NCBI GenBank assembly: GCA_021792975.1 | Contig: JAJYTR010000001.1 | Coordinates: forward strand, 62,001-126,000 | Direction: 5' to 3' | DNA: 64,000 nucleotides | Source: Pseudomonadota bacterium | GTDB taxonomy: Bacteria; Pseudomonadota; Gammaproteobacteria; Xanthomonadales; Rhodanobacteraceae | Shown here: piece by piece, positions 1-64,000 of the stretch | Position numbering within the stretch: the first letter of the stretch is position 1 | Layout of the letters: every line of letters starts with the position of its first letter | Made by a program: the position numbers and the translations under genes | Notes under the pieces: generated by a model | The model's input: only the letters and a program-made list of their open reading frames with translations | What the model was told of the DNA's origin: nothing | Database searches by the model: none

Positions 1-900
1 TGGACGGGCGCGGCGGTGTTGGCGCTCACCCTGCTCGGCCTGTTCGCCGGCGAGGTGCGCATGCTGCAGGCCGGCGACGGCGCATCGAACTCGGCCCTCT
101 CCATGCTGTTTTTTTCCGAGCAGACGCCCGGGCAGATCGAACACGCTGCCAAACTGCTCAATGGCTCGCTGCTCGGTGTGAACGCGCTGTTCGGCCTGGT
201 CATGGGCGTCGTGCTGTTTTTCTATCTGCTGGGCGCGCTGTACGACGACCGCAGGGATCGCAGTGTGCTGTTCTGGAAATCGCTGCCCGTATCCGATGCC
301 GGCACGGTGATCAGCAAGGCGCTGATGGCGACGGTGCTGATCCCGTTCCTGGTGTTCGGCCTGATGCTGGTTACCTGGCTGCTGCTGCAGATCCTGTTCA
401 GCGTATTCGTACTGATCCATGGCGGCAGCCCGTGGACGCTGATCTGGGGGCAGCACAGCTTGCTGCCGATGCTCGCCGTGATGCTCGCAGACCTGCCCGC
501 GCACATGCTGTGGAGCCTGCTGGCGGTCGGCTGGTTGCTGTTGTGCTCGGCGGCGGTGCGCAGCAAACCCTTTCTGTGGGCGGTGCTGATCCCCGTACTG
601 GCTGGTATCGCCAATGGCTGGATCGGCCTGATGGGCGTGCCCAATCTGCCCGCATGGTTCGTGTGGCGCGAAGGCATTGCGCGGATGCTGTTGGGCATGC
701 TGGGTCTTTACGGCACCTGGGGGCAGACCCGCTCCGTCGGCGACGGGGCATTGCGCAGCGGCAGCATTTTCGGCTGGGAGGCGGCCGGGCGCGGGCTCGG
801 CGCACTCTATGCGTCGCCGGAGCTGTGGATCGGCGCCCTGGTGGGTATCGCGATGATTGCTGGCGCAGTGTGGTTCCGGCGCCGCAGCAGCGAAGCGTGA
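1..900 (+). CDS. ABC-2 type transporter permease (5' end outside window)
   Basis: The frame is open from the first base, so the true start and N-terminus lie upstream; 299 residues are visible. The protein is strongly hydrophobic with about six membrane segments. A charged cytoplasmic stretch after an early membrane segment (YDDRRDRSVLFWKSLPVSD) resembles the loop seen in ABC-2 permeases, which form the membrane channel of ABC exporters. The partner ATPase is presumably upstream, as is usual, but cannot be seen. The C-terminus ends with a last membrane helix and a short arginine-rich tail. The substrate cannot be inferred. It is convergent with the lipoprotein gene that follows. Family call fairly secure, function open. 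Confidence 0.75.
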   Translation, partial: WTGAAVLALTLLGLFAGEVRMLQAGDGASNSALSMLFFSEQTPGQIEHAAKLLNGSLLGVNALFGLVMGVVLFFYLLGALYDDRRDRSVLFWKSLPVSDAGTVISKALMATVLIPFLVFGLMLVTWLLLQILFSVFVLIHGGSPWTLIWGQHSLLPMLAVMLADLPAHMLWSLLAVGWLLLCSAAVRSKPFLWAVLIPVLAGIANGWIGLMGVPNLPAWFVWREGIARMLLGMLGLYGTWGQTRSVGDGALRSGSIFGWEAAGRGLGALYASPELWIGALVGIAMIAGAVWFRRRSSEA

Positions 901-910
901 CCGCCCGAAC

Positions 911-939
911 GACTGGTGCTGCTCCATGCAGCGCCAGTC
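911..939. terminator. Hairpin between convergent genes, candidate bidirectional terminator
   Basis: A 12-base-pair stem (911-922 with 928-939, one T-G pair) closes a five-base loop in the 69-base gap between the convergent permease and lipoprotein genes. There is no T-tract on either side, so intrinsic termination is not assured; its position is the main argument. Confidence 0.45.
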
Positions 940-969
940 CGACAAAGCCTCAGCAGGTGCCCCGCAAGA

Positions 970-1377
970 TCATTTCTTGGTATTCGGTTGCGCCTGCGCG
1001 TTGACCACGGTCAATTTGCCATCGAGCTCGGCATAGCCCTTGAAGCCGAAGGTTACCTGCAGGCCGGCGAACCAGCGCAACTGGGTGTCCTTGACCCCCG
1101 ATTCTCGGCTCGGCTTGAGCAGGACCGTCTTCGGCAGTTTCTTCTGTTCGTCCAGGTAGCGGAAATGGCTGGCCAGGTCTTCGGGCGACAGCAGTGCGCC
1201 ATCCAGCAGGAACTGGCCGTTTTTGTAGGTCTCGAGCGTCATGTCGAAGTGCTGCGGCACGTTGGCCGTGACCGGGGCGCCGCTGCGCACGTTACCGTTG
1301 CAGCCGGCCAGCAGCAGCGCCGCCGCCAGGGTGCCGGCCGCCAGCGTCGCGCGCGGGAAAAGCTTGCGGGATGACAT
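970..1377 (-). CDS. Small predicted lipoprotein of unknown function
   Basis: 135 residues from the ATG at 1377. This start is preferred over an upstream in-frame one because it puts a clean lipoprotein signal at the N-terminus: basic n-region (MSSRKLFPR), hydrophobic stretch, lipobox LLAGC with Cys26. The mature part is hydrophilic, with no catalytic motif I recognise and no transmembrane segment; it contains a Gly- and aromatic-rich stretch (WFAGLQVTFGFKGYAELDG) near the C-terminus. It lies 28 bases downstream of dcd on the same strand and is probably the last gene of an mrp-dcd-lipoprotein transcript. Export and lipidation are well supported; function is unknown. Confidence 0.7.
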   Translation of the reverse strand: MSSRKLFPRATLAAGTLAAALLLAGCNGNVRSGAPVTANVPQHFDMTLETYKNGQFLLDGALLSPEDLASHFRYLDEQKKLPKTVLLKPSRESGVKDTQLRWFAGLQVTFGFKGYAELDGKLTVVNAQAQPNTKK

Positions 1378-1405
1378 CGTGGAAGTACTCCGGAGGATGG
1401 GCATT

Positions 1406-1969
1406 TCAGGCGCGCGGCAGTGTAACGCCACGCTGCCCCTGGTACTTGCCGCCACGGTCACGGTAGCTGATGGCACAGACTTCGTCGGACTCCAGGAACA
1501 GCATCTGCGCCACGCCCTCGTTGGCGTAGATGCGGGCCGGCAGCGGCGTGGTGTTGGAGAACTCCAGCGTCACGTGCCCCTCCCATTCCGGCTCCAGCGG
1601 CGTGACGTTGACGATGATGCCGCAGCGCGCATACGTGCTTTTGCCCAGGCAGATGGTGAGTACGTTGCGCGGGATGCGGAAGTACTCGACCGTGCGTGCG
1701 AGCGCGAACGAATTGGGCGGGATGATGCACTCGCCGGCGCACACGTCGACGAAGCTGCGCGCATCGAAGTGCTTGGGATCGACGATGGTGGTGTTGATAT
1801 TGGTGAATACCTTGAATTCGTCGGCACAGCGCACGTCGTAACCGTAGCTGGAGGTGCCGTAGGACACGATGCGATGTCCGCCGGCTTCGCGCACCTGTCC
1901 GGGCTCGAAAGGCTCGATCATGCCTTGTGCGGCCATGCGGCGGATCCAGTGGTCGGATTTGATGGACAT
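1406..1969 (-). CDS. dcd: dCTP deaminase
   Basis: 187 residues, the usual length for Dcd, a homotrimer that deaminates dCTP to dUTP and so supplies dUMP for thymidylate synthesis. Recognisable family segments are [17 protein letters not shown] near the N-terminus, [17 protein letters not shown] in the middle, the substrate-loop region [10 protein letters not shown] and the catalytic segment [10 protein letters not shown], where Glu136 corresponds to the catalytic Glu138 of E. coli Dcd. The C-terminal [13 protein letters not shown] tail, which closes over the nucleotide, is intact. It follows mrp by 22 bases on the same strand, an arrangement I associate with xanthomonads. Confidence 0.95.
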
Positions 1970-1991
1970 GCGAGCTCCGGCGCCGGCGCGC

Positions 1992-3068
1992 CTATTCGAT
2001 GACGATCCGGGGAAAAGCGATCGCTTTGTTCAGCGCCCGCTGCGCCAGCCGGGCCGCCGCCGCGCGCGCGATGGCGCGGTAGCGCTGCGCGAGTTCGGAG
2101 TCCGGCGCGGCGGCGACGGTGGGGATGCCGCCGTCGGCCTGTTCGCGGATGCGGATATCCAGCGGCAGTGCGCCCAGCAGCGGCACGTCGTAGTCCCGCG
2201 CCATGCGCGCGCCGCCGCCGCTGCCGAAGATGTGCTCCTCGTGGCCGCACTGCGAGCAGACATGCGTGGCCATGTTCTCCACGATGCCCAGCACCGGCAC
2301 CGAGACCTTCTCGAACATCTTCAACGCCTTGCGGGCGTCGATCAAGGCGAGATCCTGCGGCGTGGTGACGATCACCGCACCCGCCACCGGCACCCGCTGC
2401 GCCAGCGTGAGCTGGATGTCGCCGGTACCCGGCGGCAGGTCGATCACCAGGTAGTCCAGGTCGGACCAGAGCGTACCCTGCAGCAATTGCTGCAGCGTCT
2501 GCGTCACCATCGGGCCGCGCCAGATCATCGGCGTGTCCTCGCCCACGAGCGCGCCGATCGACATCGCCTGCAGACCGTGCGCCTGCATGGGCAGCAGGCG
2601 CTTGTTGTCGGGCGAATCCGGTTGTCCGGAGAGGCCCAGCATGCGCTGCTGGCTGGGACCGTAGATGTCCGCATCGAGGATGCCCACGGCGGCGCCTTCG
2701 GCCTGCAGCGCCAGCGCCATGTTGGCCGCAACCGTGGATTTGCCCACCCCGCCTTTGCCCGAAGCCACGGCGATGATGTTCTTCACCCCCGGCAGCGGCT
2801 GCAGTCCCTGCTGCACGCTGTGGCTGCGCACGCGCGTGGACAGGTCGATCGCCGATGCCTCGAGTCCCTCCTCGCGCGCCAGCGCGAGCACCGCCTGCTG
2901 CAGTTGCGGCCACCAGCCGCGGGCCGGATAGGGCAGCTCGATCTGGATTGCGGCGTGCCTGCCTTCGATGACCAGCGCGCGCACGGCATCCGCTCCCAGC
3001 GCACCATCGTGATGCGGATCGACGAGCGCGGCGATGCGCTGGCGCAGGCGGGTTTCGGCGTCGGTCAT
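1992..3068 (-). CDS. mrp: Iron-sulfur cluster carrier protein Mrp/ApbC (P-loop ATPase)
   Basis: 358 residues from the ATG at 3068; the open frame extends further upstream but without family similarity. The N-terminal 90 residues form the MIP18/DUF59-like domain. The ATPase domain follows with a deviant Walker A motif (SGKGGVGKS, about residue 103), switch-like segment [13 protein letters not shown] and [14 protein letters not shown] CxxC (VCSQCGHEE) in the second half is the expected Fe-S ligand pair at the dimer interface. The protein binds and transfers 4Fe-4S clusters in the cytoplasm. It is divergent from the DUF2147 gene and probably leads the mrp-dcd-lipoprotein unit. Confidence 0.93.
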
Positions 3069-3201
3069 GGAGTGCCGTGACGAAGTGCAAGCCTGCGAGT
3101 ATGCCAGAGCCGGGCATTCGCCCGGCGTGCCGCGGCGCCGCTTGACGCCGGCGTACGGTGTGCGCACGCTCGCGGCTCACGCCCGTTACCGGAGTCCGCC
3201 C

Positions 3202-3732
3202 ATGTGCAGCCTGCGCCGCCCGCTCGGATCCCTGCTGGTTGCATGCGTCCTGCTGCTGGGGCTGTCGGCTCCGGCACTGCGCGCCCAGTCCCCGGCGGCT
3301 GCCGATCTCTCGCCGGTGGGCATCTGGAAGCAGGTCGACGACAAGACCGGCGAGGCCAAATCGCTGATCCAGATCCGCGAGGTCGACGGCAAGCTGGTGG
3401 GCAATGTGCTGAAAGTGCTGCGATCCAACAAGGGCCCCAACCCGCTGTGCGACCGCTGCTCCGGGGCGCTGCACAATCAGCCGGTCAACGGCATGGAGAT
3501 CCTCAAGGGCATGAAACCCGACGGCGACAGCTGGAGCGGCGGCACCATCCTCGATCCCAAATCCGGCAGCACCTACCGCTGCACGATGAAGGTCATCGAC
3601 GGCGGGCAGAAGCTGAAGGTGCGCGGCTACATCGGCTTCTCGCTGTTCGGTCGTACCCAGGTGTGGCTGCGCGAGACGCCGGCCGCGGCCGCCGCAGCCC
3701 ATTACCTGGGCGACACCGGCGGCGGGCACTGA
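3202..3732 (+). CDS. DUF2147 family exported protein
   Basis: 176 residues from the ATG at 3202, chosen because it places a signal peptide at the start (MCSLRRPLGSLLVACVLLLG, then a cleavage site near ALRAQS). The mature part matches the DUF2147 pattern: GIWKQVDDKTGEAKS, then G.LVGNVLKVL, a Cys-x2-Cys (CDRC) followed by PVNGMEILKGM, and a C-terminal RGYIGFSLFGRTQVWLR. These are lipocalin-like periplasmic proteins of unknown role, usually 130-180 residues. The C-terminus has a low-complexity Ala tail. metG starts 71 bases downstream with its own likely promoter, so co-transcription is possible but not required. Family call firm, function unknown. Confidence 0.85.
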   Translation: MCSLRRPLGSLLVACVLLLGLSAPALRAQSPAAADLSPVGIWKQVDDKTGEAKSLIQIREVDGKLVGNVLKVLRSNKGPNPLCDRCSGALHNQPVNGMEILKGMKPDGDSWSGGTILDPKSGSTYRCTMKVIDGGQKLKVRGYIGFSLFGRTQVWLRETPAAAAAAHYLGDTGGGH

Positions 3733-3769
3733 GCGGACGCCGCGGCGCCGGACGGCGCGCGGCCCATGC

Positions 3770-3775
3770 GATAAT
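3770..3775 (+). promoter_or_regulatory. Candidate -10 box for metG
   Basis: GATAAT, 28 bases before the metG start codon, in an otherwise GC-rich gap. No convincing -35 hexamer at the expected spacing. Positional inference only. Confidence 0.35.
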
Positions 3776-3803
3776 CGGCGGCTCGCATCCGCACGCCGCC
3801 GAC

Positions 3804-5927
3804 ATGAGCCGCACGCTGGTCACCTGCGCCCTGCCCTACGCCAACGGCCCGCTGCACCTGGGTCATCTGCTGGGCTACATCCAGGCCGATATCTGGGTGC
3901 GCGCGCGGCGCATGCGCGGCGAGACCGTGCATTTCGTCTGCGCGGACGACGCACACGGCACGCCCATCATGCTGGCGGCGGAACAGGCGGGCCTGCCACC
4001 CGAGGCGTTCATCCGCGACATCCAGCGCGGCCACGAAACCGACTTTGCCGCCTTCGGCGTGGCCTTCGACCATTACCACTCCACGCACAGCGAGGAGAAC
4101 CGCGCGCTGGCCGGGCTGATCTACGCGCGCCTGCGCGAAGGCGGCCACATCGCCGCACGGGCGGTCCAGCAGTTCTACGACCCGGTCAAGGGCATGTTCC
4201 TGCCCGATCGCTACATCAGGGGCATCTGCCCGCATTGCGGTTCACCCGACCAGTACGGCGACAACTGCGAGGTCTGCGGCAAGGCCTATGCGCCCACCGA
4301 TCTGAAGCAACCGCGATCAGTGCTCTCCGGCGCCACGCCCGAACTGCGCGATTCGGAGCACTACTTCTTCAGGGTGGCCGACTTCGAAGCCGTGCTGCGC
4401 GACTGGATGGCCGGCGAAATGGCGCCCCCCGCGGTCAAGGCCAAACTGCGCGAGTGGCTGGACGGCGGCCTGCGCGACTGGGACATCTCGCGCGACGCAC
4501 CCTATTTCGGTTTTGCCATTCCCGATACGCCGGGCAAGTATTTCTACGTGTGGCTGGACGCGCCGATCGGTTACCTCGCCAGCTTCAAGGCGCTGTGCGA
4601 AAGCGCCGGTGGCGTGCGGCACGGCCTGACGCCGACCAGCTTCGACGAATATCTCGGCGCCGGCAGCGGCACCGAGATGCACCACTTCATCGGCAAGGAC
4701 ATCATCAACTTCCACGGCCTGTTCTGGCCGGCGATGCTGCACGGCGCGGGTTACCGCCTGCCGACGGCGCTGCATGTCAACGGTTACCTGACGGTGAACG
4801 GCGCCAAGATGTCGAAGTCGCGCGGCACCTTCATCCGGGCGCGCACCTATCTGGATGCGGGGCTGGCGCCGGAGTATCTGCGTTACTACTTCACCAGCAT
4901 GCTGGGCCCGGCGCCCACCGACGTCGATCTGGACCTGGGCGCCTTCGAGGAGCGCGTCAACTCGCACCTGGTCGGCAAGTGGGTGAACATCGCCAGTCGC
5001 ACGGCGGGGTTCGTGACCAAGTATTTCGACGGACGTCTGGCGGGCGAACTTGATCCGATCGAGCGGACGCTGTGGGGCGGCCTGGTTGCCGCGCTGCAGG
5101 CCTCCGTGCCGCTATTCGAGTCGGGCGAGTACGCCGAGCTTTGTCGCGCGTTCGTCGAGGCCGCCGACCGCGTCAACGGCTACATCGCCGGGAAGGCACC
5201 CTGGCAGATGGCCAGGGACGAGTCGCGCCGCGCGGAGCTGCACCAGGTCTGCACCTTCGCGCTGTCGGCGTTCCGCCTGCTGGCGGGCTGGCTGAAACCC
5301 GTCCTGCCGGCCACGGTCGAACGGGCCGAAGCATTTCTGGATGCGCCGATCAAGGATTTCGACGCCGCCGCGCGGCCCCTGCTCGGCCACCGCGTCAACG
5401 CCTTCACGCCGCTGCTCGGCCGCATCGATCGCAAGCAGATCGAGGCGATGGTCGCGGCGTCCACCGAATCCCTGCAGCCGGCAGCACCCGCCGCCGAACC
5501 GAAGGCACGACCGATGAACTCCCTTCCCGCGTCCGTACCTCCGGACTCCGGCTCTTCTACCCCGAGTCCCCAGTCCCCAGTCCCCAGTCCCGGCTCCTTC
5601 ATTTCCATCGACGACTTCGCCAGGCTGGACCTGCGCGTCGGCATCGTGCGCACCTGCGCGCTTGTCGAAGGCTCGGACAAGCTGCTGCGCCTCGAGCTGG
5701 ATGCCGGAGAGCTGGGCACGCGGCAGATCTTCTCCGGTATCCGCGCCGCCTACCCCGAACCGGCCAGGCTGGTGGGCCGCCGCGTGGTGTTCATCGCCAA
5801 CCTGGCGCCGCGCAGGATGCGTTTCGGCGTTTCGGAAGGAATGATCCTTTCCGCCGGCAGCGGCGGTGCCGATCTGTTCCTGCTCGATGCGGATCCGGGC
5901 GCGCAGGCGGGCATGCCGGTGCGCTGA
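3804..5927 (+). CDS. metG: Methionyl-tRNA synthetase
   Basis: 707 residues from the ATG at 3804. A class I synthetase charging tRNA-Met and initiator tRNA. Visible landmarks: PLHLGH (HIGH motif, residues 16-21), the zinc-knuckle cysteines in GICPHCGS and DNCEVCGK (about residues 142-162), KMSKS near residue 335, the anticodon-binding helical domain, and a C-terminal EMAP/tRNA-binding (dimerisation) domain from about residue 600 ([13 protein letters not shown]). Between these lies a Pro/Ser/Ala-rich linker of about 45 residues whose last part ([14 protein letters not shown]) is encoded by a four-copy tandem heptamer, listed separately. It is convergent with dinB with only four bases between stops. 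Confidence 0.97.
5565..5592 (+). repeat. Tandem heptamer repeat (AGTCCCC x4) inside the metG linker
   Basis: Four back-to-back 7-base units, AGTCCCC three times and AGTCCCG once, lie within coding sequence for the inter-domain linker of metG. Three units equal 21 bases, so only changes by multiples of three units preserve the frame. The same heptamer, in the opposite orientation and in an inverted-repeat setting, occurs at 61557-61632. Confidence 0.85.
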
Positions 5928-5931
5928 GTTT

Positions 5932-7023
5932 TCAGGCCGGCGGCGCGGCCGCGTCGAACAGTTCGGCCTGCGCACGGTCGCCGTCCATGAACCCGGACAG
6001 CCCCACCCCGACCAGCCGATAGCGCGCGCTGGCCGGCAGCGGCACGCGTGCGCGCAGCGCGGCGGCGCGCTCGGCCAGTTCGCGGACATTGCGCGGCGGT
6101 GTACCGGTATGGCTGCGCGTGAGCGTCCTGAATTGCGAGGTCTTCAGTTTCAGCACCACGGTGCGTGCCAGTCTGTCCGGGTCGTGCCGGTACGCGCGCC
6201 AGACCTTCTCCGCCAGCCGTGCAATCGGCTCCGCCAACGCCTCCAGCGGCAGGTCGGTCGCGAACGTGTCCTCGGCCGAGATCTGCAGGCTGGGGCGATC
6301 GCCGCACACCGGACTGTCGTCCAGGCCCAGCGACAACTCGTACAGGCGCGTGCCCCAGCGTCCGAAGCGCAATTCCAGTCCGCGGCGTCCCCATGCCCGC
6401 AGTTCGCCCACGCGCGTGATGCCCAGTGCCGCAAGCTTCCGTTCCATCACCCTGCCCACGCCGGGCAGGCGCGTCACCGCCAGCGGCGACAGGAACGCCA
6501 GAGCCTGCGCAGGCCGGATGACCAGCAGCCCGTCCGGCTTGTTCCAGTCGGATGCGATCTTGGCCAGAAACTTGTTGGGCGCCACGCCGGCGGATGCCGT
6601 CAACCCCGTTTCCGCGCGGATCTCGGCACGGATGGCTTCGGCGATGGCGGTGGCGCTGGGCAGCACCTGCAGCGGCCGGGTGACATCGAGGTAGGCCTCG
6701 TCCAGCGACAGCGGCTCCACGATCGGCGTGTGGCGCAGCAGGATCGCGCGCACCTGCTGCGAGACCGCGCGGTAGCGGCCGAAATCGGGCGGCACGAACA
6801 CGGCCTGCGGGCACAGGCGCCCGGCGCGCAGCGCCGGCATGGCCGAGCGCACGCCGAAGGCGCGCGCCTCGTAGCTGGCCGCGCACACCACCGAACGCGG
6901 ACCGCGCCAGGCCACCACCACCGGCCGGCCGCGCAGCGCCGGATCGTCGCGCTGCTCCACCGACGCGTAGAACGCGTCCATGTCCACGTGGATGATCTTG
7001 CGGGCCGGCGCGGGTGCCACCAT
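5932..7023 (-). CDS. dinB: DNA polymerase IV (Y-family)
   Basis: 363 residues from the ATG at 7023; a GTG six codons upstream (7041) is an alternative. An error-prone Y-family polymerase for translesion synthesis. Palm motifs are [16 protein letters not shown] near the N-terminus (first metal-binding Asp) and [10 protein letters not shown] (second acidic pair, about residue 100); fingers motif [16 protein letters not shown]; helix-hairpin-helix region [17 protein letters not shown]; little-finger domain to the end. The length fits the family (about 350-365). No C-terminal clamp-binding motif stands out. It is divergent from the RnfB-like gene (76 bases between starts) and convergent with metG. 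No LexA-type site was recognised upstream. Confidence 0.94.
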
Positions 7024-7098
7024 GGCCGCCGATGCTCTCACGATGGAGCGCCATCCTCACGCCGCCGGCACAATAGGGTGCCTGCCGAGTCACCGCCC

Positions 7099-7671
7099 GT
7101 GCACGATTCCGCATCCCTCGCCATCCGCATCGACGCGCTGCTGCCGCAGACCCAATGCGGCCAGTGCGGCTACGGTGGCTGCATGCCGTATGCCGAGGCC
7201 ATTGCCAGCGAGGGCGCGCCGATCAACCGCTGTCCGCCGGGCGGCGAGGCGGGCATCGCCGCACTGGCCGCGCTGCTGAACCGGCCGGCGCTGCCGCTCG
7301 ACCCGGCCTGCGGCGAACACCGGCCGCGGCAATTGGCGTCCATCCGCGAAGCCGAGTGCATCGGCTGCACCCGGTGCATCCAGGCCTGTCCGGTGGATGC
7401 CATCGCCGGCCTGCCGAAGCGTATGCACAGCGTGCTGGCGGAAGACTGCACCGGCTGCGGCCTGTGCCTGCCGCCGTGCCCGGTGGACTGCATCGATCTG
7501 CGGCCGCACGTGCGGCCGTGGCTGGACCCGCAAGAGGCCGAGGCGGCGCGTCGGCACTACCGGCAGCGGCAGGCGCGGTTGCAGCGCCTGCAGGCGCGGG
7601 AGCCTGCGGATGCCCGCACGGCCGCGGCGCTGCTGGCGGCGGCCCTGGCGCGGCGCGGCGCCGGACGCTGA
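7099..7671 (+). CDS. RnfB/RsxB-like iron-sulfur protein, orphan and soluble
   Basis: 190 residues from the GTG at 7099; the frame is open upstream but without family similarity. The N-terminal Fe-S domain carries C20, C23, C28 and C45 ([10 protein letters not shown]), as in RnfB. Two consecutive 4Fe-4S ferredoxin motifs follow: [12 protein letters not shown] (C87, C90, C93, C97) and [12 protein letters not shown] (C117, C120, C123, C127). Classical RnfB starts with a membrane helix; here it is missing, so the protein should be cytoplasmic. No other rnf/rsx gene lies nearby, so a role in the Na+/H+-pumping Rnf or SoxR-reducing complex cannot be assumed. The C-terminus is an Arg/Ala-rich helix. 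Family secure, role open. Confidence 0.88.
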
Positions 7672-7687
7672 TCCGCCGCACGCCGGG

Positions 7688-8566
7688 TCAGGCCGCGCAG
7701 TCCCGCGTCGTACGCCGGGTCAGCAGGGCCAGCAGTTGCGCGATACGCGGGCGCTGCTGGCGACGGTCGAGGATCATGTCCAGCGCACCATGCTCGAGCA
7801 GGAACTCGGAGCGCTGGAAGCCCTCCGGCAGGGTTTCGCGTACGGTCTGCTGGATCACGCGCGGTCCCGCGAAACCGATCAGTGCCCTGGGTTCGCCGAT
7901 GTTGATGTCGCCCAGCATGCCCAGGCTGGCGGAAACGCCGCCGGTGGTCGGATGGGTCAGGACGGACACGAAGGGCAACCCGGCCTCGCGCAGGCGTGCC
8001 AGCGCGGCCGCGGTCTTAGCCATCTGCATCAGCGAGAGCAGACCCTCCTGCATGCGCGCGCCGCCGGTGGCCGAGAAGCACACCAGCCCGCAGCGCGCCT
8101 GCAGCGCATGCTCGGCGGCACGGGTGAACTTCTCGCCCACCACCGAGCCCATGGAGCCGCCCATGAAAGCGAACTCGAACGCCGCCGCCACCACCGGCTG
8201 GCCGCACAGCGCGCCGTGCATGACCACCAGGGCATCCTTCTCGCCGGTACTCTGCTGCGCGGCGGCGATACGGTCGCGGTAGCGCTTGGTATCGCGGAAG
8301 CCCAGGGCATCGACGGGCGTCACCGATGCGTCCAGTTCCACGGCACCATCGGCATCGAGAAACGCGGCCAGCCGCGCGCGCGCCGACATGGGGTGGTGAT
8401 GCGCGCACTTGGGGCACACCATCAGGTTGCGTTCGAGCTCGGGGCGATAGAGCGCCGCACCGCAGCCTGCGCATTTTTCCCACACACCTTCGGGCACCTT
8501 GCCGCGCGGGTTGGCCCGGCGCTCGCGTCGGCTTGCTCCGGGGACGAGTTTCTGCAGCCAGCTCAT
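7688..8566 (-). CDS. accD: Acetyl-CoA carboxylase carboxyltransferase subunit beta
   Basis: 292 residues, normal for AccD. With AccA it forms the carboxyltransferase that moves CO2 from carboxybiotin to acetyl-CoA, the committed step of fatty acid synthesis. The N-terminal zinc ribbon is complete (C32, C35, C51, C54, from EKCAGCG and VCPKC). The crotonase-like core shows the oxyanion-hole segments [14 protein letters not shown] and [11 protein letters not shown], and [18 protein letters not shown]. It is the last gene of the long minus-strand cluster, 44 bases after trpA; accD next to trpA is common in gammaproteobacteria and relatives. The often neighbouring folC is not here. Confidence 0.96.
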
Positions 8567-8610
8567 TGGTGACTCCGTGAATGGCGATCGGTCGGTGGCC
8601 GCGGTGGCCT

Positions 8611-9426
8611 TCAGGCGGCCTGTCGCGCGTCCAGCGCGGTGCGGATGGGGGCGATGAACTGCGCCGCGAGTTGGGCCGCCTCGGCGGCATCGGCCGCCCG
8701 GGCGAGATGATCCACCAGCGCGCTGCCGATCACCACCGCGTCGGCGCAGTGCGCCACCGCCCGGGCGCTCTCCGCGTCCTTGATGCCGAAGCCCACCGCC
8801 ACCGGCACCGGTGCCATGTGGCGCAGCGCCACAACCTGCGCTTCGATGGCGCCGGCGTCAACCCGCGCGGCCCCGGTGGTGCCCGCCATCGAGACGAAAT
8901 AGAGGAAACCACCGGCGCGGCGCGCCAGCGCGCGCATGCGTTCGGGGCCGGTGGTGGGTGCGACCAGCCGGATCAGGTGCAGCCGGCGGTCCTGCAGCAG
9001 CGCCAGCAGCGCCTCGTCGTCCTGCGGCGCGTCCACCAGCAGCAGGCCGTCGACGCCCGCTGCAGCCGCCTCGTCGGCGAAACCCGCGACGCCGCGGATC
9101 TCGATGGGGTTGAGGTAACCCATCAGCACCAGCGGCGTGCGTGCATCACCGGCGCGGAACGCGCGCACGATCTCCAGCACCCGTGTCAGGCCCACCCGCC
9201 GCGCCAATGCACGCTCGCTGGCGCGCTGGATCGCCGGGCCATCGGCCATCGGGTCGGAAAACGGCATGCCCAGTTCGACCAGGTCGGCCCCGGCGTCCAC
9301 CAGCGCGCGCAGCACGGCGAGGTTGGATTCGATGTCGGCCCGCGGATCACCGGCGGTGACGAAGGGAATCAGGCCGGTGCGTCCGGCGGCCTTGAGTTCG
9401 GCAAAGCGCTGGTCGATGCGATTCAT
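8611..9426 (-). CDS. trpA: Tryptophan synthase alpha subunit
   Basis: 271 residues from the ATG at 9426, which gives the family start [16 protein letters not shown]; an upstream ATG at 9474 adds 16 residues without similarity. The alpha subunit cleaves indole-3-glycerol phosphate to indole, which is channelled to TrpB. Catalytic residues are present: Glu51 in [12 protein letters not shown] and Asp62 in MADGP, equivalent to Glu49 and Asp60 of the enteric enzyme. The phosphate-binding segments near GFGIKDAE and [10 protein letters not shown] are intact. It lies about 100 bases downstream of trpB in the same unit. Confidence 0.96.
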
Positions 9427-9531
9427 GCGTGCGGCGGCGGTCGGGAAGGCGGGCGACAGAGAATGAACGGACATGCGGCGGTGCGGCGGGTCATCGCGAC
9501 CGCCAGGGCCACGGTCCTGCCCGATGCCGCG

Positions 9532-10732
<1,201 letters not shown>

Positions 10733-10761
<29 letters not shown>

Positions 10762-11368
10762 GGTGGATCTCACGGAAAAAAGCCTCGAGTTTGCGCGCGT
10801 CCTTGACGCCGGGACTGCGTTCCACGCCGCTGGATACGTCCACGCCCCAGGGCCGGGCCGTGCGCAGCGCCTGCGCCACGTTGTCCGCGCCCAGGCCGCC
10901 GGCCAGCAGCCAGGGCCGGTCGATGGCCGGCAGCGCCGACCAGTCGAAGGCCTCACCCTGCCCGCCCGGCTGGCCCTGCGCGTGGCCGTCCAGCACGAAA
11001 CCCGCCGCATGCGGATAGCGCGCCAGTCGCGGCGCGACCGGCGCAGCATCGCGCATCGGCAGTGCCTTCAGCCAGGGCCGGCCGAACTGCCGGCACCAGG
11101 CGTCGTCCTCGCCGCCGTGGAACTGCAGCAGGTCGGGCTGCAGCGACGCGCACACCTCGCGCACCTGTCCGGCGTCGGCGTCCATGAACAGCGCCACGGC
11201 GGATACCAGCGGCGGCAGCACAGCGCGGATGGCCACCGCCTGCGCCAGCGTAAGGCAGCGCGGGCTGCGCGGTGTGAAGATCAGGCCGATGGCATCGGCC
11301 CCCAGCGCGGCGGCATGGCGCGCATCCTCGGTGCGGGTGATGCCGCAGATCTTGACGCGCGGTCTCAC
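10733..11368 (-). CDS. trpF: Phosphoribosylanthranilate isomerase
   Basis: 211 residues from a GTG at 11368. A TIM-barrel enzyme performing the Amadori rearrangement of phosphoribosylanthranilate. The N-terminus RVKICGITR contains the catalytic Cys (Cys8); [20 protein letters not shown] and the phosphate-binding C-terminal part ([12 protein letters not shown] and [16 protein letters not shown], with the catalytic Asp of the latter) fit the family. The start overlaps the truA stop by four bases (GTGA), and its 3' end overlaps trpB by 29 bases, so truA, trpF and trpB are probably translated from one message. Confidence 0.95.
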
Positions 11369-12132
11369 GCCGTCACCTCGGCGGGCAGCCCGAAATGCGC
11401 CGGATAACGTGGCCCGAGGAAGCAGAGTCCCTGCGGCGGCGCGGTGGGACCGGCACGACCGCGATCACGCGCCTCCAGCAGTTCGCGCAGCCAGGACTCC
11501 GGCTGCTCGCCGCGTCCGACCGGCAGCAGCGAACCGGCGATGTTGCGCACCATGTGGTGCAGGAAGGCGTTGGCCTCGATCTCCAGCAGCACCTCGTCAT
11601 CCTCGCGCCAGACCCGCGCCGACAGCACGGTACGGCGCGGGTGCCGCGCCTGGCAAGCCACGGCGCGGAATGCGGAGAAATCGTGCTCGCCCAGCAGCGC
11701 CTGCGCCGCGGCCTGCATGCGCGCGGCATCCAGCGGCAGCCGCTCCCATGCGGCGCGTGCGTGCTCGAGTGCCGGCCGCGCCGTGCGGTTGACGATGCGG
11801 TAGCGGTAGCGCCGCGAAAGCGCGCTGAAACGGGCATGGAAGACCGTTTCCACCGGCTGCGCCCAGCGCACCGCGATGTCGGCCGGCAGCGCGCTGTTGG
11901 CACCCAGCATCCAGGCACGCGCGGTGCGCTCGGCGCCGGAGTCGAAATGGACCACCTGGCAGCGCGCATGCACGCGCGCATCGGTGCGACCGGCGCAGGT
12001 CACGCCGACGGCGTGGTCGGCGACGCGGGACAGCGCGGACTCGACCGCAGCCTGCAGCGAGGGGCCGTGACCCAGCCGCTGCCAGCCGAGGTAGGCATCC
12101 CCGGCGTACTCGATGCCCAGTGCCCAGCGCAT
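11365..12132 (-). CDS. truA: tRNA pseudouridine(38-40) synthase
   Basis: 255 residues. Converts U38-U40 of the anticodon arm to pseudouridine. The catalytic Asp51 lies in [11 protein letters not shown], the TruA signature; the N-terminal [14 protein letters not shown] and the C-terminal [19 protein letters not shown] are also characteristic. Length is close to the E. coli enzyme (270). It sits between fimV and trpF, a gene order found in pseudomonads and xanthomonads, with 60 bases to fimV and a four-base overlap with trpF. Confidence 0.95.
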
Positions 12133-12192
12133 CTCAGCACCGGCATGCGCGACGCGGCGGGTGCGGGCAACGGCGGCCGCCGCGGATTCGCA

Positions 12193-14322
12193 TCAGCGTG
12201 CGGTGTCCAGCAGGCGCTGTGCCTCGTCCTTCTGCAACTCGCTGCCTTCGGCGAGCACTTCGTCGAGCATGGCGCGGGCCCCTTCGTAGTCGCCCATGTC
12301 GAGATAGGCGCGGGCCAGATCGAGTTTGGTATCCACCGGATCCCCGATCCCGGCGGTTTCACCCTCGCCGGTCAGCGGCGCGTAGGGATCCTCGTAACCC
12401 TGCGCCGGCGGCGCATCCATCGCCTGCGGTTCAGGCACGCCGGCCGGAAGGTCCGGCTCCGCCGGTTCCAGCCCGGTCCGGGCCGGCTCGGGTCGGGCAC
12501 CGAACGGCTCGCGTACGCCGTGGGCGTCTTCCCCGGCGGGTGGCGCGGCGGCTGCGGCCTGGAACAACGGCTGCGCCGGCGCCAGTTCGGCGCCCATGGC
12601 CAGCACCGCCTGCCACTCGGCGGCATCGGCGTGGAAAACGTGCGGCTGCATCGCCTCCGCGGTGCGGGTGAGGGCCGCGGCGTCGCCGCGCGCGTACTGC
12701 AGCGAGGCCAGTTCGAGGTAGAGCCCCAGATCATCCGGCTGCTGCTGCAGTTCGCCTTGCAGACGGGCCTCCTCGCCATCGGCGTCCGCGGCTGCAGCGC
12801 CGGTTTCTTCCGGGCCGGCACCCGGCATGACGGCCGAAAGGGAGTCGGCCAGCGAGACCCGCGCGGCCGGCGCCGATGCACGGCGGCGGCGCAACCAGAG
12901 CAGTCCGAGCAGTCCCAGCAGCACCGCGATGCCCGCTGCCGCGAGTACCCGCGGCTGCTGGTAAAACGGTGTCCGCACTGCCGGCGTACGGGCCGCTGCG
13001 GGCATGGCCGGCTTGATCGCGGGCTTGGCCGCCGGCTGGGCCGGGGATGCGCTGGCGGCGGGGGCCGGCACTCGGTTCGCCGGCGCCGGTGCAGGGATTG
13101 CCGCGGGCATGGCCACGCTGGCCACCGGCGCGGGAGCCGCCGAGCCCGATCGGGCGGCCGCATGTCGCAATTGCGCCAGCCGCGCCTGTAACTGCGCGAT
13201 CTCGTTGTTTTTTAACGCCAGCAGCCGGGCGTTGTCGGTGTTGATCTTCTGCAGCTGCTCGATCCGCGACTTGAGATCGGCGGCGTGCAGCTTTTCGCTG
13301 GCCAGTGCCTCCTGCGCGCGGTCCAGCTTCTGCTTGATGCCGGCGATGGCCGCATTGCCGGTGCCGCCGGCTACGCCCGCGCGGGTGGCGGCACCGCTGC
13401 CGCGTCCCGGTGGCACCAGTTCCAGCCGTCCCGAGGCGGCCGGTGGCGGGGCCGCGGACGGCGCGCCGGCCGCGACGGCGGATGCGTTCAGCAGCGGCTG
13501 CGGCGCACGCGCCTGCCAGGCCTCGGTCTGCGCGCGCACCGCCGCGCGGGCGACGCCGGCGGGAATGGCTTGCGCAGCCGCCGCGGACGGGAGACGCAGA
13601 ATCGCCCCGCTGCGCAGTTCGTTGACGTTGCCGTGGATGAACGCGCGCGGATTGGCCAGTTGCAGCGCGCGCAGCATCTGGTCGATGCTGACCCCGGCCG
13701 GCAGGTTGCGGCTGGCGATGCCATAGGCGGTATCGCCGCTGCGCACGATATAGGTGCCCGTGGACGACGGCACCGCGCCCGCGGTCGGGGGCGCCGCGGT
13801 CGACCCGCTGCCGGCAGCGGGCGGTGCGGCAGCGGGCGGTGCGGCCGCAGGCGCGGGCGCGGACGTCACCGCTGCCGATGGCGCCGGAACCGCAGCCGGG
13901 GCCTGGCTCGCGGCAGCGCCGCTGTTGAATCCGGGCGGATCGAGCAGGATGGTGTATTCGCGCACCAGGCTGCCGTCGGACCAGCTGGCGTCGAGCAGGA
14001 AATCGACGTACGGATCCCGCACCGGGTCGGCCGTGGTCACCCGGATCACGTAGCCGCCTGCCGGGGTGCCGGTCAGATCGAATTGCAGCGGGATGCCCAT
14101 CTGGTTGGTGCTGATGCCGGCCCGCTGGTAGGCCGCAGGCGAGGCGATTCCCAGATGCAGGCTTTTCATTTCCTGCGGGTTGTCGAAACGGACCGGGATC
14201 TCGGCCAGCAGCGGCTGGCCCAGTGCGGAACGCACCTGGATCTGCCCCAGTCCAAGCGCGAGCACCGGCTGGCTGCCCAGCGCCAGCGCCACCGCCACAG
14301 CAAGGGATGCCACACGCTTCAT
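12193..14322 (-). CDS. fimV: FimV-family pilus assembly/polar hub protein
   Basis: 709 residues, shorter than the roughly 920-residue Pseudomonas protein. Order of parts: signal peptide (residues 1-22, ending near QPVLA); the FimV N-terminal domain (LGQIQVRSALGQPLLAEIPV); an Ala/Pro-rich spacer; a LysM peptidoglycan-binding domain at about 188-250 (TYIVRSGDTAYGIA); a coiled coil at about 330-390; a second Ala/Pro-rich spacer; one membrane helix at about 452-476; an acidic cytoplasmic region; and the FimV C-terminal TPR-like domain (DTKLDLARAYLDMGDYEGAR) at the end. FimV organises type IV pilus machinery and polar signalling. It follows asd, the classical neighbour. Confidence 0.93.
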   Translation of the reverse strand: MKRVASLAVAVALALGSQPVLALGLGQIQVRSALGQPLLAEIPVRFDNPQEMKSLHLGIASPAAYQRAGISTNQMGIPLQFDLTGTPAGGYVIRVTTADPVRDPYVDFLLDASWSDGSLVREYTILLDPPGFNSGAAASQAPAAVPAPSAAVTSAPAPAAAPPAAAPPAAGSGSTAAPPTAGAVPSSTGTYIVRSGDTAYGIASRNLPAGVSIDQMLRALQLANPRAFIHGNVNELRSGAILRLPSAAAAQAIPAGVARAAVRAQTEAWQARAPQPLLNASAVAAGAPSAAPPPAASGRLELVPPGRGSGAATRAGVAGGTGNAAIAGIKQKLDRAQEALASEKLHAADLKSRIEQLQKINTDNARLLALKNNEIAQLQARLAQLRHAAARSGSAAPAPVASVAMPAAIPAPAPANRVPAPAASASPAQPAAKPAIKPAMPAAARTPAVRTPFYQQPRVLAAAGIAVLLGLLGLLWLRRRRASAPAARVSLADSLSAVMPGAGPEETGAAAADADGEEARLQGELQQQPDDLGLYLELASLQYARGDAAALTRTAEAMQPHVFHADAAEWQAVLAMGAELAPAQPLFQAAAAAPPAGEDAHGVREPFGARPEPARTGLEPAEPDLPAGVPEPQAMDAPPAQGYEDPYAPLTGEGETAGIGDPVDTKLDLARAYLDMGDYEGARAMLDEVLAEGSELQKDEAQRLLDTAR

Positions 14323-14391
14323 CGTCCTGCCCCCATGATGATCTGCGGCGCCACGTGCGAAGGCGCCTGAACAAAGTGCCGCAACTGTAGT

Positions 14392-15420
<1,029 letters not shown>

Positions 15421-15474
15421 GGGCTCTCGATTTCTTCGTCGTGAAGGTGAAAACGGGATCGTGGCGGCACGGCA

Positions 15475-16563
15475 TCAGGCGATGCGCGGGGTTTGCGGCG
15501 GCACGTCGCCGCACTGCGCGCGGTGCCGGAGGGCATGGTCCATCAGCACCAGCGCCACCATCGCCTCGGCGATGGGCGTGGCGCGGATGCCGACGCAGGG
15601 GTCGTGGCGGCCGGTGGTGGTGACTTCGACCGGTTCGCCCCGCAGGTTCACGCTGCGGCCGGGAATGCGGATGCTCGAGGTGGGCTTGAGCGCGATCGAG
15701 CAGCGCACCGGCTGGCCGCTGCTGATGCCGCCGAGGATGCCGCCGGCGTGGTTGCTGGCGAACCCCTGCGGAGTCAGCTCGTCGCGGTGCTGGCTGCCGT
15801 GCTGGGCCACGCTGGCGAAACCGTCGCCGATCTCTACGCCCTTGACGGCGTTGATGCCCATCAGCGCGGCGGCCAGTTCGGCGTCGAGCTTGCCGTAAAT
15901 GGGCTCGCCCCAGCCCGGCGGCACGCCCTCGGCGATCACCTCCACGCGCGCACCCACCGAATCGCCGGCCTTGCGCAGCGCGTCCATGGCGGCCTCGAGC
16001 TGCGGCACCTGCGCAGCGTGCGGCCAGAAGAAGGGATTGCCCTCCACCGCATCCCAGGCGAACCCCTGCGGCGTGATTTCCCCCAGTTGCGCCAGGTATC
16101 CGCGCACACGCACGCCGCAACGCTGCGCCAGCCATTTCTTCGCGATGACGGCCGCGGCCACGCGCATCGTGGTCTCACGCGCCGAGCTGCGTCCGCCGCC
16201 GCGCGGATCGCGGATGCCGTACTTGTGCCAGTAGGTGTAGTCGGCGTGCGCCGGGCGGAAGGTGTCCAGCAGATCGTCGTAGTCGCGCGAACGCGCGTCG
16301 GTGTTGCGGATCAACAGCGCGATCGGAGTGCCGGTGGTGCGGCCCTGGTAGATGCCGGAGAGGATCTCCACCTGATCCGACTCGCGTCGCTGCGAAGTGT
16401 GCCGGCTGCGTCCGCTGGCGCGGCGCGCCAGATCCGGCACGAAATCGTCGCCGGCCAGTTCCAAGCCTGGCGGACAGCCATCCACCACGCAGCCGATGGC
16501 CGGCCCGTGACTCTCGCCGAAGGTGGTGACGCTGAGCAGCTTGCCGAAGTGGTTGCTGGACAC
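15475..16563 (-). CDS. aroC: Chorismate synthase
   Basis: 362 residues from a GTG at 16563, giving the family N-terminus [20 protein letters not shown]. Uses reduced FMN to eliminate phosphate from EPSP, the last shikimate step. Signatures present: [18 protein letters not shown], the [17 protein letters not shown]-like region (here [17 protein letters not shown]), and [11 protein letters not shown] in the C-terminal half. It lies 31 bases after prmB and upstream of asd, so this unit joins aromatic and aspartate-family amino-acid synthesis with trpFBA further downstream. Confidence 0.96.
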
Positions 16564-16594
16564 GGATGCGGAACCCGACCGGAATGCGGCAAGG

Positions 16595-17518
16595 CTAGCG
16601 CGATCGCGCGCGCGCCGCCGCGGCGATGGCGTCGGCGTGCCCGGCCAGGGCCGCGCGTTCGATGGCGAACACGCCCATCGGCCCGACCTTGAACTCCAGC
16701 CAGACGAAGGGCACCTGCGGCAGCAGTGCCGTCAACGCGCGTTCGGCCTCGCCCACCTCGACGATCAGCAGCCCATCCCCGGCGAGATGCGCGGGCGCCT
16801 CGTGCAGGATGCGCAGGGCGATGTCCAGCCCGTCGGCGCCTGCGGTGAGGCCGAGCCTGGGTTCGTGGGTGTACTCCGCGGGCATGGCGGCATATTCGTC
16901 TTCGGTGACGTAGGGCGGGTTGGCCACGATCAGCTCGTAACGCCGGCCCTGCAGGCCGGCGAACAGGTCCGAACGCACGGCACGCACGCGGTCATCCACG
17001 TGCTGGAAAGCGATGTTTTCGCGCGCCAGCGCCAGTGCATCCTCGCTGAGGTCGGCCAGATCGACCTGCCAGTCGGGGTTGTGCACGGCCATCGCGATGC
17101 CGATGCAGCCCGAGCCGGTGCACAGGTCCAGCGCATGCCGGACCTGGCGTCCCTCCAGCCAGGGCGCGAATCCGTTTTCGATGAGTTCGGCGATGGGCGA
17201 ACGCGGCACCAGCGCGCGTGTATCGCACTTGAACTTCAATCCGGCGAACCAGGCTTCACCCACCAGGTAGGCCGTGGGCATGCGCGTGGTGATGCGGCGC
17301 TCGATCCGGTCCAGTACGCGCAGGCGTTCCGCGGCGGTCAGCCGCGCCTGCCCGTAGGCGGGCGGCAGATCGGGCGGCAGATGCAGCGTCGCCAGCACCA
17401 GGTGGGTGGCCTCGTCCAGCGCGTTGTCGTGGCTGTGGCCGAAGCTGAGCTGCGCTCCGGCGAAGCGGCTGGCGCCATAGCGGATGAAGTCGAGCAGGCT
17501 CTCGAGCGCGTCGGTCAC
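16595..17518 (-). CDS. prmB: Ribosomal protein uL3 (L3) N5-glutamine methyltransferase
   Basis: 307 residues from a GTG at 17518; another in-frame GTG at 17545 would add nine residues. The start is uncertain because neither has a clear ribosome-binding site. A SAM-dependent methyltransferase for the GGQ-like glutamine of ribosomal protein L3. Motif I region is [15 protein letters not shown] and the catalytic NPPY lies in [18 protein letters not shown]. The helical N-terminal substrate domain ([17 protein letters not shown]) and its position before aroC distinguish it from the release-factor enzyme PrmC. It heads the minus-strand cluster and diverges from psd. Confidence 0.93.
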
Positions 17519-17545
17519 GGCGATGGGAAGAACTCGGGGCCGCAC

Positions 17546-17603
17546 AGTATAGGCTGCCCGCGCCGCGCGGCGTCCCGGGCCGGCAGCAGGCCGTCGCTAT
17601 ACT
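17546..17603. promoter_or_regulatory. Divergent -10 boxes between prmB and psd
   Basis: TATACT occurs on the minus strand at 17546-17551, just before the upstream GTG of prmB, and on the plus strand at 17598-17603 ahead of psd. In DNA this GC-rich two identical -10-like hexamers facing away from each other are suggestive. No good -35 hexamers are visible. If the prmB box is real, transcription begins almost at the start codon. Confidence 0.4.
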
Positions 17604-17686
17604 GGCGCGATGCTCCGTCTGCTCCTGCGCCCGCGCACCGCGCCTCCGGCCGGCACGCGCGAACGCCCGCCGGCCTGGAAGTCGCG

Positions 17687-18532
17687 ATGAAACCGGGCAT
17701 CGCCCTCGACCACCGGTTGCCGCGGCGCGCGCTCGGTGCGCTGGTGCGGCTGGCCACGCGCTGGCGCTGGCGGCCGTGGAAGAACGCGCTGATCCGCCTG
17801 TTCGTGCGCCGCTACGGGGTGGACCTGGCCGAGGCCGCATCCGCCGATCCCGCGGACTACGTGCATTTCGACGCGTTCTTCACCCGCGCGCTCAAGCCCG
17901 GCGCGCGGGTGCCGGATCCCGCGGCCGACGCTCTGCTCTGCCCCGCCGACGGCCGCATCAGCCAGGCCGGTACCGTCCGCGACGGCCGCATCGTGCAGGC
18001 CAAGGGACGCGAGTACACCGTGGCCGAACTGCTGACCGACGCGCAGGCCGCGGCGTGCTATGACGGCGGCTGTTTCCTCAACATCTATCTCTCACCGCGC
18101 GATTACCACCGCGTGCACATGCCCTGCCACGGCAGGCTGGCCGAAACGCTGCACGTGCCCGGCACGCTGTTCAGCGTGGCCCCGGATGCGGTGGCGGGCA
18201 TCGACCGGCTGTTCGCACGCAACGAGCGCCTGGTGTGCCACTTCGAGGACGGGGCCGGACCGTTCGCCGTGGTCATGGTCGGCGCCCTGCTGGTTTCCGG
18301 CATTTCCACCGTCTGGGCGGGCACGGTGGCGCCGCCCCATGCGCGCGGCCTCCGCCGCCGCCGTCACGACGGACCCCGGCTGCAGCGCGGCGCCGAACTG
18401 GGCCGCTTCCACATGGGCTCGACGGTGATCGTGCTGCTGCCGCCCGGACGCGCGCTGCTGGATGCCGGACTGCGGCCGCAGCAGCCGGTGCGCGTAGGCA
18501 TGCGGCTGGGGCGGATGCTTTCTCCACTGTGA
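17687..18532 (+). CDS. psd: Phosphatidylserine decarboxylase proenzyme
   Basis: 281 residues from the ATG at 17687. A membrane-associated pyruvoyl enzyme making phosphatidylethanolamine. The self-cleavage site is Gly244-Ser245 in RFHMGSTVIVLLPPG (the usual LGST is MGST here); Ser245 becomes the pyruvoyl group of the alpha chain. Other family landmarks: HFDAFFTRALKPGARVP, CPADGRISQAG, and the Asp-His pair region IYLSPRDYHRVHMPC. The first 45 residues are basic and amphipathic, fitting peripheral membrane contact. Length matches the bacterial type-I enzyme. Diverges from prmB. Confidence 0.95.
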   Translation: MKPGIALDHRLPRRALGALVRLATRWRWRPWKNALIRLFVRRYGVDLAEAASADPADYVHFDAFFTRALKPGARVPDPAADALLCPADGRISQAGTVRDGRIVQAKGREYTVAELLTDAQAAACYDGGCFLNIYLSPRDYHRVHMPCHGRLAETLHVPGTLFSVAPDAVAGIDRLFARNERLVCHFEDGAGPFAVVMVGALLVSGISTVWAGTVAPPHARGLRRRRHDGPRLQRGAELGRFHMGSTVIVLLPPGRALLDAGLRPQQPVRVGMRLGRMLSPL

Positions 18533-18563
18533 TCGCGTACGTCATCTCGGGACCCGGAGCGTC

Positions 18564-18569
18564 TATACT
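18564..18569 (+). promoter_or_regulatory. Candidate -10 box for the 18637 gene
   Basis: TATACT lies 67 bases before the start codon of the following hypothetical gene, in a sequence context (GTCTATACTCG) like other start-proximal boxes in this window (43024, 44494, 17598). No clear -35 element. Confidence 0.35.
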
Positions 18570-18636
18570 CGGATCCGCCGCCGGACACGCTCGTGCGATC
18601 CGGCGCGCGATCGTCCACGCAGTCCAGGGCTACGGC

Positions 18637-19080
18637 ATGCAACTGGTTACACGGATACTCTCCCTGAGCCGCGCACTGCGGCTGGGCCGGCAGGCGCGCC
18701 AGATCGAAACGGCCATCCACCAGTTGCCGGCTCCGCTGCGCGAGGTACTGGCCGCACTCACCGTCAAGGAGCTGGCCAATGCCGCGCGTGCGCAGTTCCC
18801 GCACCTGTACGGGTCGGCGCCCGAGCGTACCGGCCAGGCTTGGGGCGACGGTACCGAGATCGCCCTGGAGCGGGCGCGTTCGGACAATCCCCAGGTGCGC
18901 ATGCGCGGCATCGCGCTGTGGGTGGCGGTGGTCTATCACCAGACCCGCGACGCCGAACCCGGCCCGCTGTCCGCGCTGCACCGCCAGGTGCTGCGCCTGC
19001 TGCGGCTGATCAAGGATGCCGCCGGCACGCGACCGGAAGTCTACGAGGCATGGTCGGCCGGCCGCGGCGAAGCGGCCTGA
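18637..19080 (+). CDS. Hypothetical cytoplasmic protein, not recognised
   Basis: 147 residues from the ATG at 18637; the frame is open further upstream but the promoter-like box at 18564 and lack of protein-like composition upstream argue for this start. No signal peptide or membrane segment. The sequence is helical and Leu/Arg/Ala-rich, with a basic N-terminus (LSRALRLGRQARQIETAI) and a central region QVRMRGIALWVAVVYHQTRD. No enzyme motif or cysteine is present. It follows psd with about 100 bases between and is convergent with the lytic transglycosylase. Composition matches its neighbours, so it is probably a real lineage gene of unknown function. Confidence 0.7.
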   Translation: MQLVTRILSLSRALRLGRQARQIETAIHQLPAPLREVLAALTVKELANAARAQFPHLYGSAPERTGQAWGDGTEIALERARSDNPQVRMRGIALWVAVVYHQTRDAEPGPLSALHRQVLRLLRLIKDAAGTRPEVYEAWSAGRGEAA

Positions 19081-19089
19081 GCCGGAGAA

Positions 19090-19125
19090 GCCGGCGCGCG
19101 CCGGCCCTGCCGCACGTGCGGCAGG
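19090..19125. terminator. Two adjacent perfect palindromes between convergent genes
   Basis: In the 64-base gap between the hypothetical gene and the lytic transglycosylase there is a 16-base perfect palindrome (19090-19105) followed directly by a 20-base one (19106-19125, halves CCTGCCGCAC and GTGCGGCAGG). RNA from either strand would fold into strong GC hairpins. No T-tract follows, so this is a candidate bidirectional terminator or transcript-end stabiliser. Confidence 0.45.
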
Positions 19126-19144
19126 CGCCGCCCCGGTGGGGCCG

Positions 19145-21016
19145 TCAGCCGTGTCCGCAGTGCGGCAGCCGCAGTTCCATGCCGGCGGTGATCAGATAGG
19201 GCGCGCTCAGTCCATTGGCCGCGGCGATGCGGCCCGGATCGCGGCAGCCGAAGCGTTGCGCGATGGCGCCCAGGGTGTCGCCCGGCCGCACACGGTAGGT
19301 ACGCGGGTCGGCCAGCGCGCCACCCGCGCAACGGGCCAGACGCAGGCGCATGCCCGGACGGATCAGGTCGCGGGAGTCCAGCCGGTTGGCGCGCGCCAGG
19401 GCGCGGGCGTCGGTGCAGCCGAAACGGTCGGCGATGGCGCCCAGGGTGTCGCCCGGCCGCACCACGTAGCGACCCGCGATGACGCGCCCCGGTCCGCCGG
19501 GCGGATCGGCCGCGGCCAGCGCACCGCCGCCACAGGCCGGCACGCGCAACACCATGCCCGGCCGGATCAACGCCCCGGCGTGTGCAAGATCGTTGCTGCG
19601 GGCGATGGCGCGCGGATCATCGCAGCCGAACCGCTGAGCGATGGCCACCAGCGTGTCGCCGGGCCGCACGCGGTACTGGTGCATCGCCGCCAGCGCGCGC
19701 CGTGGAGCCGCCGCGACCGGCGGCGGCAGCGCTGCGTGCAGCGTGTCGGCCAGCGCCATCCAGCGGCTGCCCGGCGCGCACTGGCTGGCGAAAGCGCCTT
19801 CCAGCTGCTTCGGGATGCGCACCCGGCTGCCGGCCGGCTGTACCGCCTGCGGATCGAGCTTCGGGTTGAGATTGCGCAGCGTGCGGAACCAGCCGTCCTG
19901 CATGCCGCCGGCCTGCCCGAGGCAGATGGTCAGTTCGGCCAGTGAAGCCGGGGCGGTCAGCGTGACTTTGCCCGGCGCGCCATTGATGGCGGGAAATTTC
20001 AGGTTGTAGCGGTCCGGGTGCAGGAACAGCCAGGCCGCCGCCAGCACCATCGGCACGTACCGGCGCGTCTCCAGACTGAGGGCGTCGTAGACCTGCGGCG
20101 ACCAGAAGCTGGCATCGCCGCCGCCGCGGTCGGCCAGGCGCGAGACCAAGCCGGGGCCGGCATTGTAGGCCGCCAGCGTCAGCTCCAGGTTGTCGTTGAA
20201 GGCTTTCAGCTGCTGGTTGACGAACGCGGCATTGGCCAGCGCCTCCAGACGCGGATCGAAACGCTGGTCGAAACCGTCGACCACATGCAATCCGTACTCG
20301 GCCGCGGTACCGGGCATGAACTGCAGCGGACCGGCGGCACCGGCGCTCGAGACTGCGTGTACCTTGCCGGCCGATTCCTTGGCCATGATGCCGAACAGCA
20401 GCGCTTCGGGCAGACCGGCCTTGTGATACGCCGGCTCCATCTCGGCGCGCAGGAACTGGTAGTTGACGTAGCTGGACATCAGCTGGCTGCGCATCTGCGT
20501 CAGCCATTCGGCGATGGCGGCCTTCACCGCATCGTTGTTGGCCACCAGATCGGAGAGGCCGCCGTTTTTCAGCAGCGTCACCGCGCGCTGCGTCTGCGGC
20601 ACCAGGGTCAGCACCGGCGAGGATTCGCCGGCCAGCGTCTGTGCTTCGGTGCCGGCCAGTTCGGGATTGTCGCTGCTGGCGTTCTGCCGCAACTGCAGCA
20701 ACTGGTCGTAGGTGGCGCTGACGCGATGCATATCGCAGGCGCGGGTGTCGGCGCACATCCGCGCCGCGCGCGAGATGCGGTCGAGCGCATCGAGGATGGC
20801 GCCGCCGGCGCCGCTCTGGTCCTGCTGCCGCGCCAGCAGCGCCGCCTGGTAGGCCTGCACGCCCTGGTCGAGTTGCGCGTAGATGCTGGCCACCGCGACG
20901 GACGCGGTCTGTGCGCCGGGCGACCCCGCGCGCATGCCGGTGCTGGCGCAACCCGCCAGTGCAAGGCCGCCGATTGCGGGCAGGGCCAGCCAGCGGCGGG
21001 CGCGGATCGGATTCAA
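19145..21016 (-). CDS. Lipoprotein lytic transglycosylase with three LysM domains (MltD-like)
   Basis: 623 residues from a TTG at 21016; this start gives a lipoprotein signal (MNPIRARRW, hydrophobic stretch, LALAGC with Cys23). An SLT lytic transglycosylase domain spans about 200-300: the catalytic Glu is in [10 protein letters not shown], followed by [17 protein letters not shown] and [11 protein letters not shown]. Three LysM modules sit at the C-terminus (about 440, 510 and 570 onward), each with RPGDTL.AIA..FGC. It should cleave peptidoglycan glycan chains in the periplasm, anchored to a membrane by lipid. A helical N-terminal 180-residue region of unknown function precedes the catalytic domain. 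It resembles MltD, which usually has one or two LysM units. Confidence 0.88.
19260..19680 (-). repeat. Direct DNA repeats encoding the LysM modules
   Basis: Near-identical blocks start at 19260, 19431 and 19638 (each beginning GCGATGGC and continuing into a shared GTGTCGCC.GGCCGCAC segment). Spacing is 171 and 207 bases. The first two are more alike than the third, implying a later duplication or conversion of LysM2/LysM3. Confidence 0.7.
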
Positions 21017-21096
21017 GGTCGGCTCCAGCAGCGGTTGCGATGCCGCGCACGTTAGCCGCGGTGCCGCGGACGCTCAAGGGGCACGACGCGCGCGCA

Positions 21097-21102
21097 TACA
21101 AT
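21097..21102 (+). promoter_or_regulatory. Candidate -10 box upstream of greB and the ccm unit
   Basis: TACAAT, about 150 bases before the greB start, is the best AT-rich hexamer in the gap after the divergent lytic transglycosylase gene. No strong -35 was found. If used, it would drive the whole greB-ccmI transcript. Confidence 0.3.
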
Positions 21103-21251
21103 CGTGCATCGTGCCATCACACATCCGACTGCCGAGTCTCCGTCATGTCCACCCCGCCCAGCGCCCGCATCCGTCCGCGTACGCATCGCGCGTGCCCTCG
21201 CGCGGCACGGCGCGGCCAGGCGTCCCGGCAGCCGGCACGCTGAGCACGGCC

Positions 21252-21764
21252 ATGGGACGCTGGCGGCCCGCGCAGCCCGGTTCGACCGCAGTGATCACGC
21301 GCGCGGGCTTCGAAGCCCTGCGTGCCGAACTGGACGACCTGTGGCGCCGGTGCCGCCCCGAGGTGGTCGCGGCGCTGGCCGCCGCCGCCGCCGAAGGCGA
21401 CCGCTCGGAAAACGCGGAATACACCTACCGCAAGAAACAGCTGGCCGAGATCGACCGCCGCGTACGCTATCTGGGCAGGCGCCTGCCCGCGCTGCGGGTG
21501 GTGGAGCAGGCGCCGGCACGGCGCGATCGCGCCTACTTCGGCGCCTGGGTGGACATCGAGGATGACTGCGGCGACAGGCAGCGCCTGCGCATCGTCGGGC
21601 CGGACGAGACCGACGCGCGACGCAGGTGGATCAGCATCGATTCGCCGATGGCACGCGCGCTGCTGGGCCGGTGTGTGGACGACGAATGCATCGCGCAACT
21701 GCCCTCCGGACCCTTGCATGTCCGCATCATCGGCATCCGCTACGAAACCGGCGACGACGCATGA
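21252..21764 (+). CDS. greB: Transcription elongation factor GreB
   Basis: 170 residues from the ATG at 21252. Gre factors insert a coiled coil into the secondary channel of RNA polymerase and stimulate transcript cleavage in backtracked complexes. The coiled-coil tip [18 protein letters not shown] carries the conserved acidic pair; the C-terminal FKBP-like domain includes [10 protein letters not shown] and [13 protein letters not shown]. The N-terminal extension and basic character ([24 protein letters not shown]) point to GreB rather than GreA. Its stop overlaps the next start (ATGA), beginning a long coupled series. A Gre factor ahead of ccm genes has no obvious functional meaning. Confidence 0.9.
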
Positions 21765-22240
21765 GTGCGGAGGACGACGCGCTGGCGCGTATTTTTTCCG
21801 GCGCGAGGTACCGGGTGCGCGTGCCCGGTCGCGGCAGCGTGCCGCTGCGCGTGCAGGCGCGGTTGCCGCAGTCGCTGGCCGCGTGGCTGGGCGCTGCGGC
21901 GCAGCCCTGGAGCCTGGTCACCGCCTGGAATCCGGGTGCGGCGCGACGGCCCGCCGCCGACAATCGGGCCGCGATGCGCGCGCTGCGCGCCGCGCTGGCG
22001 CAGGAAGGCATCGCCCTGCGCCTGCTGCCGGCGCAGAGCGGAGACGGCAGCGGCGGATGGCGCGAAGCGCACTTGTTCGTGGCCGGGATCGCACGGTCCC
22101 GAGCGGTCGGCCTGGCGCGGCGGTTCGGGCAGCGCGCGGTGCTGTACGGCATCGGCGGCGGTCGGGTACGGCTGGCCGTGCTGCCGGTCGGACGCATGGA
22201 CAGCATGGCAGCGGCACCGGCACAATCGCCGCCCCGATGA
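21761..22240 (+). CDS. DUF3293 family protein
   Basis: 159 residues from the ATG at 21761, which overlaps the greB stop by four bases. Small soluble protein without signal peptide. The pattern [19 protein letters not shown], then a helical stretch, [12 protein letters not shown] and [18 protein letters not shown] is that of DUF3293 proteins, whose function is unknown. The C-terminal 15 residues are low complexity. Its stop overlaps the ccmA start (ATGA), so it lies inside the same message as greB and ccm. I recognise the family from memory with moderate certainty. Confidence 0.75.
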
Positions 22241-22875
22241 GCCTGCACGCCGCCCCTGCCGATCCGTTCATCGTGGCGCGGGGCCTGGGCTACGGGCGCC
22301 GCGACGAGCGCGTGTTCGGCCCACTGGATTTCAGCCTGGACGCCGGTTGCATCGCCCTGGTCGAAGGCGACAACGGCAGCGGCAAAACGACGCTGCTGCG
22401 GGTGCTGTCGGGATTGCTGCACCCCACCACCGGCGAGGCCCGGGTGCTGGGCGCCGCGCCGGGCAGCGAACAGGCGCGCGCCGGCTGCGCGGCGCTCGGG
22501 CATCTGCTGGGACTGAAAGGCGATCTGACCGTGCAGGAGAATCTCGCGCTGGGCACCGGCCTGTACGGCGCGCGCGAGGACGCGGACGCGCAGGCGATGC
22601 TGGAGCACGCCGGTCTCGCGGGGTATGCGCACGAGCCGGTGCGCACGCTGTCGGCCGGGCAGAAGAAGCGCGCCGCGCTGGCGCGGCTGGCGTTGCTGCC
22701 GGCGCCGCTCTGGCTGCTGGACGAGCCTTACGCCAATCTCGATCGCAACGGCATCGCGCTGGTCAACGCGCTGCTGGCCGGGCACGCCGCGCGCGGTGGT
22801 GCGGCGCTGGTCACCAGCCACGGTGCGGTGGCGTTCTACGAGGGTGTCGGCTACACCCTGCGCCTGGGCACATGA
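22237..22875 (+). CDS. ccmA: Cytochrome c maturation ABC ATPase CcmA
   Basis: 212 residues. ATP-binding subunit of the CcmABCD complex, whose ATP hydrolysis releases holo-CcmE from CcmC/D. Walker A is EGDNGSGKTT (from residue 43), the ABC signature is LSAGQKKR and Walker B is LWLLDEPYANLD, the CcmA-type variants. The length is typical (about 205). Starts four bases before the DUF3293 stop and ends four bases into ccmB. Confidence 0.96.
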   Translation: MSLHAAPADPFIVARGLGYGRRDERVFGPLDFSLDAGCIALVEGDNGSGKTTLLRVLSGLLHPTTGEARVLGAAPGSEQARAGCAALGHLLGLKGDLTVQENLALGTGLYGAREDADAQAMLEHAGLAGYAHEPVRTLSAGQKKRAALARLALLPAPLWLLDEPYANLDRNGIALVNALLAGHAARGGAALVTSHGAVAFYEGVGYTLRLGT

Positions 22876-23558
22876 GCGCGTCCGCCCTGCCGCGTGCCTT
22901 CCTGGCCATGCTCAGGCGTGACGTGGTGCTGGCCTGGCGCCGGCGCGGCGACGCGCTGCTGCCGGTGCTGTACGCGGTGATCGTGACCACGCTGTTTCCC
23001 TTCGCGCTGGGACCGGAACACGCGCTGCTGGCGCGCATCAGCGGCGGCGTGGTGCTGGTGACGGTGCTGCTGGCCATGCTGCTGTCGCTGGACGCGGTAT
23101 TCCGCGGCGATCTCGAGGACGGCGCGCTGGAGCACATGCTGCTGGCGCCGCAGCCGCTGGCGCTGCTGATGGCCGCGCGCATGCTGGCGTACTGGCTGGT
23201 CACCGCGCTGCCGCTGGTGCTGGTGGCGCCGCTGCTGGCCTACATGCTGGGGCTGGATGCGGTCGCGCAGCCGGTGCTGCTGCTGGCGCTGCTGCTTGCG
23301 TCGGCGTTGCTGGACCTGCTCGGGATCGTATTGACCGCACTCACGGTCGGCACACGGCGCTCTGGTATGCTTTTGTCCCTGATGCTGCTGCCCCTGGCCG
23401 TGCCCGTGGTGATCTTCGCGGCAGGCGCCGTGGGTGCCGCCCAGCAGGGCCTGCCCTGGATCGCACCCCTGGCCTGGCTGGCCGCCGCGCTGGCGCTGGC
23501 GCTGGTGCTGGCGCCCCTGGCCTGCGCCACCGCATTGCGGATCGCCCTGGATTCATGA
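22872..23558 (+). CDS. ccmB: Heme exporter protein CcmB
   Basis: 228 residues, six predicted membrane helices, matching the CcmB family. It is the membrane partner of the CcmA ATPase. The conserved family start is visible (AMLRRDVVLAWRRRGDALLP), as is GDLEDGALEHMLLAP in the first cytoplasmic loop. Very Leu/Ala-rich. Overlaps ccmA and ccmC by four bases each. Confidence 0.94.
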   Translation: MSASALPRAFLAMLRRDVVLAWRRRGDALLPVLYAVIVTTLFPFALGPEHALLARISGGVVLVTVLLAMLLSLDAVFRGDLEDGALEHMLLAPQPLALLMAARMLAYWLVTALPLVLVAPLLAYMLGLDAVAQPVLLLALLLASALLDLLGIVLTALTVGTRRSGMLLSLMLLPLAVPVVIFAAGAVGAAQQGLPWIAPLAWLAAALALALVLAPLACATALRIALDS

Positions 23559-24313
23559 ACGCCTTCAAGCTCTGGTACCACAAGCTCGGCTCGCCGCCCT
23601 ATTTCTATCTGTTCGCCGGTTACATCCGGCCCTGGCTGTGGGGGATCGCGCTGCTGCTGGCCGCAGTGGGGCTGTACGGCGGGCTGGTGCTGGCGCCGCC
23701 GGATTACCAGCAGGGCGACGCCTTCCGCATCATCTTCGTGCACGTGCCGGCGGCGTGGATGAGCCTGTTCATCTACGGCGTGATGGCGGTATCGGCCTTC
23801 ATCGCGGTGATCTGGCGGCCCAAGATGGCCGAGGTGCTGGCCATGGAGTCGGCGCCGATCGGCGCGGCTTTCACGCTGATCGCGCTGATCACCGGTTCGC
23901 TGTGGGGCAAGCCGACCTGGGGCACCTACTGGACCTGGGACGCGCGGCTGACCTCGGAACTGGTGCTGCTGTTCATCTACCTGGGCGTGATCGGGCTCTA
24001 CCACGCTTTCGAAGACCCGCGCCAGGGCGCGCGTGCGGCGTCCTTCCTGGCCATGGTGGGCGCGGTGAACCTGCCGATCGTGCACTACTCGGTGGTGTGG
24101 TGGAACACGCTGCACCAGGGCACCACGGTGCGCTACTTCGGACCGTCGTCGATCGCCCCCAGCATGCTGTGGCCGCTGCTGGTAATGACCATCGCCGCCA
24201 AGTTCTACTACGGCGCCAGCCTGATGGGACGCTCGCGCGTGGCGCTGCTGAGCCTGGAGCGCGGCAAGGACTGGGTGCGCGCCGAAGTCGCGGGCGCGCC
24301 GGCCGGCGGATGA
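23555..24313 (+). CDS. ccmC: Heme handling membrane protein CcmC
   Basis: 252 residues, six predicted membrane helices. CcmC loads heme onto CcmE. The tryptophan-rich WWD-type heme domain is [19 protein letters not shown] at about residues 116-134, flanked by the conserved histidines ([12 protein letters not shown] before it, [14 protein letters not shown] after it). The length is typical (about 245). Coupled to ccmB and ccmD by four-base overlaps. Confidence 0.96.
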
Positions 24314-24501
24314 ACGCGATGGGACGCTTCCTCGCCATGGGCGGTTATGCCGCATACGTCTGGCCGGCGTATGCCGTATTTTTCCTGGTGCTGGGCGCCG
24401 ATGTGCTGGCCACAGCGCTGCGCCGCCGCCGTGTGCTGCGCGAACTGGCCGGACGGATGGCCCGGCAGGCCGCGCGCCGTCAACCGGATGTTTCGCCATG
24501 A
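24310..24501 (+). CDS. ccmD: Heme exporter accessory protein CcmD
   Basis: 63 residues with one membrane helix ([20 protein letters not shown]) followed by an Arg-rich cytoplasmic tail, the CcmD layout. CcmD is needed to release holo-CcmE from CcmABC. The family has little sequence conservation, so the call rests on topology, the [11 protein letters not shown] stretch and location between ccmC and ccmE. Confidence 0.92.
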
Positions 24502-24962
24502 GACCGATCCGCCGCCGCCGCATCATCCTGATCGGCCTGATCCTGGCCGCCGTCGCCGCGGCCACCAGCGCGATGGTCTACGGACTCTCGCGCAACATGA
24601 GCTATCTGTTCACCCCCAGCCAGGTGCTGGCCGGCAAGGCCGGAGACTTCCGCAGCTTCCGCCTGGGCGGCATGGTGGCGCCGGGTTCGATCTGGCGCGA
24701 CCCGCACTCGCTGCTGGTGAAGTTCATGGTGACCGACGGCGACCACACCATGCCCGTGCGCTATACCGGCATCCTGCCCGACCTGTTCCGCGCCAACCAG
24801 GCAGTGATCGCCACCGGCCACATGCACGGCGGCGTGTTCGTCGCCAGCGAGGTGCTGGCCAAGCACGACGCCACCTACATGCCGCGCGAACTGCAGCAGG
24901 CGATGGCACAGGCGCACGCCAAGTACCACGTGGTGCTGCCCGGCGCGGAGAACGCGCCGTGA
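24498..24962 (+). CDS. ccmE: Periplasmic heme chaperone CcmE
   Basis: 154 residues. A single N-terminal membrane helix (residues 9-29) anchors an OB-fold domain facing the periplasm. The covalent heme-binding histidine is His123 and the axial tyrosine Tyr127, in [11 protein letters not shown], equivalent to His130/Tyr134 of E. coli. Unlike enteric CcmE the C-terminus is short after the YMP motif. The stop overlaps the ccmF start by one base (TGATG). Confidence 0.96.
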
Positions 24963-26953
24963 TGCCCGAACTGGGCCAAATGGCCCTGATCCTGGCGCTG
25001 CTGCTGGCGGTGGTGCAGGCGGCGTTTCCGCTGCTGGGGGCCTGGCGCGGCTCGGCGGCGCTGATGCGCATGGCGCGGCCGGCGGCGGCCGGGCAGTTCG
25101 TGTTCCTGCTGCTGGCCTATGCCGTGCTGACGCACGCGTTCCTGGTCAACGACTTCTCGGTGCGCTACGTGGCCGAGAACTCCAACCTCACCCTGCCCTG
25201 GTACTACCGCTTCTCGGCGGTGTGGGGCGCACACGCCGGGTCCCTGCTGCTGTGGGTGCTGATCCTCAATTTCTGGACGCTGGCGGTGGCGGTGTTCTCG
25301 CGACGGCTGCCGGAGGTGTTCGTGGCGCGCGTGCTGGGCGTGATGGGCATGGTCAGCGTGGGTTTTCTCACCTTCTCGGTGTTCACCTCCAATCCCTTCA
25401 TCCGCGTGCTGCCGGCGCCCGCCAACGGCATGGACCTCAACCCGGTCCTGCAGGATCCGGGCCTGGTGATGCATCCGCCCATGCTGTACATGGGCTACGT
25501 AGGCTTTTCGGTGGCCTTCGCCTTCGCCATCGCGGCGCTGCTGGGCGGCGCCTTCGACAACAATTGGGTGCGCTGGGCGCGGCCGTGGACCAACGCGGCG
25601 TTCGGGTTCCTCACGGCCGGCATCGTGCTGGGCAGCTGGTGGTCCTACGCCGAACTGGGCTGGGGCGGCTGGTGGTTCTGGGATCCGGTGGAAAACGCCT
25701 CGTTCATGCCGTGGCTGGTGGGCGCCGCGCTGATCCACGCCCAGGCCGTCACCGAGAAGCGCGGCGGCCTGCGCGCATGGACGCTGCTGCTGTCCATCTT
25801 CGCCTTTTCGCTCTCGCTGCTGGGCACGTTCCTGGTGCGTTCGGGACTGCTGACCAGTGTGCACGCGTTCGCCTCCGATCCGCGCCGCGGCCTGTTCATC
25901 CTGATGCTGCTGGGGCTGGCGGTGGGCGCATCGCTGCTGCTGTATGCGCTGCGCGCGCCCAAGGTGGCGGGCGGCAAGCCGTTCGCGCTGGCCTCGCGCG
26001 AGACGCTGGTCGTCGTCGGCAACCTGATGCTGGTGGTAGCCGCGGCGATGGTGATGATCGGTACGCTGTATCCGATCGTCGGCGATGCGCTGCACCTCGG
26101 GCGGGTGTCCATCGGCCCGCCCTACTTTGGACCGCTGTTCATCGCCATGATGGCCCCGGTGGTGGTGCTGCTGCCCTTCGGCCCGTTCGCGCGCTGGGGC
26201 CGCGCCGACCCGCGCGAGTGGAAGCGCGTCGGCCTCATCGCCGCGCCGGCGGCGGTCGTGGGCGGCAGCCTGTTCGCCTGGGCGGCCAGCGGCGGCATGC
26301 CGCCGTGGCAGGCCTGGCTGGGCGGCCTGTCTTCGGCCTGGGTGGTGGCAGGCGTGGTGCTCTACGTCCGCAAGCGCTGGATTTCGGTACCGGCCGGACG
26401 GCGCTATCCCGCCGAGATGGCCGGCATGCTGCTGGGCCATCTGGGCGTCGGCATCTTCCTGGCTGGCGCGCTGCTCACCAATGCGCTCAGCGTCGAGACC
26501 GATGTGCGCCTGGCTCCCGGCCAGACCGCCAGCATCGGCGCCTACACGTTCCGCTTCGAGGGCGTGGACGACGTACGCGGACCCAACTGGATCGCCCACC
26601 AGGGCACCGTGGTGGTCACGCAGAACGGGCAGCAGGTGGCCGTGCTGCACCCGCAGAAGCGCGAATATTCCGGTGATGTCGTGCAGACCGAAGCCGCGGT
26701 CAGCGCCGGGCTGTTCCGCGACCTGTACGTCGCGCTGGGCGAGAGCCTGGGCGGCCACGGCGCCTGGGCCCTGCGCCTGTACGACAAGCCGTTCGTGCGC
26801 TGGGTGTGGCTGGGCGGCCTGTTCATGGCGCTCGGCGGTTTCGTCACCCTGCTCGACCGGCGTTTCCGCGTACGCGCGCCGGCTGGCGAAACGCCGCCGG
26901 CAGCGGTGGCCGATGCGCTGCCGCCGCCACGGCCGCGCGAGGCGGGTGCATGA
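24962..26953 (+). CDS. ccmF: Heme lyase subunit CcmF
   Basis: 663 residues with about 15 membrane helices. CcmF, with CcmH and CcmI, transfers heme from CcmE to the CxxCH of apocytochromes. The WWD domain is GWGGWWFWDPVENASFMPW near residues 232-250; conserved His residues occur in WGAHAGSLLLW, VMHPPMLYMGYVG and SVHAFASDP. A large periplasmic loop precedes the last helix (residues about 500-615). Length and order match the family (about 650). Confidence 0.96.
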   Translation: MPELGQMALILALLLAVVQAAFPLLGAWRGSAALMRMARPAAAGQFVFLLLAYAVLTHAFLVNDFSVRYVAENSNLTLPWYYRFSAVWGAHAGSLLLWVLILNFWTLAVAVFSRRLPEVFVARVLGVMGMVSVGFLTFSVFTSNPFIRVLPAPANGMDLNPVLQDPGLVMHPPMLYMGYVGFSVAFAFAIAALLGGAFDNNWVRWARPWTNAAFGFLTAGIVLGSWWSYAELGWGGWWFWDPVENASFMPWLVGAALIHAQAVTEKRGGLRAWTLLLSIFAFSLSLLGTFLVRSGLLTSVHAFASDPRRGLFILMLLGLAVGASLLLYALRAPKVAGGKPFALASRETLVVVGNLMLVVAAAMVMIGTLYPIVGDALHLGRVSIGPPYFGPLFIAMMAPVVVLLPFGPFARWGRADPREWKRVGLIAAPAAVVGGSLFAWAASGGMPPWQAWLGGLSSAWVVAGVVLYVRKRWISVPAGRRYPAEMAGMLLGHLGVGIFLAGALLTNALSVETDVRLAPGQTASIGAYTFRFEGVDDVRGPNWIAHQGTVVVTQNGQQVAVLHPQKREYSGDVVQTEAAVSAGLFRDLYVALGESLGGHGAWALRLYDKPFVRWVWLGGLFMALGGFVTLLDRRFRVRAPAGETPPAAVADALPPPRPREAGA

Positions 26954-27501
26954 GGCTGTACCTGCCGCTGGCGATCTTCCTGGTACTGGTCGGACTGTTC
27001 GGCTTCGGCCTGTGGTGGAACGGCTCGCACAACCCCACCTTCGTGCCCTCGCCGCTGATCGGCAAGCCGGCCCCCGACTGGAGGCTGCCCCTGCTCTACC
27101 ATCCGCAGCGCACGCTGGACAAGGCGCAGATGCTGGGCCGGCCCTACGTGCTGAACGTCTTCGCGAGCTGGTGCTTCGCCTGCGGTGACGAGCACCCGGT
27201 GCTGATGGCCTACGGCCGCGACCTGGGCGTACCGCTGATCGGCTACGACTACAAGGACAAACGCAGCGACGCGCTGGCCTGGCTGGCCCGGCACGGCGAC
27301 CCCTATACGCAGGTGGTGGCCGACGAGAGCGGCCGCACCGCCATCAATTTCGGCGTGTACGGTGCGCCCGAGACCTACCTGATCGACGCGCAGGGCATCA
27401 TCCTGTGGAAGCACATCGGCCCGCTGACGCCGCGCGTGATCCGCGAGAAGCTCGTGCCGCGGCTGCGCCGGCTGGGCGTCACGCCCAAAGTGGCGGCATG
27501 A
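26950..27501 (+). CDS. ccmG: Thiol:disulfide oxidoreductase CcmG/DsbE
   Basis: 183 residues. An N-terminal membrane anchor (residues 4-23) is followed by a thioredoxin fold with active site WCFAC (C75, C78). The GAPETYLIDAQG segment carries the cis-Pro region, and the acidic insert before the active site typical of DsbE is partly present. It reduces apocytochrome or CcmH disulfides in the periplasm. Coupled by four-base overlaps to ccmF and ccmH. Confidence 0.95.
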   Translation: MRLYLPLAIFLVLVGLFGFGLWWNGSHNPTFVPSPLIGKPAPDWRLPLLYHPQRTLDKAQMLGRPYVLNVFASWCFACGDEHPVLMAYGRDLGVPLIGYDYKDKRSDALAWLARHGDPYTQVVADESGRTAINFGVYGAPETYLIDAQGIILWKHIGPLTPRVIREKLVPRLRRLGVTPKVAA

Positions 27502-27932
27502 AGCGCGTGCTGCGGACGGCCGCGCTGGGCCTGCTGCTGGGCAGTGCGCTGGCCGCTTCGGCCATCGATGTGCTGCCCTTCCACGACCGCGCCGAGGAAG
27601 TGCGCTTCCAGAATCTCACCCGGCAACTGCGCTGCCTGGTGTGCCAGGACGAGGATCTGGCCGATTCCGACGCGCAGCTGGCCAAGGACCTGCGCTACGA
27701 GATCTTCCAGCAGATGCAGGCCGGGCGCAGCGATGCGCAGATCAAACAGTGGCTGGTGGACCGCTACGGCGATTACGTGCTGTACCGCCCGCCGCTGAAA
27801 CCCTCCAACTACGCACTGTGGTTCGGCCCGTTCGTGCTGCTGGGCCTGGGCGCGCTGGGCGTCGGCATCTATCTGCGCCGGCGTGCGCAACCCCAGGCCG
27901 CCGCGACGGCCGCCGAGGACGAAGACTGGTGA
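27498..27932 (+). CDS. ccmH: Cytochrome c maturation protein CcmH (short form)
   Basis: 144 residues: signal peptide (1-22), periplasmic three-helix domain with the redox pair in LRCLVCQ (C46, C49), and a C-terminal membrane helix (about 107-125). The segment after the motif reads DEDLADSDAQLAKDLR, where most homologues have NQSIADSDA; the acidic change is a minor oddity. Works with CcmG to keep apocytochrome thiols reduced. As in pseudomonads, the TPR part is a separate gene (ccmI). Confidence 0.94.
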   Translation: MKRVLRTAALGLLLGSALAASAIDVLPFHDRAEEVRFQNLTRQLRCLVCQDEDLADSDAQLAKDLRYEIFQQMQAGRSDAQIKQWLVDRYGDYVLYRPPLKPSNYALWFGPFVLLGLGALGVGIYLRRRAQPQAAATAAEDEDW

Positions 27933-28984
27933 ACGTGACCTTCGTGGCCGCCAGCGCCCTGCTGCTGGCGCTGGCGCTAGCGATCGTGCTGTGGCCGCTG
28001 CTGCGGCCGCCGCGCCGCCGCGGGTTGCTGGCCCTGTGTGCGCTGCTGGCGGTGGGGCTGCCGCTGGCCAGCGTGGCCGTCTACCGCATGGTGGGCGATC
28101 CCGCGGCGCTGGATCCGGCCGCCCTGCGCAAGCCGCTGACCCTGGACGAGGCGATCACGCAACTGAAAGCGCAGCTGGCGCAGAACGGCGGCGATGCGGA
28201 TCTGTGGACGCTGCTGGGCCAGGCCTACGGTGCGAAAAACGAACCCGCCAAGGCCGCCGACGCCTTCGCGCACGCCTTGCAATACAAGCCCGACAACGCC
28301 GATCTGCTGGTGGCCTGGGCGCAGGCCGACTCGCTGGTGCAGCCGCGGCATCTGATCACCGGGGAAGCACGCGCCCGGCTCGAGCGCGCGCTGGCGGTCG
28401 ACCCCACGCATCAGCGCGGCCTGTGGCTGCTGGGCATCAGCGACTTCCAGCTCGGCCGCTACGCCGGAGCCGTCGCCACCTGGACGCGACTGCTCAAATT
28501 GCTGCCACCGGGTTCGGGCGTGGCGCGCGGCGTGGCACAGCAGGTGCGGCTGGCCGAACAGCGCGGCGCACTGACGCTCAGCCCCGCGCAATCGCAGGTA
28601 CTGACGGCGGCACTGGCACCGCCGGTGGCCGCCGGCGGCCCGCGCATCGTGGTGCACGTCAGTCTCGATCCGCGTCTGGCGCAGCGCCTGGGCAACCAGC
28701 GCACGCTGTTCGTGTTCGCGCGCGATCCCTCGGGTCCGCCCATGCCGCTGGCGGTGGCGCGGCTGCCGGCCAGCAGCCTGCCGGCCACGGTCGTCCTCAC
28801 CGACGCGATGGGCATGACGCCGAAGTTCGACCTCTCCTCGGTGAAATCGGTGGTGATCGGCGCGCGGCTCTCCGCCAGCGGCCAGGCGCTGCCGCAGCCG
28901 GGCGACCTGGAGGGCAGTGCCGGCCCGGTCGCCGTGGATGGCGGGAAGCCGGTCAACGTGCGCATCGACCGCGTGGTGCACTGA
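27929..28984 (+). CDS. ccmI: Cytochrome c maturation TPR protein CcmI
   Basis: 351 residues from a GTG at 27929 that overlaps the ccmH stop (GTGA). Two N-terminal membrane helices (about 4-24 and 34-54), then a TPR domain (about 85-215: LWTLLGQAYGAKNEPAKAADAF) and a C-terminal beta-rich periplasmic domain (IVVHVSLDPRLAQRLGNQRTL) that binds apocytochrome tails in characterised homologues. It is the last gene of the eleven-gene coupled series; the only sizeable gap follows. Confidence 0.92.
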   Translation: MNVTFVAASALLLALALAIVLWPLLRPPRRRGLLALCALLAVGLPLASVAVYRMVGDPAALDPAALRKPLTLDEAITQLKAQLAQNGGDADLWTLLGQAYGAKNEPAKAADAFAHALQYKPDNADLLVAWAQADSLVQPRHLITGEARARLERALAVDPTHQRGLWLLGISDFQLGRYAGAVATWTRLLKLLPPGSGVARGVAQQVRLAEQRGALTLSPAQSQVLTAALAPPVAAGGPRIVVHVSLDPRLAQRLGNQRTLFVFARDPSGPPMPLAVARLPASSLPATVVLTDAMGMTPKFDLSSVKSVVIGARLSASGQALPQPGDLEGSAGPVAVDGGKPVNVRIDRVVH

Positions 28985-29153
28985 GGGCACACCGGCCCTG
29001 GGCGCCGCACCGGCGTATGCGGGCCCGGCATCGCACGTGCGCGCAGCCGGACGGGCTGCCGGTCCGCGAAACCTTCACCCCGAAACCGTTCGACATGCAG
29101 CTTCCCGGCGGCGCCGGGATCCCGCCCCGCTTTCCGCGGAGCGCATGCTGCGC

Positions 29154-29178
29154 GCCGATCCAGCCGTGCTGGATCGGC
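29154..29178 (+). terminator. Strong hairpin downstream of ccmI
   Basis: An 11-base-pair perfect stem (GCCGATCCAGC / GCTGGATCGGC) with a CGT loop, 170 bases beyond the ccmI stop. No T-tract. Likely marks the end of the ccm transcript or protects it. The rest of the 28985-29250 stretch holds no gene I can support. Confidence 0.45.
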
Positions 29179-29255
29179 CCGCGGGGACTGCGCAGGGAGG
29201 TGCGGCTCGGGAAAGGCCCGGTCGCGGCTGGCGCGGCGCCTGATTCTGGCGTTGC

Positions 29256-29292
29256 CTATCGCTGCGCTAGAAACAATCGATTTCCATAATCG
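29256..29292 (+). promoter_or_regulatory. OxyR-like spaced array and inverted repeat upstream of katG
   Basis: Four tetramers with exact seven-base spacing (CTAT, CTAG, CGAT, ATCG, at 29256, 29267, 29278 and 29289) mimic the 11-base periodicity of OxyR sites, although only some positions match the ATAG/CTAT consensus. Within it CGATT-TCCAT-AATCG (29278-29292) is a perfect inverted repeat. Its location before a catalase-peroxidase gene makes an OxyR site plausible. The stretch is AT-rich for this genome. Confidence 0.35.
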
Positions 29293-29369
29293 CTTTCCGG
29301 GTCGCAAGCTGTGTTGCGTTGGCACGGACACGCAGTGTGCGCGTCGGCCGCGTCCAACGGAGGTCCGGC

Positions 29370-29462
29370 GTGATCCGTCCGGTGTCCACGCATCCAGCCG
29401 CCCGCACGCGCGCGCCACGGCCGCGCCGCATCCGGCTCCCGTACCCCATCGATCCGAGGTAA
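29370..29462 (+). CDS. Possible arginine/proline-rich leader peptide before katG
   Basis: A GTG at 29370 preceded by GGAGG six bases upstream opens a 30-codon frame ending in TAA at 29460-29462, six bases before the katG ATG. The predicted peptide begins [20 protein letters not shown] and ends PYPIDPR, with eight Arg and seven Pro in 30 residues. The good ribosome-binding site and the stop lying within the katG ribosome-binding region suggest coupling. Without comparative data it could be chance in GC-rich DNA. Confidence 0.3.
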
Positions 29463-31646
<2,184 letters not shown>

Positions 31647-31670
31647 AGCCGGGCAGCCGGTGCCGAAACC

Positions 31671-31695
31671 GCCGCGCGGCGAGGCGCCGCGCGGC
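31671..31695. terminator. Perfect hairpin between katG and the DUF442 gene
   Basis: An 11-base-pair perfect stem (31671-31681 with 31685-31695, all G/C) with a three-base loop fills most of the 51-base gap between these convergent genes. No T-tract. Probably serves both transcripts. Confidence 0.5.
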
Positions 31696-31697
31696 GC

Positions 31698-32126
31698 TCA
31701 GTCCAGCGGCAGACCCAGCCGCACGCGTACCGCGGGTTCCAGCGCCGCCAGCCCCGCTTTGCGGCCCAGCGCCAGCGCGGCCTCGGGCGCATGACCCCAG
31801 TGCCAGGCGGCCACCAGCGCCAGCAGCGCACCGACGCGGTTGGCGCTGGCGCAGTGCACCAGCACCGGCGCATCGCCCTGCAACGCCCGGTACAGGGCAT
31901 CGGCTCGAGTGCGGTCCAGATCCGCCGGCGTCGCCACCGGGATATTGACATACTCCATTCCGCAGGCCGCCACGCATGCGGCCTCGTCCCAGTCCAGCTC
32001 ACCATGCGACCGCAGGTTGATCACGCGGCGCACGCCCTGCTGTGCCAGCTCCCGGAGATCGTCCGGTCCGGGCTGGCCCGCGCAGTACAGGCGTCCATCG
32101 ATCAGCCGGTGCGTGCAGTCGTTCAT
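31698..32126 (-). CDS. DUF442 / phosphatase-like domain protein
   Basis: 142 residues, cytoplasmic. The active-site loop LVHCASANRVGALLAL has Cys92 and Arg97, a CX4R loop as in DUF442 and rhodanese-type proteins rather than the CX5R of true tyrosine phosphatases. The upstream segment VRRVINLRSHGELD with the general-acid region is typical of the DUF442 domain found fused to persulfide dioxygenase-like metallo-beta-lactamases (Blh) in other bacteria. Here the two parts are separate genes diverging from a shared 177-base region. Likely role: sulfur transfer or phosphatase activity linked to persulfide handling; this is inferred from fusion and neighbourhood. Confidence 0.8.
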   Translation of the reverse strand: MNDCTHRLIDGRLYCAGQPGPDDLRELAQQGVRRVINLRSHGELDWDEAACVAACGMEYVNIPVATPADLDRTRADALYRALQGDAPVLVHCASANRVGALLALVAAWHWGHAPEAALALGRKAGLAALEPAVRVRLGLPLD

Positions 32127-32260
32127 GAGACCATCGTCTCAGTGGCACCTGGGGGTGCGGGTCAGGCCGTCGCCCGCCGCGCGCCGGAGACGCGAAAAGC
32201 GTCGCTTGCGTACATCCAGCGCAGGCGGCACGGCTTGCAAGGGACGGTTCCGGGCGGCAT

Positions 32261-32287
32261 TATACATAAGTCATATCTAATTTAGAT
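32261..32287 (+). promoter_or_regulatory. Promoter with palindromic ArsR-type operator before the persulfide dioxygenase
   Basis: TATACA at 32261-32266 is a likely -10 box (possible -35 TTGCAA at 32235, spacing 20, long). Directly after it, ATCTAATTTAGAT (32275-32287) is a perfect 6-1-6 palindrome, very AT-rich in a GC-rich genome, ending 16 bases before the start codon. Placement over the transcription start suggests repressor control. BigR/SqrR-type ArsR repressors use AT-rich palindromes at this type of gene. No ArsR gene is in the window. Confidence 0.6.
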
Positions 32288-32303
32288 TTTTCCTGGAAAC
32301 TGC

Positions 32304-33188
32304 ATGCAACCGATCGTCGAAAGCTTTCTGCACGCGCCCAGTTCGACCTGGACGCATCTGGTCGTCGACCCCGCCACGCGGTCCGCGGCGTTGGTCGACC
32401 CGGTGCTGGACTTCGATTATCCCTCGGGCAGCATCGCGACCGACAGCGCCGACGCGATCCTCGCACACGTGCGTGCGATGGGCCTCACGCTGGAATGGGT
32501 CCTGGAAACCCACGCGCACGCCGACCACCTCACCGCCGCGCAGCACCTGCGCGCCAGGCTGGGCACGCGGGTCGGCATCGGCGCGGGCATCCGCGAGGTG
32601 CAGGCACATTTCCGCCGCACGCTCGACTTCGAGCCGCAGTTCCGTGCGGACGGTTCGCAGTTCGATTGTCTGTTCGAGGACGGCGAGACCTTCGCGCTAG
32701 GCGCGATCGAGGTACGGGTGATGGCCACGCCCGGCCACACGCGCGACTCGCTCAGCTACCGCATCGGCGACGCCGTGTTCGTGGGCGACACGCTGTTTAT
32801 GCCCGACGGCGGTACCGCGCGCTGCGACTTTCCTGGCGGTGACGCCGGCATGCTGTACGACTCCATCCAGAAGCTGTATGCCCTGCCCGCGGCGACACGC
32901 ATGTTCCTCTGCCACGACTACCCGCCGCCGGGCCGCGCGCCCTGTGCGGTCAGCAGCATCGACGCGCAGCGTCACGGCAACATCCACGCGCACGCGGGCG
33001 TCACCCGTGCGCAGTTCATCGCGCTGCGCGATGCACGCGACCGCAGCCTGGAACTGCCCGCGCTGCTCTACCCCGCGGTGCAGGTGAACGTGCGCGCCGG
33101 TGCGCTGCCGCCACCCGCGCGCAACGGCGCGGTGTACCTGAAGGTGCCGGTGCACCTGCGGCCGCGGGACACACGGCCGCAGACGTGA
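32304..33188 (+). CDS. Metallo-beta-lactamase-fold persulfide dioxygenase-like protein
   Basis: 294 residues, cytoplasmic. Metal ligands of the family are present: THAHADH (H70, H72, D74, H75), GHTRDS (H145), GDTLF (D162) and FLCHDY (H204). The pattern DYPSGSIATDSAD, LETHAHADHLTAAQHL and DFPGGDAGMLYDSI is that of ETHE1-like/Blh proteins, mononuclear iron enzymes oxidising glutathione persulfide to sulfite. Starts at the ATG at 32304 with a short leader holding the palindrome. A rhodanese gene follows 101 bases downstream on the same strand and a DUF442 gene diverges, together forming a sulfide/persulfide detoxification module. Exact substrate not proven. Confidence 0.9.
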   Translation: MQPIVESFLHAPSSTWTHLVVDPATRSAALVDPVLDFDYPSGSIATDSADAILAHVRAMGLTLEWVLETHAHADHLTAAQHLRARLGTRVGIGAGIREVQAHFRRTLDFEPQFRADGSQFDCLFEDGETFALGAIEVRVMATPGHTRDSLSYRIGDAVFVGDTLFMPDGGTARCDFPGGDAGMLYDSIQKLYALPAATRMFLCHDYPPPGRAPCAVSSIDAQRHGNIHAHAGVTRAQFIALRDARDRSLELPALLYPAVQVNVRAGALPPPARNGAVYLKVPVHLRPRDTRPQT

Positions 33189-33289
33189 ACCCGGGCGTGG
33201 CCTGCGCCTTTCGCCCCGGGCGGGCATCGCCCCGATCGCGATGCAGGCGCTTCGATCCCCGTTCCCGTACCCCCACCCTGGAGTCACGC

Positions 33290-33640
33290 ATGACCGCCGA
33301 CGCATCCCTTCCGCTCGACATCGACTGCACGCTCGCACGCCAGCACATCGCCCGGGGCGCGCGCCTGATCGACGTGCGCGAGGCGCACGAAGTGGCGCAC
33401 GGCATGGTGCCGGGCAGTGTGCACATTCCGCTGGGCGCATTCGCGGGCGATCCGGGCGCCGCGCTGGCGCGGCATGGCCTCGATCCGGGGATGCACGATC
33501 TGCTGTGCATCTGCGCCAGCGGCGGACGCTCGCGCCGCGCGGCTTTCGCGCTGCGCCAGTCGGGCTGCACGCAGGCCGCCTCGGTGCTGGGCGGCGTGGC
33601 CGCCTGGGCGGCCACGGGCGGAATCCTGCAGCGGCCCTGA
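33290..33640 (+). CDS. Single-domain rhodanese-like sulfurtransferase
   Basis: 116 residues from the ATG at 33290, with GGAG eight bases before it. One rhodanese domain: ARLIDVREAHEVAHGMVPGSVHIPLG in the first half (the DVRE-x-HE-x-G-x-PG.HIP pattern), then the active-site loop ICASGGRSRRAA with Cys75. No signal peptide. It is downstream of the persulfide dioxygenase, with which rhodaneses are often fused or co-transcribed; it would exchange sulfane sulfur between persulfide and thiosulfate or another acceptor. Confidence 0.9.
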   Translation: MTADASLPLDIDCTLARQHIARGARLIDVREAHEVAHGMVPGSVHIPLGAFAGDPGAALARHGLDPGMHDLLCICASGGRSRRAAFALRQSGCTQAASVLGGVAAWAATGGILQRP

Positions 33641-33873
33641 GGCGCGATGCAGATCCAGCGATCGTGCGCTGCCAGTGTCGCATGGACGTGTGCAACTGCC
33701 ACCGTGGCGCGGTGCATGGCCCGACGATCGTCCGCCGCTTACGCGATGCAGACGCTGCGATCGCCATCCCGCAATCCACCCCGCGCTCTCCGAACGCGGG
33801 CTGTCCGCCGGCGCCTGCGGGTGGTCCGGCCGGTCCGCAGGGGTGTAGGGTTGCGTCATCGCGGAGTTGTCTC

Positions 33874-34395
33874 ATGAACCGACTGCCCCTGATCGCCCTC
33901 GCCACCGCGCTGCTGCCGCTGGCCGCGCTGGCCGCCGCACCCGCGCTGGACCTGTCGCTGCCCAACAACTACGTGCAGTCGCTGCCACTGGCGGCGCCGG
34001 CGGCCTCTTCCAGCGCCACACCGGACGCCGCGCGCGTCCCTCCGGCACATGCCGCGCACACGGCGGGCGGGCTGCACCCGGTGGTGTGGGGCAGCACCAC
34101 CACCGCGGCGGGCTACGCCCAGGGCTTCGGCAGCAGCTTCTGGCAGGGCGCCGACGTCAACGCCAGCCAGGCCGTGGGCGACACCGGCAATCCGCTCATC
34201 ATCACCGGCGGCGTGGCCGGCGCCGTGGGCTACAGCCACGCGCTGGGCACCACCCAGTGGGAAGGCGCCCATGTCGAAATGAGCAAACTGTTCGGCAGCG
34301 CGCGCCACCCGTTCGCGCTGACGCTGGGCATCGCCGTCAGCCACGCCCGTGCGTTGGGCAACGGCAGTTGGTTCCAGCAGCCCCCGCCGCCCTGA
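33874..34395 (+). CDS. Unknown exported protein with an internal repeat
   Basis: 173 residues from the ATG at 33874 (GGAG eight bases upstream). A signal peptide is clear (residues 1-21, MNRLPLIALATALLPLAALA). After an Ala/Ser/Pro spacer, two related blocks of about 40 residues follow (YAQGFGSSFWQGADVN and YSHALGTTQWEGAHVE at their starts, each ending in a Gly/Ala/Leu stretch), then a truncated third (ARALGNGSWFQQ). No cysteine, no enzyme motif. The G-[ST]-x-W alternation suggests a beta-rich surface or periplasmic protein. The frame is open upstream to about 33682 but the signal peptide fixes the start. I do not recognise the family. Confidence 0.7.
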   Translation: MNRLPLIALATALLPLAALAAAPALDLSLPNNYVQSLPLAAPAASSSATPDAARVPPAHAAHTAGGLHPVVWGSTTTAAGYAQGFGSSFWQGADVNASQAVGDTGNPLIITGGVAGAVGYSHALGTTQWEGAHVEMSKLFGSARHPFALTLGIAVSHARALGNGSWFQQPPPP

Positions 34396-34426
34396 TCCGC
34401 ACTGCACCCCACGCAGCGTGCCCCTT

Positions 34427-34573
34427 CTTTTTGCCGTCATCCCGCACGGCGCGCGCTTTATTCGACGGACATCATCCCGGACGGTCCGCAGGGCCGAGAT
34501 CCGGACGGGCGCCCCGCAAGGGCCGCTGGATCCCCGGCTCGCGCTGCGCGCGCCCGGGGATGACGGCAAAAAG
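34427..34573. repeat. Inverted-repeat element with 17-base termini (MITE-like, dispersed-repeat type)
   Basis: The ends are perfect inverted copies: CTTTTTGCCGTCATCCC at 34427 and its reverse complement ending at 34573, enclosing about 110 bases rich in CCGGACGG and CTGGATCCCC motifs. No coding capacity. The CGTCATCCC...GGATCCAG vocabulary is like dispersed intergenic repeats common in xanthomonads and other proteobacteria. Together with the next element it occupies the gap after the secreted protein gene. Confidence 0.7.
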
Positions 34574-34611
34574 CCAAACGTCGCTCCCAACGGCGTGCGC
34601 CTCCGTTCGGA

Positions 34612-34768
34612 CGTTATTCCGGACGGTGCGTCCTTGCTTTTGAGGTCCTCGGCCGGCGCCCGGCGCCGGGCCGGGATCCGGACGGACGCCCCGCAGGGCC
34701 GCTGGATCCCCGCCCCCACCCCCGCTTTCGCAGCGGCGGCCCGCTCACGGGGATGACGGCAAAGAGCC
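34612..34768. repeat. Second, diverged copy of the inverted-repeat element
   Basis: This block repeats the interior of the first element (TTCCGGACGG, then GATCCGGACGGACGCCCC, then GGGCCGCTGGATCCCC) and its right end (GGGGATGACGGCAAAGAG, 34749-34766), but the left terminus is degraded. Tandem placement suggests duplication or insertion of one copy beside another. No gene in 34396-34808. Confidence 0.6.
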
Positions 34769-34808
34769 TTCCGGCCTCGCACCGCGGGAATCCTCTCCGG
34801 CGGTCTCC

Positions 34809-35714
34809 TCAGGCGCGCGGCACGTGACCGGTGGCGACGTGACGGCGCGCCGAGTCCACGTTGGCTTCGGAATCGTCGAAGAAGATGTCGGCGCCGAACG
34901 CCTCCAGGAACGGCCCTTTGTCGCGGCCGCCCAGGAACAGCGCCTCGTCGATGCGCACGCCCCAGTGCCGCAGCGTCAGGATCACGCGCTTGTGCGCCGG
35001 TGCCGAACGGGCGGTGACCAGCGCGATGCGCAGCGGCGATTCCTCCGCCGGGAACGCCGCCTGCAGCCGCTGCAGCGCCGCCAGGAAACCGCGAAACGGC
35101 CCGCCCTCCAGCGGCTCGTGCCGGCGCTCGTGCTCGTGACGGTGGAACGCCTCCAATCCCTGCTCGGCCGAGATGCGCTCGCCCTCCTCGCCGAACAGCA
35201 CGGCATCGCCGTCGAAGGCGATGCGCAGCTGGTCCGCATGCCCTGGCGCCGCCGCCGAGGGCAGGATGGTGGCCGCCGCCACGCCGGCGCGCAGCGCGCG
35301 CGCCACGTCCTCGGCATGCGCGGACAGGAACAGGTCCGCCCCGAAGGGATGCACGTAGCCGGCCGTGGGTGCGCCGCTGGTGAACGCCGCGCGCACGATC
35401 TCCAGCCCGTAGTGCTGGATCGAATTGAAGATGCGCAGACCCGTGTCGCCCGAATTGCGCGACAGCAGGATCACCTCCACGCGCGGCGCCGCCGGCGCCA
35501 GCCGGTTCAGCCGCAGCAGCTTCTGCGCCAGCGGGAACGCGACGCCGGGCTCCAGCACCTCGTCTTCGTGCTCGATCTGGTAGCGCCGGTAGGCTTCCAG
35601 ACCTTCGCGCTCGAACAGCGCGTGGCTGTCGCCGAGATCGAACAGCGCGCGCGAGGAAATCGCCACCACCAGGCGGTCGTCGGTTGCAGCGTGGGGGTCG
35701 TGGACGTCGGACAT
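34809..35714 (-). CDS. 5'-nucleotidase (PF06189-type)
   Basis: 301 residues from the ATG at 35714; an upstream extension has no similarity. A HAD-like cytosolic 5'-nucleotidase family protein: VVAISSRALFDLGDSHALFE at the N-terminus, ILLSRNSGDTGLRIFNSI, a central IAFDGDAVLFGEEGE and a C-terminal KGPFLEAFGADIFFDDSE. It should hydrolyse nucleoside monophosphates; the preferred base cannot be told. No signal peptide. It is followed upstream (in transcription order) by nadK on the same strand, 135 bases away. Confidence 0.88.
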   Translation of the reverse strand: MSDVHDPHAATDDRLVVAISSRALFDLGDSHALFEREGLEAYRRYQIEHEDEVLEPGVAFPLAQKLLRLNRLAPAAPRVEVILLSRNSGDTGLRIFNSIQHYGLEIVRAAFTSGAPTAGYVHPFGADLFLSAHAEDVARALRAGVAAATILPSAAAPGHADQLRIAFDGDAVLFGEEGERISAEQGLEAFHRHEHERRHEPLEGGPFRGFLAALQRLQAAFPAEESPLRIALVTARSAPAHKRVILTLRHWGVRIDEALFLGGRDKGPFLEAFGADIFFDDSEANVDSARRHVATGHVPRA

Positions 35715-35849
35715 GGGCGAGATGCTCACGATAACCTGATGCGCGGTCGCGCGGCAGCATGCCACGCGACGATGCACGCCGAGACGCCCGCCGCCGCAGC
35801 CAGATGATGGGCAGGGGCGGCGCGTGTGCGGGCACAACGGGGTGACGTC

Positions 35850-36614
35850 CTACGGCGCGAACTGCTCGTCGAGGATGCGTTCGGCCAGCTTGTGCTCGGG
35901 ATCGAACAGCAGGGTCACTGCGCGGTCGGGCCGGCTGTGTACTTCGACCGCGCGGATGCGGCGCACCTCATGGAAATCGGCGGTGACGCTGACCGGGCGC
36001 AATTCCGGTTCGATGGCCTCGACGCGCACGCGGGCATCCGCGGGCAGCAGCGCGCCGCGCCAGCGCCGCGGGCGGAACGGGCTGATGGGGGTGAGCGCCA
36101 GCACGTTGGCGTCCAGCGGCAGGATGGGACCGTGCGCGGAGAAGTTGTAGGCGGTCGAGCCCGCGGGCGTGGCCACCAGCATGCCGTCGCAGATCAGTTC
36201 GTCCAGCTTGATCCGGCCATCGAGCAGGATGCGCAGATGCGCGGCCTGGTTGGTCTGGCGCAACAGCGAAACCTCGTTGAAGGCCAGGGCTTCCTCGACT
36301 GCGCCGCCCTGTGTTTCGGCACGCATGTGCAGCGGCGCCAGCGCGGTGGCGTGCGCACGTGCCAGACGTTGCGGCAGATCCTCGGCATGGTAATGGTTCA
36401 TCAGGAAGCCCACCTTGCCCAGCTTCATGCCGAACACCGGCACGCGGCGGTCGAGCCCGGCATGCAACGTGCGCAGCATGAAACCGTCGCCGCCCAGGGC
36501 GACAATGGTTTCGGCTGCATCCGGCGCGACTTCGCCGTAGCGCGCCGCCAGCGCTGCACGCGCCTGCTGTGCCTCCGCCGTGGGGTTGGCCAGAAAGGCA
36601 ATGCGCGTGCTCAA
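35850..36614 (-). CDS. nadK: NAD kinase
   Basis: 254 residues from a TTG at 36614, the only reasonable start for the family N-terminus ([12 protein letters not shown]). Makes NADP from NAD with ATP. The ATP-binding GGDGFMLRT ([10 protein letters not shown]), the NE motif in [12 protein letters not shown], the diglycine/TPAGSTAYN loop ([18 protein letters not shown]) and the C-terminal beta-sheet region are present. Slightly shorter than E. coli NadK (292), as in xanthomonads. The gdh gene ends 37 bases upstream on the same strand. Confidence 0.94.
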
Positions 36615-36651
36615 GACCGCGCACCCTTGCGACCGACGGCGCGTGCCCGCG

Positions 36652-39600
36652 TCACGCGCCCGCCTGCGCTAGTTGCGCCAGCCGCCGCACCGCCACCGAG
36701 GCGATGGGGTAGTCCAGAGGCAGCGCCCGGATCTCGGCCAGCATGCCCAGGGTATGGCGCAGGCCAGCATCCTCGCGCGCCAGCCACTGCTCGACGCGCA
36801 TGGCGCTGGCCAGCACCTGCACGGCCAGTTGGCGGTGCTGGTGCGCCAGCTCGTCGCGCAGCGCGCCGCGCGCCTGCGCGTGCCAGCGGCTTTCTACGGC
36901 CAGTTCCTCGATGCGCGTGCGCATCCAGTCCAGCTCCAGTGCGGCGCCCAATTCGAAGAACGTATGTGCCACGCGGGTGATGGGCTGGCCGCTGTCGTGC
37001 GCCACTTCCACCACATCCAGCGCCAAGCCCAGCGCGGGTAGCGCCGCCAACTGCCCGGCCAACCGCTGCGGCAGCCCCGCCTGCAGCCAGCGCTGCACCA
37101 GCCTGTCATGCGTCTTGCGGCCGGGTTCCGGCAGCGCCTGCGGAATGGCGGCGCGCACCGCGGCGAAACCCGTGGCGTAGCGCTCGACCTGTGCCGCGAT
37201 ATCCAGCGCCGTGCCCGGCCTGTTGAGCAGCCAGCGGGTGAGGCTGCGCACCAGCTCCCACACCGCCAGCACCGCTTCGATCTGCACGGCATCGGTGACG
37301 GTGCCGTCCAGCGCCTCGATCTCGCCCCACAGTTCGCGCGCCTCGAGCACCTCGCGCGCGATGGTGAACGCCTTGGCGATGGCAGCCGCGCCCTGACCGG
37401 TGTCCTCCTGCATGCGCAACATGAAGCTGGCGCCCATGCGGTTGACCAGGGTGTTGGTGACGGCGGTGGCGATGATCTCGCGCTTGAGGCGATGACGCTG
37501 CATGTGTGCCGCGTAAGGGCCGTGCAGCGGCTCGGGGAAATAGCGCACCAGTTCGCGCGAGAGATACGCGTCCTCGGGCACATCCGAGTCCAGCAGCTGC
37601 TGGTAGATCCTGATCTTGTCGTAGGACAGCAGGATCGCCAGCTCCGGCCTGGTCAGGCCGAGGCCGCGCGTCTTGCGTTCGGCCAGCTCGGCATCCGTGG
37701 GCAGGAACTCGATGCCGCGGTCCAGCACGCCTTCGGACTCCAGCGTGCGGATGAGGTGCCCGAACGAGCCCAGGCGCTTGACCGCCATGTGCTCCATCAG
37801 GCTGATGGCCTGGTTCTGGCGGTAGTTGTCCCACAGCACCAGCCGCGCGATCTCGTCGGTCATGCTGGCCAGCAGTTCGTTGCGCGCGGCCTCGTCCAGC
37901 TCGCCGCGCTGCACGGCATCGCCCAGCAGGATCTTGATGTTGACCTCGTGGTCCGAGGTATCCACGCCGGCCGAATTGTCGATGAAGTCGGTGTTGAGCT
38001 GCACGCCGTGGAAGGCCGCCTCGATGCGGCCGCGCTGGGTCAGGCCCAGGTTGCCGCCCTCGCCGATGATCCGGCAGCGCAATTCGTTGCCGTTGAGACG
38101 GATGGCGTTGTTGGCGCGGTCGCCGGCGTCGGCGTTGCTCTCGCTGCTGGCCTTGACGTAGGTGCCGATGCCGCCGTTCCAGAACAGGTCCACGGGGGCC
38201 CTGAGGATCGCGCGCAGCAATTCGGCGGGCGAGAGGTGTTCCGCCTCGCCCTCGATGCCCAGCGCCGCGCGCATTTCCGGCGATACCGGAATGGACTTGA
38301 CGCCGCGCGACCACACGCCGCCACCCTTGGAGATGGCGCTCCTGTCATAGTCCTGCCAGCTCGAGCGCGGCAGCTTGAACAGCCGCTCGCGCTCGGCGTA
38401 GGAGCGCGCGGCATCCGGATCGGGATCGACGAAGATGTCACGGTGATCGAACGCGGCGACCAGCCGGGTATGCCGTGATAGCAGCATGCCGTTGCCGAAC
38501 ACGTCGCCAGACATGTCGCCGATGCCGATGCAGGTGAAATCCTCGCGCTGGCAGTCCCGCCCCAGCGCGCGGAAGTGGCGCTTCACCGATTCCCACGCGC
38601 CGCGTGCGGTGATGGCCATGCCCTTGTGGTCGTAGCCGTGCGAGCCGCCGGAGGCGAAGGCATCGCCCAGCCAGAAGCCGTGCTCCAGCGCAATGCTGTT
38701 GGCGATGTCGGAAAACGTGGCCGTGCCCTTGTCGGCGGCCACCACCAGGTACGGGTCGGCGGCGTCGTAGCGCACCACGTCGGCGGGCGGCACGATGCGG
38801 TCCTCGACGATGTTGTCGGTCAGGTCCAGCAGCGCATGGATGAACTGGCGGTAGCAGGCGATGCCTTCGGCCAGTTGCGCCTCGCGGTCGCCGCCGGCGG
38901 GCGGACGCTTGACGAAGAAGCCGCCCTTGGAGCCCACCGGCACGATCACCGTGTTCTTGACCATCTGCGCCTTGACCAGGCCCAGCACCTCGGTGCGGAA
39001 ATCCTCGCGCCGGTCGGACCAGCGCAGGCCGCCGCGCGCGACCGGGCCGAAACGCAGGTGGATGCCCTCGACGCGCGGGCTGTAGACGAAGATCTCGCGG
39101 AACGGCCTGGGCTTGGGCAACTCGGGCACTCGCGAGGAATCGAGCTTGAAGTTGAGGTAGTCGCGCGGCTGGCCATCGAAACGCTGGAAATAGCCGGTGC
39201 GCAGCGTGGCGCGCAACACGCCCAGGAACAGCCGCAGGATGCGGTCGTCATCGAGGCTCTGCACATCGTCCAGCGCGGCCTTGATACCCTGCTCGATGCG
39301 CGTGGCCTGTGCGTCACGCGCCAGTGTCGGTGCCTGCGCCACCTCCTCGATGAAGCCCGGGCTGCGCTGTCGCAGTCCGGCGTCGACCAGCACCTCCAGC
39401 TCCGCCCGCAGACGCTGCGCGGCCTCGGGCTGCGGCTGTGCGCGCGCCGGATCGAAGCGCGCCAGGAACCATTCCACCAGCAGCCCCGCGATCAGCGGAT
39501 AGCGGCCCAGTACGTCCTCCATGTAGGCCTGCGAATACGGCAGGCCCACCTGCAGCAGATACTTGCAATAGCCGCGCAACAGCGCCACCTGGCGCCAGTC

Positions 39601-41553
39601 CAGTCCCGCCGCCAGCACCAGCCGGTTGAATCCGTCGTTCTCGGCGCGGCCCTGCCAGACCGCCGCGAACGCCTCGGCGAACGGTGCTGTGACGTGGTCG
39701 ACGTCGAACGCCAGCGCGACAGGCTCGGCGAGATCGAAATCGTGCACGGTCACCGGTGTACCGTGCAGTTCCAGTTCCAGCAGGTGTTCGGCGCTGACGC
39801 GCACGCCCAGGTTCTCCAACATGGGCAGTGCGTCGGACAGCGGCACCGGCGCGCCGAAATGGATGATCTTGAAACGCAGCACGCCGTTGTGCGGCAGGCG
39901 GTAAAGCGTCAGTGCGGCATCGTCCGCGCCACGCAGTGCGGCCAGGCGCTGCACGTCGTCGGCGGCCAGTTCGGCGCCGGCGTCCTCGATGTATTCGACC
40001 GGCAGCAGCCGGCCGAAACGGTTGGCCAGGCGCAGGCCCTTCTCCTCGCCATGACGGCGGACCAGCACCTCGCGCAGGTCGTCGTACCAGTTGCGCGAGA
40101 GTGTGGTGACCGCCTGTTCGAGCGCGGCGGGATCGGCCTCGATGCGCGCCCCGGCACGTGGGCGCAGCACCGCGTACAGACGCGCCAGCGGCGACTCGTC
40201 CACCAGCACCTGCGAGTCGATGCGGTCGGCCTGGAAGGTTTCGCGCAGCATGCGCTCCAGACGGTCGCGCACGCCGGCGCTGAAGCGTTCGCGCGGCAGG
40301 TAGATCAGCACCGAATAGAAACGCCCGTAGCGGTCGGCGCGCAGGAACAGGCGCGGACGAGCGCGCTCGGCCAGGCCCAGCACGCCGCGCGCGACCGCTT
40401 CGAGTTCCTCCATGCTGGCCTGGAACAGTTCGTCGCGCGGCAACGTCTCCATGATGTGCCGCAGCGCCTTGCCCAGATGCGAATCGCGGCGCAAGCCCGA
40501 ACGTTCCATGATGCTGCCCACGCGCTGGCGCAGCAGCGGAATGTCCTGCGGACGCGCGGTGTAGGCCGAGGACGTGAACAGTCCCAGGAAGCGGCGTTCC
40601 AGTACCGGCTTGCCGCCGGCATCGAACTGCAGCACGCCGATGTAGTCCATGAACCCCGCGCGATGCACCGTGGCGCGCGCGTTGGTCTTGGTCAGGATCA
40701 CCGAGGCCAGCGCCCCCGAACGCGGCAGGTTGCTGGCCACCAGACTGCGCAGCGAACGCGGCGCATGCGAGCGTTCGCGCTCGCGCAGAATGCCGAGTCC
40801 GGTGGCGGGAAGCGCCCGCAGCACCTCCTCGCCCGCCTCGCGCGCCACCTCGTACTCGCGGTAGCCCAGGAAGGTGAAGTGGTCGGCCGCGACCCAGCGC
40901 AGGAAAGCCTGCGTCTCCTCGACCCCCTCGGACGGCATGCCCGGCTCGGCCGGCAGCGCGTCGGCGATTTCGAGCATGCGCGCACGCATGGCCGGCCAGT
41001 CGCTCACCGCGGCGCGCACGTCGGCCAGCGCCGACTCCAGCGCAGTGTCGAGGCGCAGCACTTCGCTGGCGTCGGCCAGGCGGTCGACCTCCAGGTACAT
41101 CAGCGATTCGGCCGTGCCCTCGGGATCCAGCCGCAGCAGATTGCCGCCCGGATCCCTGCGCACGCCCAGCACGGGATGCAGCAGCGTGTGGATTTCCAGA
41201 TTTTCGGCACGCACGGCCATGGTCACCGAATCGACCAGGAAGGGCATGTCGTCGGTGACGATGCTGATGGCGGTGTACAGCGTGTCGCCGGCCATGGCGT
41301 CGCCTTCCGGTTTGTGTACCTGCACCTTGGTCTGGCCCGCCCGCCGCTCCCGCAGAAAGCCCATCATCTGGACGGCCAGCGCCGCCCAGTCGGCCGCCGA
41401 ACGCGACGCCAGCTCGCTGTCGGGCACTCGCGCCAGCAATTGCGCCGCCAGTTCGGCGCCATCCTGCTTGAAACGGGCGGTCAGCAGATCGGTCACCTCC
41501 CTGACCAGCGTGACGTGCGATTGCGGGCGTCCGCCCTGGACTTGCGCGTTCAT
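36652..41553 (-). CDS. gdhB: NAD-specific glutamate dehydrogenase, large type (GDH-180 class)
   Basis: 1633 residues from the ATG at 41553; an open stretch upstream is not part of it. The large bacterial NAD-dependent enzyme deaminates glutamate to 2-oxoglutarate, mainly catabolic. About 800 N-terminal residues hold ACT-like regulatory domains. The catalytic core begins near residue 850, with [15 protein letters not shown] around 870-885 (substrate-binding lysine), then [20 protein letters not shown] and [18 protein letters not shown], followed by the NAD-binding part and a long helical C-terminus ([15 protein letters not shown]). It lies after a UDP-sugar dehydrogenase gene (92 bases) and before nadK, a plausible but unproven NAD-linked pairing. 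Confidence 0.95.
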
Positions 41554-41645
41554 GTCGATTCCGTCATTCGGGGAAAATGCACCGGGACCCGGCGCGCAAC
41601 CGCAAAGTTTACCCGCGGCCGCGGCGACGGAAACGCTGCAGTGCG

Positions 41646-42920
41646 CTACAGCGCGCCGTCGGCGCCGCCCGGCGGCAGCACTCGCTTGAGGTCGTACAGC
41701 ACCGCACCCGCGCGTCCCAGCGCGCGCACGCCGGCCGCGCCAAGCTCGCGGAAACACCGGTGCGCCACCGCCAGCACCAGCGCGTCGTAGCGGCCGGACT
41801 GTGGTCGGACCACGGGCTCGATGCCGTACTCCGAGCGCGCCTCGTCGGCATCGGCCCAGGGATCGTGCACGTCCACCTCCGCGCCAGCGTCCTGCAGCTC
41901 GCGCACCAGATCGACCACGCGCGTGTTGCGCAGGTCCGGGCAGTCCTCCTTGAAGGTCAGCCCCAGCACCAGCACGCGCGCGCCCACCGCACCGATGCCA
42001 TGCCGCGCCATCAGCCGCAGTACCTGGTTGGCCGCGTAGATGCCCATCTTGTCGTTGATGCGCCGCGCGGCCAGCATCAGCTCGGGGTGGTAGCCCAGCG
42101 CGGTAGCCTTGTGGGTGAGGTAGTAGGGATCCACGCCGATGCAGTGTCCGCCCACCAGGCCCGGGCGGAACGGCAGGAAGTTCCATTTGCTGCCCGCGGC
42201 GGCCAGCACCTCGGCGGTGTCGATCCCCATCTTGTTGAAGATCATCGCCAGCTCGTTGATCAGCGCGATGTTGACGTCGCGCTGCGTGTTCTCGATGACC
42301 TTGGCCGCCTCGGCGACGCGGATCGAAGGCGCACGGTGGGTGCCGGCGGCGACGATGCGGCGGTACAGCGCGTCGACGAAGTCCGCCGCCTGCGCGGTCG
42401 ATCCCGAAGTGACCTTGACGATGGTCTCCAGCCGGTGCGTGCGGTCGCCCGGGTTGATGCGCTCCGGGCTGTAGCCGCAGTAGAAATCGACGTTGTAGCG
42501 CAACCCGGAAGTGCGCTCGAGAACGGGAACGCAAATTTCCTCGGTGGTGCCGGGATACACCGTGGATTCGTAGATCACCACGGCGCCCCGGCGCAATGCG
42601 CGGCCCACCGTCTCGCTGGCCGCGGTCAGCGGGCGCAGGTCGGGACGCTGCGCCTCGTCCACCGGCGTGGGCACGGTGACGACGTAGACGTCGTATCCGG
42701 CCAGTTCGGCGGCATCGCTGCTGTAGCGCAGATGCGCGGACGCGGCCAGCTCGCCGTCCGCGCATTCACGCGTGCAATCGTGGCCGTCGGCCAGCTGACG
42801 GATGCGCGCCGCGTCGATGTCGAAGCCCAGCGTTTCCAGTTGACGCCCGAAGGCCAGCGCCAGCGGCAAGCCGACGTAGCCCAGGCCGATCAGCGCGATG
42901 CGGGGATGTTCGGGAAACAT
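41646..42920 (-). CDS. UDP-N-acetylglucosamine/galactosamine-type 6-dehydrogenase (TviB/WbpO-like)
   Basis: 424 residues. Nucleotide-sugar dehydrogenase oxidising the C6 hydroxyl to a uronate using NAD. Rossmann motif IALIGLGYVGLPLA at the N-terminus, VPTPVD, the catalytic lysine Lys207 in AEAAKVIENTQRDVNIALINE-type helix and the catalytic Cys260 in VGGHCIGVDPYYL, followed by GLTFKEDCPDLRNT. The YYLTHKA variant after the cysteine is typical of the TviB/WbpO group (UDP-HexNAc) rather than UDP-glucose dehydrogenase. No polysaccharide cluster surrounds it, so the pathway it serves is elsewhere. Confidence 0.88.
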   Translation of the reverse strand: MFPEHPRIALIGLGYVGLPLALAFGRQLETLGFDIDAARIRQLADGHDCTRECADGELAASAHLRYSSDAAELAGYDVYVVTVPTPVDEAQRPDLRPLTAASETVGRALRRGAVVIYESTVYPGTTEEICVPVLERTSGLRYNVDFYCGYSPERINPGDRTHRLETIVKVTSGSTAQAADFVDALYRRIVAAGTHRAPSIRVAEAAKVIENTQRDVNIALINELAMIFNKMGIDTAEVLAAAGSKWNFLPFRPGLVGGHCIGVDPYYLTHKATALGYHPELMLAARRINDKMGIYAANQVLRLMARHGIGAVGARVLVLGLTFKEDCPDLRNTRVVDLVRELQDAGAEVDVHDPWADADEARSEYGIEPVVRPQSGRYDALVLAVAHRCFRELGAAGVRALGRAGAVLYDLKRVLPPGGADGAL

Positions 42921-43023
42921 GGCACTCCACGGTGGACGCCGGCGACCAGTGCAGCGCGACGGGCATGCTAGCAGTCGCCGCGCGCGGCCCGTGGCGTCTT
43001 GTCCTGCAACCGGAGCCTGTGGC

Positions 43024-43029
43024 TATACT
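43024..43029 (+). promoter_or_regulatory. Candidate -10 box for the cytochrome c gene pair
   Basis: TATACT 55 bases before the first cytochrome start, with a weak TTGTCC at 42999 (19-base spacing). Lies in the 163-base region diverging from the UDP-sugar dehydrogenase gene. Confidence 0.4.
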
Positions 43030-43083
43030 CGCCGCCACCCGGGGCCGGCGCGACCAGCTCCGCCGTTCATCCGAGGATAGTCC

Positions 43084-43446
43084 ATGCTGCGATCGCTCCT
43101 GCTGGCCGCCGCGCTCGGCGGTATCGCTTTGGCGACATCCGCCGCCGCGGCGCCTGCCGCGACGCCCGCATCCGGAACGGCCGCCCGCCATCCCGGCGAC
43201 GCGGCCACCGGGCGGCTGCTGGTGTTCACCTGCCACGGCTGTCACGGCATTCCCGGCTACCGCTACGCCTATCCCAACTATCCGGTACCCAAGATCGCCG
43301 GCCAGCACTACGACTACCTGGTCGCCGCACTGGACGAATACCGGGCGGGCCAGCGCGCCAACCCGACCATGCAGGCCCAGGCGATGGCGCTGTCCAAGCG
43401 GGACATCCGCGACATCGCGGCCTATCTCTCCAGCATCCGCAAGTGA
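43084..43446 (+). CDS. Small periplasmic c-type cytochrome
   Basis: 120 residues with a signal peptide (about 1-22, cleavage near SAAAAP). One heme site, CHGCH (C50, C53, H54); the likely axial methionine is in ANPTMQAQA. The class-I fold ends with RDIRDIAAYLSSI. Between heme motif and the IAGQ segment there is a Tyr/Pro-rich insertion (GYRYAYPNYPVP) that the second cytochrome lacks. It resembles cytochrome c4/c5/c553-type carriers. Followed at once by a paralogue; both need the Ccm system encoded at 22237-28984. Confidence 0.9.
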   Translation: MLRSLLLAAALGGIALATSAAAAPAATPASGTAARHPGDAATGRLLVFTCHGCHGIPGYRYAYPNYPVPKIAGQHYDYLVAALDEYRAGQRANPTMQAQAMALSKRDIRDIAAYLSSIRK

Positions 43447-43462
43447 ATCCGGGATCCCGCCG

Positions 43463-43837
43463 ATGATGCGCATACTGCTTTCCGCCGCCCTTGCCACGAT
43501 CGCACTGCTGGCCATGCCGGCAGTCCATGCCGAGGGCAACGCCGCCGCCGGCAAGAAGAAGGCGACGGTCTGCTTCGCCTGCCACGGCGAGAACGGCAAC
43601 TCGCTGGTCGGGCAGTACCCCCGCCTGGCCGGTCAATATCCGCAGTACATCGTCCAGGCGCTCAAGGAATACAAGGACGGCCAGCGCAAGAACCCGATCA
43701 TGGTGGGCTTCGCCAGCACCCTCACCGCCCGGGACCGCAAGGACATCGCCGCCTATTTCGGCGCGCAGAAACCGGTGCTGTGGACATTGCACGGCGAAGT
43801 ATCGGGCTCGCACCGGCGCCAGGGCACCACGCTGTAA
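43463..43837 (+). CDS. Small periplasmic c-type cytochrome, paralogue
   Basis: 124 residues from ATG 43463 (the next codon, also ATG, is an alternative). Signal peptide 1-23 (cleavage after VHA). Heme site CFACH (C37, C40, H41); likely axial Met in KNPIMVGFAS. Shares LAGQYP.Y...AL.EY..GQR.NP.M and the DIAAY end with the preceding gene, showing a tandem duplication. A C-terminal basic tail (HRRQGTTL) is unique. Probable soluble electron carrier to a terminal oxidase; partner unknown. Confidence 0.9.
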   Translation: MMRILLSAALATIALLAMPAVHAEGNAAAGKKKATVCFACHGENGNSLVGQYPRLAGQYPQYIVQALKEYKDGQRKNPIMVGFASTLTARDRKDIAAYFGAQKPVLWTLHGEVSGSHRRQGTTL

Positions 43838-43873
43838 GCACGCGCGGCGACGGCGGCGTCCGCAGGCTGCGAT

Positions 43874-44461
43874 TCAGCGCGCGCGGAAATAGGGGTTCTC
43901 GCCACGCGCGTGGTCGGTGGCGTCGCGTACCGCGGTCACACCTGGAACGCGCTGGCGCAAGGTCCGCTCGACCCCCTGGCGCAGCGTCACGTCCACCTGT
44001 CCGCAACCCTGGCACCCGCCGCCGAAGGCCAGCACCACGCTGCCGTCGCCACCCACCTCCAGCAGGCTGACATGGCCGCGGTGCTGCGCCAGCTGCGGAT
44101 TGATCTCCTCTTCCAGCACGCGGCGCACCTGCTCGACCAGCGCGGCGCGCTCGCGATCGACGCCGCCGCGCAGCCGGGGCGCGCGGACGCTCAGCGTGCT
44201 GCCGGTGGCGGTGGGCAGCAGATCGATGCGGGCGTCCTCCAGCCAGGGCACGCTGGCATGGTCCACGTACAGGCTGAAGCCGCCGCAGTCCAGCGTCCAG
44301 TCGTCCGCCAGCCGTTCGCCGGGTTCACAGAAGCTCAACTCGCAGTCGCCACGCAGCGTGCCACCTTCACGGGCGCGCAGACGGATGCCCCAGCCGGGGC
44401 CACCCTGCTCGGCCAGCAGCTTCGCGAAATGCGCCTGTGCGCGCTTGGAAATCTCGATCAT
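43874..44461 (-). CDS. nfuA: Fe-S biogenesis protein NfuA
   Basis: 195 residues from the ATG at 44461 (MIEISKRAQAHFAKLLAEQ); an ATG at 44479 would add six residues. The N-terminal A-type-like domain has lost most cluster cysteines, as in NfuA; the C-terminal NifU-like domain has the CxxC (C150, C153 in FGGGCQGCGQVDVTL) that binds a 4Fe-4S cluster at the dimer interface. It delivers clusters to target proteins and repairs them under stress. Diverges from phhB, convergent with the cytochrome pair. Confidence 0.94.
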   Translation of the reverse strand: MIEISKRAQAHFAKLLAEQGGPGWGIRLRAREGGTLRGDCELSFCEPGERLADDWTLDCGGFSLYVDHASVPWLEDARIDLLPTATGSTLSVRAPRLRGGVDRERAALVEQVRRVLEEEINPQLAQHRGHVSLLEVGGDGSVVLAFGGGCQGCGQVDVTLRQGVERTLRQRVPGVTAVRDATDHARGENPYFRAR

Positions 44462-44493
44462 CGCATTCACCTCGGCCATCCAGTGTAGCGGCC

Positions 44494-44499
44494 TATACT
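44494..44499 (+). promoter_or_regulatory. Candidate -10 box for phhB
   Basis: TATACT in GCCTATACTCG, 30 bases before the phhB ATG; the same local sequence accompanies other starts in this window. Confidence 0.4.
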
Positions 44500-44528
44500 C
44501 GCGCGCCTGTCCACTGCCGGAGCGCGCC

Positions 44529-44876
44529 ATGACCCAGGCCGAACTCGCCCGCCAGCCCTGCCAGCCCCGAGCGGGCGACACCCATCGGCTCGATGCCGAG
44601 CGCATCGGCGCGCTGCTGGCCCTGCTGCCGGGCTGGACACGGTCGACCGACGGCCGCGCCATCGTCCGCGAGTATCGCTTCGCCGACTTCCATCACACGC
44701 TGGGTTTCATCAACGCCGTCGGTTTCCTGGCCAACCGGGCCGATCATCATCCCGATCTGGAGGCGGGCTATGGCCATTGCCGGGTACGGTGGTCCACGCA
44801 CGACTGCGGCGGCCTGTCGCTGAACGATTTCATCTGCGCGGCGCGGATCGAACAGATGCTGACACCCGGATGCTGA
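44529..44876 (+). CDS. phhB: 4a-hydroxytetrahydrobiopterin dehydratase (pterin-4a-carbinolamine dehydratase)
   Basis: 115 residues. The PCD family signature is clear: YRFADFHHTLGFINAVG followed by ADHHPDLEAGYGHCRVRWSTHDCGGLS, with the catalytic histidines (HHT and DHHPD). It dehydrates the pterin carbinolamine formed by phenylalanine hydroxylase; a phhA gene is not in this window, and family members without phhA may act in molybdopterin or other pterin metabolism. The stop overlaps the next gene's start by seven bases. Confidence 0.93.
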   Translation: MTQAELARQPCQPRAGDTHRLDAERIGALLALLPGWTRSTDGRAIVREYRFADFHHTLGFINAVGFLANRADHHPDLEAGYGHCRVRWSTHDCGGLSLNDFICAARIEQMLTPGC

Positions 44877-46348
44877 GCGCGCGCCCGCTGCACCTGATCT
44901 CCGCCGCGGGCGCTGCGCTGGCGCTGACTGTTCTGCTGGCCCTGCTGGGCGACGCGCTGACCCGCGCCGCCGTGGCACGACAGGGTCTGGCGGCCTGGAC
45001 CGACTGGCACGACGGGGTCTCGCCCTGGCGCTGGGCGCTGCGCCAGCCGCGCGATGTGATCGCCGGCCGCGCCTTCGGTCGCGGCCGGCTGGCGGCCGGC
45101 GCGGACGCGCTGGCCCTCGAAGGCTGGGGGCCGGTGCAGGTCGGCTTGCGGCTGACGCATCCGGCGCCCCTCGCGCAGGCACCGGTGCTACAGCTGGATC
45201 TGCGCCGGAGCCGGCCCTGGCCGCTGACCCTGATCGTGCGGCCGGCGCTGGCAGCGCCCCAATGCACCGCTGCCGCCGGCATGCTGCCGCGCCGCCCCGG
45301 CACCATGCGGGTCGACCTCGCCACGCTGCGCTGGCGCTGCAACGGCCATCCGGCACCCATGCCCGCGCAGGCGGCCATGCTGCGTCTGGCCTTCGCGCCA
45401 CCGCAGCGCGCGACGATCGCACTGGACTGGGTCCGGCTGCGGCCGCCGGTGTCGCCACGGCTCGAGGGGCCGATTCCGCTGGCGCGTCTGCGGGCCGCGC
45501 CGCGCGCGCCCGGGACCGTTCCGGTGGTGTGGCTGCCGGCGTGGTTCTCCTCGCGCCTGCTGGCCCAGCGCGATGCGCTGTGGCGGCAGCATCCCGCAGC
45601 CGTGGCGCTGCCGGCAGGTGTCGTTCCGCATGCCGTGCCGCAGCGCAGACACGCCGGATTGCGCGCGGATGCCGCGATCGGCGCCTGTGCCCTGCTCATG
45701 GCACTCGGGATCCTGCCGTCGCTGCGCAGACGCGTTCCCAGAATGACGGACGCGCTGCAGCCGCTGCTGGCGATGGCGCCGGTTCTGCTGATCGCCTTCG
45801 GCGTCGGCGACAGCCAGGCGCCCGATCTGCGTTCGGGCATGCTGATCCTGCTGGCGCTGGGTTATGCGCTGCTGCTGGCCCGGCTCGAGCCCGCGAACCT
45901 GCGTCCCTGGCGTCTTTGTGGCCCAGCGTCCGGGGCCAGCCTGCCGCTGCTTCCCCTGCTGCCGGCAGCGGTACTGTGGCTGCTGCAGGGGCGACACGCG
46001 CCGCAGGCGATCGAACTGGCGCGCTATCTGCCCTGGGCCGCGCTGCAGCAGTTCCTGGTACTGGCGGTGGTTGCGCGTCGTCTGGATGCAGCGCTGGGGC
46101 GGCGTGCGGCGGCGGTGCTGGCCGCCGCGGCACTGTTCGCGCTGGGACACGCACCCAACACCGCGCTGATGCTGCTGGCCTTCGCCGCGGAGCTGTACTG
46201 GGCGTGGTGCTTCCTGCGCGGCGGTGCGCTGTTGCCGGTGGTGCTGGCGCATGCGCTGTGCGGCACGCTGCTGCAGGCCATCGCCAGCGACGGCGGCTGG
46301 CTGCGTTCGCTGGCCATCGGCGCGCGCTATCTGGGCGGAACCGGCTGA
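44870..46348 (+). CDS. Polytopic membrane protein with degenerate CPBP (CAAX-protease-like) domain
   Basis: 492 residues from the ATG at 44870, overlapping phhB. One N-terminal helix (about 8-30) is followed by a roughly 220-residue extramembrane domain, with a GADALALEGWGPVQVGLRL beta-rich region and several cysteines, then about seven membrane helices. The last 130 residues resemble the CPBP intramembrane protease family: FALGH fits FxxxH and VVLAHALCG fits the third motif His, but the first motif, usually EExxxR, reads QQFLVLAVVARR, with the catalytic glutamates replaced. It may be an inactive or divergent member. The 3' end overlaps rluC (opposite strand) by 22 bases. Function unknown. 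Confidence 0.7.
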   Translation: MLSARPLHLISAAGAALALTVLLALLGDALTRAAVARQGLAAWTDWHDGVSPWRWALRQPRDVIAGRAFGRGRLAAGADALALEGWGPVQVGLRLTHPAPLAQAPVLQLDLRRSRPWPLTLIVRPALAAPQCTAAAGMLPRRPGTMRVDLATLRWRCNGHPAPMPAQAAMLRLAFAPPQRATIALDWVRLRPPVSPRLEGPIPLARLRAAPRAPGTVPVVWLPAWFSSRLLAQRDALWRQHPAAVALPAGVVPHAVPQRRHAGLRADAAIGACALLMALGILPSLRRRVPRMTDALQPLLAMAPVLLIAFGVGDSQAPDLRSGMLILLALGYALLLARLEPANLRPWRLCGPASGASLPLLPLLPAAVLWLLQGRHAPQAIELARYLPWAALQQFLVLAVVARRLDAALGRRAAAVLAAAALFALGHAPNTALMLLAFAAELYWAWCFLRGGALLPVVLAHALCGTLLQAIASDGGWLRSLAIGARYLGGTG

Positions 46349-47283
46349 TCGGCGAGTACGGCGCGCAGATCTTCGGGCAGCGGCGCCGAGAAGCTGTAGC
46401 CGTGGTCACCGAATTCGAACTCGAAGCGCGCCGCATGCAGGAACAGGCGCTTCAGACCGCGCTCCCGCCAGCGCCTGTTGTCCACGCGCGCACCGTATTT
46501 CTCGTCCCCGGCCAACGGATGGCCGGCATGCGCCGCATGCACGCGGATCTGGTGCGTGCGGCCGGTAGCCAGCGTGGCCTCGACCAGGCTGGCATCGGCA
46601 TACCGTTCCAGTTCACGGAAGAAGGTCAGCGCCGGCTTGCCGTCGTCGGCCACGCGTACGATGCGCTCGCCGCCGGCCAGATCGAACCTGCGCAGCGGGA
46701 CGTTGACATCGAAGCGCACGCGCTCGAGCGCGCCGGTCATCAGGCACAGGTACTGCTTCGTCACCCGTCCGCCGCGGATGGCCTCCTGCGCGCCCAGCAG
46801 CGCCTGGCGCGAGCGCGCCAGCACCAGCACGCCGGAGGTGTCGCGGTCCAGCCGGTGCACCAGTTCCAGCGGCTCGCCGGGAAACGCGGCGCGCAGCAGT
46901 TCGATGGCACCGTGCGTGATGCCGCTGCCGCCGTGGCTGGCGATGCCGGGGGGCTTGTCCAGTACCAGGAAATGCTTGTCGCGATGCAACACCGCTCCAC
47001 GCAGCCGTTCCAGCAATTCGGCGGCGGGCGCGGCGGCCGCGCCCGCAGCAGCCTGCCGCAACGGCGGGATGCGCAGTTCGTCCCCCGCCGCCAGTCGCGT
47101 ATCGGGTCTGGCGCGCTTGCCGTTGACGCGCACCTGGCCGGTGCGCAGCAGCCGGTACAGTAGGCTGCGCGGCACGCCTTTGAGCAGGGTGGCCAGCGCA
47201 TTGTCGATGCGCTGGCCGTCGCGTTCAGGCCCCACGCGCACATGCCGTACGCCGTGCTGCGCATCGGAAGTTGGTGTCGTCAT
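46327..47283 (-). CDS. rluC: 23S rRNA pseudouridine(955/2504/2580) synthase
   Basis: 318 residues from the ATG at 47283. An N-terminal S4 domain ([34 protein letters not shown] region) is followed by the RluA-family catalytic domain with HRLDRDTSG (catalytic Asp146). [26 protein letters not shown] is the C-terminal family motif. Divergent from rne, the same arrangement as in E. coli and many gammaproteobacteria, which supports rluC over rluA/rluD. Its 3' end overlaps the membrane-protein gene. Confidence 0.95.
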
Positions 47284-47605
47284 TGAAAAAATACCGTGCC
47301 GGCCCCTACACTGTGCATGCTCTTTGCTGGCCTTGGCGGAATGCCGCAAGGCCGCACCTGCCGGCAGCGCCGGCCGGACCAAGGCCGTGCATCGTGTACG
47401 AGGCGGCCGTACTCCGTCCAGCCTGTTCAGGCAGGTCGGCGTCCAGCCGGTACCTACGAAGGTACCGGGCGGTGCCGATGGCGCAGCCGTACCCCACCCA
47501 CCGGCGCAGCGCAACCCGCTGCGTCCTGCACCCGACGGTGCGAGCCCGGTCGGCCGCCTCTGGCGCCACCGCGGCGCGCCACGCGGGCGACCGAGGAATC
47601 ACACA
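47284..47605 (+). promoter_or_regulatory. Structured rne leader (322 bases between rluC and rne)
   Basis: This gap holds no supportable gene. TACACT at 47307-47312 is a possible rne -10 box, giving a leader near 285 bases. Two hairpins stand out: 47329-47353 (GGCCTT...AAGGCC with an inner four-pair stem) and 47447-47468 (CCGGTACC, loop TACGAA, GGTACCGG, perfect eight pairs). In E. coli RNase E represses its own mRNA through hairpins in a 361-base leader; length and position agree, sequence does not need to. A GAGGAAT ribosome-binding site precedes the ATG. Confidence 0.55.
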
Positions 47606-50446
47606 ATGAAACGCATGTTGATCAACGCGACTCAGCGCGAAGAGTTGCGCGTGGCCATCGTCGACGGCCAGAACCTGTACGACCTGGACATCGAAATCCC
47701 TTCAAAAGAGCAGCGCAAGGGCAACATTTACAAGGGTCGCATCACCCGCGTCGAGGCTTCGCTGGAGGCCTGCTTCGTCGAGTACGGCGCCGAGCGCCAC
47801 GGTTTTCTGCCGCTGAAGGAGATCAACAAGATCTACTTCCAGCCGGGCGTGGACGCGCGCAAGGCCGGCATCCGCGAACTGCTGAAAGAAGGCCAGGAAA
47901 TCATCGTCCAGGTCGAAAAGGAGGAGCGCGGCACCAAGGGCGCGGCGCTGACCAGTTTCATCAGTCTGGCCGGACGCTACATGGTGCTGATGCCGGACAA
48001 TCCCAACGCCGGCGGCGTATCGCGGCGCATCGAGGGCGAGGACCGCCAGGCCCTGAAGGAGGCCATGGAGAAACTCACCCTGCCCGAGGACATGGGACTG
48101 ATCGTGCGCACGGCCGGCATGGGCCGCGACGCCGAGGAACTGCAGTGGGACCTCGACTACCTGCTGCAGTTGTGGAAAGCCATCGACGAGGCGGCCAGGA
48201 GCCGCAGCGCGCCGTTCCTGATCTACCAGGAATCTCGGCTGATCATCCGCGCGTTGCGCGACTACCTGCGCAACGACATCGGCGAAATCCTGATCGACAG
48301 CGAAGAGCTGTATCAGGACGCCCGCGAGTTCGTGCAGCAGGTGATGCCCAACAACCTGCGCAAGCTCAAGCTGTACCAGGACACCACGCCGCTGTTCTCG
48401 CGCTTCCAGATCGAGACACAGATCGAGAACGCCTTCGAGCGCAACGTGCGACTGCCTTCCGGCGGGTCGATCGTGATCGACCAGACCGAGGCGCTGACCA
48501 CCATCGACATCAACTCGGCGCGCGCCACCAAGGGCAGCGATATCGAGGACACCGCGTTCAACACCAATCTCGAGGCCGCCACCGAGATCGCGCGCCAGCT
48601 GCGCATCCGCGACATGGGCGGACTGATCGTCATCGACTTCATCGACATGGACAGCCCGCGCCACCAGCGCGAGGTCGAGGACCGGCTCAAGGACGCGCTG
48701 CGCCACGACCGCGCACGTGTGCAGGTCGGCCGCATCTCGCGCTTCGGCCTGCTGGAGATGTCGCGCCAGCGCCTGCGTCCCAGCCTGGGCGAATCCACCC
48801 AGATCGTCTGTCCGCGCTGCGAGGGTCACGGCCGCATCCGCGGCGTGGAATCGCTGTCGCTCTCGGCGCTGCGCCTGGTCGAGGAGCATGCCATGAAGGA
48901 AAGCACCGGACAGGTGCTGGTACAGGCGCCGACGCCGGTAGCCAATTTCCTGCTCAACGAGAAGCGTGCGGCGGTGGTCGAGATCGAGCTGCGCCACAAG
49001 ACCCATGTGGTGATCGTGGCCGATGAGAATCTCGAGACGCCGCGCCTGGAAATCACCCGCGTCCGCGAGAGCGAACTGGGCGAACACGTCAAGCCCAGCT
49101 ACGAGCGCCTGACCCCGCGCAGCGAGCCCGCGCTGCCCAAGGTGGGCCAGGTCGAGGTGCAGGGCGAGCAGCCGGCGGTGTCCGGCGTGCGCCCCAGCAC
49201 GCCGGTGCCGCAGCGCGAAGAAGAGCCCGTGTCCGCTACGACGACGGCACCGCACAGCCCGCGCAGCGCGCGCGTGGCACCTGTCGCGCCCGGCCTGCCC
49301 GCGGCGGGCGAAGGCGGTCTGATCCAACGCCTGCTGGGCTGGTTCCGCGGCAGCGCGGCACTGGAAACGGCGCCCGCCCCCGCGGCACGGGAACGCCATG
49401 TGCAGCGTGCCGCAGGTCGCAACGCACGTGATCGCCGCGCCGATGCGCGTGCGCCGGCACGCGGCGAGGCGCGCCCGCCGCAACAGACCGCACCACAGCG
49501 GGGCGCCGCCGGTTCGTCAGCGCGCGGGAGCCAGACGCAGCCTGCGCGCGGAGGAGCCGCGCCCGGCCGCGCAGGGTCACCGGCGCGCACGAATGAACCG
49601 CCGGCCCGGGCCCAGCGCGGCGACGAGCTTCCCGCGAAAGCGACCCGGGACGCGCGCGGCGGCGAGCCGCAATCCGGCGAGCGTGCCATGAACGCGGCAC
49701 CCACAGCACACGCACGGACCGATGCCACCGCCATGCCGGCGACACCGACCGACACGATGGAGCCGGCCGGTTCGATCGCAGCACCCACCGGCAGCGTCGC
49801 GCGGGCGATGGATGCCGCTCCGGCATCCCGGGAAGGCGAGCCCGGCGATGCGCCGCGCGCGCGCCGTCGCGGGCGGCGCGGCGGGCGCCGCCGGCGTGCC
49901 GCGGAATCCGGGTCCGCGTCGGCGCCGATGCCGATGCCGGTGGCTGCCGATGCGACGGCTTCACAGCCGGCGCTCGAAGACACCCGCCAGAATTTCACCG
50001 CGAATGCCGTCCAGGCGCCTGCGGCTTCCGCTGCGGAGCAGCCGGGACCGACGCGTCCGCACACCGCGGCGCCCGCACCGGCCGCACCCGATCCTGCACC
50101 GCCGGCGGGAACGCCGCCCTTCCGGCAAACGGCCCTTTCCGCCGCTGTGGCAATCGGGTCCGCACCCGGCGCGGAAAACGGACCGGCCACTGCGCAACCC
50201 GCTGTGCTGGGTGCCACGCCTCCCCCCGTAGCGCCATCCTCCGCTGCGCCTGTGGTTGCCGTGGTTGCGATGGCTGTGCCGATCCCGCCGCCGGCGACAT
50301 CCGCAGCGACGCCCCCGGCCACCATCACCGAGTCATCCGTGCCGTCGCCGGCCGCTGCGACGCCTGCCGCGCCGCGCCAGGCCAGTCTGCTGCCCGATGC
50401 AGAGGCAGCGCACAAGAAGGCGTCCGCGGACGACCCGGCCGAATAG
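47606..50446 (+). CDS. rne: Ribonuclease E
   Basis: 946 residues. Endonuclease core of the RNA degradosome, essential for mRNA decay and rRNA/tRNA processing. The catalytic half shows the start [10 protein letters not shown], the S1 domain (about 36-120), the DNase I-like domain with catalytic Asp301 and Asp344 ([18 protein letters not shown]) and the Zn-link Cys402/Cys405 ([10 protein letters not shown]), all within two residues of E. coli numbering. After about 500 the protein is Ala/Pro/Arg-rich and disordered. A short amphipathic segment ([16 protein letters not shown], 571-586) sits where E. coli has its membrane anchor; an Arg-rich patch (about 750-767) probably binds RNA. Divergent from rluC. 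Confidence 0.96.
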
Positions 50447-50505
50447 CCGGATCGGCGCGGCTCGTACCGCAGCCGCATACCCGGCGTGGACGATGGTGGG
50501 GCGGC

Positions 50506-51687
50506 TCAGCGATCGTCCGCGGCCGCGGTGCTGCCGCCGGCGGAACACGCCGGCTGCCGGGGCTGCGTGTCCGCCGGTCGACGCCGCGGCCCGCAGCCCG
50601 GGCATTCGGGGTCACGCGGCAACGCTGCTTCGCGTACGCGCCCGCCCAGCACATCCACCTGCAGCAGTCGGCCCACCAGCAACTCGCCGATGCCCAGCAG
50701 CAGCTTCAGCGCCTCGGCCGCCTGCAGCATGCCCAGCACACCCGGCGTCACGCCCAGCACGCCGGCCTCGGCGCAGGTGGGCACCTCGTCCGGCACCGGC
50801 GGCTCGGGGAACAGGCAGCGATAGCAGGGCGAATCCGCGCGGCGCGGATCGAACACGCTGAGGTGGCCGCCGAAACGCTCCACCGCTGCATAGATCATGG
50901 GCAGTCCCAGATCGATGCTGGCCGCCGCCAGCGCATAGCGCGCCGGGAAATTGTCGGCGCCGTCCAGCACGAGGTCGTGACCGGCCAGCAGCCGTGCCGC
51001 GTTGCCCGCATCCAGCCGCTGTGCATGTGCCTGCACGCGTACGCGCGGATTGAGCGCCGTCAGCCGCTGCGCAGCCGCCTCGACCTTGGCGAGCCCCGTC
51101 TCGGCATCGGCATACAGTACCTGGCGCTGCAGATTGGAGCGCTCGACGCGATCGGGATCGATCAGGGTGATGCGGCCGACACCGGCGGCGGCCAGATAGA
51201 GCGCGGCGGGTGCGCCCAGCCCGCCCACCCCCACCAGCGCCACGCAGGCCTGCGCCAGCCGCGCCTGGCCGGCCGTACCCACCTGCGGCAGAGCCAGCTG
51301 CCGGGCATAGCGCTGGCGTGCGTCGGCATCCAGCGGGCCGCCGGCCAGCGGCAGGCCGGCAGCCAGCCATGCAGCCATGCCCCCGCGCACGGAGTACAGC
51401 TCGCGGCCGGGTGCCTGCAGCCGTTCCAGCGCGTGCCGCGAGCGCACGCCGCGGGCGCATATCAGCAGCGCTCGCGGCGGCGATTGCTGCCGCAGCCAGT
51501 GCGGCAGGTCGTCGGCAATCACCGCCAGGGCGCCGGCGGCCATTGCCGCAGCGCGCTCCGCAGGCTCGCGCAGATCCAGCAACGGCACCCCTTCGGCCAT
51601 CAGCGCGAGGGCTTCGAGGGGGGAAACTTCCCGGCACGCGCGATCGGCCACGAGACCATTCACCGGGTCAGTGCCGGCCGCGCGCAT
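50506..51687 (-). CDS. moeB: Rhodanese-ThiF/MoeB fusion (sulfur-carrier adenylyltransferase)
   Basis: 393 residues. N-terminal rhodanese domain (about 20-115) with active Cys77 in LLICARGVRSRHAL; then the E1-like ThiF/MoeB domain with nucleotide loop VGVGGLGAPAALYLA, DRVERSNLQRQVLY, DGADNFPARY and a zinc CxxC pair (CYRC, CPGC). It would adenylate the C-terminal Gly of MoaD or ThiS and possibly pass sulfur itself. The order rhodanese-first is opposite to MOCS3/MoeBR proteins. The last 25 residues are low complexity. Overlaps der by 20 bases and is the final gene of the ndk-der series. Confidence 0.88.
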   Translation of the reverse strand: MRAAGTDPVNGLVADRACREVSPLEALALMAEGVPLLDLREPAERAAAMAAGALAVIADDLPHWLRQQSPPRALLICARGVRSRHALERLQAPGRELYSVRGGMAAWLAAGLPLAGGPLDADARQRYARQLALPQVGTAGQARLAQACVALVGVGGLGAPAALYLAAAGVGRITLIDPDRVERSNLQRQVLYADAETGLAKVEAAAQRLTALNPRVRVQAHAQRLDAGNAARLLAGHDLVLDGADNFPARYALAAASIDLGLPMIYAAVERFGGHLSVFDPRRADSPCYRCLFPEPPVPDEVPTCAEAGVLGVTPGVLGMLQAAEALKLLLGIGELLVGRLLQVDVLGGRVREAALPRDPECPGCGPRRRPADTQPRQPACSAGGSTAAADDR

Positions 51688-53080
51688 GCCGGATCATGCG
51701 CTGGCGCTTGCGCAACTGGCCCGCAGTGAGCGTGTTGCGGCGGCCCGCGTAGGGATTCTCGCCGTCGCGGAATTCCAGCCGCAGCGGCGTGCCCACCAGT
51801 CGATAGCGGCGCCGGAAGAAATTCTCCAGGTACTTGCGATAGGCCGCGGCCAGATGCGCGGTGCGCGAGCCGTGGATGACGATGGCCGGCGGCTCGCTGC
51901 CGCCAGGATGCGCGAAACGCAGCTTGGGCATGTGCCCGCGCACCAGCGGCGGCTGGCAGGCCGCGACCGCCTGTTCCAGCGTCCGCGTCAACGCCGATGC
52001 GCTCAAGCGTACCGTGGCCGACGCATGCGCACGCAGGATGGCGCGCATCAGCTCGCGCAGGCCGGAGCCGTGCAGGCCGGAGATGAACACCACCTCGGCC
52101 CAGGCGGCGAAATCCAGACGCCGCTGCAGGCCGCGCCGGCAGGCTTCGCGCGCGTCATGGTCCAGTCCGTCCCATTTGTTGACCGCGACCACCAGCGCAC
52201 GGCCGGCGCCGATGATGTGGCCCAGCAGGGTCAGATCCTGCTCGGTGACGCCCTCGACGGCATCCAGCAGCAGCACTGCGACCTGCACCTGCTCCAGTGT
52301 GTCCAGGGTCTTGATGACCGAGAGCTTTTCCAGTCCTTCCTCGACGCGCGCACGGCGACGCACGCCGGCGGTATCCACCAGCACGTAGCGCCGGCCGTCG
52401 CGCTCCAGCGGTACACGGATGGCATCGCGCGTGGTGCCGGCCTGCTGCGACACCACCAGCCGCTCCTCGCCCAGCAGCCGGTTGACCAGCGTGGACTTGC
52501 CGACGTTGGGCCTGCCGACCATCGCCACACGCAGGCCGCCGTCGTCCATCGTATCGCCGGCGGCATCGGGCGCTGCGGTCTCCGGCGCCGAAAGCCGTGC
52601 CAGCACGGCCTCCAGCAAAGCCTCGATGCCACGTCCGTGCGCAGCGGACAGCGGCAACGGCGGTGCCAGACCCAGCGCGGCGAACTCGGCCAGCGCGCCG
52701 GCCGGATCGAGGCCATCGATCTTGTTGACGGCCAGCAGCAGCGGCCTGCCGCTGCGGCGCAGTTCATCGAGAATGGCGCGATCCTGCGGCTGCAGGCCCT
52801 CGCGCGCGTCGGTCACCAGCACGACCGCGTCGCTCTCGGCGATGGCCCGTCGCACCTGGCGCGCGGCGGCCTGCTCGAGATCGTCACGCTCGCGGCTGCC
52901 CAGTCCTCCGGTATCGACCACCACGCACGGCCGCGTGCCGCGCCGGCACACGCCATAATGGCGATCGCGCGTCACCCCCGGCAGGTCGGCCACCAGTGCA
53001 TCGCGGCTGCCGGTGAGCACGTTGAACAAGGTGGACTTGCCGACGTTGGGCCGTCCCACCAGGGCGACGACAGGCAGCAT
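51668..53080 (-). CDS. der: Ribosome-associated GTPase Der (EngA)
   Basis: 470 residues with two tandem GTPase domains: GRPNVGKSTLFN (residues 8-19), DTGGL, NKIDG; then GRPNVGKSTLVN, DTAGV, NKWDG; and a C-terminal KH-like domain with a basic end (RKRQRMIRHARGRH). Essential for 50S subunit maturation. Length is near E. coli Der (490). It lies nine bases after bamB and overlaps the following moeB gene by 20 bases. Confidence 0.97.
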   Translation of the reverse strand: MLPVVALVGRPNVGKSTLFNVLTGSRDALVADLPGVTRDRHYGVCRRGTRPCVVVDTGGLGSRERDDLEQAAARQVRRAIAESDAVVLVTDAREGLQPQDRAILDELRRSGRPLLLAVNKIDGLDPAGALAEFAALGLAPPLPLSAAHGRGIEALLEAVLARLSAPETAAPDAAGDTMDDGGLRVAMVGRPNVGKSTLVNRLLGEERLVVSQQAGTTRDAIRVPLERDGRRYVLVDTAGVRRRARVEEGLEKLSVIKTLDTLEQVQVAVLLLDAVEGVTEQDLTLLGHIIGAGRALVVAVNKWDGLDHDAREACRRGLQRRLDFAAWAEVVFISGLHGSGLRELMRAILRAHASATVRLSASALTRTLEQAVAACQPPLVRGHMPKLRFAHPGGSEPPAIVIHGSRTAHLAAAYRKYLENFFRRRYRLVGTPLRLEFRDGENPYAGRRNTLTAGQLRKRQRMIRHARGRH

Positions 53081-53089
53081 CGCCGGGCA

Positions 53090-54286
53090 TCAACCGCCCA
53101 CGCGGTAGGCGGTGACGCTGCCGTCGCTGCCCGCGACCACGACGATATTCCCCTCGACCAGCGGCCGCGCGACGATGGCCGAACCCGCCGGATGCGCCTT
53201 GGCCGCGAGCTTGCCGTCGGCGAGGTCGAGCCAGTACACATGGCCCTGCAGATCGCCGACCACGACGTACTTGTCCTGCTGCACGGCAGGCGCCGACAGC
53301 CAGCGCCACCCCAGCCGGTCCTGCTTCCAGAGATCGCCGCCGTTGCCGGCATCGAGCGCCCAGAGGTCGGAGGCATCGTCCACCGCGACCACCTTGCCGC
53401 CGCCCTCATCCACGCCGGTGTAGCTGGACAGCGGCCGGCTCCACAGCGTGCGGCCGCTGGCCGGATCGACCGCCATCACGTTGCCATGGTAGGCCGCGGC
53501 GTAGATCGTGCCGTTGGCGAACACCAGCCGCCCGTCGGCGTCATCCAGCCGCTGGATGTCGGTACGGCCCTCGCCGCTGGCCAGCTGGATCTGCCAGAGC
53601 GTGCTGCCGTCGGCTTGCGAGAGCGCCACCAGCTTGCCGTCGTCGCTGCCGAAGAACAGCGCGCCGTTGACCGCGAGCAGGGCGCCGTTGCCGCGCAGGC
53701 TCAGGGCCGGCACCTCGCCGCGGTCGTACAGCCAGATCCGCTTGCCGGTCTTCGCGTCCAGCGCCACGATGTGGCCGTCGTTGCTGCGCACGAATACGCG
53801 ATCGCCGGCGATGGCCGGCGGGCTGATCACCTCCGAACTGGCCTGGGCGCGCCACAGCGGCTTGCCGTCTTTCGCGTCGAACGCATAGACGCCGCCCTTC
53901 TGCGTACCCACCACCAGCAGCCCGCCGGCGACGCTGGGGCCGCCGGTGAAGCGGTTGTGTCCGCGGCCCTTGAACCAGCCGAACGGATGCCAGCCGCTGC
54001 CCAGTGCGTGCGACCACACGGTGGCGCCGCTGTCCAGTCTCCATGCCGCCAGATCGCCATCGGCGCTGGCCGCGTACACGACGCCGTCGGAGAGGGCCGG
54101 CCGCAGGCGAATGCCGCTGCGTCCGGCGCCGTCACCGATGCCGTGGCTCCACAGCTCGTGCACGCGCAGCGTCGGCGCGAACTGCGGCACCGGCTTGGGA
54201 GGGTGGATGTTGTCCTTGCTCTTGAACAGACTGCAGCCGCTGGCCAGCAGCACGGTCGCCAGCAGCAGGGTAAGACCACGTTTCAT
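53090..54286 (-). CDS. bamB: Outer membrane protein assembly factor BamB
   Basis: 398 residues from the ATG at 54286. Lipoprotein signal MKRGLTLLLATVLLASGC (Cys18). The rest is an eight-bladed PQQ/WD-like beta-propeller, with repeated GxVYA..DG.L.ALD.xxGxxLW units (for example VLFLGSDDGKLVALSQADG-like strands, here ALFFGSDDGKLVALSQADG). BamB is an accessory of the BAM complex for outer-membrane beta-barrels, facing the periplasm. Four bases after yfgM and nine before der, the classical gene order. Confidence 0.95.
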   Translation of the reverse strand: MKRGLTLLLATVLLASGCSLFKSKDNIHPPKPVPQFAPTLRVHELWSHGIGDGAGRSGIRLRPALSDGVVYAASADGDLAAWRLDSGATVWSHALGSGWHPFGWFKGRGHNRFTGGPSVAGGLLVVGTQKGGVYAFDAKDGKPLWRAQASSEVISPPAIAGDRVFVRSNDGHIVALDAKTGKRIWLYDRGEVPALSLRGNGALLAVNGALFFGSDDGKLVALSQADGSTLWQIQLASGEGRTDIQRLDDADGRLVFANGTIYAAAYHGNVMAVDPASGRTLWSRPLSSYTGVDEGGGKVVAVDDASDLWALDAGNGGDLWKQDRLGWRWLSAPAVQQDKYVVVGDLQGHVYWLDLADGKLAAKAHPAGSAIVARPLVEGNIVVVAGSDGSVTAYRVGG

Positions 54287-54290
54287 CGAT

Positions 54291-54932
54291 TCACTTTCCG
54301 GCGATGGCGAGGTTGTCGAGCTTGAGCCTGAGCAGGCCGCGCAGCGGCGCGTCCGGCTTGAGGCCGGCCAGCGCTTCCTGGTAGGCGCTGCGGGCCGCCT
54401 TGACGTTGCCCAGGGCAAGCTGCGCATCGCCCTCGAGCATGGCAGTCTGGCTGCGGTAGTCCCGGCGATCGATGCGTCCCAGCGTCTGCAACGCGGCCGC
54501 CGGCTGGTCCAGCGCGATCTGCACACGCGCCAGCCGCAGCAGCATCAGGCCCTGCAGCGCAGGGTCGGGCGCATGGGCGGCGGCCCACTGCAACGATACG
54601 GCAGCCTGCTGCAGCCGGCCAGCTTTGGCTTCGCGCGCGGCGCGGTCGCTCACGGCCAGGGTCGCGTAGATATTGCCGGCGAAATCGCGCATCAGCACGG
54701 CGGTCGCCGCGTCGGCCTGGGCATCCTTGCCGGCCGCGGCCGCCTGCTGCGCCAGCTGATATTGCTCGGCCGCCTCGAGTTCGAGACCGGCGCGATGCGA
54801 TTTCCACCACTGCCAGCCGAAGATGACCGCCAGCCCCAGAGCGATGCCAACGGCGATGGACGCCCAGTTGGCGGTCAGCCATTTGCGGACGCGTTCGCCC
54901 TGTTCGTAGTCGTCGTAGACGTCGAGTGCCAT
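54291..54932 (-). CDS. yfgM: YfgM family TPR protein (SecYEG ancillary factor)
   Basis: 213 residues. A short cytoplasmic N-terminus (MALDVYDDYEQGERVRKWL, typical for the family), one membrane helix (about 23-42, IAVGIALGLAVIFGWQWWKS), then a periplasmic TPR domain of Ala-rich helical pairs. In E. coli YfgM links SecYEG to periplasmic chaperones such as PpiD. Located directly before bamB, its usual place. The gap to rodZ is 73 bases; ispG and hisS, often found in between, are absent. Confidence 0.9.
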   Translation of the reverse strand: MALDVYDDYEQGERVRKWLTANWASIAVGIALGLAVIFGWQWWKSHRAGLELEAAEQYQLAQQAAAAGKDAQADAATAVLMRDFAGNIYATLAVSDRAAREAKAGRLQQAAVSLQWAAAHAPDPALQGLMLLRLARVQIALDQPAAALQTLGRIDRRDYRSQTAMLEGDAQLALGNVKAARSAYQEALAGLKPDAPLRGLLRLKLDNLAIAGK

Positions 54933-55005
54933 GCCCGGTTCCGTTCACCGCAGCGCGTGCGTGAAACCGCGCCGCAAAGACCGGGAGGATACCCGAAAAG
55001 CGCGC

Positions 55006-55917
55006 TCAGTCGCTGCCCGCAGCCGACCCCACGCTGAAGCGTGCGACGTTGTTCGGACTGATCTGCTGCAGCGTGTAGGGCTTGCCGTCGACGGTCACGC
55101 GCGCCGCTTCGGCGTCGCCGATCAGCACGTTCAACGGCTGCGTGCTCTGCCAGTGGTAGCTGCCCGGTTGCAACAGCGCGTATTCGAGATGCTGGCCGTC
55201 GGCCGTACTGACCTCCACCCATGACGGTGCGCCGAGCGCCAGATCGACGCGGTTGCCATCCCCCGCCGCGGTCCCGACCGTGGACGGCATGGGCTCCGGT
55301 TCGCCAATGAAGGGAGTCATCGAGGCCAGCAGCGGCTGCTGCACCTGTACCGGTGCGGCCGCCGGCGGCGCGACGGCCGGCCCCTGGACGCGCGGCAGCA
55401 CCGGACGCGCGCGCAGCATCGGGACCGGGGCCGAGTCGATCGCCTCGAGACGTGCCCCGCCGGGACCGGAATCGCTGTGGGTGGCGAACCACACCGCTGG
55501 GGCGACGAACGCAATCGTCAGCGCGATGAAACTGGCGGCGCGCAGGTAGCGTTCGATCAGGTAGGCGTTGCGCGGCATGCGCCCGCTGGCCACCAGCGGC
55601 GGCGGAATATCCGGTGCGAGCCGGCGCACGTGCACATCCAGATCGCCGGCTGCGATGCCCAGCAGCGCGCCGTAACTGCGCAGGTGGCCGCGCAGAAACA
55701 CGCCGGTATCGAGCGGCCCGGGGGCACCATCCTCCAGCCGGCGCAGCACCGCGACGGGAACTGCCAGCCGCCGCGCGCATTCCTCCAGCCCGAACCCGCG
55801 CTGCTGCCGCGTCCTGCGCAGCAGCGCACCGGCTTCGGCGGCTGCGTGCGGATCGGGCTGCAGCCCGATCGCGGCAGGGTCCGCGGCGGGTATCCCGGGG
55901 ATCTGTTGTGCGCTCAT
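55006..55917 (-). CDS. rodZ: Cytoskeletal protein RodZ
   Basis: 303 residues from the ATG at 55917, overlapping the pilF stop by four bases. N-terminal helix-turn-helix domain (AGALLRRTRQQRGFGLEECARRL, VFLRGHLRSYGALLGI), one membrane helix at about 130-150 (ASFIALTIAFVAPAVWFA), a Pro/Ala-rich periplasmic linker and a C-terminal DUF4115 beta domain (PSWVEVSTADGQHLEYALLQPG). RodZ links MreB to the wall-elongation machinery. The N-terminal 30 residues before the HTH are longer than usual. Confidence 0.92.
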   Translation of the reverse strand: MSAQQIPGIPAADPAAIGLQPDPHAAAEAGALLRRTRQQRGFGLEECARRLAVPVAVLRRLEDGAPGPLDTGVFLRGHLRSYGALLGIAAGDLDVHVRRLAPDIPPPLVASGRMPRNAYLIERYLRAASFIALTIAFVAPAVWFATHSDSGPGGARLEAIDSAPVPMLRARPVLPRVQGPAVAPPAAAPVQVQQPLLASMTPFIGEPEPMPSTVGTAAGDGNRVDLALGAPSWVEVSTADGQHLEYALLQPGSYHWQSTQPLNVLIGDAEAARVTVDGKPYTLQQISPNNVARFSVGSAAGSD

Positions 55918-56696
55918 GAGGCCGGCCCCTGCAGACTGTGCGCCTGGGGCGAATCGGGGTACTGGCTGAGCAGCTTCTCGCGGTAGGCCTGCGCCGCCGC
56001 GGTGTCGCCCAGCTTGGTTTCGATCTCGTAGCCCAGTTTCAGGGTTTCGGGGCCCGCCGGACCGAGCGACTCCAGCCGCTGCAGATACGCGCTGGCACGG
56101 AAGGCATCCCCGAGCTGGTAACGCACCCGCGCGGACTGGTACAGCGCTTCGGGGAAATTGGGATTGATCGCCAGCGCGTCCTTGAACTGCTGCTCGGCCT
56201 CGGTCCGCTGGCCCAGCTTTATCATGCACACCCCGGCGTTGGTGTAGGCCGCATACGGTGTCTGGTAGAACGGGTCCTTCACCGCCGCCGCGAAGTACGC
56301 CAGCGACTGCCGTACCTTGCCGATACGGCAGAGAAACGCCCCGAGGTTGTTGTTGGCGTTGCCGCTCTTGGGCTCCAGCTGCAGCACCCGGCGGTACTGG
56401 TGCTCGGCGTTGCCGTACTCGCCGATGCGCTCGTACAGCACCGCCAGTACGGTGTGCGCGGGCACATAGTCGTCGTCGTAGTGCAGCGCCAGCCTGAGCT
56501 TCGCCAGCGCGCCTTTGAGATCGCCGCGCTGCATGTAAGCCTCGCCCAGCTGGGTGTGGATCTGCGCGGCCTCGCGCGCCTTGCCGGCGCTGCTGCTGCC
56601 GTTGTTTGCGAGCGTTCCGCCGCTGCTGGCGCAGCCGGCCAGGGCCAGCACCGCGGCCAGCATCAGTGCGGGCAAGAGGGATCGGTCATGCCGCAT
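55914..56696 (-). CDS. pilF: Type IV pilus biogenesis lipoprotein PilF (PilW-like)
   Basis: 260 residues from the ATG at 56696, giving a lipoprotein signal with LALAGC (Cys22). Six TPR units follow (for example [26 protein letters not shown]-type, [35 protein letters not shown]). PilF is the pilotin that brings PilQ to the outer membrane and assembles the secretin. Overlaps rlmN by 11 bases and rodZ by four. With fimV it indicates a type IV pilus system in this organism. Confidence 0.93.
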
Positions 56697-57798
56697 GCGA
56701 CACGCTCTCCTCGATGCGTTTGCGAAATTCGGCCGCACGCCGCGTGCGATCCAGCACCTGGCCCTTGAGCTGGCCGCAGGCGGCGTCGATGTCCTCGCCG
56801 CGGGTGCGCCGCACCAGGGCCATCACGCCGGCCTGCATCAGGATCTGCTGGAACGCCGCGATGGCATCCGGCGGCGAGCGCCGGTACCGCGTGCCGGGAA
56901 ACGGATTGAACGGAATCAGGTTCACCTTGGCCGGCAGCCTGCGCATCAGCCCGACCAGCTGCCGCGCATGCTCCGCATGGTCGTTGACGCCGTCCATCAG
57001 CGTGTACTCGAAGGTGATGCTGCTGCGCGGCTTGCGCGCCGCATAGCGTGCGCAGGCGGCCAGCAGCTGGTCGATCGGGTATTTGCGGTTCAGCGGCACC
57101 AGTTCGGTGCGCAGCTCGTCGTTGGGCGCGTGCAGCGAGACGGCCAGACTGACGTCGCTGACTTCGCCCAGGCGGTCGATCATCGGCACCAGGCCGGCGG
57201 TGGACAGGGTGACACGCTTGCTGGCCAGGCCGAAGCCGAGGTCATCGCGCATCACGTCCATGGCCCGCACCACATTCTCGAAGTTCAGCAGCGGCTCGCC
57301 CATGCCCATCATCACCACGTTGGTGATGCGGCGCCGCTGGTGCAGGACGTTGCCCAGCGCCCGCGCCGCCACCCACACCTGGCCGATGATCTCGCCGGCA
57401 TCGAGGTTGCGGTTGAAGCCCTGGGTGGCGGTGGAGCAGAAGCGGCAGTTCAGGCCGCAACCCACCTGCGAGGACACGCACAGCGTGCCGCGCGCGGGCT
57501 CGGGGATGTAGACGGTTTCGATGGCGTTGCGGCTGTCGGTACCCAGCAGCCACTTGCGCGTGCCGTCGCTGCTCTGGCGGTCCAGCAGGACAGCGGGCGG
57601 CTTCACCTCGGCCAGGTCCTGCAGTTTCCCGCGCAGGCCACGTCCGAGGTCGGTCATCTGCGCGAAGTCGGTGACATGGTGATGATGGATCCACTTCATC
57701 ACCTGATCGGCGCGGAAAGGCTTTTCGCCGATCCGCGCGAACCATGCGCGCAGTCCGGCGCGGTCGAAATCGAGCAGATTGACGCGCGTCTCGCTCAC
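56686..57798 (-). CDS. rlmN: Dual-specificity 23S rRNA/tRNA m2A methyltransferase RlmN
   Basis: 370 residues from a GTG at 57798. Radical SAM enzyme methylating A2503 of 23S rRNA and A37 of some tRNAs. The 4Fe-4S motif is CGLNCRFC in [15 protein letters not shown]; other family parts are [15 protein letters not shown] and the C-terminal [16 protein letters not shown] with the second catalytic Cys. The first catalytic Cys pair and N-terminal HhH region are as expected. Seven bases after ndk, overlapping pilF. Confidence 0.96.
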
Positions 57799-57805
57799 CG
57801 TCGTC

Positions 57806-58234
57806 TCATGCGCGCGGACACAAGTCCGTGCCGGCGAAGAAATACGCGATCTCGCTCGCGGCGTTTTCGCTGCTGTCCGAGCCGTGCACCGCGTTGGCGT
57901 CGATGCTGCGGGCGAAGTCGGCGCGGATCGTGCCGGGGGCGGCCTTTTTCGGGTCGGTCGCGCCCATCAGCTCGCGGTTGCGCGCAACCGCGCCCTCGCC
58001 TTCCAGCACCTGGATCATCACCGGGCCGGAAATCATGAACTCGACCAGCGCATGGAAGAACGGCCGTTCGCGGTGCACCGCATAGAACCCTTCGGCCTCG
58101 GCGCGCGAGAGTCGCCGCATGCGCGCGGCGATGATGCGCAGGCCGGCCTGCTCGAAGCGCTGGAAGATGGCACCGATGGCGTTGCCGGCGACGGCATCGG
58201 GTTTGATGATGGACAGCGTGCGCTCCAGCGCCAT
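57806..58234 (-). CDS. ndk: Nucleoside diphosphate kinase
   Basis: 142 residues. Interconverts nucleoside di- and triphosphates through a phospho-histidine, His117 in [13 protein letters not shown]-terminal [12 protein letters not shown] and central [14 protein letters not shown] are family motifs. First gene of the ndk-rlmN-pilF-rodZ-yfgM-bamB-der-moeB unit. The upstream region 58235-58482 (248 bases, shared with the divergent tetR-like gene) has an AT-rich patch at about 58295-58345 that may hold its promoter; I could not assign hexamers with confidence. Confidence 0.97.
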
Positions 58235-58452
58235 GAACGACCTCGATCGGATCAGAACCCAAGTGAACGTGAACGCCCCGCCCTGCGCGCGAACATAACT
58301 GCAATTCGCGGCAGCTTGAGGGGCTTAGGTCACAAATTGTTGACTTTTTCGAGCTTGCCGGCAAGACCCGGCGCACTCGGGATGGGCGGCCGGGACCGGT
58401 TCCCGCCCCGCCGGGCGGCCGGTTGACCGCGCTGCGGCGGCGCACCTATCCT

Positions 58453-58468
58453 TCAAACGTTCGTTTGA
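58453..58468 (+). promoter_or_regulatory. PsrA-type operator
   Basis: TCAAACGTTCGTTTGA is a perfect 16-base palindrome, 14 bases before the GTG of the TetR gene. Its core CAAAC-N4-GTTTG fits the PsrA box published for Pseudomonas (G/CAAAC, two to four bases, GTTTG/C). It probably mediates autorepression of the regulator and, by read-through, of the fad genes. Confidence 0.7.
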
Positions 58469-58482
58469 TACGGAGCACCGGC

Positions 58483-59103
58483 GTGAGCGCCTCGCAGTTT
58501 TCCACCAAGCAGCGCATCCTGGGTGCGGCCGAAACGCTGTTCGCGCAGCACGGTTTCGCCGGCGCGTCGCTGCGCCAGGTGACCAACGCCGCCAATGTCA
58601 ATCTGGCCGCGGTCAACTACCACTTCGGCTCCAAGGACAATCTGATCGAAGCGGTGTTCCGGCGCCGCCTGGACGCGCTCAACGCGCGCCGCCATGCGGC
58701 GTTGTCGCGGGTCGAGGCCAAGCCCGGGGCCAGCCTGGAGGATGCGCTGGATGCGTTCATCCGCCCGGCCCTGGAACTGGCGCTGGACCGCCACGGCGGC
58801 GCTGCCTTCATGCGCATGCTGGCGCGTGCCTACGCCGAACACGACGAGCGGCTGCGCACGTTCCTCTCCGACAACTACGGCCACGTGCTGCGCGAGTTCG
58901 CGGTGGCGTTCCACCGCATGCTGCCGCACCTGGCCAAGGAAGAGCTCTACTGGCGCCTGGATATCGTGGCCGGCGCGCTCACCTACACCATGGCCGATTT
59001 CGGCCTGATCAAACGCCGGGCCGGCACCAGCGAGAGCGCGCATCGCGAATATACCGTCGAGCATCTGGTGCGCTTCGCCGCCGCCGGCCTGCGCGCGCCC
59101 TGA
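58483..59103 (+). CDS. psrA: TetR family regulator, PsrA-like (fatty acid metabolism)
   Basis: 206 residues from the GTG at 58483, chosen because an upstream ATG (58423) would put the operator inside the gene. The N-terminal HTH (TKQRILGAAETLFAQHGFAG, then LRQVTNAANVNLAAVNYHFGSK) has the wording of PsrA; the ligand domain also resembles it (FMRMLARAYAEHDERLRTFL, YWRLDIVAGALTYTM). PsrA represses beta-oxidation genes and is released by long-chain fatty acyl ligands. Here it precedes a fadN/fadA pair and a matching operator. A hairpin at 59123-59145 lies before the fad genes. Confidence 0.85.
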   Translation: MSASQFSTKQRILGAAETLFAQHGFAGASLRQVTNAANVNLAAVNYHFGSKDNLIEAVFRRRLDALNARRHAALSRVEAKPGASLEDALDAFIRPALELALDRHGGAAFMRMLARAYAEHDERLRTFLSDNYGHVLREFAVAFHRMLPHLAKEELYWRLDIVAGALTYTMADFGLIKRRAGTSESAHREYTVEHLVRFAAAGLRAP

Positions 59104-59122
59104 TTCCACCCCACCCGGTACC

Positions 59123-59145
59123 GCCGCGCGAACGATGCGCGCGGC
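59123..59145 (+). terminator. Hairpin between the regulator and the fad genes
   Basis: Eight-pair GC stem (GCCGCGCG / CGCGCGGC) with a seven-base loop followed by CCCCCCTTT. Could be a weak terminator limiting read-through from the regulator gene, or an RNA stabiliser. Confidence 0.4.
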
Positions 59146-59177
59146 CCCCCTTTCGCAACGCGTCAAGGAGTCTCCCC

Positions 59178-61550
59178 ATGAACCCCACTCCCCTCCGCAT
59201 CCGCAAGGCCGCGGTGCTGGGCGCCGGCGTGATGGGCGCGCAGATCGCCGCACACCTCGCCAACGCCGGCATCGAAGTGGTGCTGTTCGACCTGGCCGCC
59301 AAGGACGGGCCGAAGAACGGCATCGCCGCGAAGGCCCTGCAGAATCTGGGCAAGCTGTCGCCGGCACCGCTGGCGGAGAAATCGCGCGCGGCCGGCATCG
59401 TGCCCGCCGACTACGACGAGCACCTCGGGCTGCTGGCCGATTGCGACCTGGTGATCGAGGCCATCGCCGAGCGCATGGACTGGAAACTCGATCTGTACCG
59501 GCGCATCGCCCCCGCCCTGCCCGCGCACGCCATTGTCGCCAGCAACACCTCGGGACTGTCCATCGGCACGCTGGCGCAGGCCCTGCCGGAAACCCTGCGG
59601 CCGCGTTACTGCGGCGTGCATTTCTTCAATCCGCCGCGCTACATGCACCTGGTCGAGCTGATCCCGCAGCCGGCCACCGATCCGGCCGTGCTCGACGCGC
59701 TGGAGGGGTTCCTGGTCACCGCGCTGGGCAAGGGCGTGGTGCGCGCCAAGGACACGCCCAACTTCATCGGCAACCGCATCGGCGTGTTCTCGATCCTGGC
59801 CACGATGCACCACACGCAGCAGTTCGCGCTGGGTTTCGACGTGGTGGACGCACTGACCGGTCCCGCCATCGGCCGCCCGAAGAGCGCCACCTACCGCACC
59901 GCCGACGTGGTCGGGCTGGACACCATGGCGCACGTCATCCGCACCATGGACGAGACACTGCCGCAAGACCCCTGGCACGGCTACTTCAAGTCGCCGGCCT
60001 GGCTGGACGCGCTGATCGCGCAGGGCGCGCTGGGACAGAAGTCCGGCGCCGGCTTCTACCGCAAGGCCGGCAAGGACATCCTCGTGCTGGACCTGGCCAG
60101 GCGCGACTACCGCCCTTCCGCGCAGAAGCCCTCCGAGGAAGTCGCCGCCATCCTGGCCCTCCGGAACCCCGCGGAGAAGTTCGCCCGACTGCGCGCCAGT
60201 GCGGACCCGCAGGCGCGGTTTCTGTGGGCCGTGTTCCGCGACCTGTTCCATTACGCCGCCCATCACCTGGCCGACATCGCGCAGACCGCGCGCGACGTCG
60301 ACTTCGCCATCCGCTGGGGCTACGGCTGGAAGCTGGGGCCGTTCGAGACCTGGCAGGCCGCCGGCTGGCAGCAGGTCGCGGCATGGATCAACGAGGACAT
60401 CGCCGCCGGCAAGACGATGTGCGCGGCGCCGCTGCCGGCATGGGTGCTGGATGGCCGCAGCGGCGTCCATGCCGCGGTGGGCTCCTACGCACCGCGCGCC
60501 GGCAAGCCGCTGCCGCGCTCCGCGCACCCGGTGTACCGTCGCCAGATCTTCCCCGACGCGCTGCTGGGCGAACGCTTCGACAACGGCACCACCCTGTGGG
60601 AGAACCCCGGCATGCGGCTGTGGACGCTGGGCGACGACCTCGGCATCGTCTCGTTCAAGACCAAGATGCACACGGTCAACGACGCCGTGCTGGACGGCCT
60701 GCAGGAATCCATCGGCCGCGCCGAGCGCGGGCTCAAGGCGCTGGTGATCTGGCAGGACGGCGAACCCTTTTCGGCCGGCGCCGATCTCAAGGGCGCGCTG
60801 GGCCTGCTGCAGGCCGGCAGAAGCGCCGGTCTCGAGGCCATGATCGCCAACTTCCAGGCCACCAGCATGCGCATCAAGTACGCGCTGGTGCCGGTGGTCG
60901 CGGCGGTGCGCGGGCTGGCGCTGGGCGGCGGCTGCGAGTTCCAGATGCACAGCGCGCGCACCGTGGCCGCGCTGGAGAGCTACATCGGCCTGGTCGAAGC
61001 CGGCGTCGGACTGCTGCCGGCTGGCGGCGGACTCAAGGAGATCGCCGTGCGCTGCGCGCAGCAGGCCGGCGATGGCGACCCATTCGATTTCATCAAGCGT
61101 TACTTCGAAACGGTGGCCATGGCCAAGGTCTCCGGCTCCGCGCTGGAAGCCAGGCGGATGGGCCTGCTGCGCGACAGCGACGTGGTCGTGTTCAACGCCT
61201 TCGAGTTGCTGCACGTGGCGCTGCGCACCGCTGATGCATTGGCCGAGTCCGGCTGGCATCCGCCGCTGCCGGCACGCGAAGTCGCAGTGGCGGGCGACAC
61301 CGGCACCGCCAGCCTGAAGATGCTGCTGGTCAACCTGCTCGAGGGAGGCTTCATCTCGCCGCACGATTCCGAGATTGCCTCGCGCATCGCCGATACCCTG
61401 TGCGGCGGCGGCATCGAGCGCGGCTCGCAGGTGGACGAGGACTGGCTGCTGCGCCTGGAGCGCAGGCACTTCATGGCGCTGGCGCAGATGGAGAAAACCC
61501 AGGCGCGCATCCAGCACACGCTGGCCACCGGCAAGCCGCTGCGCAACTGA
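59178..61550 (+). CDS. 3-hydroxyacyl-CoA dehydrogenase/enoyl-CoA hydratase (FadN-like)
   Basis: 790 residues. Bifunctional beta-oxidation enzyme with the dehydrogenase part first: NAD motif LGAGVMGAQIAAHLANAG, SNTSGLSI, catalytic His in GVHFFNPPRYMHLVELIP. A hydratase (crotonase) part lies in the C-terminal half: LALGGGCEFQMHSARTVAA and LVEAGVGLLPAGGGLKE, the oxyanion-hole and catalytic-Glu regions. This order is that of Bacillus FadN and its proteobacterial relatives, opposite to E. coli FadB. It forms a pair with the thiolase gene 108 bases downstream. Ribosome-binding site AAGGAG at 59166. Confidence 0.93.
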   Translation: MNPTPLRIRKAAVLGAGVMGAQIAAHLANAGIEVVLFDLAAKDGPKNGIAAKALQNLGKLSPAPLAEKSRAAGIVPADYDEHLGLLADCDLVIEAIAERMDWKLDLYRRIAPALPAHAIVASNTSGLSIGTLAQALPETLRPRYCGVHFFNPPRYMHLVELIPQPATDPAVLDALEGFLVTALGKGVVRAKDTPNFIGNRIGVFSILATMHHTQQFALGFDVVDALTGPAIGRPKSATYRTADVVGLDTMAHVIRTMDETLPQDPWHGYFKSPAWLDALIAQGALGQKSGAGFYRKAGKDILVLDLARRDYRPSAQKPSEEVAAILALRNPAEKFARLRASADPQARFLWAVFRDLFHYAAHHLADIAQTARDVDFAIRWGYGWKLGPFETWQAAGWQQVAAWINEDIAAGKTMCAAPLPAWVLDGRSGVHAAVGSYAPRAGKPLPRSAHPVYRRQIFPDALLGERFDNGTTLWENPGMRLWTLGDDLGIVSFKTKMHTVNDAVLDGLQESIGRAERGLKALVIWQDGEPFSAGADLKGALGLLQAGRSAGLEAMIANFQATSMRIKYALVPVVAAVRGLALGGGCEFQMHSARTVAALESYIGLVEAGVGLLPAGGGLKEIAVRCAQQAGDGDPFDFIKRYFETVAMAKVSGSALEARRMGLLRDSDVVVFNAFELLHVALRTADALAESGWHPPLPAREVAVAGDTGTASLKMLLVNLLEGGFISPHDSEIASRIADTLCGGGIERGSQVDEDWLLRLERRHFMALAQMEKTQARIQHTLATGKPLRN

Positions 61551-61556
61551 TGAAAC

Positions 61557-61632
61557 AGGGACCGGGGACCAGGGACTGGGGACCGGAAAAGCTCCAGCGA
61601 GGATGTCGTTCCGATCCCTGGCCCCAGTCCCC
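61557..61632. repeat. Inverted-repeat element with heptamer arms between fad genes
   Basis: Left arm: four tandem heptamers of (A/G)GGGAC(C/T) at 61557-61584. Right arm: degenerate inverted heptamers including AGTCCCC at 61626-61632. About 30 unrelated bases lie between. The unit equals the AGTCCCC heptamer inside metG (5565-5592), so both belong to one dispersed repeat family. It lies in the 108-base gap, without coding capacity. Confidence 0.7.
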
Positions 61633-61658
61633 CTCACAAAGAACCTGAGGATCCCGCA

Positions 61659-62855
61659 ATGACCCGTCAAATCCAGGACGCCTACATCGTTTCTGCCGTG
61701 CGTACGCCGGTAGGCAAGGCGCCGCGCGGAGTGTTCCGCAACACCCGCCCCGATGACCTGCTGGCGCACGTGCTGCGCGCGGTGCTGGCCGGGGCCCCGG
61801 GCGTGGACGTGCGGCGCATCGGCGATGTGGTGATCGGCTGCGCCATGCCCGAGGCCGAGCAAGGCATGAACGTGGCGCGCATCGGCCTGCTGCTGGCCGG
61901 CCTGCCCGATGCCCTCCCGGGCATGACCATCAACCGCTTCTGCTCCTCCGGCTCGCAGGCGGTGGCGATCGCCGCCGACCGCATCCGCGTCGGCGAGGCG
62001 GATCTGATGCTGGCCGGCGGCACCGAGAGCATGAGCATGGTGCCGATGATGGGCTTCAAGCCGGCGATCAACCCCGGCGTGTTCAAGGACGAGAACATCG
62101 CCATCGCCTACGGCATGGGCATCACCGCCGAGAACGTGGCCGGGCGCTGGAAGGTCAGCCGCGAGGACCAGGACGCTTTCGCGCTGCAGAGCCACCAGCG
62201 CGCTCTGGCGGCCATCGCCGCCGGACACTTCAAGGCCGAAATCGCGCCCTACGTGCTGGACGACCACTACCCCGACCTCGCCGGCGGCGGCATCCGGTCC
62301 GACACGCGCAGCATCGACACCGACGAAGGCCCGCGCCGCGACACCAGCCCAGAGGGGCTGGCCAGACTGCGCCCGGTGTTCCGCATGGGCGGCAGCGTCA
62401 CCGCCGGCAACAGCTCGCAGATGTCCGACGGCGCCGGCGCGGTGCTGCTGGCCAGCGAGCAGGCGATCAAGGAGTTCGGCCTCACCCCGCTGGCGCGCTA
62501 CGTCACCAGCGCGGTGGCCGGCGTGCCGCCGGAGATCATGGGCGTCGGCCCCAGGGAAGCGGTGCCGCGCGCGCTGCGCCAGGCCGGCTGGAAGCAGGAC
62601 GAGCTGGACTGGGTGGAACTCAACGAGGCCTTCGCCGCGCAGTCGCTGGCGGTGATCCGCGACCTCGGGCTCGACCCCGCCCGGGTCAACCCGCTGGGCG
62701 GCGCCATCGCGCTGGGCCACCCGCTGGGCGCCACCGGCGCCAAGCTCACCGCCACCGTGGTGCACGGCCTGCGCCGCACCGGCGGCAAGCGCGGCATGGT
62801 GACCATGTGCATCGGCACCGGCATGGGCTTCGCCATGCTGCTCGAAGCCGCGTAA
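61659..62855 (+). CDS. fadA: Acetyl-CoA C-acyltransferase (3-ketoacyl-CoA thiolase)
   Basis: 398 residues. Thiolytic cleavage of 3-ketoacyl-CoA, last step of beta-oxidation. Nucleophile Cys95 in NRFCSSGSQAV, His354 in ALGHPLGATGA and Cys384 in CIGTGMG are the three active-site elements. N-terminal VSAVRTPVGKAPRG and the GGTESMSMVPM loop fit the FadA family. Second gene of the fad pair; presumably controlled with it by the PsrA-like repressor. Confidence 0.95.
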   Translation: MTRQIQDAYIVSAVRTPVGKAPRGVFRNTRPDDLLAHVLRAVLAGAPGVDVRRIGDVVIGCAMPEAEQGMNVARIGLLLAGLPDALPGMTINRFCSSGSQAVAIAADRIRVGEADLMLAGGTESMSMVPMMGFKPAINPGVFKDENIAIAYGMGITAENVAGRWKVSREDQDAFALQSHQRALAAIAAGHFKAEIAPYVLDDHYPDLAGGGIRSDTRSIDTDEGPRRDTSPEGLARLRPVFRMGGSVTAGNSSQMSDGAGAVLLASEQAIKEFGLTPLARYVTSAVAGVPPEIMGVGPREAVPRALRQAGWKQDELDWVELNEAFAAQSLAVIRDLGLDPARVNPLGGAIALGHPLGATGAKLTATVVHGLRRTGGKRGMVTMCIGTGMGFAMLLEAA

Positions 62856-62906
62856 CCGGCCGCACCGGCCCGCGCGGCGCCCCTTCCGGCGTCGTGCGGG
62901 ACGTGA

Positions 62907-63611
62907 TCACGCCGCCTGCTGCACCGTCTGCTGGATGCGCCCGTCCAGCATGTGCACGATGCGCTGGGCGCGCGCGGCGAGGCCGGCGTCGTGGGTGACC
63001 ATGCAGATCGTCGCACCCGCCGTGTGTAGCTCGGCGAACAACTGCATCACCGTCTCGGCATTCTGCGAGTCCAGATTGCCGGTGGGCTCGTCGGCCAGGA
63101 TCAGATCCGGCGCGCCCACCAGCGCGCGCGCGATGGCCACGCGCTGCTGCTGGCCGCCGGAGAGCTGGTGCGGGTGGTGCTTCAGCCGCTGCGCCAGGCC
63201 CACGCGCTGCAAGGACTCCTCGGCGCGGCGCGCGCGCTCGGCGCGACTGACGCCGCCGCGGAACTTCAGCGGCAGCGCCACGTTCTCCAGCACCGTCAGA
63301 TCGCCGATCAGGTTGAAGCTCTGGAACACGAAACCGATGTGCTGGTTGCGCACCGTGGCGCGCGCGTCGCCGTCCAGCGTGCCCACGTCGCGCCCGGCCA
63401 GGTGATAGCGGCCCTGCTCGAAGCCGGTCAGCAGCCCCAGCACCGCCATCAGCGTGGACTTGCCGCAGCCCGAGGGCCCCGACACCGCCACGAACTCGCC
63501 CTTGTCGATGCGCAGGTCCACCCCGCGCAGCGCCCAGGTGTCCACCTCCTCGGTGCTGAAGCGCTTGCTGATGCCGGCAAGCTCGATCACCGGCGGCGTG
63601 GCGTCGTTCAT
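62907..63611 (-). CDS. ABC exporter ATPase, MacB/LolD type
   Basis: 234 residues. Walker [10 protein letters not shown] (about residue 45), Q-loop [19 protein letters not shown], signature LSGGQQQR, Walker [13 protein letters not shown] and H-loop VTHDAGL. The closest family is the MacB/LolD/FtsE group that pairs with an ABC permease; the FTFERVS-like N-terminus ([19 protein letters not shown]) suits efflux or lipoprotein export. The adaptor fragment 11 bases upstream suggests a tripartite efflux system. Permease not visible here. Confidence 0.9.
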
Positions 63612-63622
63612 GGCGTGCTCCT

Positions 63623-64000
63623 TCAGTGCAGTTGGATGGCGCGGTCCCCGGCCCAGGCCGAGGTATCGGAGAGAATCACCTGCTCGCCCGGCGCCAGGCC
63701 CGAGCGCACCTGGATGCGGTCCACCGAGCCCAGACCGAAGTGCACCGTGCGCTTCAGCGCGCGGCTGGCGCCCGGCGCCAGCACGAATACCTGTGCCGTG
63801 GCATTGGCGTGCACGCTGGCCGGGCGCGGCACCGACAGCGCATCGGGCAACGCGGCGACGCGGATGGCCGCATCCACGCTCTGGTCCACGCGCCCGTCCG
63901 GCGGCTGGCGCAACAGGCGCACGTCCACCGTCACCAGCCCGTTTTTCACCTTGGGGTCGACGCGCAGCACGCGGCCGGGGAGGTCCGCCGAACGCGGGTC
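63623..64000 (-). CDS. Periplasmic adaptor (HlyD/MacA-type) of an efflux system, 5' end outside window
   Basis: The frame runs off the right edge of the window, so only the C-terminal 125 residues are visible. Features: [19 protein letters not shown], a beta-barrel strand pattern, a short Val-rich domain and the membrane-proximal end [18 protein letters not shown], which occurs in MacA/HlyD and RND adaptors. No catalytic residue expected. It lies before the MacB/LolD-like ATPase on the same strand, typical of MacAB-like operons. Substrate unknown. Confidence 0.85.

Follow-up and report, generated by a model that had tools for sequence, protein, structure and literature searches.

The locus considered here raises the question of how far a fatty-acid regulator reaches. 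In a Rhodanobacteraceae genome, a TetR-family gene with a PsrA-type operator just in front of it is followed by genes for a FadN-type enzyme and a thiolase, and that operator could serve its own operon only or be one of several sites through which the same repressor acts on fatty-acid oxidation. The DNA analysed, referred to as the window, is a stretch of 64,000 nucleotides. From the comparisons described below, and above all from experiments on an orthologue, we consider it very likely that it carries a PsrA-type autorepressed psrA-fadN-fadA operon of Rhodanobacter-like Lysobacterales, and that repression released by fatty acids extends over several beta-oxidation operons.

The operator and the operon behind it

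The PsrA-type operator occupies positions 58453-58468 (no strand assigned) as the 16-mer TCAAACGTTCGTTTGA, in which seven-base arms, TCAAACG and CGTTTGA, stand either side of TT. A first-pass annotation had called it a perfect palindrome, and this was wrong: its reverse complement is TCAAACGAACGTTTGA, the two differ at the two central bases, and the palindrome is imperfect, with 14 of 16 positions symmetric. The CAAAC-N4-GTTTG core, taken in the same annotation for the PsrA box of pseudomonads, does fit the published PsrA consensus, G/CAAAC(N2-4)GTTTG/C (PMC10304680), and does so at the regulator's own promoter. With up to three mismatches allowed, TCAAACGTTCGTTTGA is found at a single place in the whole window (2 matches, one per strand, versus 0.04 expected from shuffles).

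A consensus scan places the likely operon promoter directly upstream on the plus strand. It is sigma-70-like, with 9 of 12 consensus matches, and consists of a -35 hexamer TTGACC (58423-58428), a spacer of 18 and a -10 hexamer TATCCT (58447-58452) whose end at 58452 touches the box. On the other side, a GGAG read from the sequence at 58472-58475 (plus strand) is the likely ribosome-binding site of psrA, and 14 bases separate the end of the box from the GTG start. For the comparison of promoters across the family, the 42 closest loci (defined below) were combined with 30 sampled family orthologues, some genomes being in both, which gave 68 distinct upstream regions, 67 of them having the box with at most one mismatch. 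In 61 of these 67, TTGAC starts 29 or 30 bases 5' of the box, and TA...T immediately 5' of the box is the majority pattern. Since the box adjoins the -10 hexamer in a conserved promoter geometry, it probably covers the transcription start, a position that would suit a repressor blocking RNA polymerase.

The regulator gene psrA (58483-59103, plus strand, GTG start) encodes 206 amino acids with TetR_N and TetR_C_30 domains. Its best solved-structure match is 2fbq (127 bits, the next scoring 67), which we take to be P. aeruginosa PA3006/PsrA, and the best NCBIfam profile is the PsrA model NF053516 (173.7 bits, the next 54.7); the close likeness to PsrA first noticed by eye thus held up. The cut-off of that model is 300 bits, reached by a Colwellia relative (309.8); because the 2fbq sequence (229.5) also falls under it, the cut-off seems to be set around one branch, and the regulator's score below 300 says little. 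The stretch VNLAAVNYHFGSK of the DNA-binding domain is identical between the regulator and 2fbq. In a maximum-likelihood tree of 61 regulators, the window regulator groups with Lysobacterales relatives, then with Wenzhouxiangella and others, while 2fbq sits on a long branch at the base, its place among PsrA-like proteins not being fixed by the tree. Assignment of the regulator to the PsrA type is supported by these sequence comparisons, strict orthology to PA3006 being more than the tree decides.

The regulator had also been described as physically joined to a FadN-type enzyme and a thiolase, and this stands: psrA, fadN and the thiolase gene follow in this order, all on the plus strand. The fadN gene (59178-61550) encodes a 3-hydroxyacyl-CoA dehydrogenase/enoyl-CoA hydratase of 790 amino acids with the dehydrogenase domain first (3HCDH_N 10-193, 3HCDH 196-295, ECH_1 496-621). 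Its best NCBIfam match is the "3-hydroxyacyl-CoA dehydrogenase/crotonase FadB" model of Staphylococcus (596 bits, cut-off 999). Classical FadB, in which the hydratase comes first, was rejected, as its domain order is the reverse and the FadB models, which have cut-offs of 870 and 934 bits, give 194 and 156. Alignment of the product with 6tnm pairs GGGCEF with GGGCEC, GLVEAGVG with GLPETKLG and GVHFFNPP with GMHFFNPV, motifs which presumably carry the hydratase active-site glutamates and the dehydrogenase histidine; to judge from this alignment, the expected active-site residues are kept. The third gene (61659-62855) encodes a fadA-type acetyl-CoA C-acyltransferase, a thiolase of 398 amino acids scoring 696 bits on NF006553, above the cut-off of 567. 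One other 3-hydroxyacyl-CoA dehydrogenase gene is present in the window's genome, hydratase-first and FadJ-like, on contig C23.

Related systems and conservation of the locus

In Bacillus, the TetR regulator FadR controls a FadN-FadA-FadE operon, which resembles the window's arrangement in that a dehydrogenase-first enzyme and a thiolase are under a TetR repressor. The window regulator is nevertheless unlike the Bacillus FadR type, with 21.9 bits on that model versus 174 on PsrA. P. aeruginosa PsrA (PA3006) has VNLAAVNYHFGSK, as in 2fbq, and a box of the same consensus. There, however, psrA is described as a single gene (PMC10304680), regulating fadBA5 elsewhere, whereas in the window the FadN-type enzyme is in the regulator's own operon.

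The kind of operon is already characterised, and psrA-fadN-fadA is not new as such. The orthologous operon of S. maltophilia K279a, Smlt2053-Smlt2052-Smlt2051, has been described together with its response to long-chain fatty acids, and like that of the window it has the TetR gene first, equal gene order and the same operator consensus; Smlt2053 bound its own promoter in EMSA and repressed the operon, and long-chain fatty acids and the signal DSF released it (PMC10304680). The Smlt2053 operon also has a second inverted repeat, which resembles a second box (1-2 mismatches) lying 41 bases upstream of the first in 15 of the 67 family promoters. The spacing of 41 bases is about four helical turns. 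In the window, no second box with up to three mismatches was found within 60 bases 5' of the first. In X. citri, XAC2014-XAC2013-XAC2012 likewise joins a TetR gene to fadB- and fadA-type genes in one operon, and XAC2014 is 36% identical to PsrA with the same recognition sequence, according to these papers (PMC6637906, PMC10304680). Many-target PsrA regulons have been predicted in other Proteobacteria (PMC5343134, PMC3223726), PsrA being listed in 76 genomes of 12 taxa in a paper whose main text nowhere mentions Xanthomonadales by that word (PMC5343134). Multi-operon reach of PsrA in Rhodanobacteraceae was not found in a literature search, the coverage of which ended short of Kazakov 2009.

The locus was compared with the best 80 of at least 572 related loci, among which the nearest named relatives are Luteibacter, Dyella, Rhodanobacter, Dokdonella and Tahibacter. 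The 42 closest of these best 80 (L245-L285 and L290) have regulators 59-94% identical to that of the window, and the other 38 have regulators 39-50% identical. In all 42, fadN lies 3' of psrA on the same strand; fadA is next in 40, the remaining two loci ending before it would be reached. The first-pass annotation had held that absence of the palindrome from related genera would speak against it, and what was found upstream was a box with at most one mismatch in 41 of the 42; the remaining locus, L254, has CAAAC-N4-GTTTG with three mismatches to the longer pattern. Among the 38 more distant loci of the best 80, 16 have the box with at most one mismatch, and the order of genes varies. Nine distant loci of betaproteobacterial type have exactly the window's 16 letters. 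Family PsrA-like paralogues (L325-L329) were considered as an explanation of the box and set aside, as their place in the tree is on a betaproteobacterial branch and a box with at most one mismatch is absent from them.

Among 147 sampled family genomes, including the window's own, 144 have a near-full-length regulator orthologue of 60-100% identity. The psrA orthologue is interrupted by a contig end in G122 and G028, and G131 gave a weak match only. An apparent box without psrA in G028 was discounted, psrA there ending at the contig edge right behind the box.

Boxes at other genes

The simplest account of the operator is plain autoregulation: the box would be psrA's own operator only, and look-alikes elsewhere would be chance or relics. 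The S. maltophilia mutant is an argument for it, as RNA-seq changes were confirmed only for the neighbours Smlt2052 and Smlt2051, and the five other changed genes, not validated in that study, are without a box (PMC10304680). A 2026 review weakens the argument by also crediting SMLT2053 with two further operons, smlt0264-0268 and smlt3600-3601 (PMC13104628). Regulation of these two is absent from section 7 of the original study (PMC10304680). Rhodanobacteraceae differ from S. maltophilia in carrying the box at further operons, as is seen at three levels of comparison.

The first level is the window's own genome, an assembly of 101 contigs and 2.28 Mb that is 76% complete. A scan for the box had been suggested from the start; the exact CAAAC-N4-GTTTG occurs at one place in this genome and, used alone as a regulon search, misses the other sites, which were recovered by allowing one or two mismatches in the 7+7 arms and by considering neighbours and conservation. 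With at most two mismatches to TCAAACGNNCGTTTGA, 7 sites were found versus 3 for the reversed pattern, and a first in-frame start follows 0-35 bases after the site in three of three cases with 0-1 mismatch and in three of four with two. The targets are psrA (0 mismatches); a 151-amino-acid lipoprotein followed by an acyl-CoA dehydrogenase, ACAD1 (1 mismatch); ETF-ubiquinone oxidoreductase, ETF-QO (1 mismatch); and, each with 2 mismatches, the 2,4-dienoyl-CoA reductase FadH, a second acyl-CoA dehydrogenase (ACAD2) and, doubtfully, PEP synthase (ppsA). The name FadH comes from domains and best matches, none of which reaches an equivalog cut-off; the lipoprotein was so named after inspection of its N-terminus by eye. 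The seventh site, C9:12992, has two mismatches and lies inside a reading frame, so was given no target. All three reversed-pattern sites lie within open frames of more than 150 codons, and by eye none is directly before a beta-oxidation gene. At three mismatches or fewer there are 29 sites versus 38 for the reversed pattern, and therefore the 22 sites with exactly three mismatches were dropped, the surroundings of 8 of them having been inspected.

The second level, six genomes of the same genus, gives autoregulation alone some support in that raw counts with up to two mismatches do not exceed the reversed pattern (52 versus 59) and so are not above chance. Where the sites fall is a different matter: 22 of 23 sites with 0-1 mismatch are at psrA, lipoprotein-ACAD1, ETF-QO, FadH or ACAD2, which argues against chance look-alikes, and with exactly two mismatches 7 of 29 are at target genes. 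The sole exception among the 23, G056:C2:46361, lies inside a reading frame, by eye an acetate kinase gene, and was rejected as a target. Box targets number six each in G025, G043 and G084, four each in G108 and G119, and three in G056. The arms have a mean pairwise identity of 0.96 for psrA and 0.98 for lipoprotein-ACAD (7 genomes each), 0.97 for ETF-QO (5), 0.91 for FadH and 0.95 for ACAD2 (6 each) and 1.00 for ppsA (4), against 0.38-0.75 (ungapped) for the 40-base flanks on either side; at psrA itself, the 40 bases upstream are 56% and those downstream 44% identical. As the compared sites were selected for presence of the box, arm identity is partly built in, and it is the contrast with the drifting flanks and the shared positions that count against autoregulation alone. 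The ppsA box is identical in G000, G025, G043 and G084. In G043 it lies within TGAAACAAC-N7-GTTGTTTCA, which resembles what we take to be a Cra-type element; because of this, ppsA is doubtful as a sixth PsrA target, and the element is perhaps another regulator's.

At the third level, the strict core CAAACGNNCGTTTG was found at 217 sites in the 147 family genomes versus 73 for the reversed pattern, 26 of these 73 being concentrated in three genomes. At least one strict site is present in 127 genomes and none in 20, among which G139 and G055 have a box with one mismatch at psrA. Neighbours were inspected at 145 distinct strict sites among the matches listed, a non-random set, since genomes with at least two sites were deliberately looked for. 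The neighbour is psrA at 63 and, at 47, another beta-oxidation or glyoxylate gene: the lipoprotein at 18 (an acyl-CoA dehydrogenase being next in all 18), FadH at 8, malate synthase (AceB) at 7, EtfB at 5, ACAD2 at 4, FadD at 3, ETF-QO at 1 (228 bases away) and another thiolase at 1. None of these genes adjoins the remaining 35. Regulon content thus seems, from these neighbours, to differ from genus to genus around a core of beta-oxidation genes.

The site neighbours in family genomes and the shared positions in sister genomes leave plain autoregulation improbable, and a regulon wider than the psrA operon is what the computed sites predict. The first-pass annotation had foreseen other genes with the same box, which is borne out by sequence in the window's, sister and family genomes; its description of the regulon as self-contained proved too narrow, because boxes precede operons on other contigs.

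Repression by PsrA and what it would control

A second account gives some or all of the boxes to another TetR repressor of fatty-acid genes, TfmR, as their main reader. Work on X. citri has shown repression of fadE and fadH by TfmR, as well as its in vitro binding to the promoter of XAC2014-fadB-fadA (PMC6637906), and in the window's genome fadH and an acyl-CoA dehydrogenase are among the box genes; in Rhodanobacteraceae, however, FadH and the acyl-CoA dehydrogenase operon carry a box of PsrA type. A recognition motif of TfmR was not found by term search in two papers on TfmR. This account is the less probable of the two and very unlikely, in that a TetR_N search of the 76% complete genome returned two TetR genes and, by eye, one AraC-type cross-hit, the non-psrA TetR gene being flanked, by eye, by genes for a TonB-type receptor and a short-chain dehydrogenase, and in that the 99% complete G025 has a 3.1 kb locus where a TetR gene and an alpha/beta hydrolase-like gene diverge, as in part of the TfmR layout, and where no box is found at up to four mismatches. 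No acyl-CoA dehydrogenase was seen on that 3.1 kb locus.

Sequences, promoter geometry, conservation and the boxes before target genes were observed directly, and they are best accommodated by PsrA as reader of the boxes. Taking binding, ligand and repression from the orthologue Smlt2053, a PsrA dimer would sit on the 7+7 box beside the -10 hexamer, over the likely transcription start, and so block RNA polymerase. Once released by long-chain fatty acids or the corresponding CoA forms, it would no longer prevent synthesis of the bifunctional enzyme and the thiolase. For the distant boxes, whose occupancy in the cell we infer from the boxes themselves, the same repressor very probably holds down the lipoprotein-ACAD operon, ETF-QO, FadH and ACAD2.

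A broader proposal is put forward tentatively, and we think it somewhat more likely to fail than to hold: PsrA may be the main switch of the whole fatty-acid electron path (acyl-CoA dehydrogenases, ETF, ETF-QO, FadH and FadN-FadA), with a LEA14-like envelope lipoprotein as a working partner in the use of long-chain fatty acids. Wherever it was checked, the box-bearing acyl-CoA dehydrogenase operon begins with the gene for this undescribed LEA14-like lipoprotein.

In summary, the neighbouring family widely shares an operon that had been characterised in one species, and does so with a fixed promoter-operator geometry. The sites described provide a short list of further candidate PsrA targets in an order whose one mutant transcriptome found confirmed autoregulation alone, and they would link an uncharacterised lipoprotein to fatty-acid oxidation.

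The fadN/fadA gap and a lipoprotein-like gene

Between fadN and fadA lies a GGGACC-rich inverted repeat (window 61558-61631) that is predicted to form a strong hairpin, with a free energy of -48.3 kcal/mol when window 61548-61660 is folded (z -2.6; 2 of 200 shuffles folded equally well). Copies akin to this repeat, with 3 mismatches, are found at window 5565-5597, and by its appearance the element looks like a dispersed repeat. The repeat might lower expression of fadA.

The acyl-CoA dehydrogenase operon bearing a PsrA-type box begins, in all 18 family loci checked, with a gene for a lipoprotein-like protein, which in the own genome encodes 151 amino acids (contig C37, L064:1040-1492, minus strand). 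A Pfam domain search gave no match for this protein. Its structure was predicted with a mean pLDDT of 90.9, and Foldseek returned five weak matches to the model (E 1e-4 to 6e-4, TM 0.4-0.56): LEA14-like proteins from plants, the luminal domain of TMEM106B, a protein from an archaeon, and ApaG.

Other candidate regulators

The ppsA element, TCAAACGGTTGTTTCA, is located at C74:13958 of the own genome (L067) and is present with the same letters in four genomes (also L217, L224, L226). Because in the sister genome G043 it sits inside the longer TGAAACAAC-N7-GTTGTTTCA, which is similar to the motif of a Cra-like regulator, such a regulator rather than PsrA may be its true reader. In another sister genome (G025:C39, L349), a TetR gene without a PsrA-type box at its locus is divergent from an alpha/beta hydrolase-like gene, named by eye, and this arrangement is part of the layout reported for Xanthomonas TfmR.

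Strict boxes at central-carbon genes

Strict boxes adjoin a glucose-6-phosphate dehydrogenase gene in five loci (L149, L150, L164-L166), and in two others (L151, L152; genus g11) they stand upstream of a gene resembling that of pyruvate dehydrogenase E2, both genes being named by eye from translation; either PsrA or another regulator may read these boxes. A strict box also precedes malate synthase A by 131-143 bases in seven loci (L101, L102, L127, L130, L163, L177, L183), each with a LysR-type gene adjoining the box on the opposite strand; the identity of the L101 pair was checked by profile. Through the malate synthase boxes, the glyoxylate shunt is possibly linked to the same switch as the PsrA box genes.
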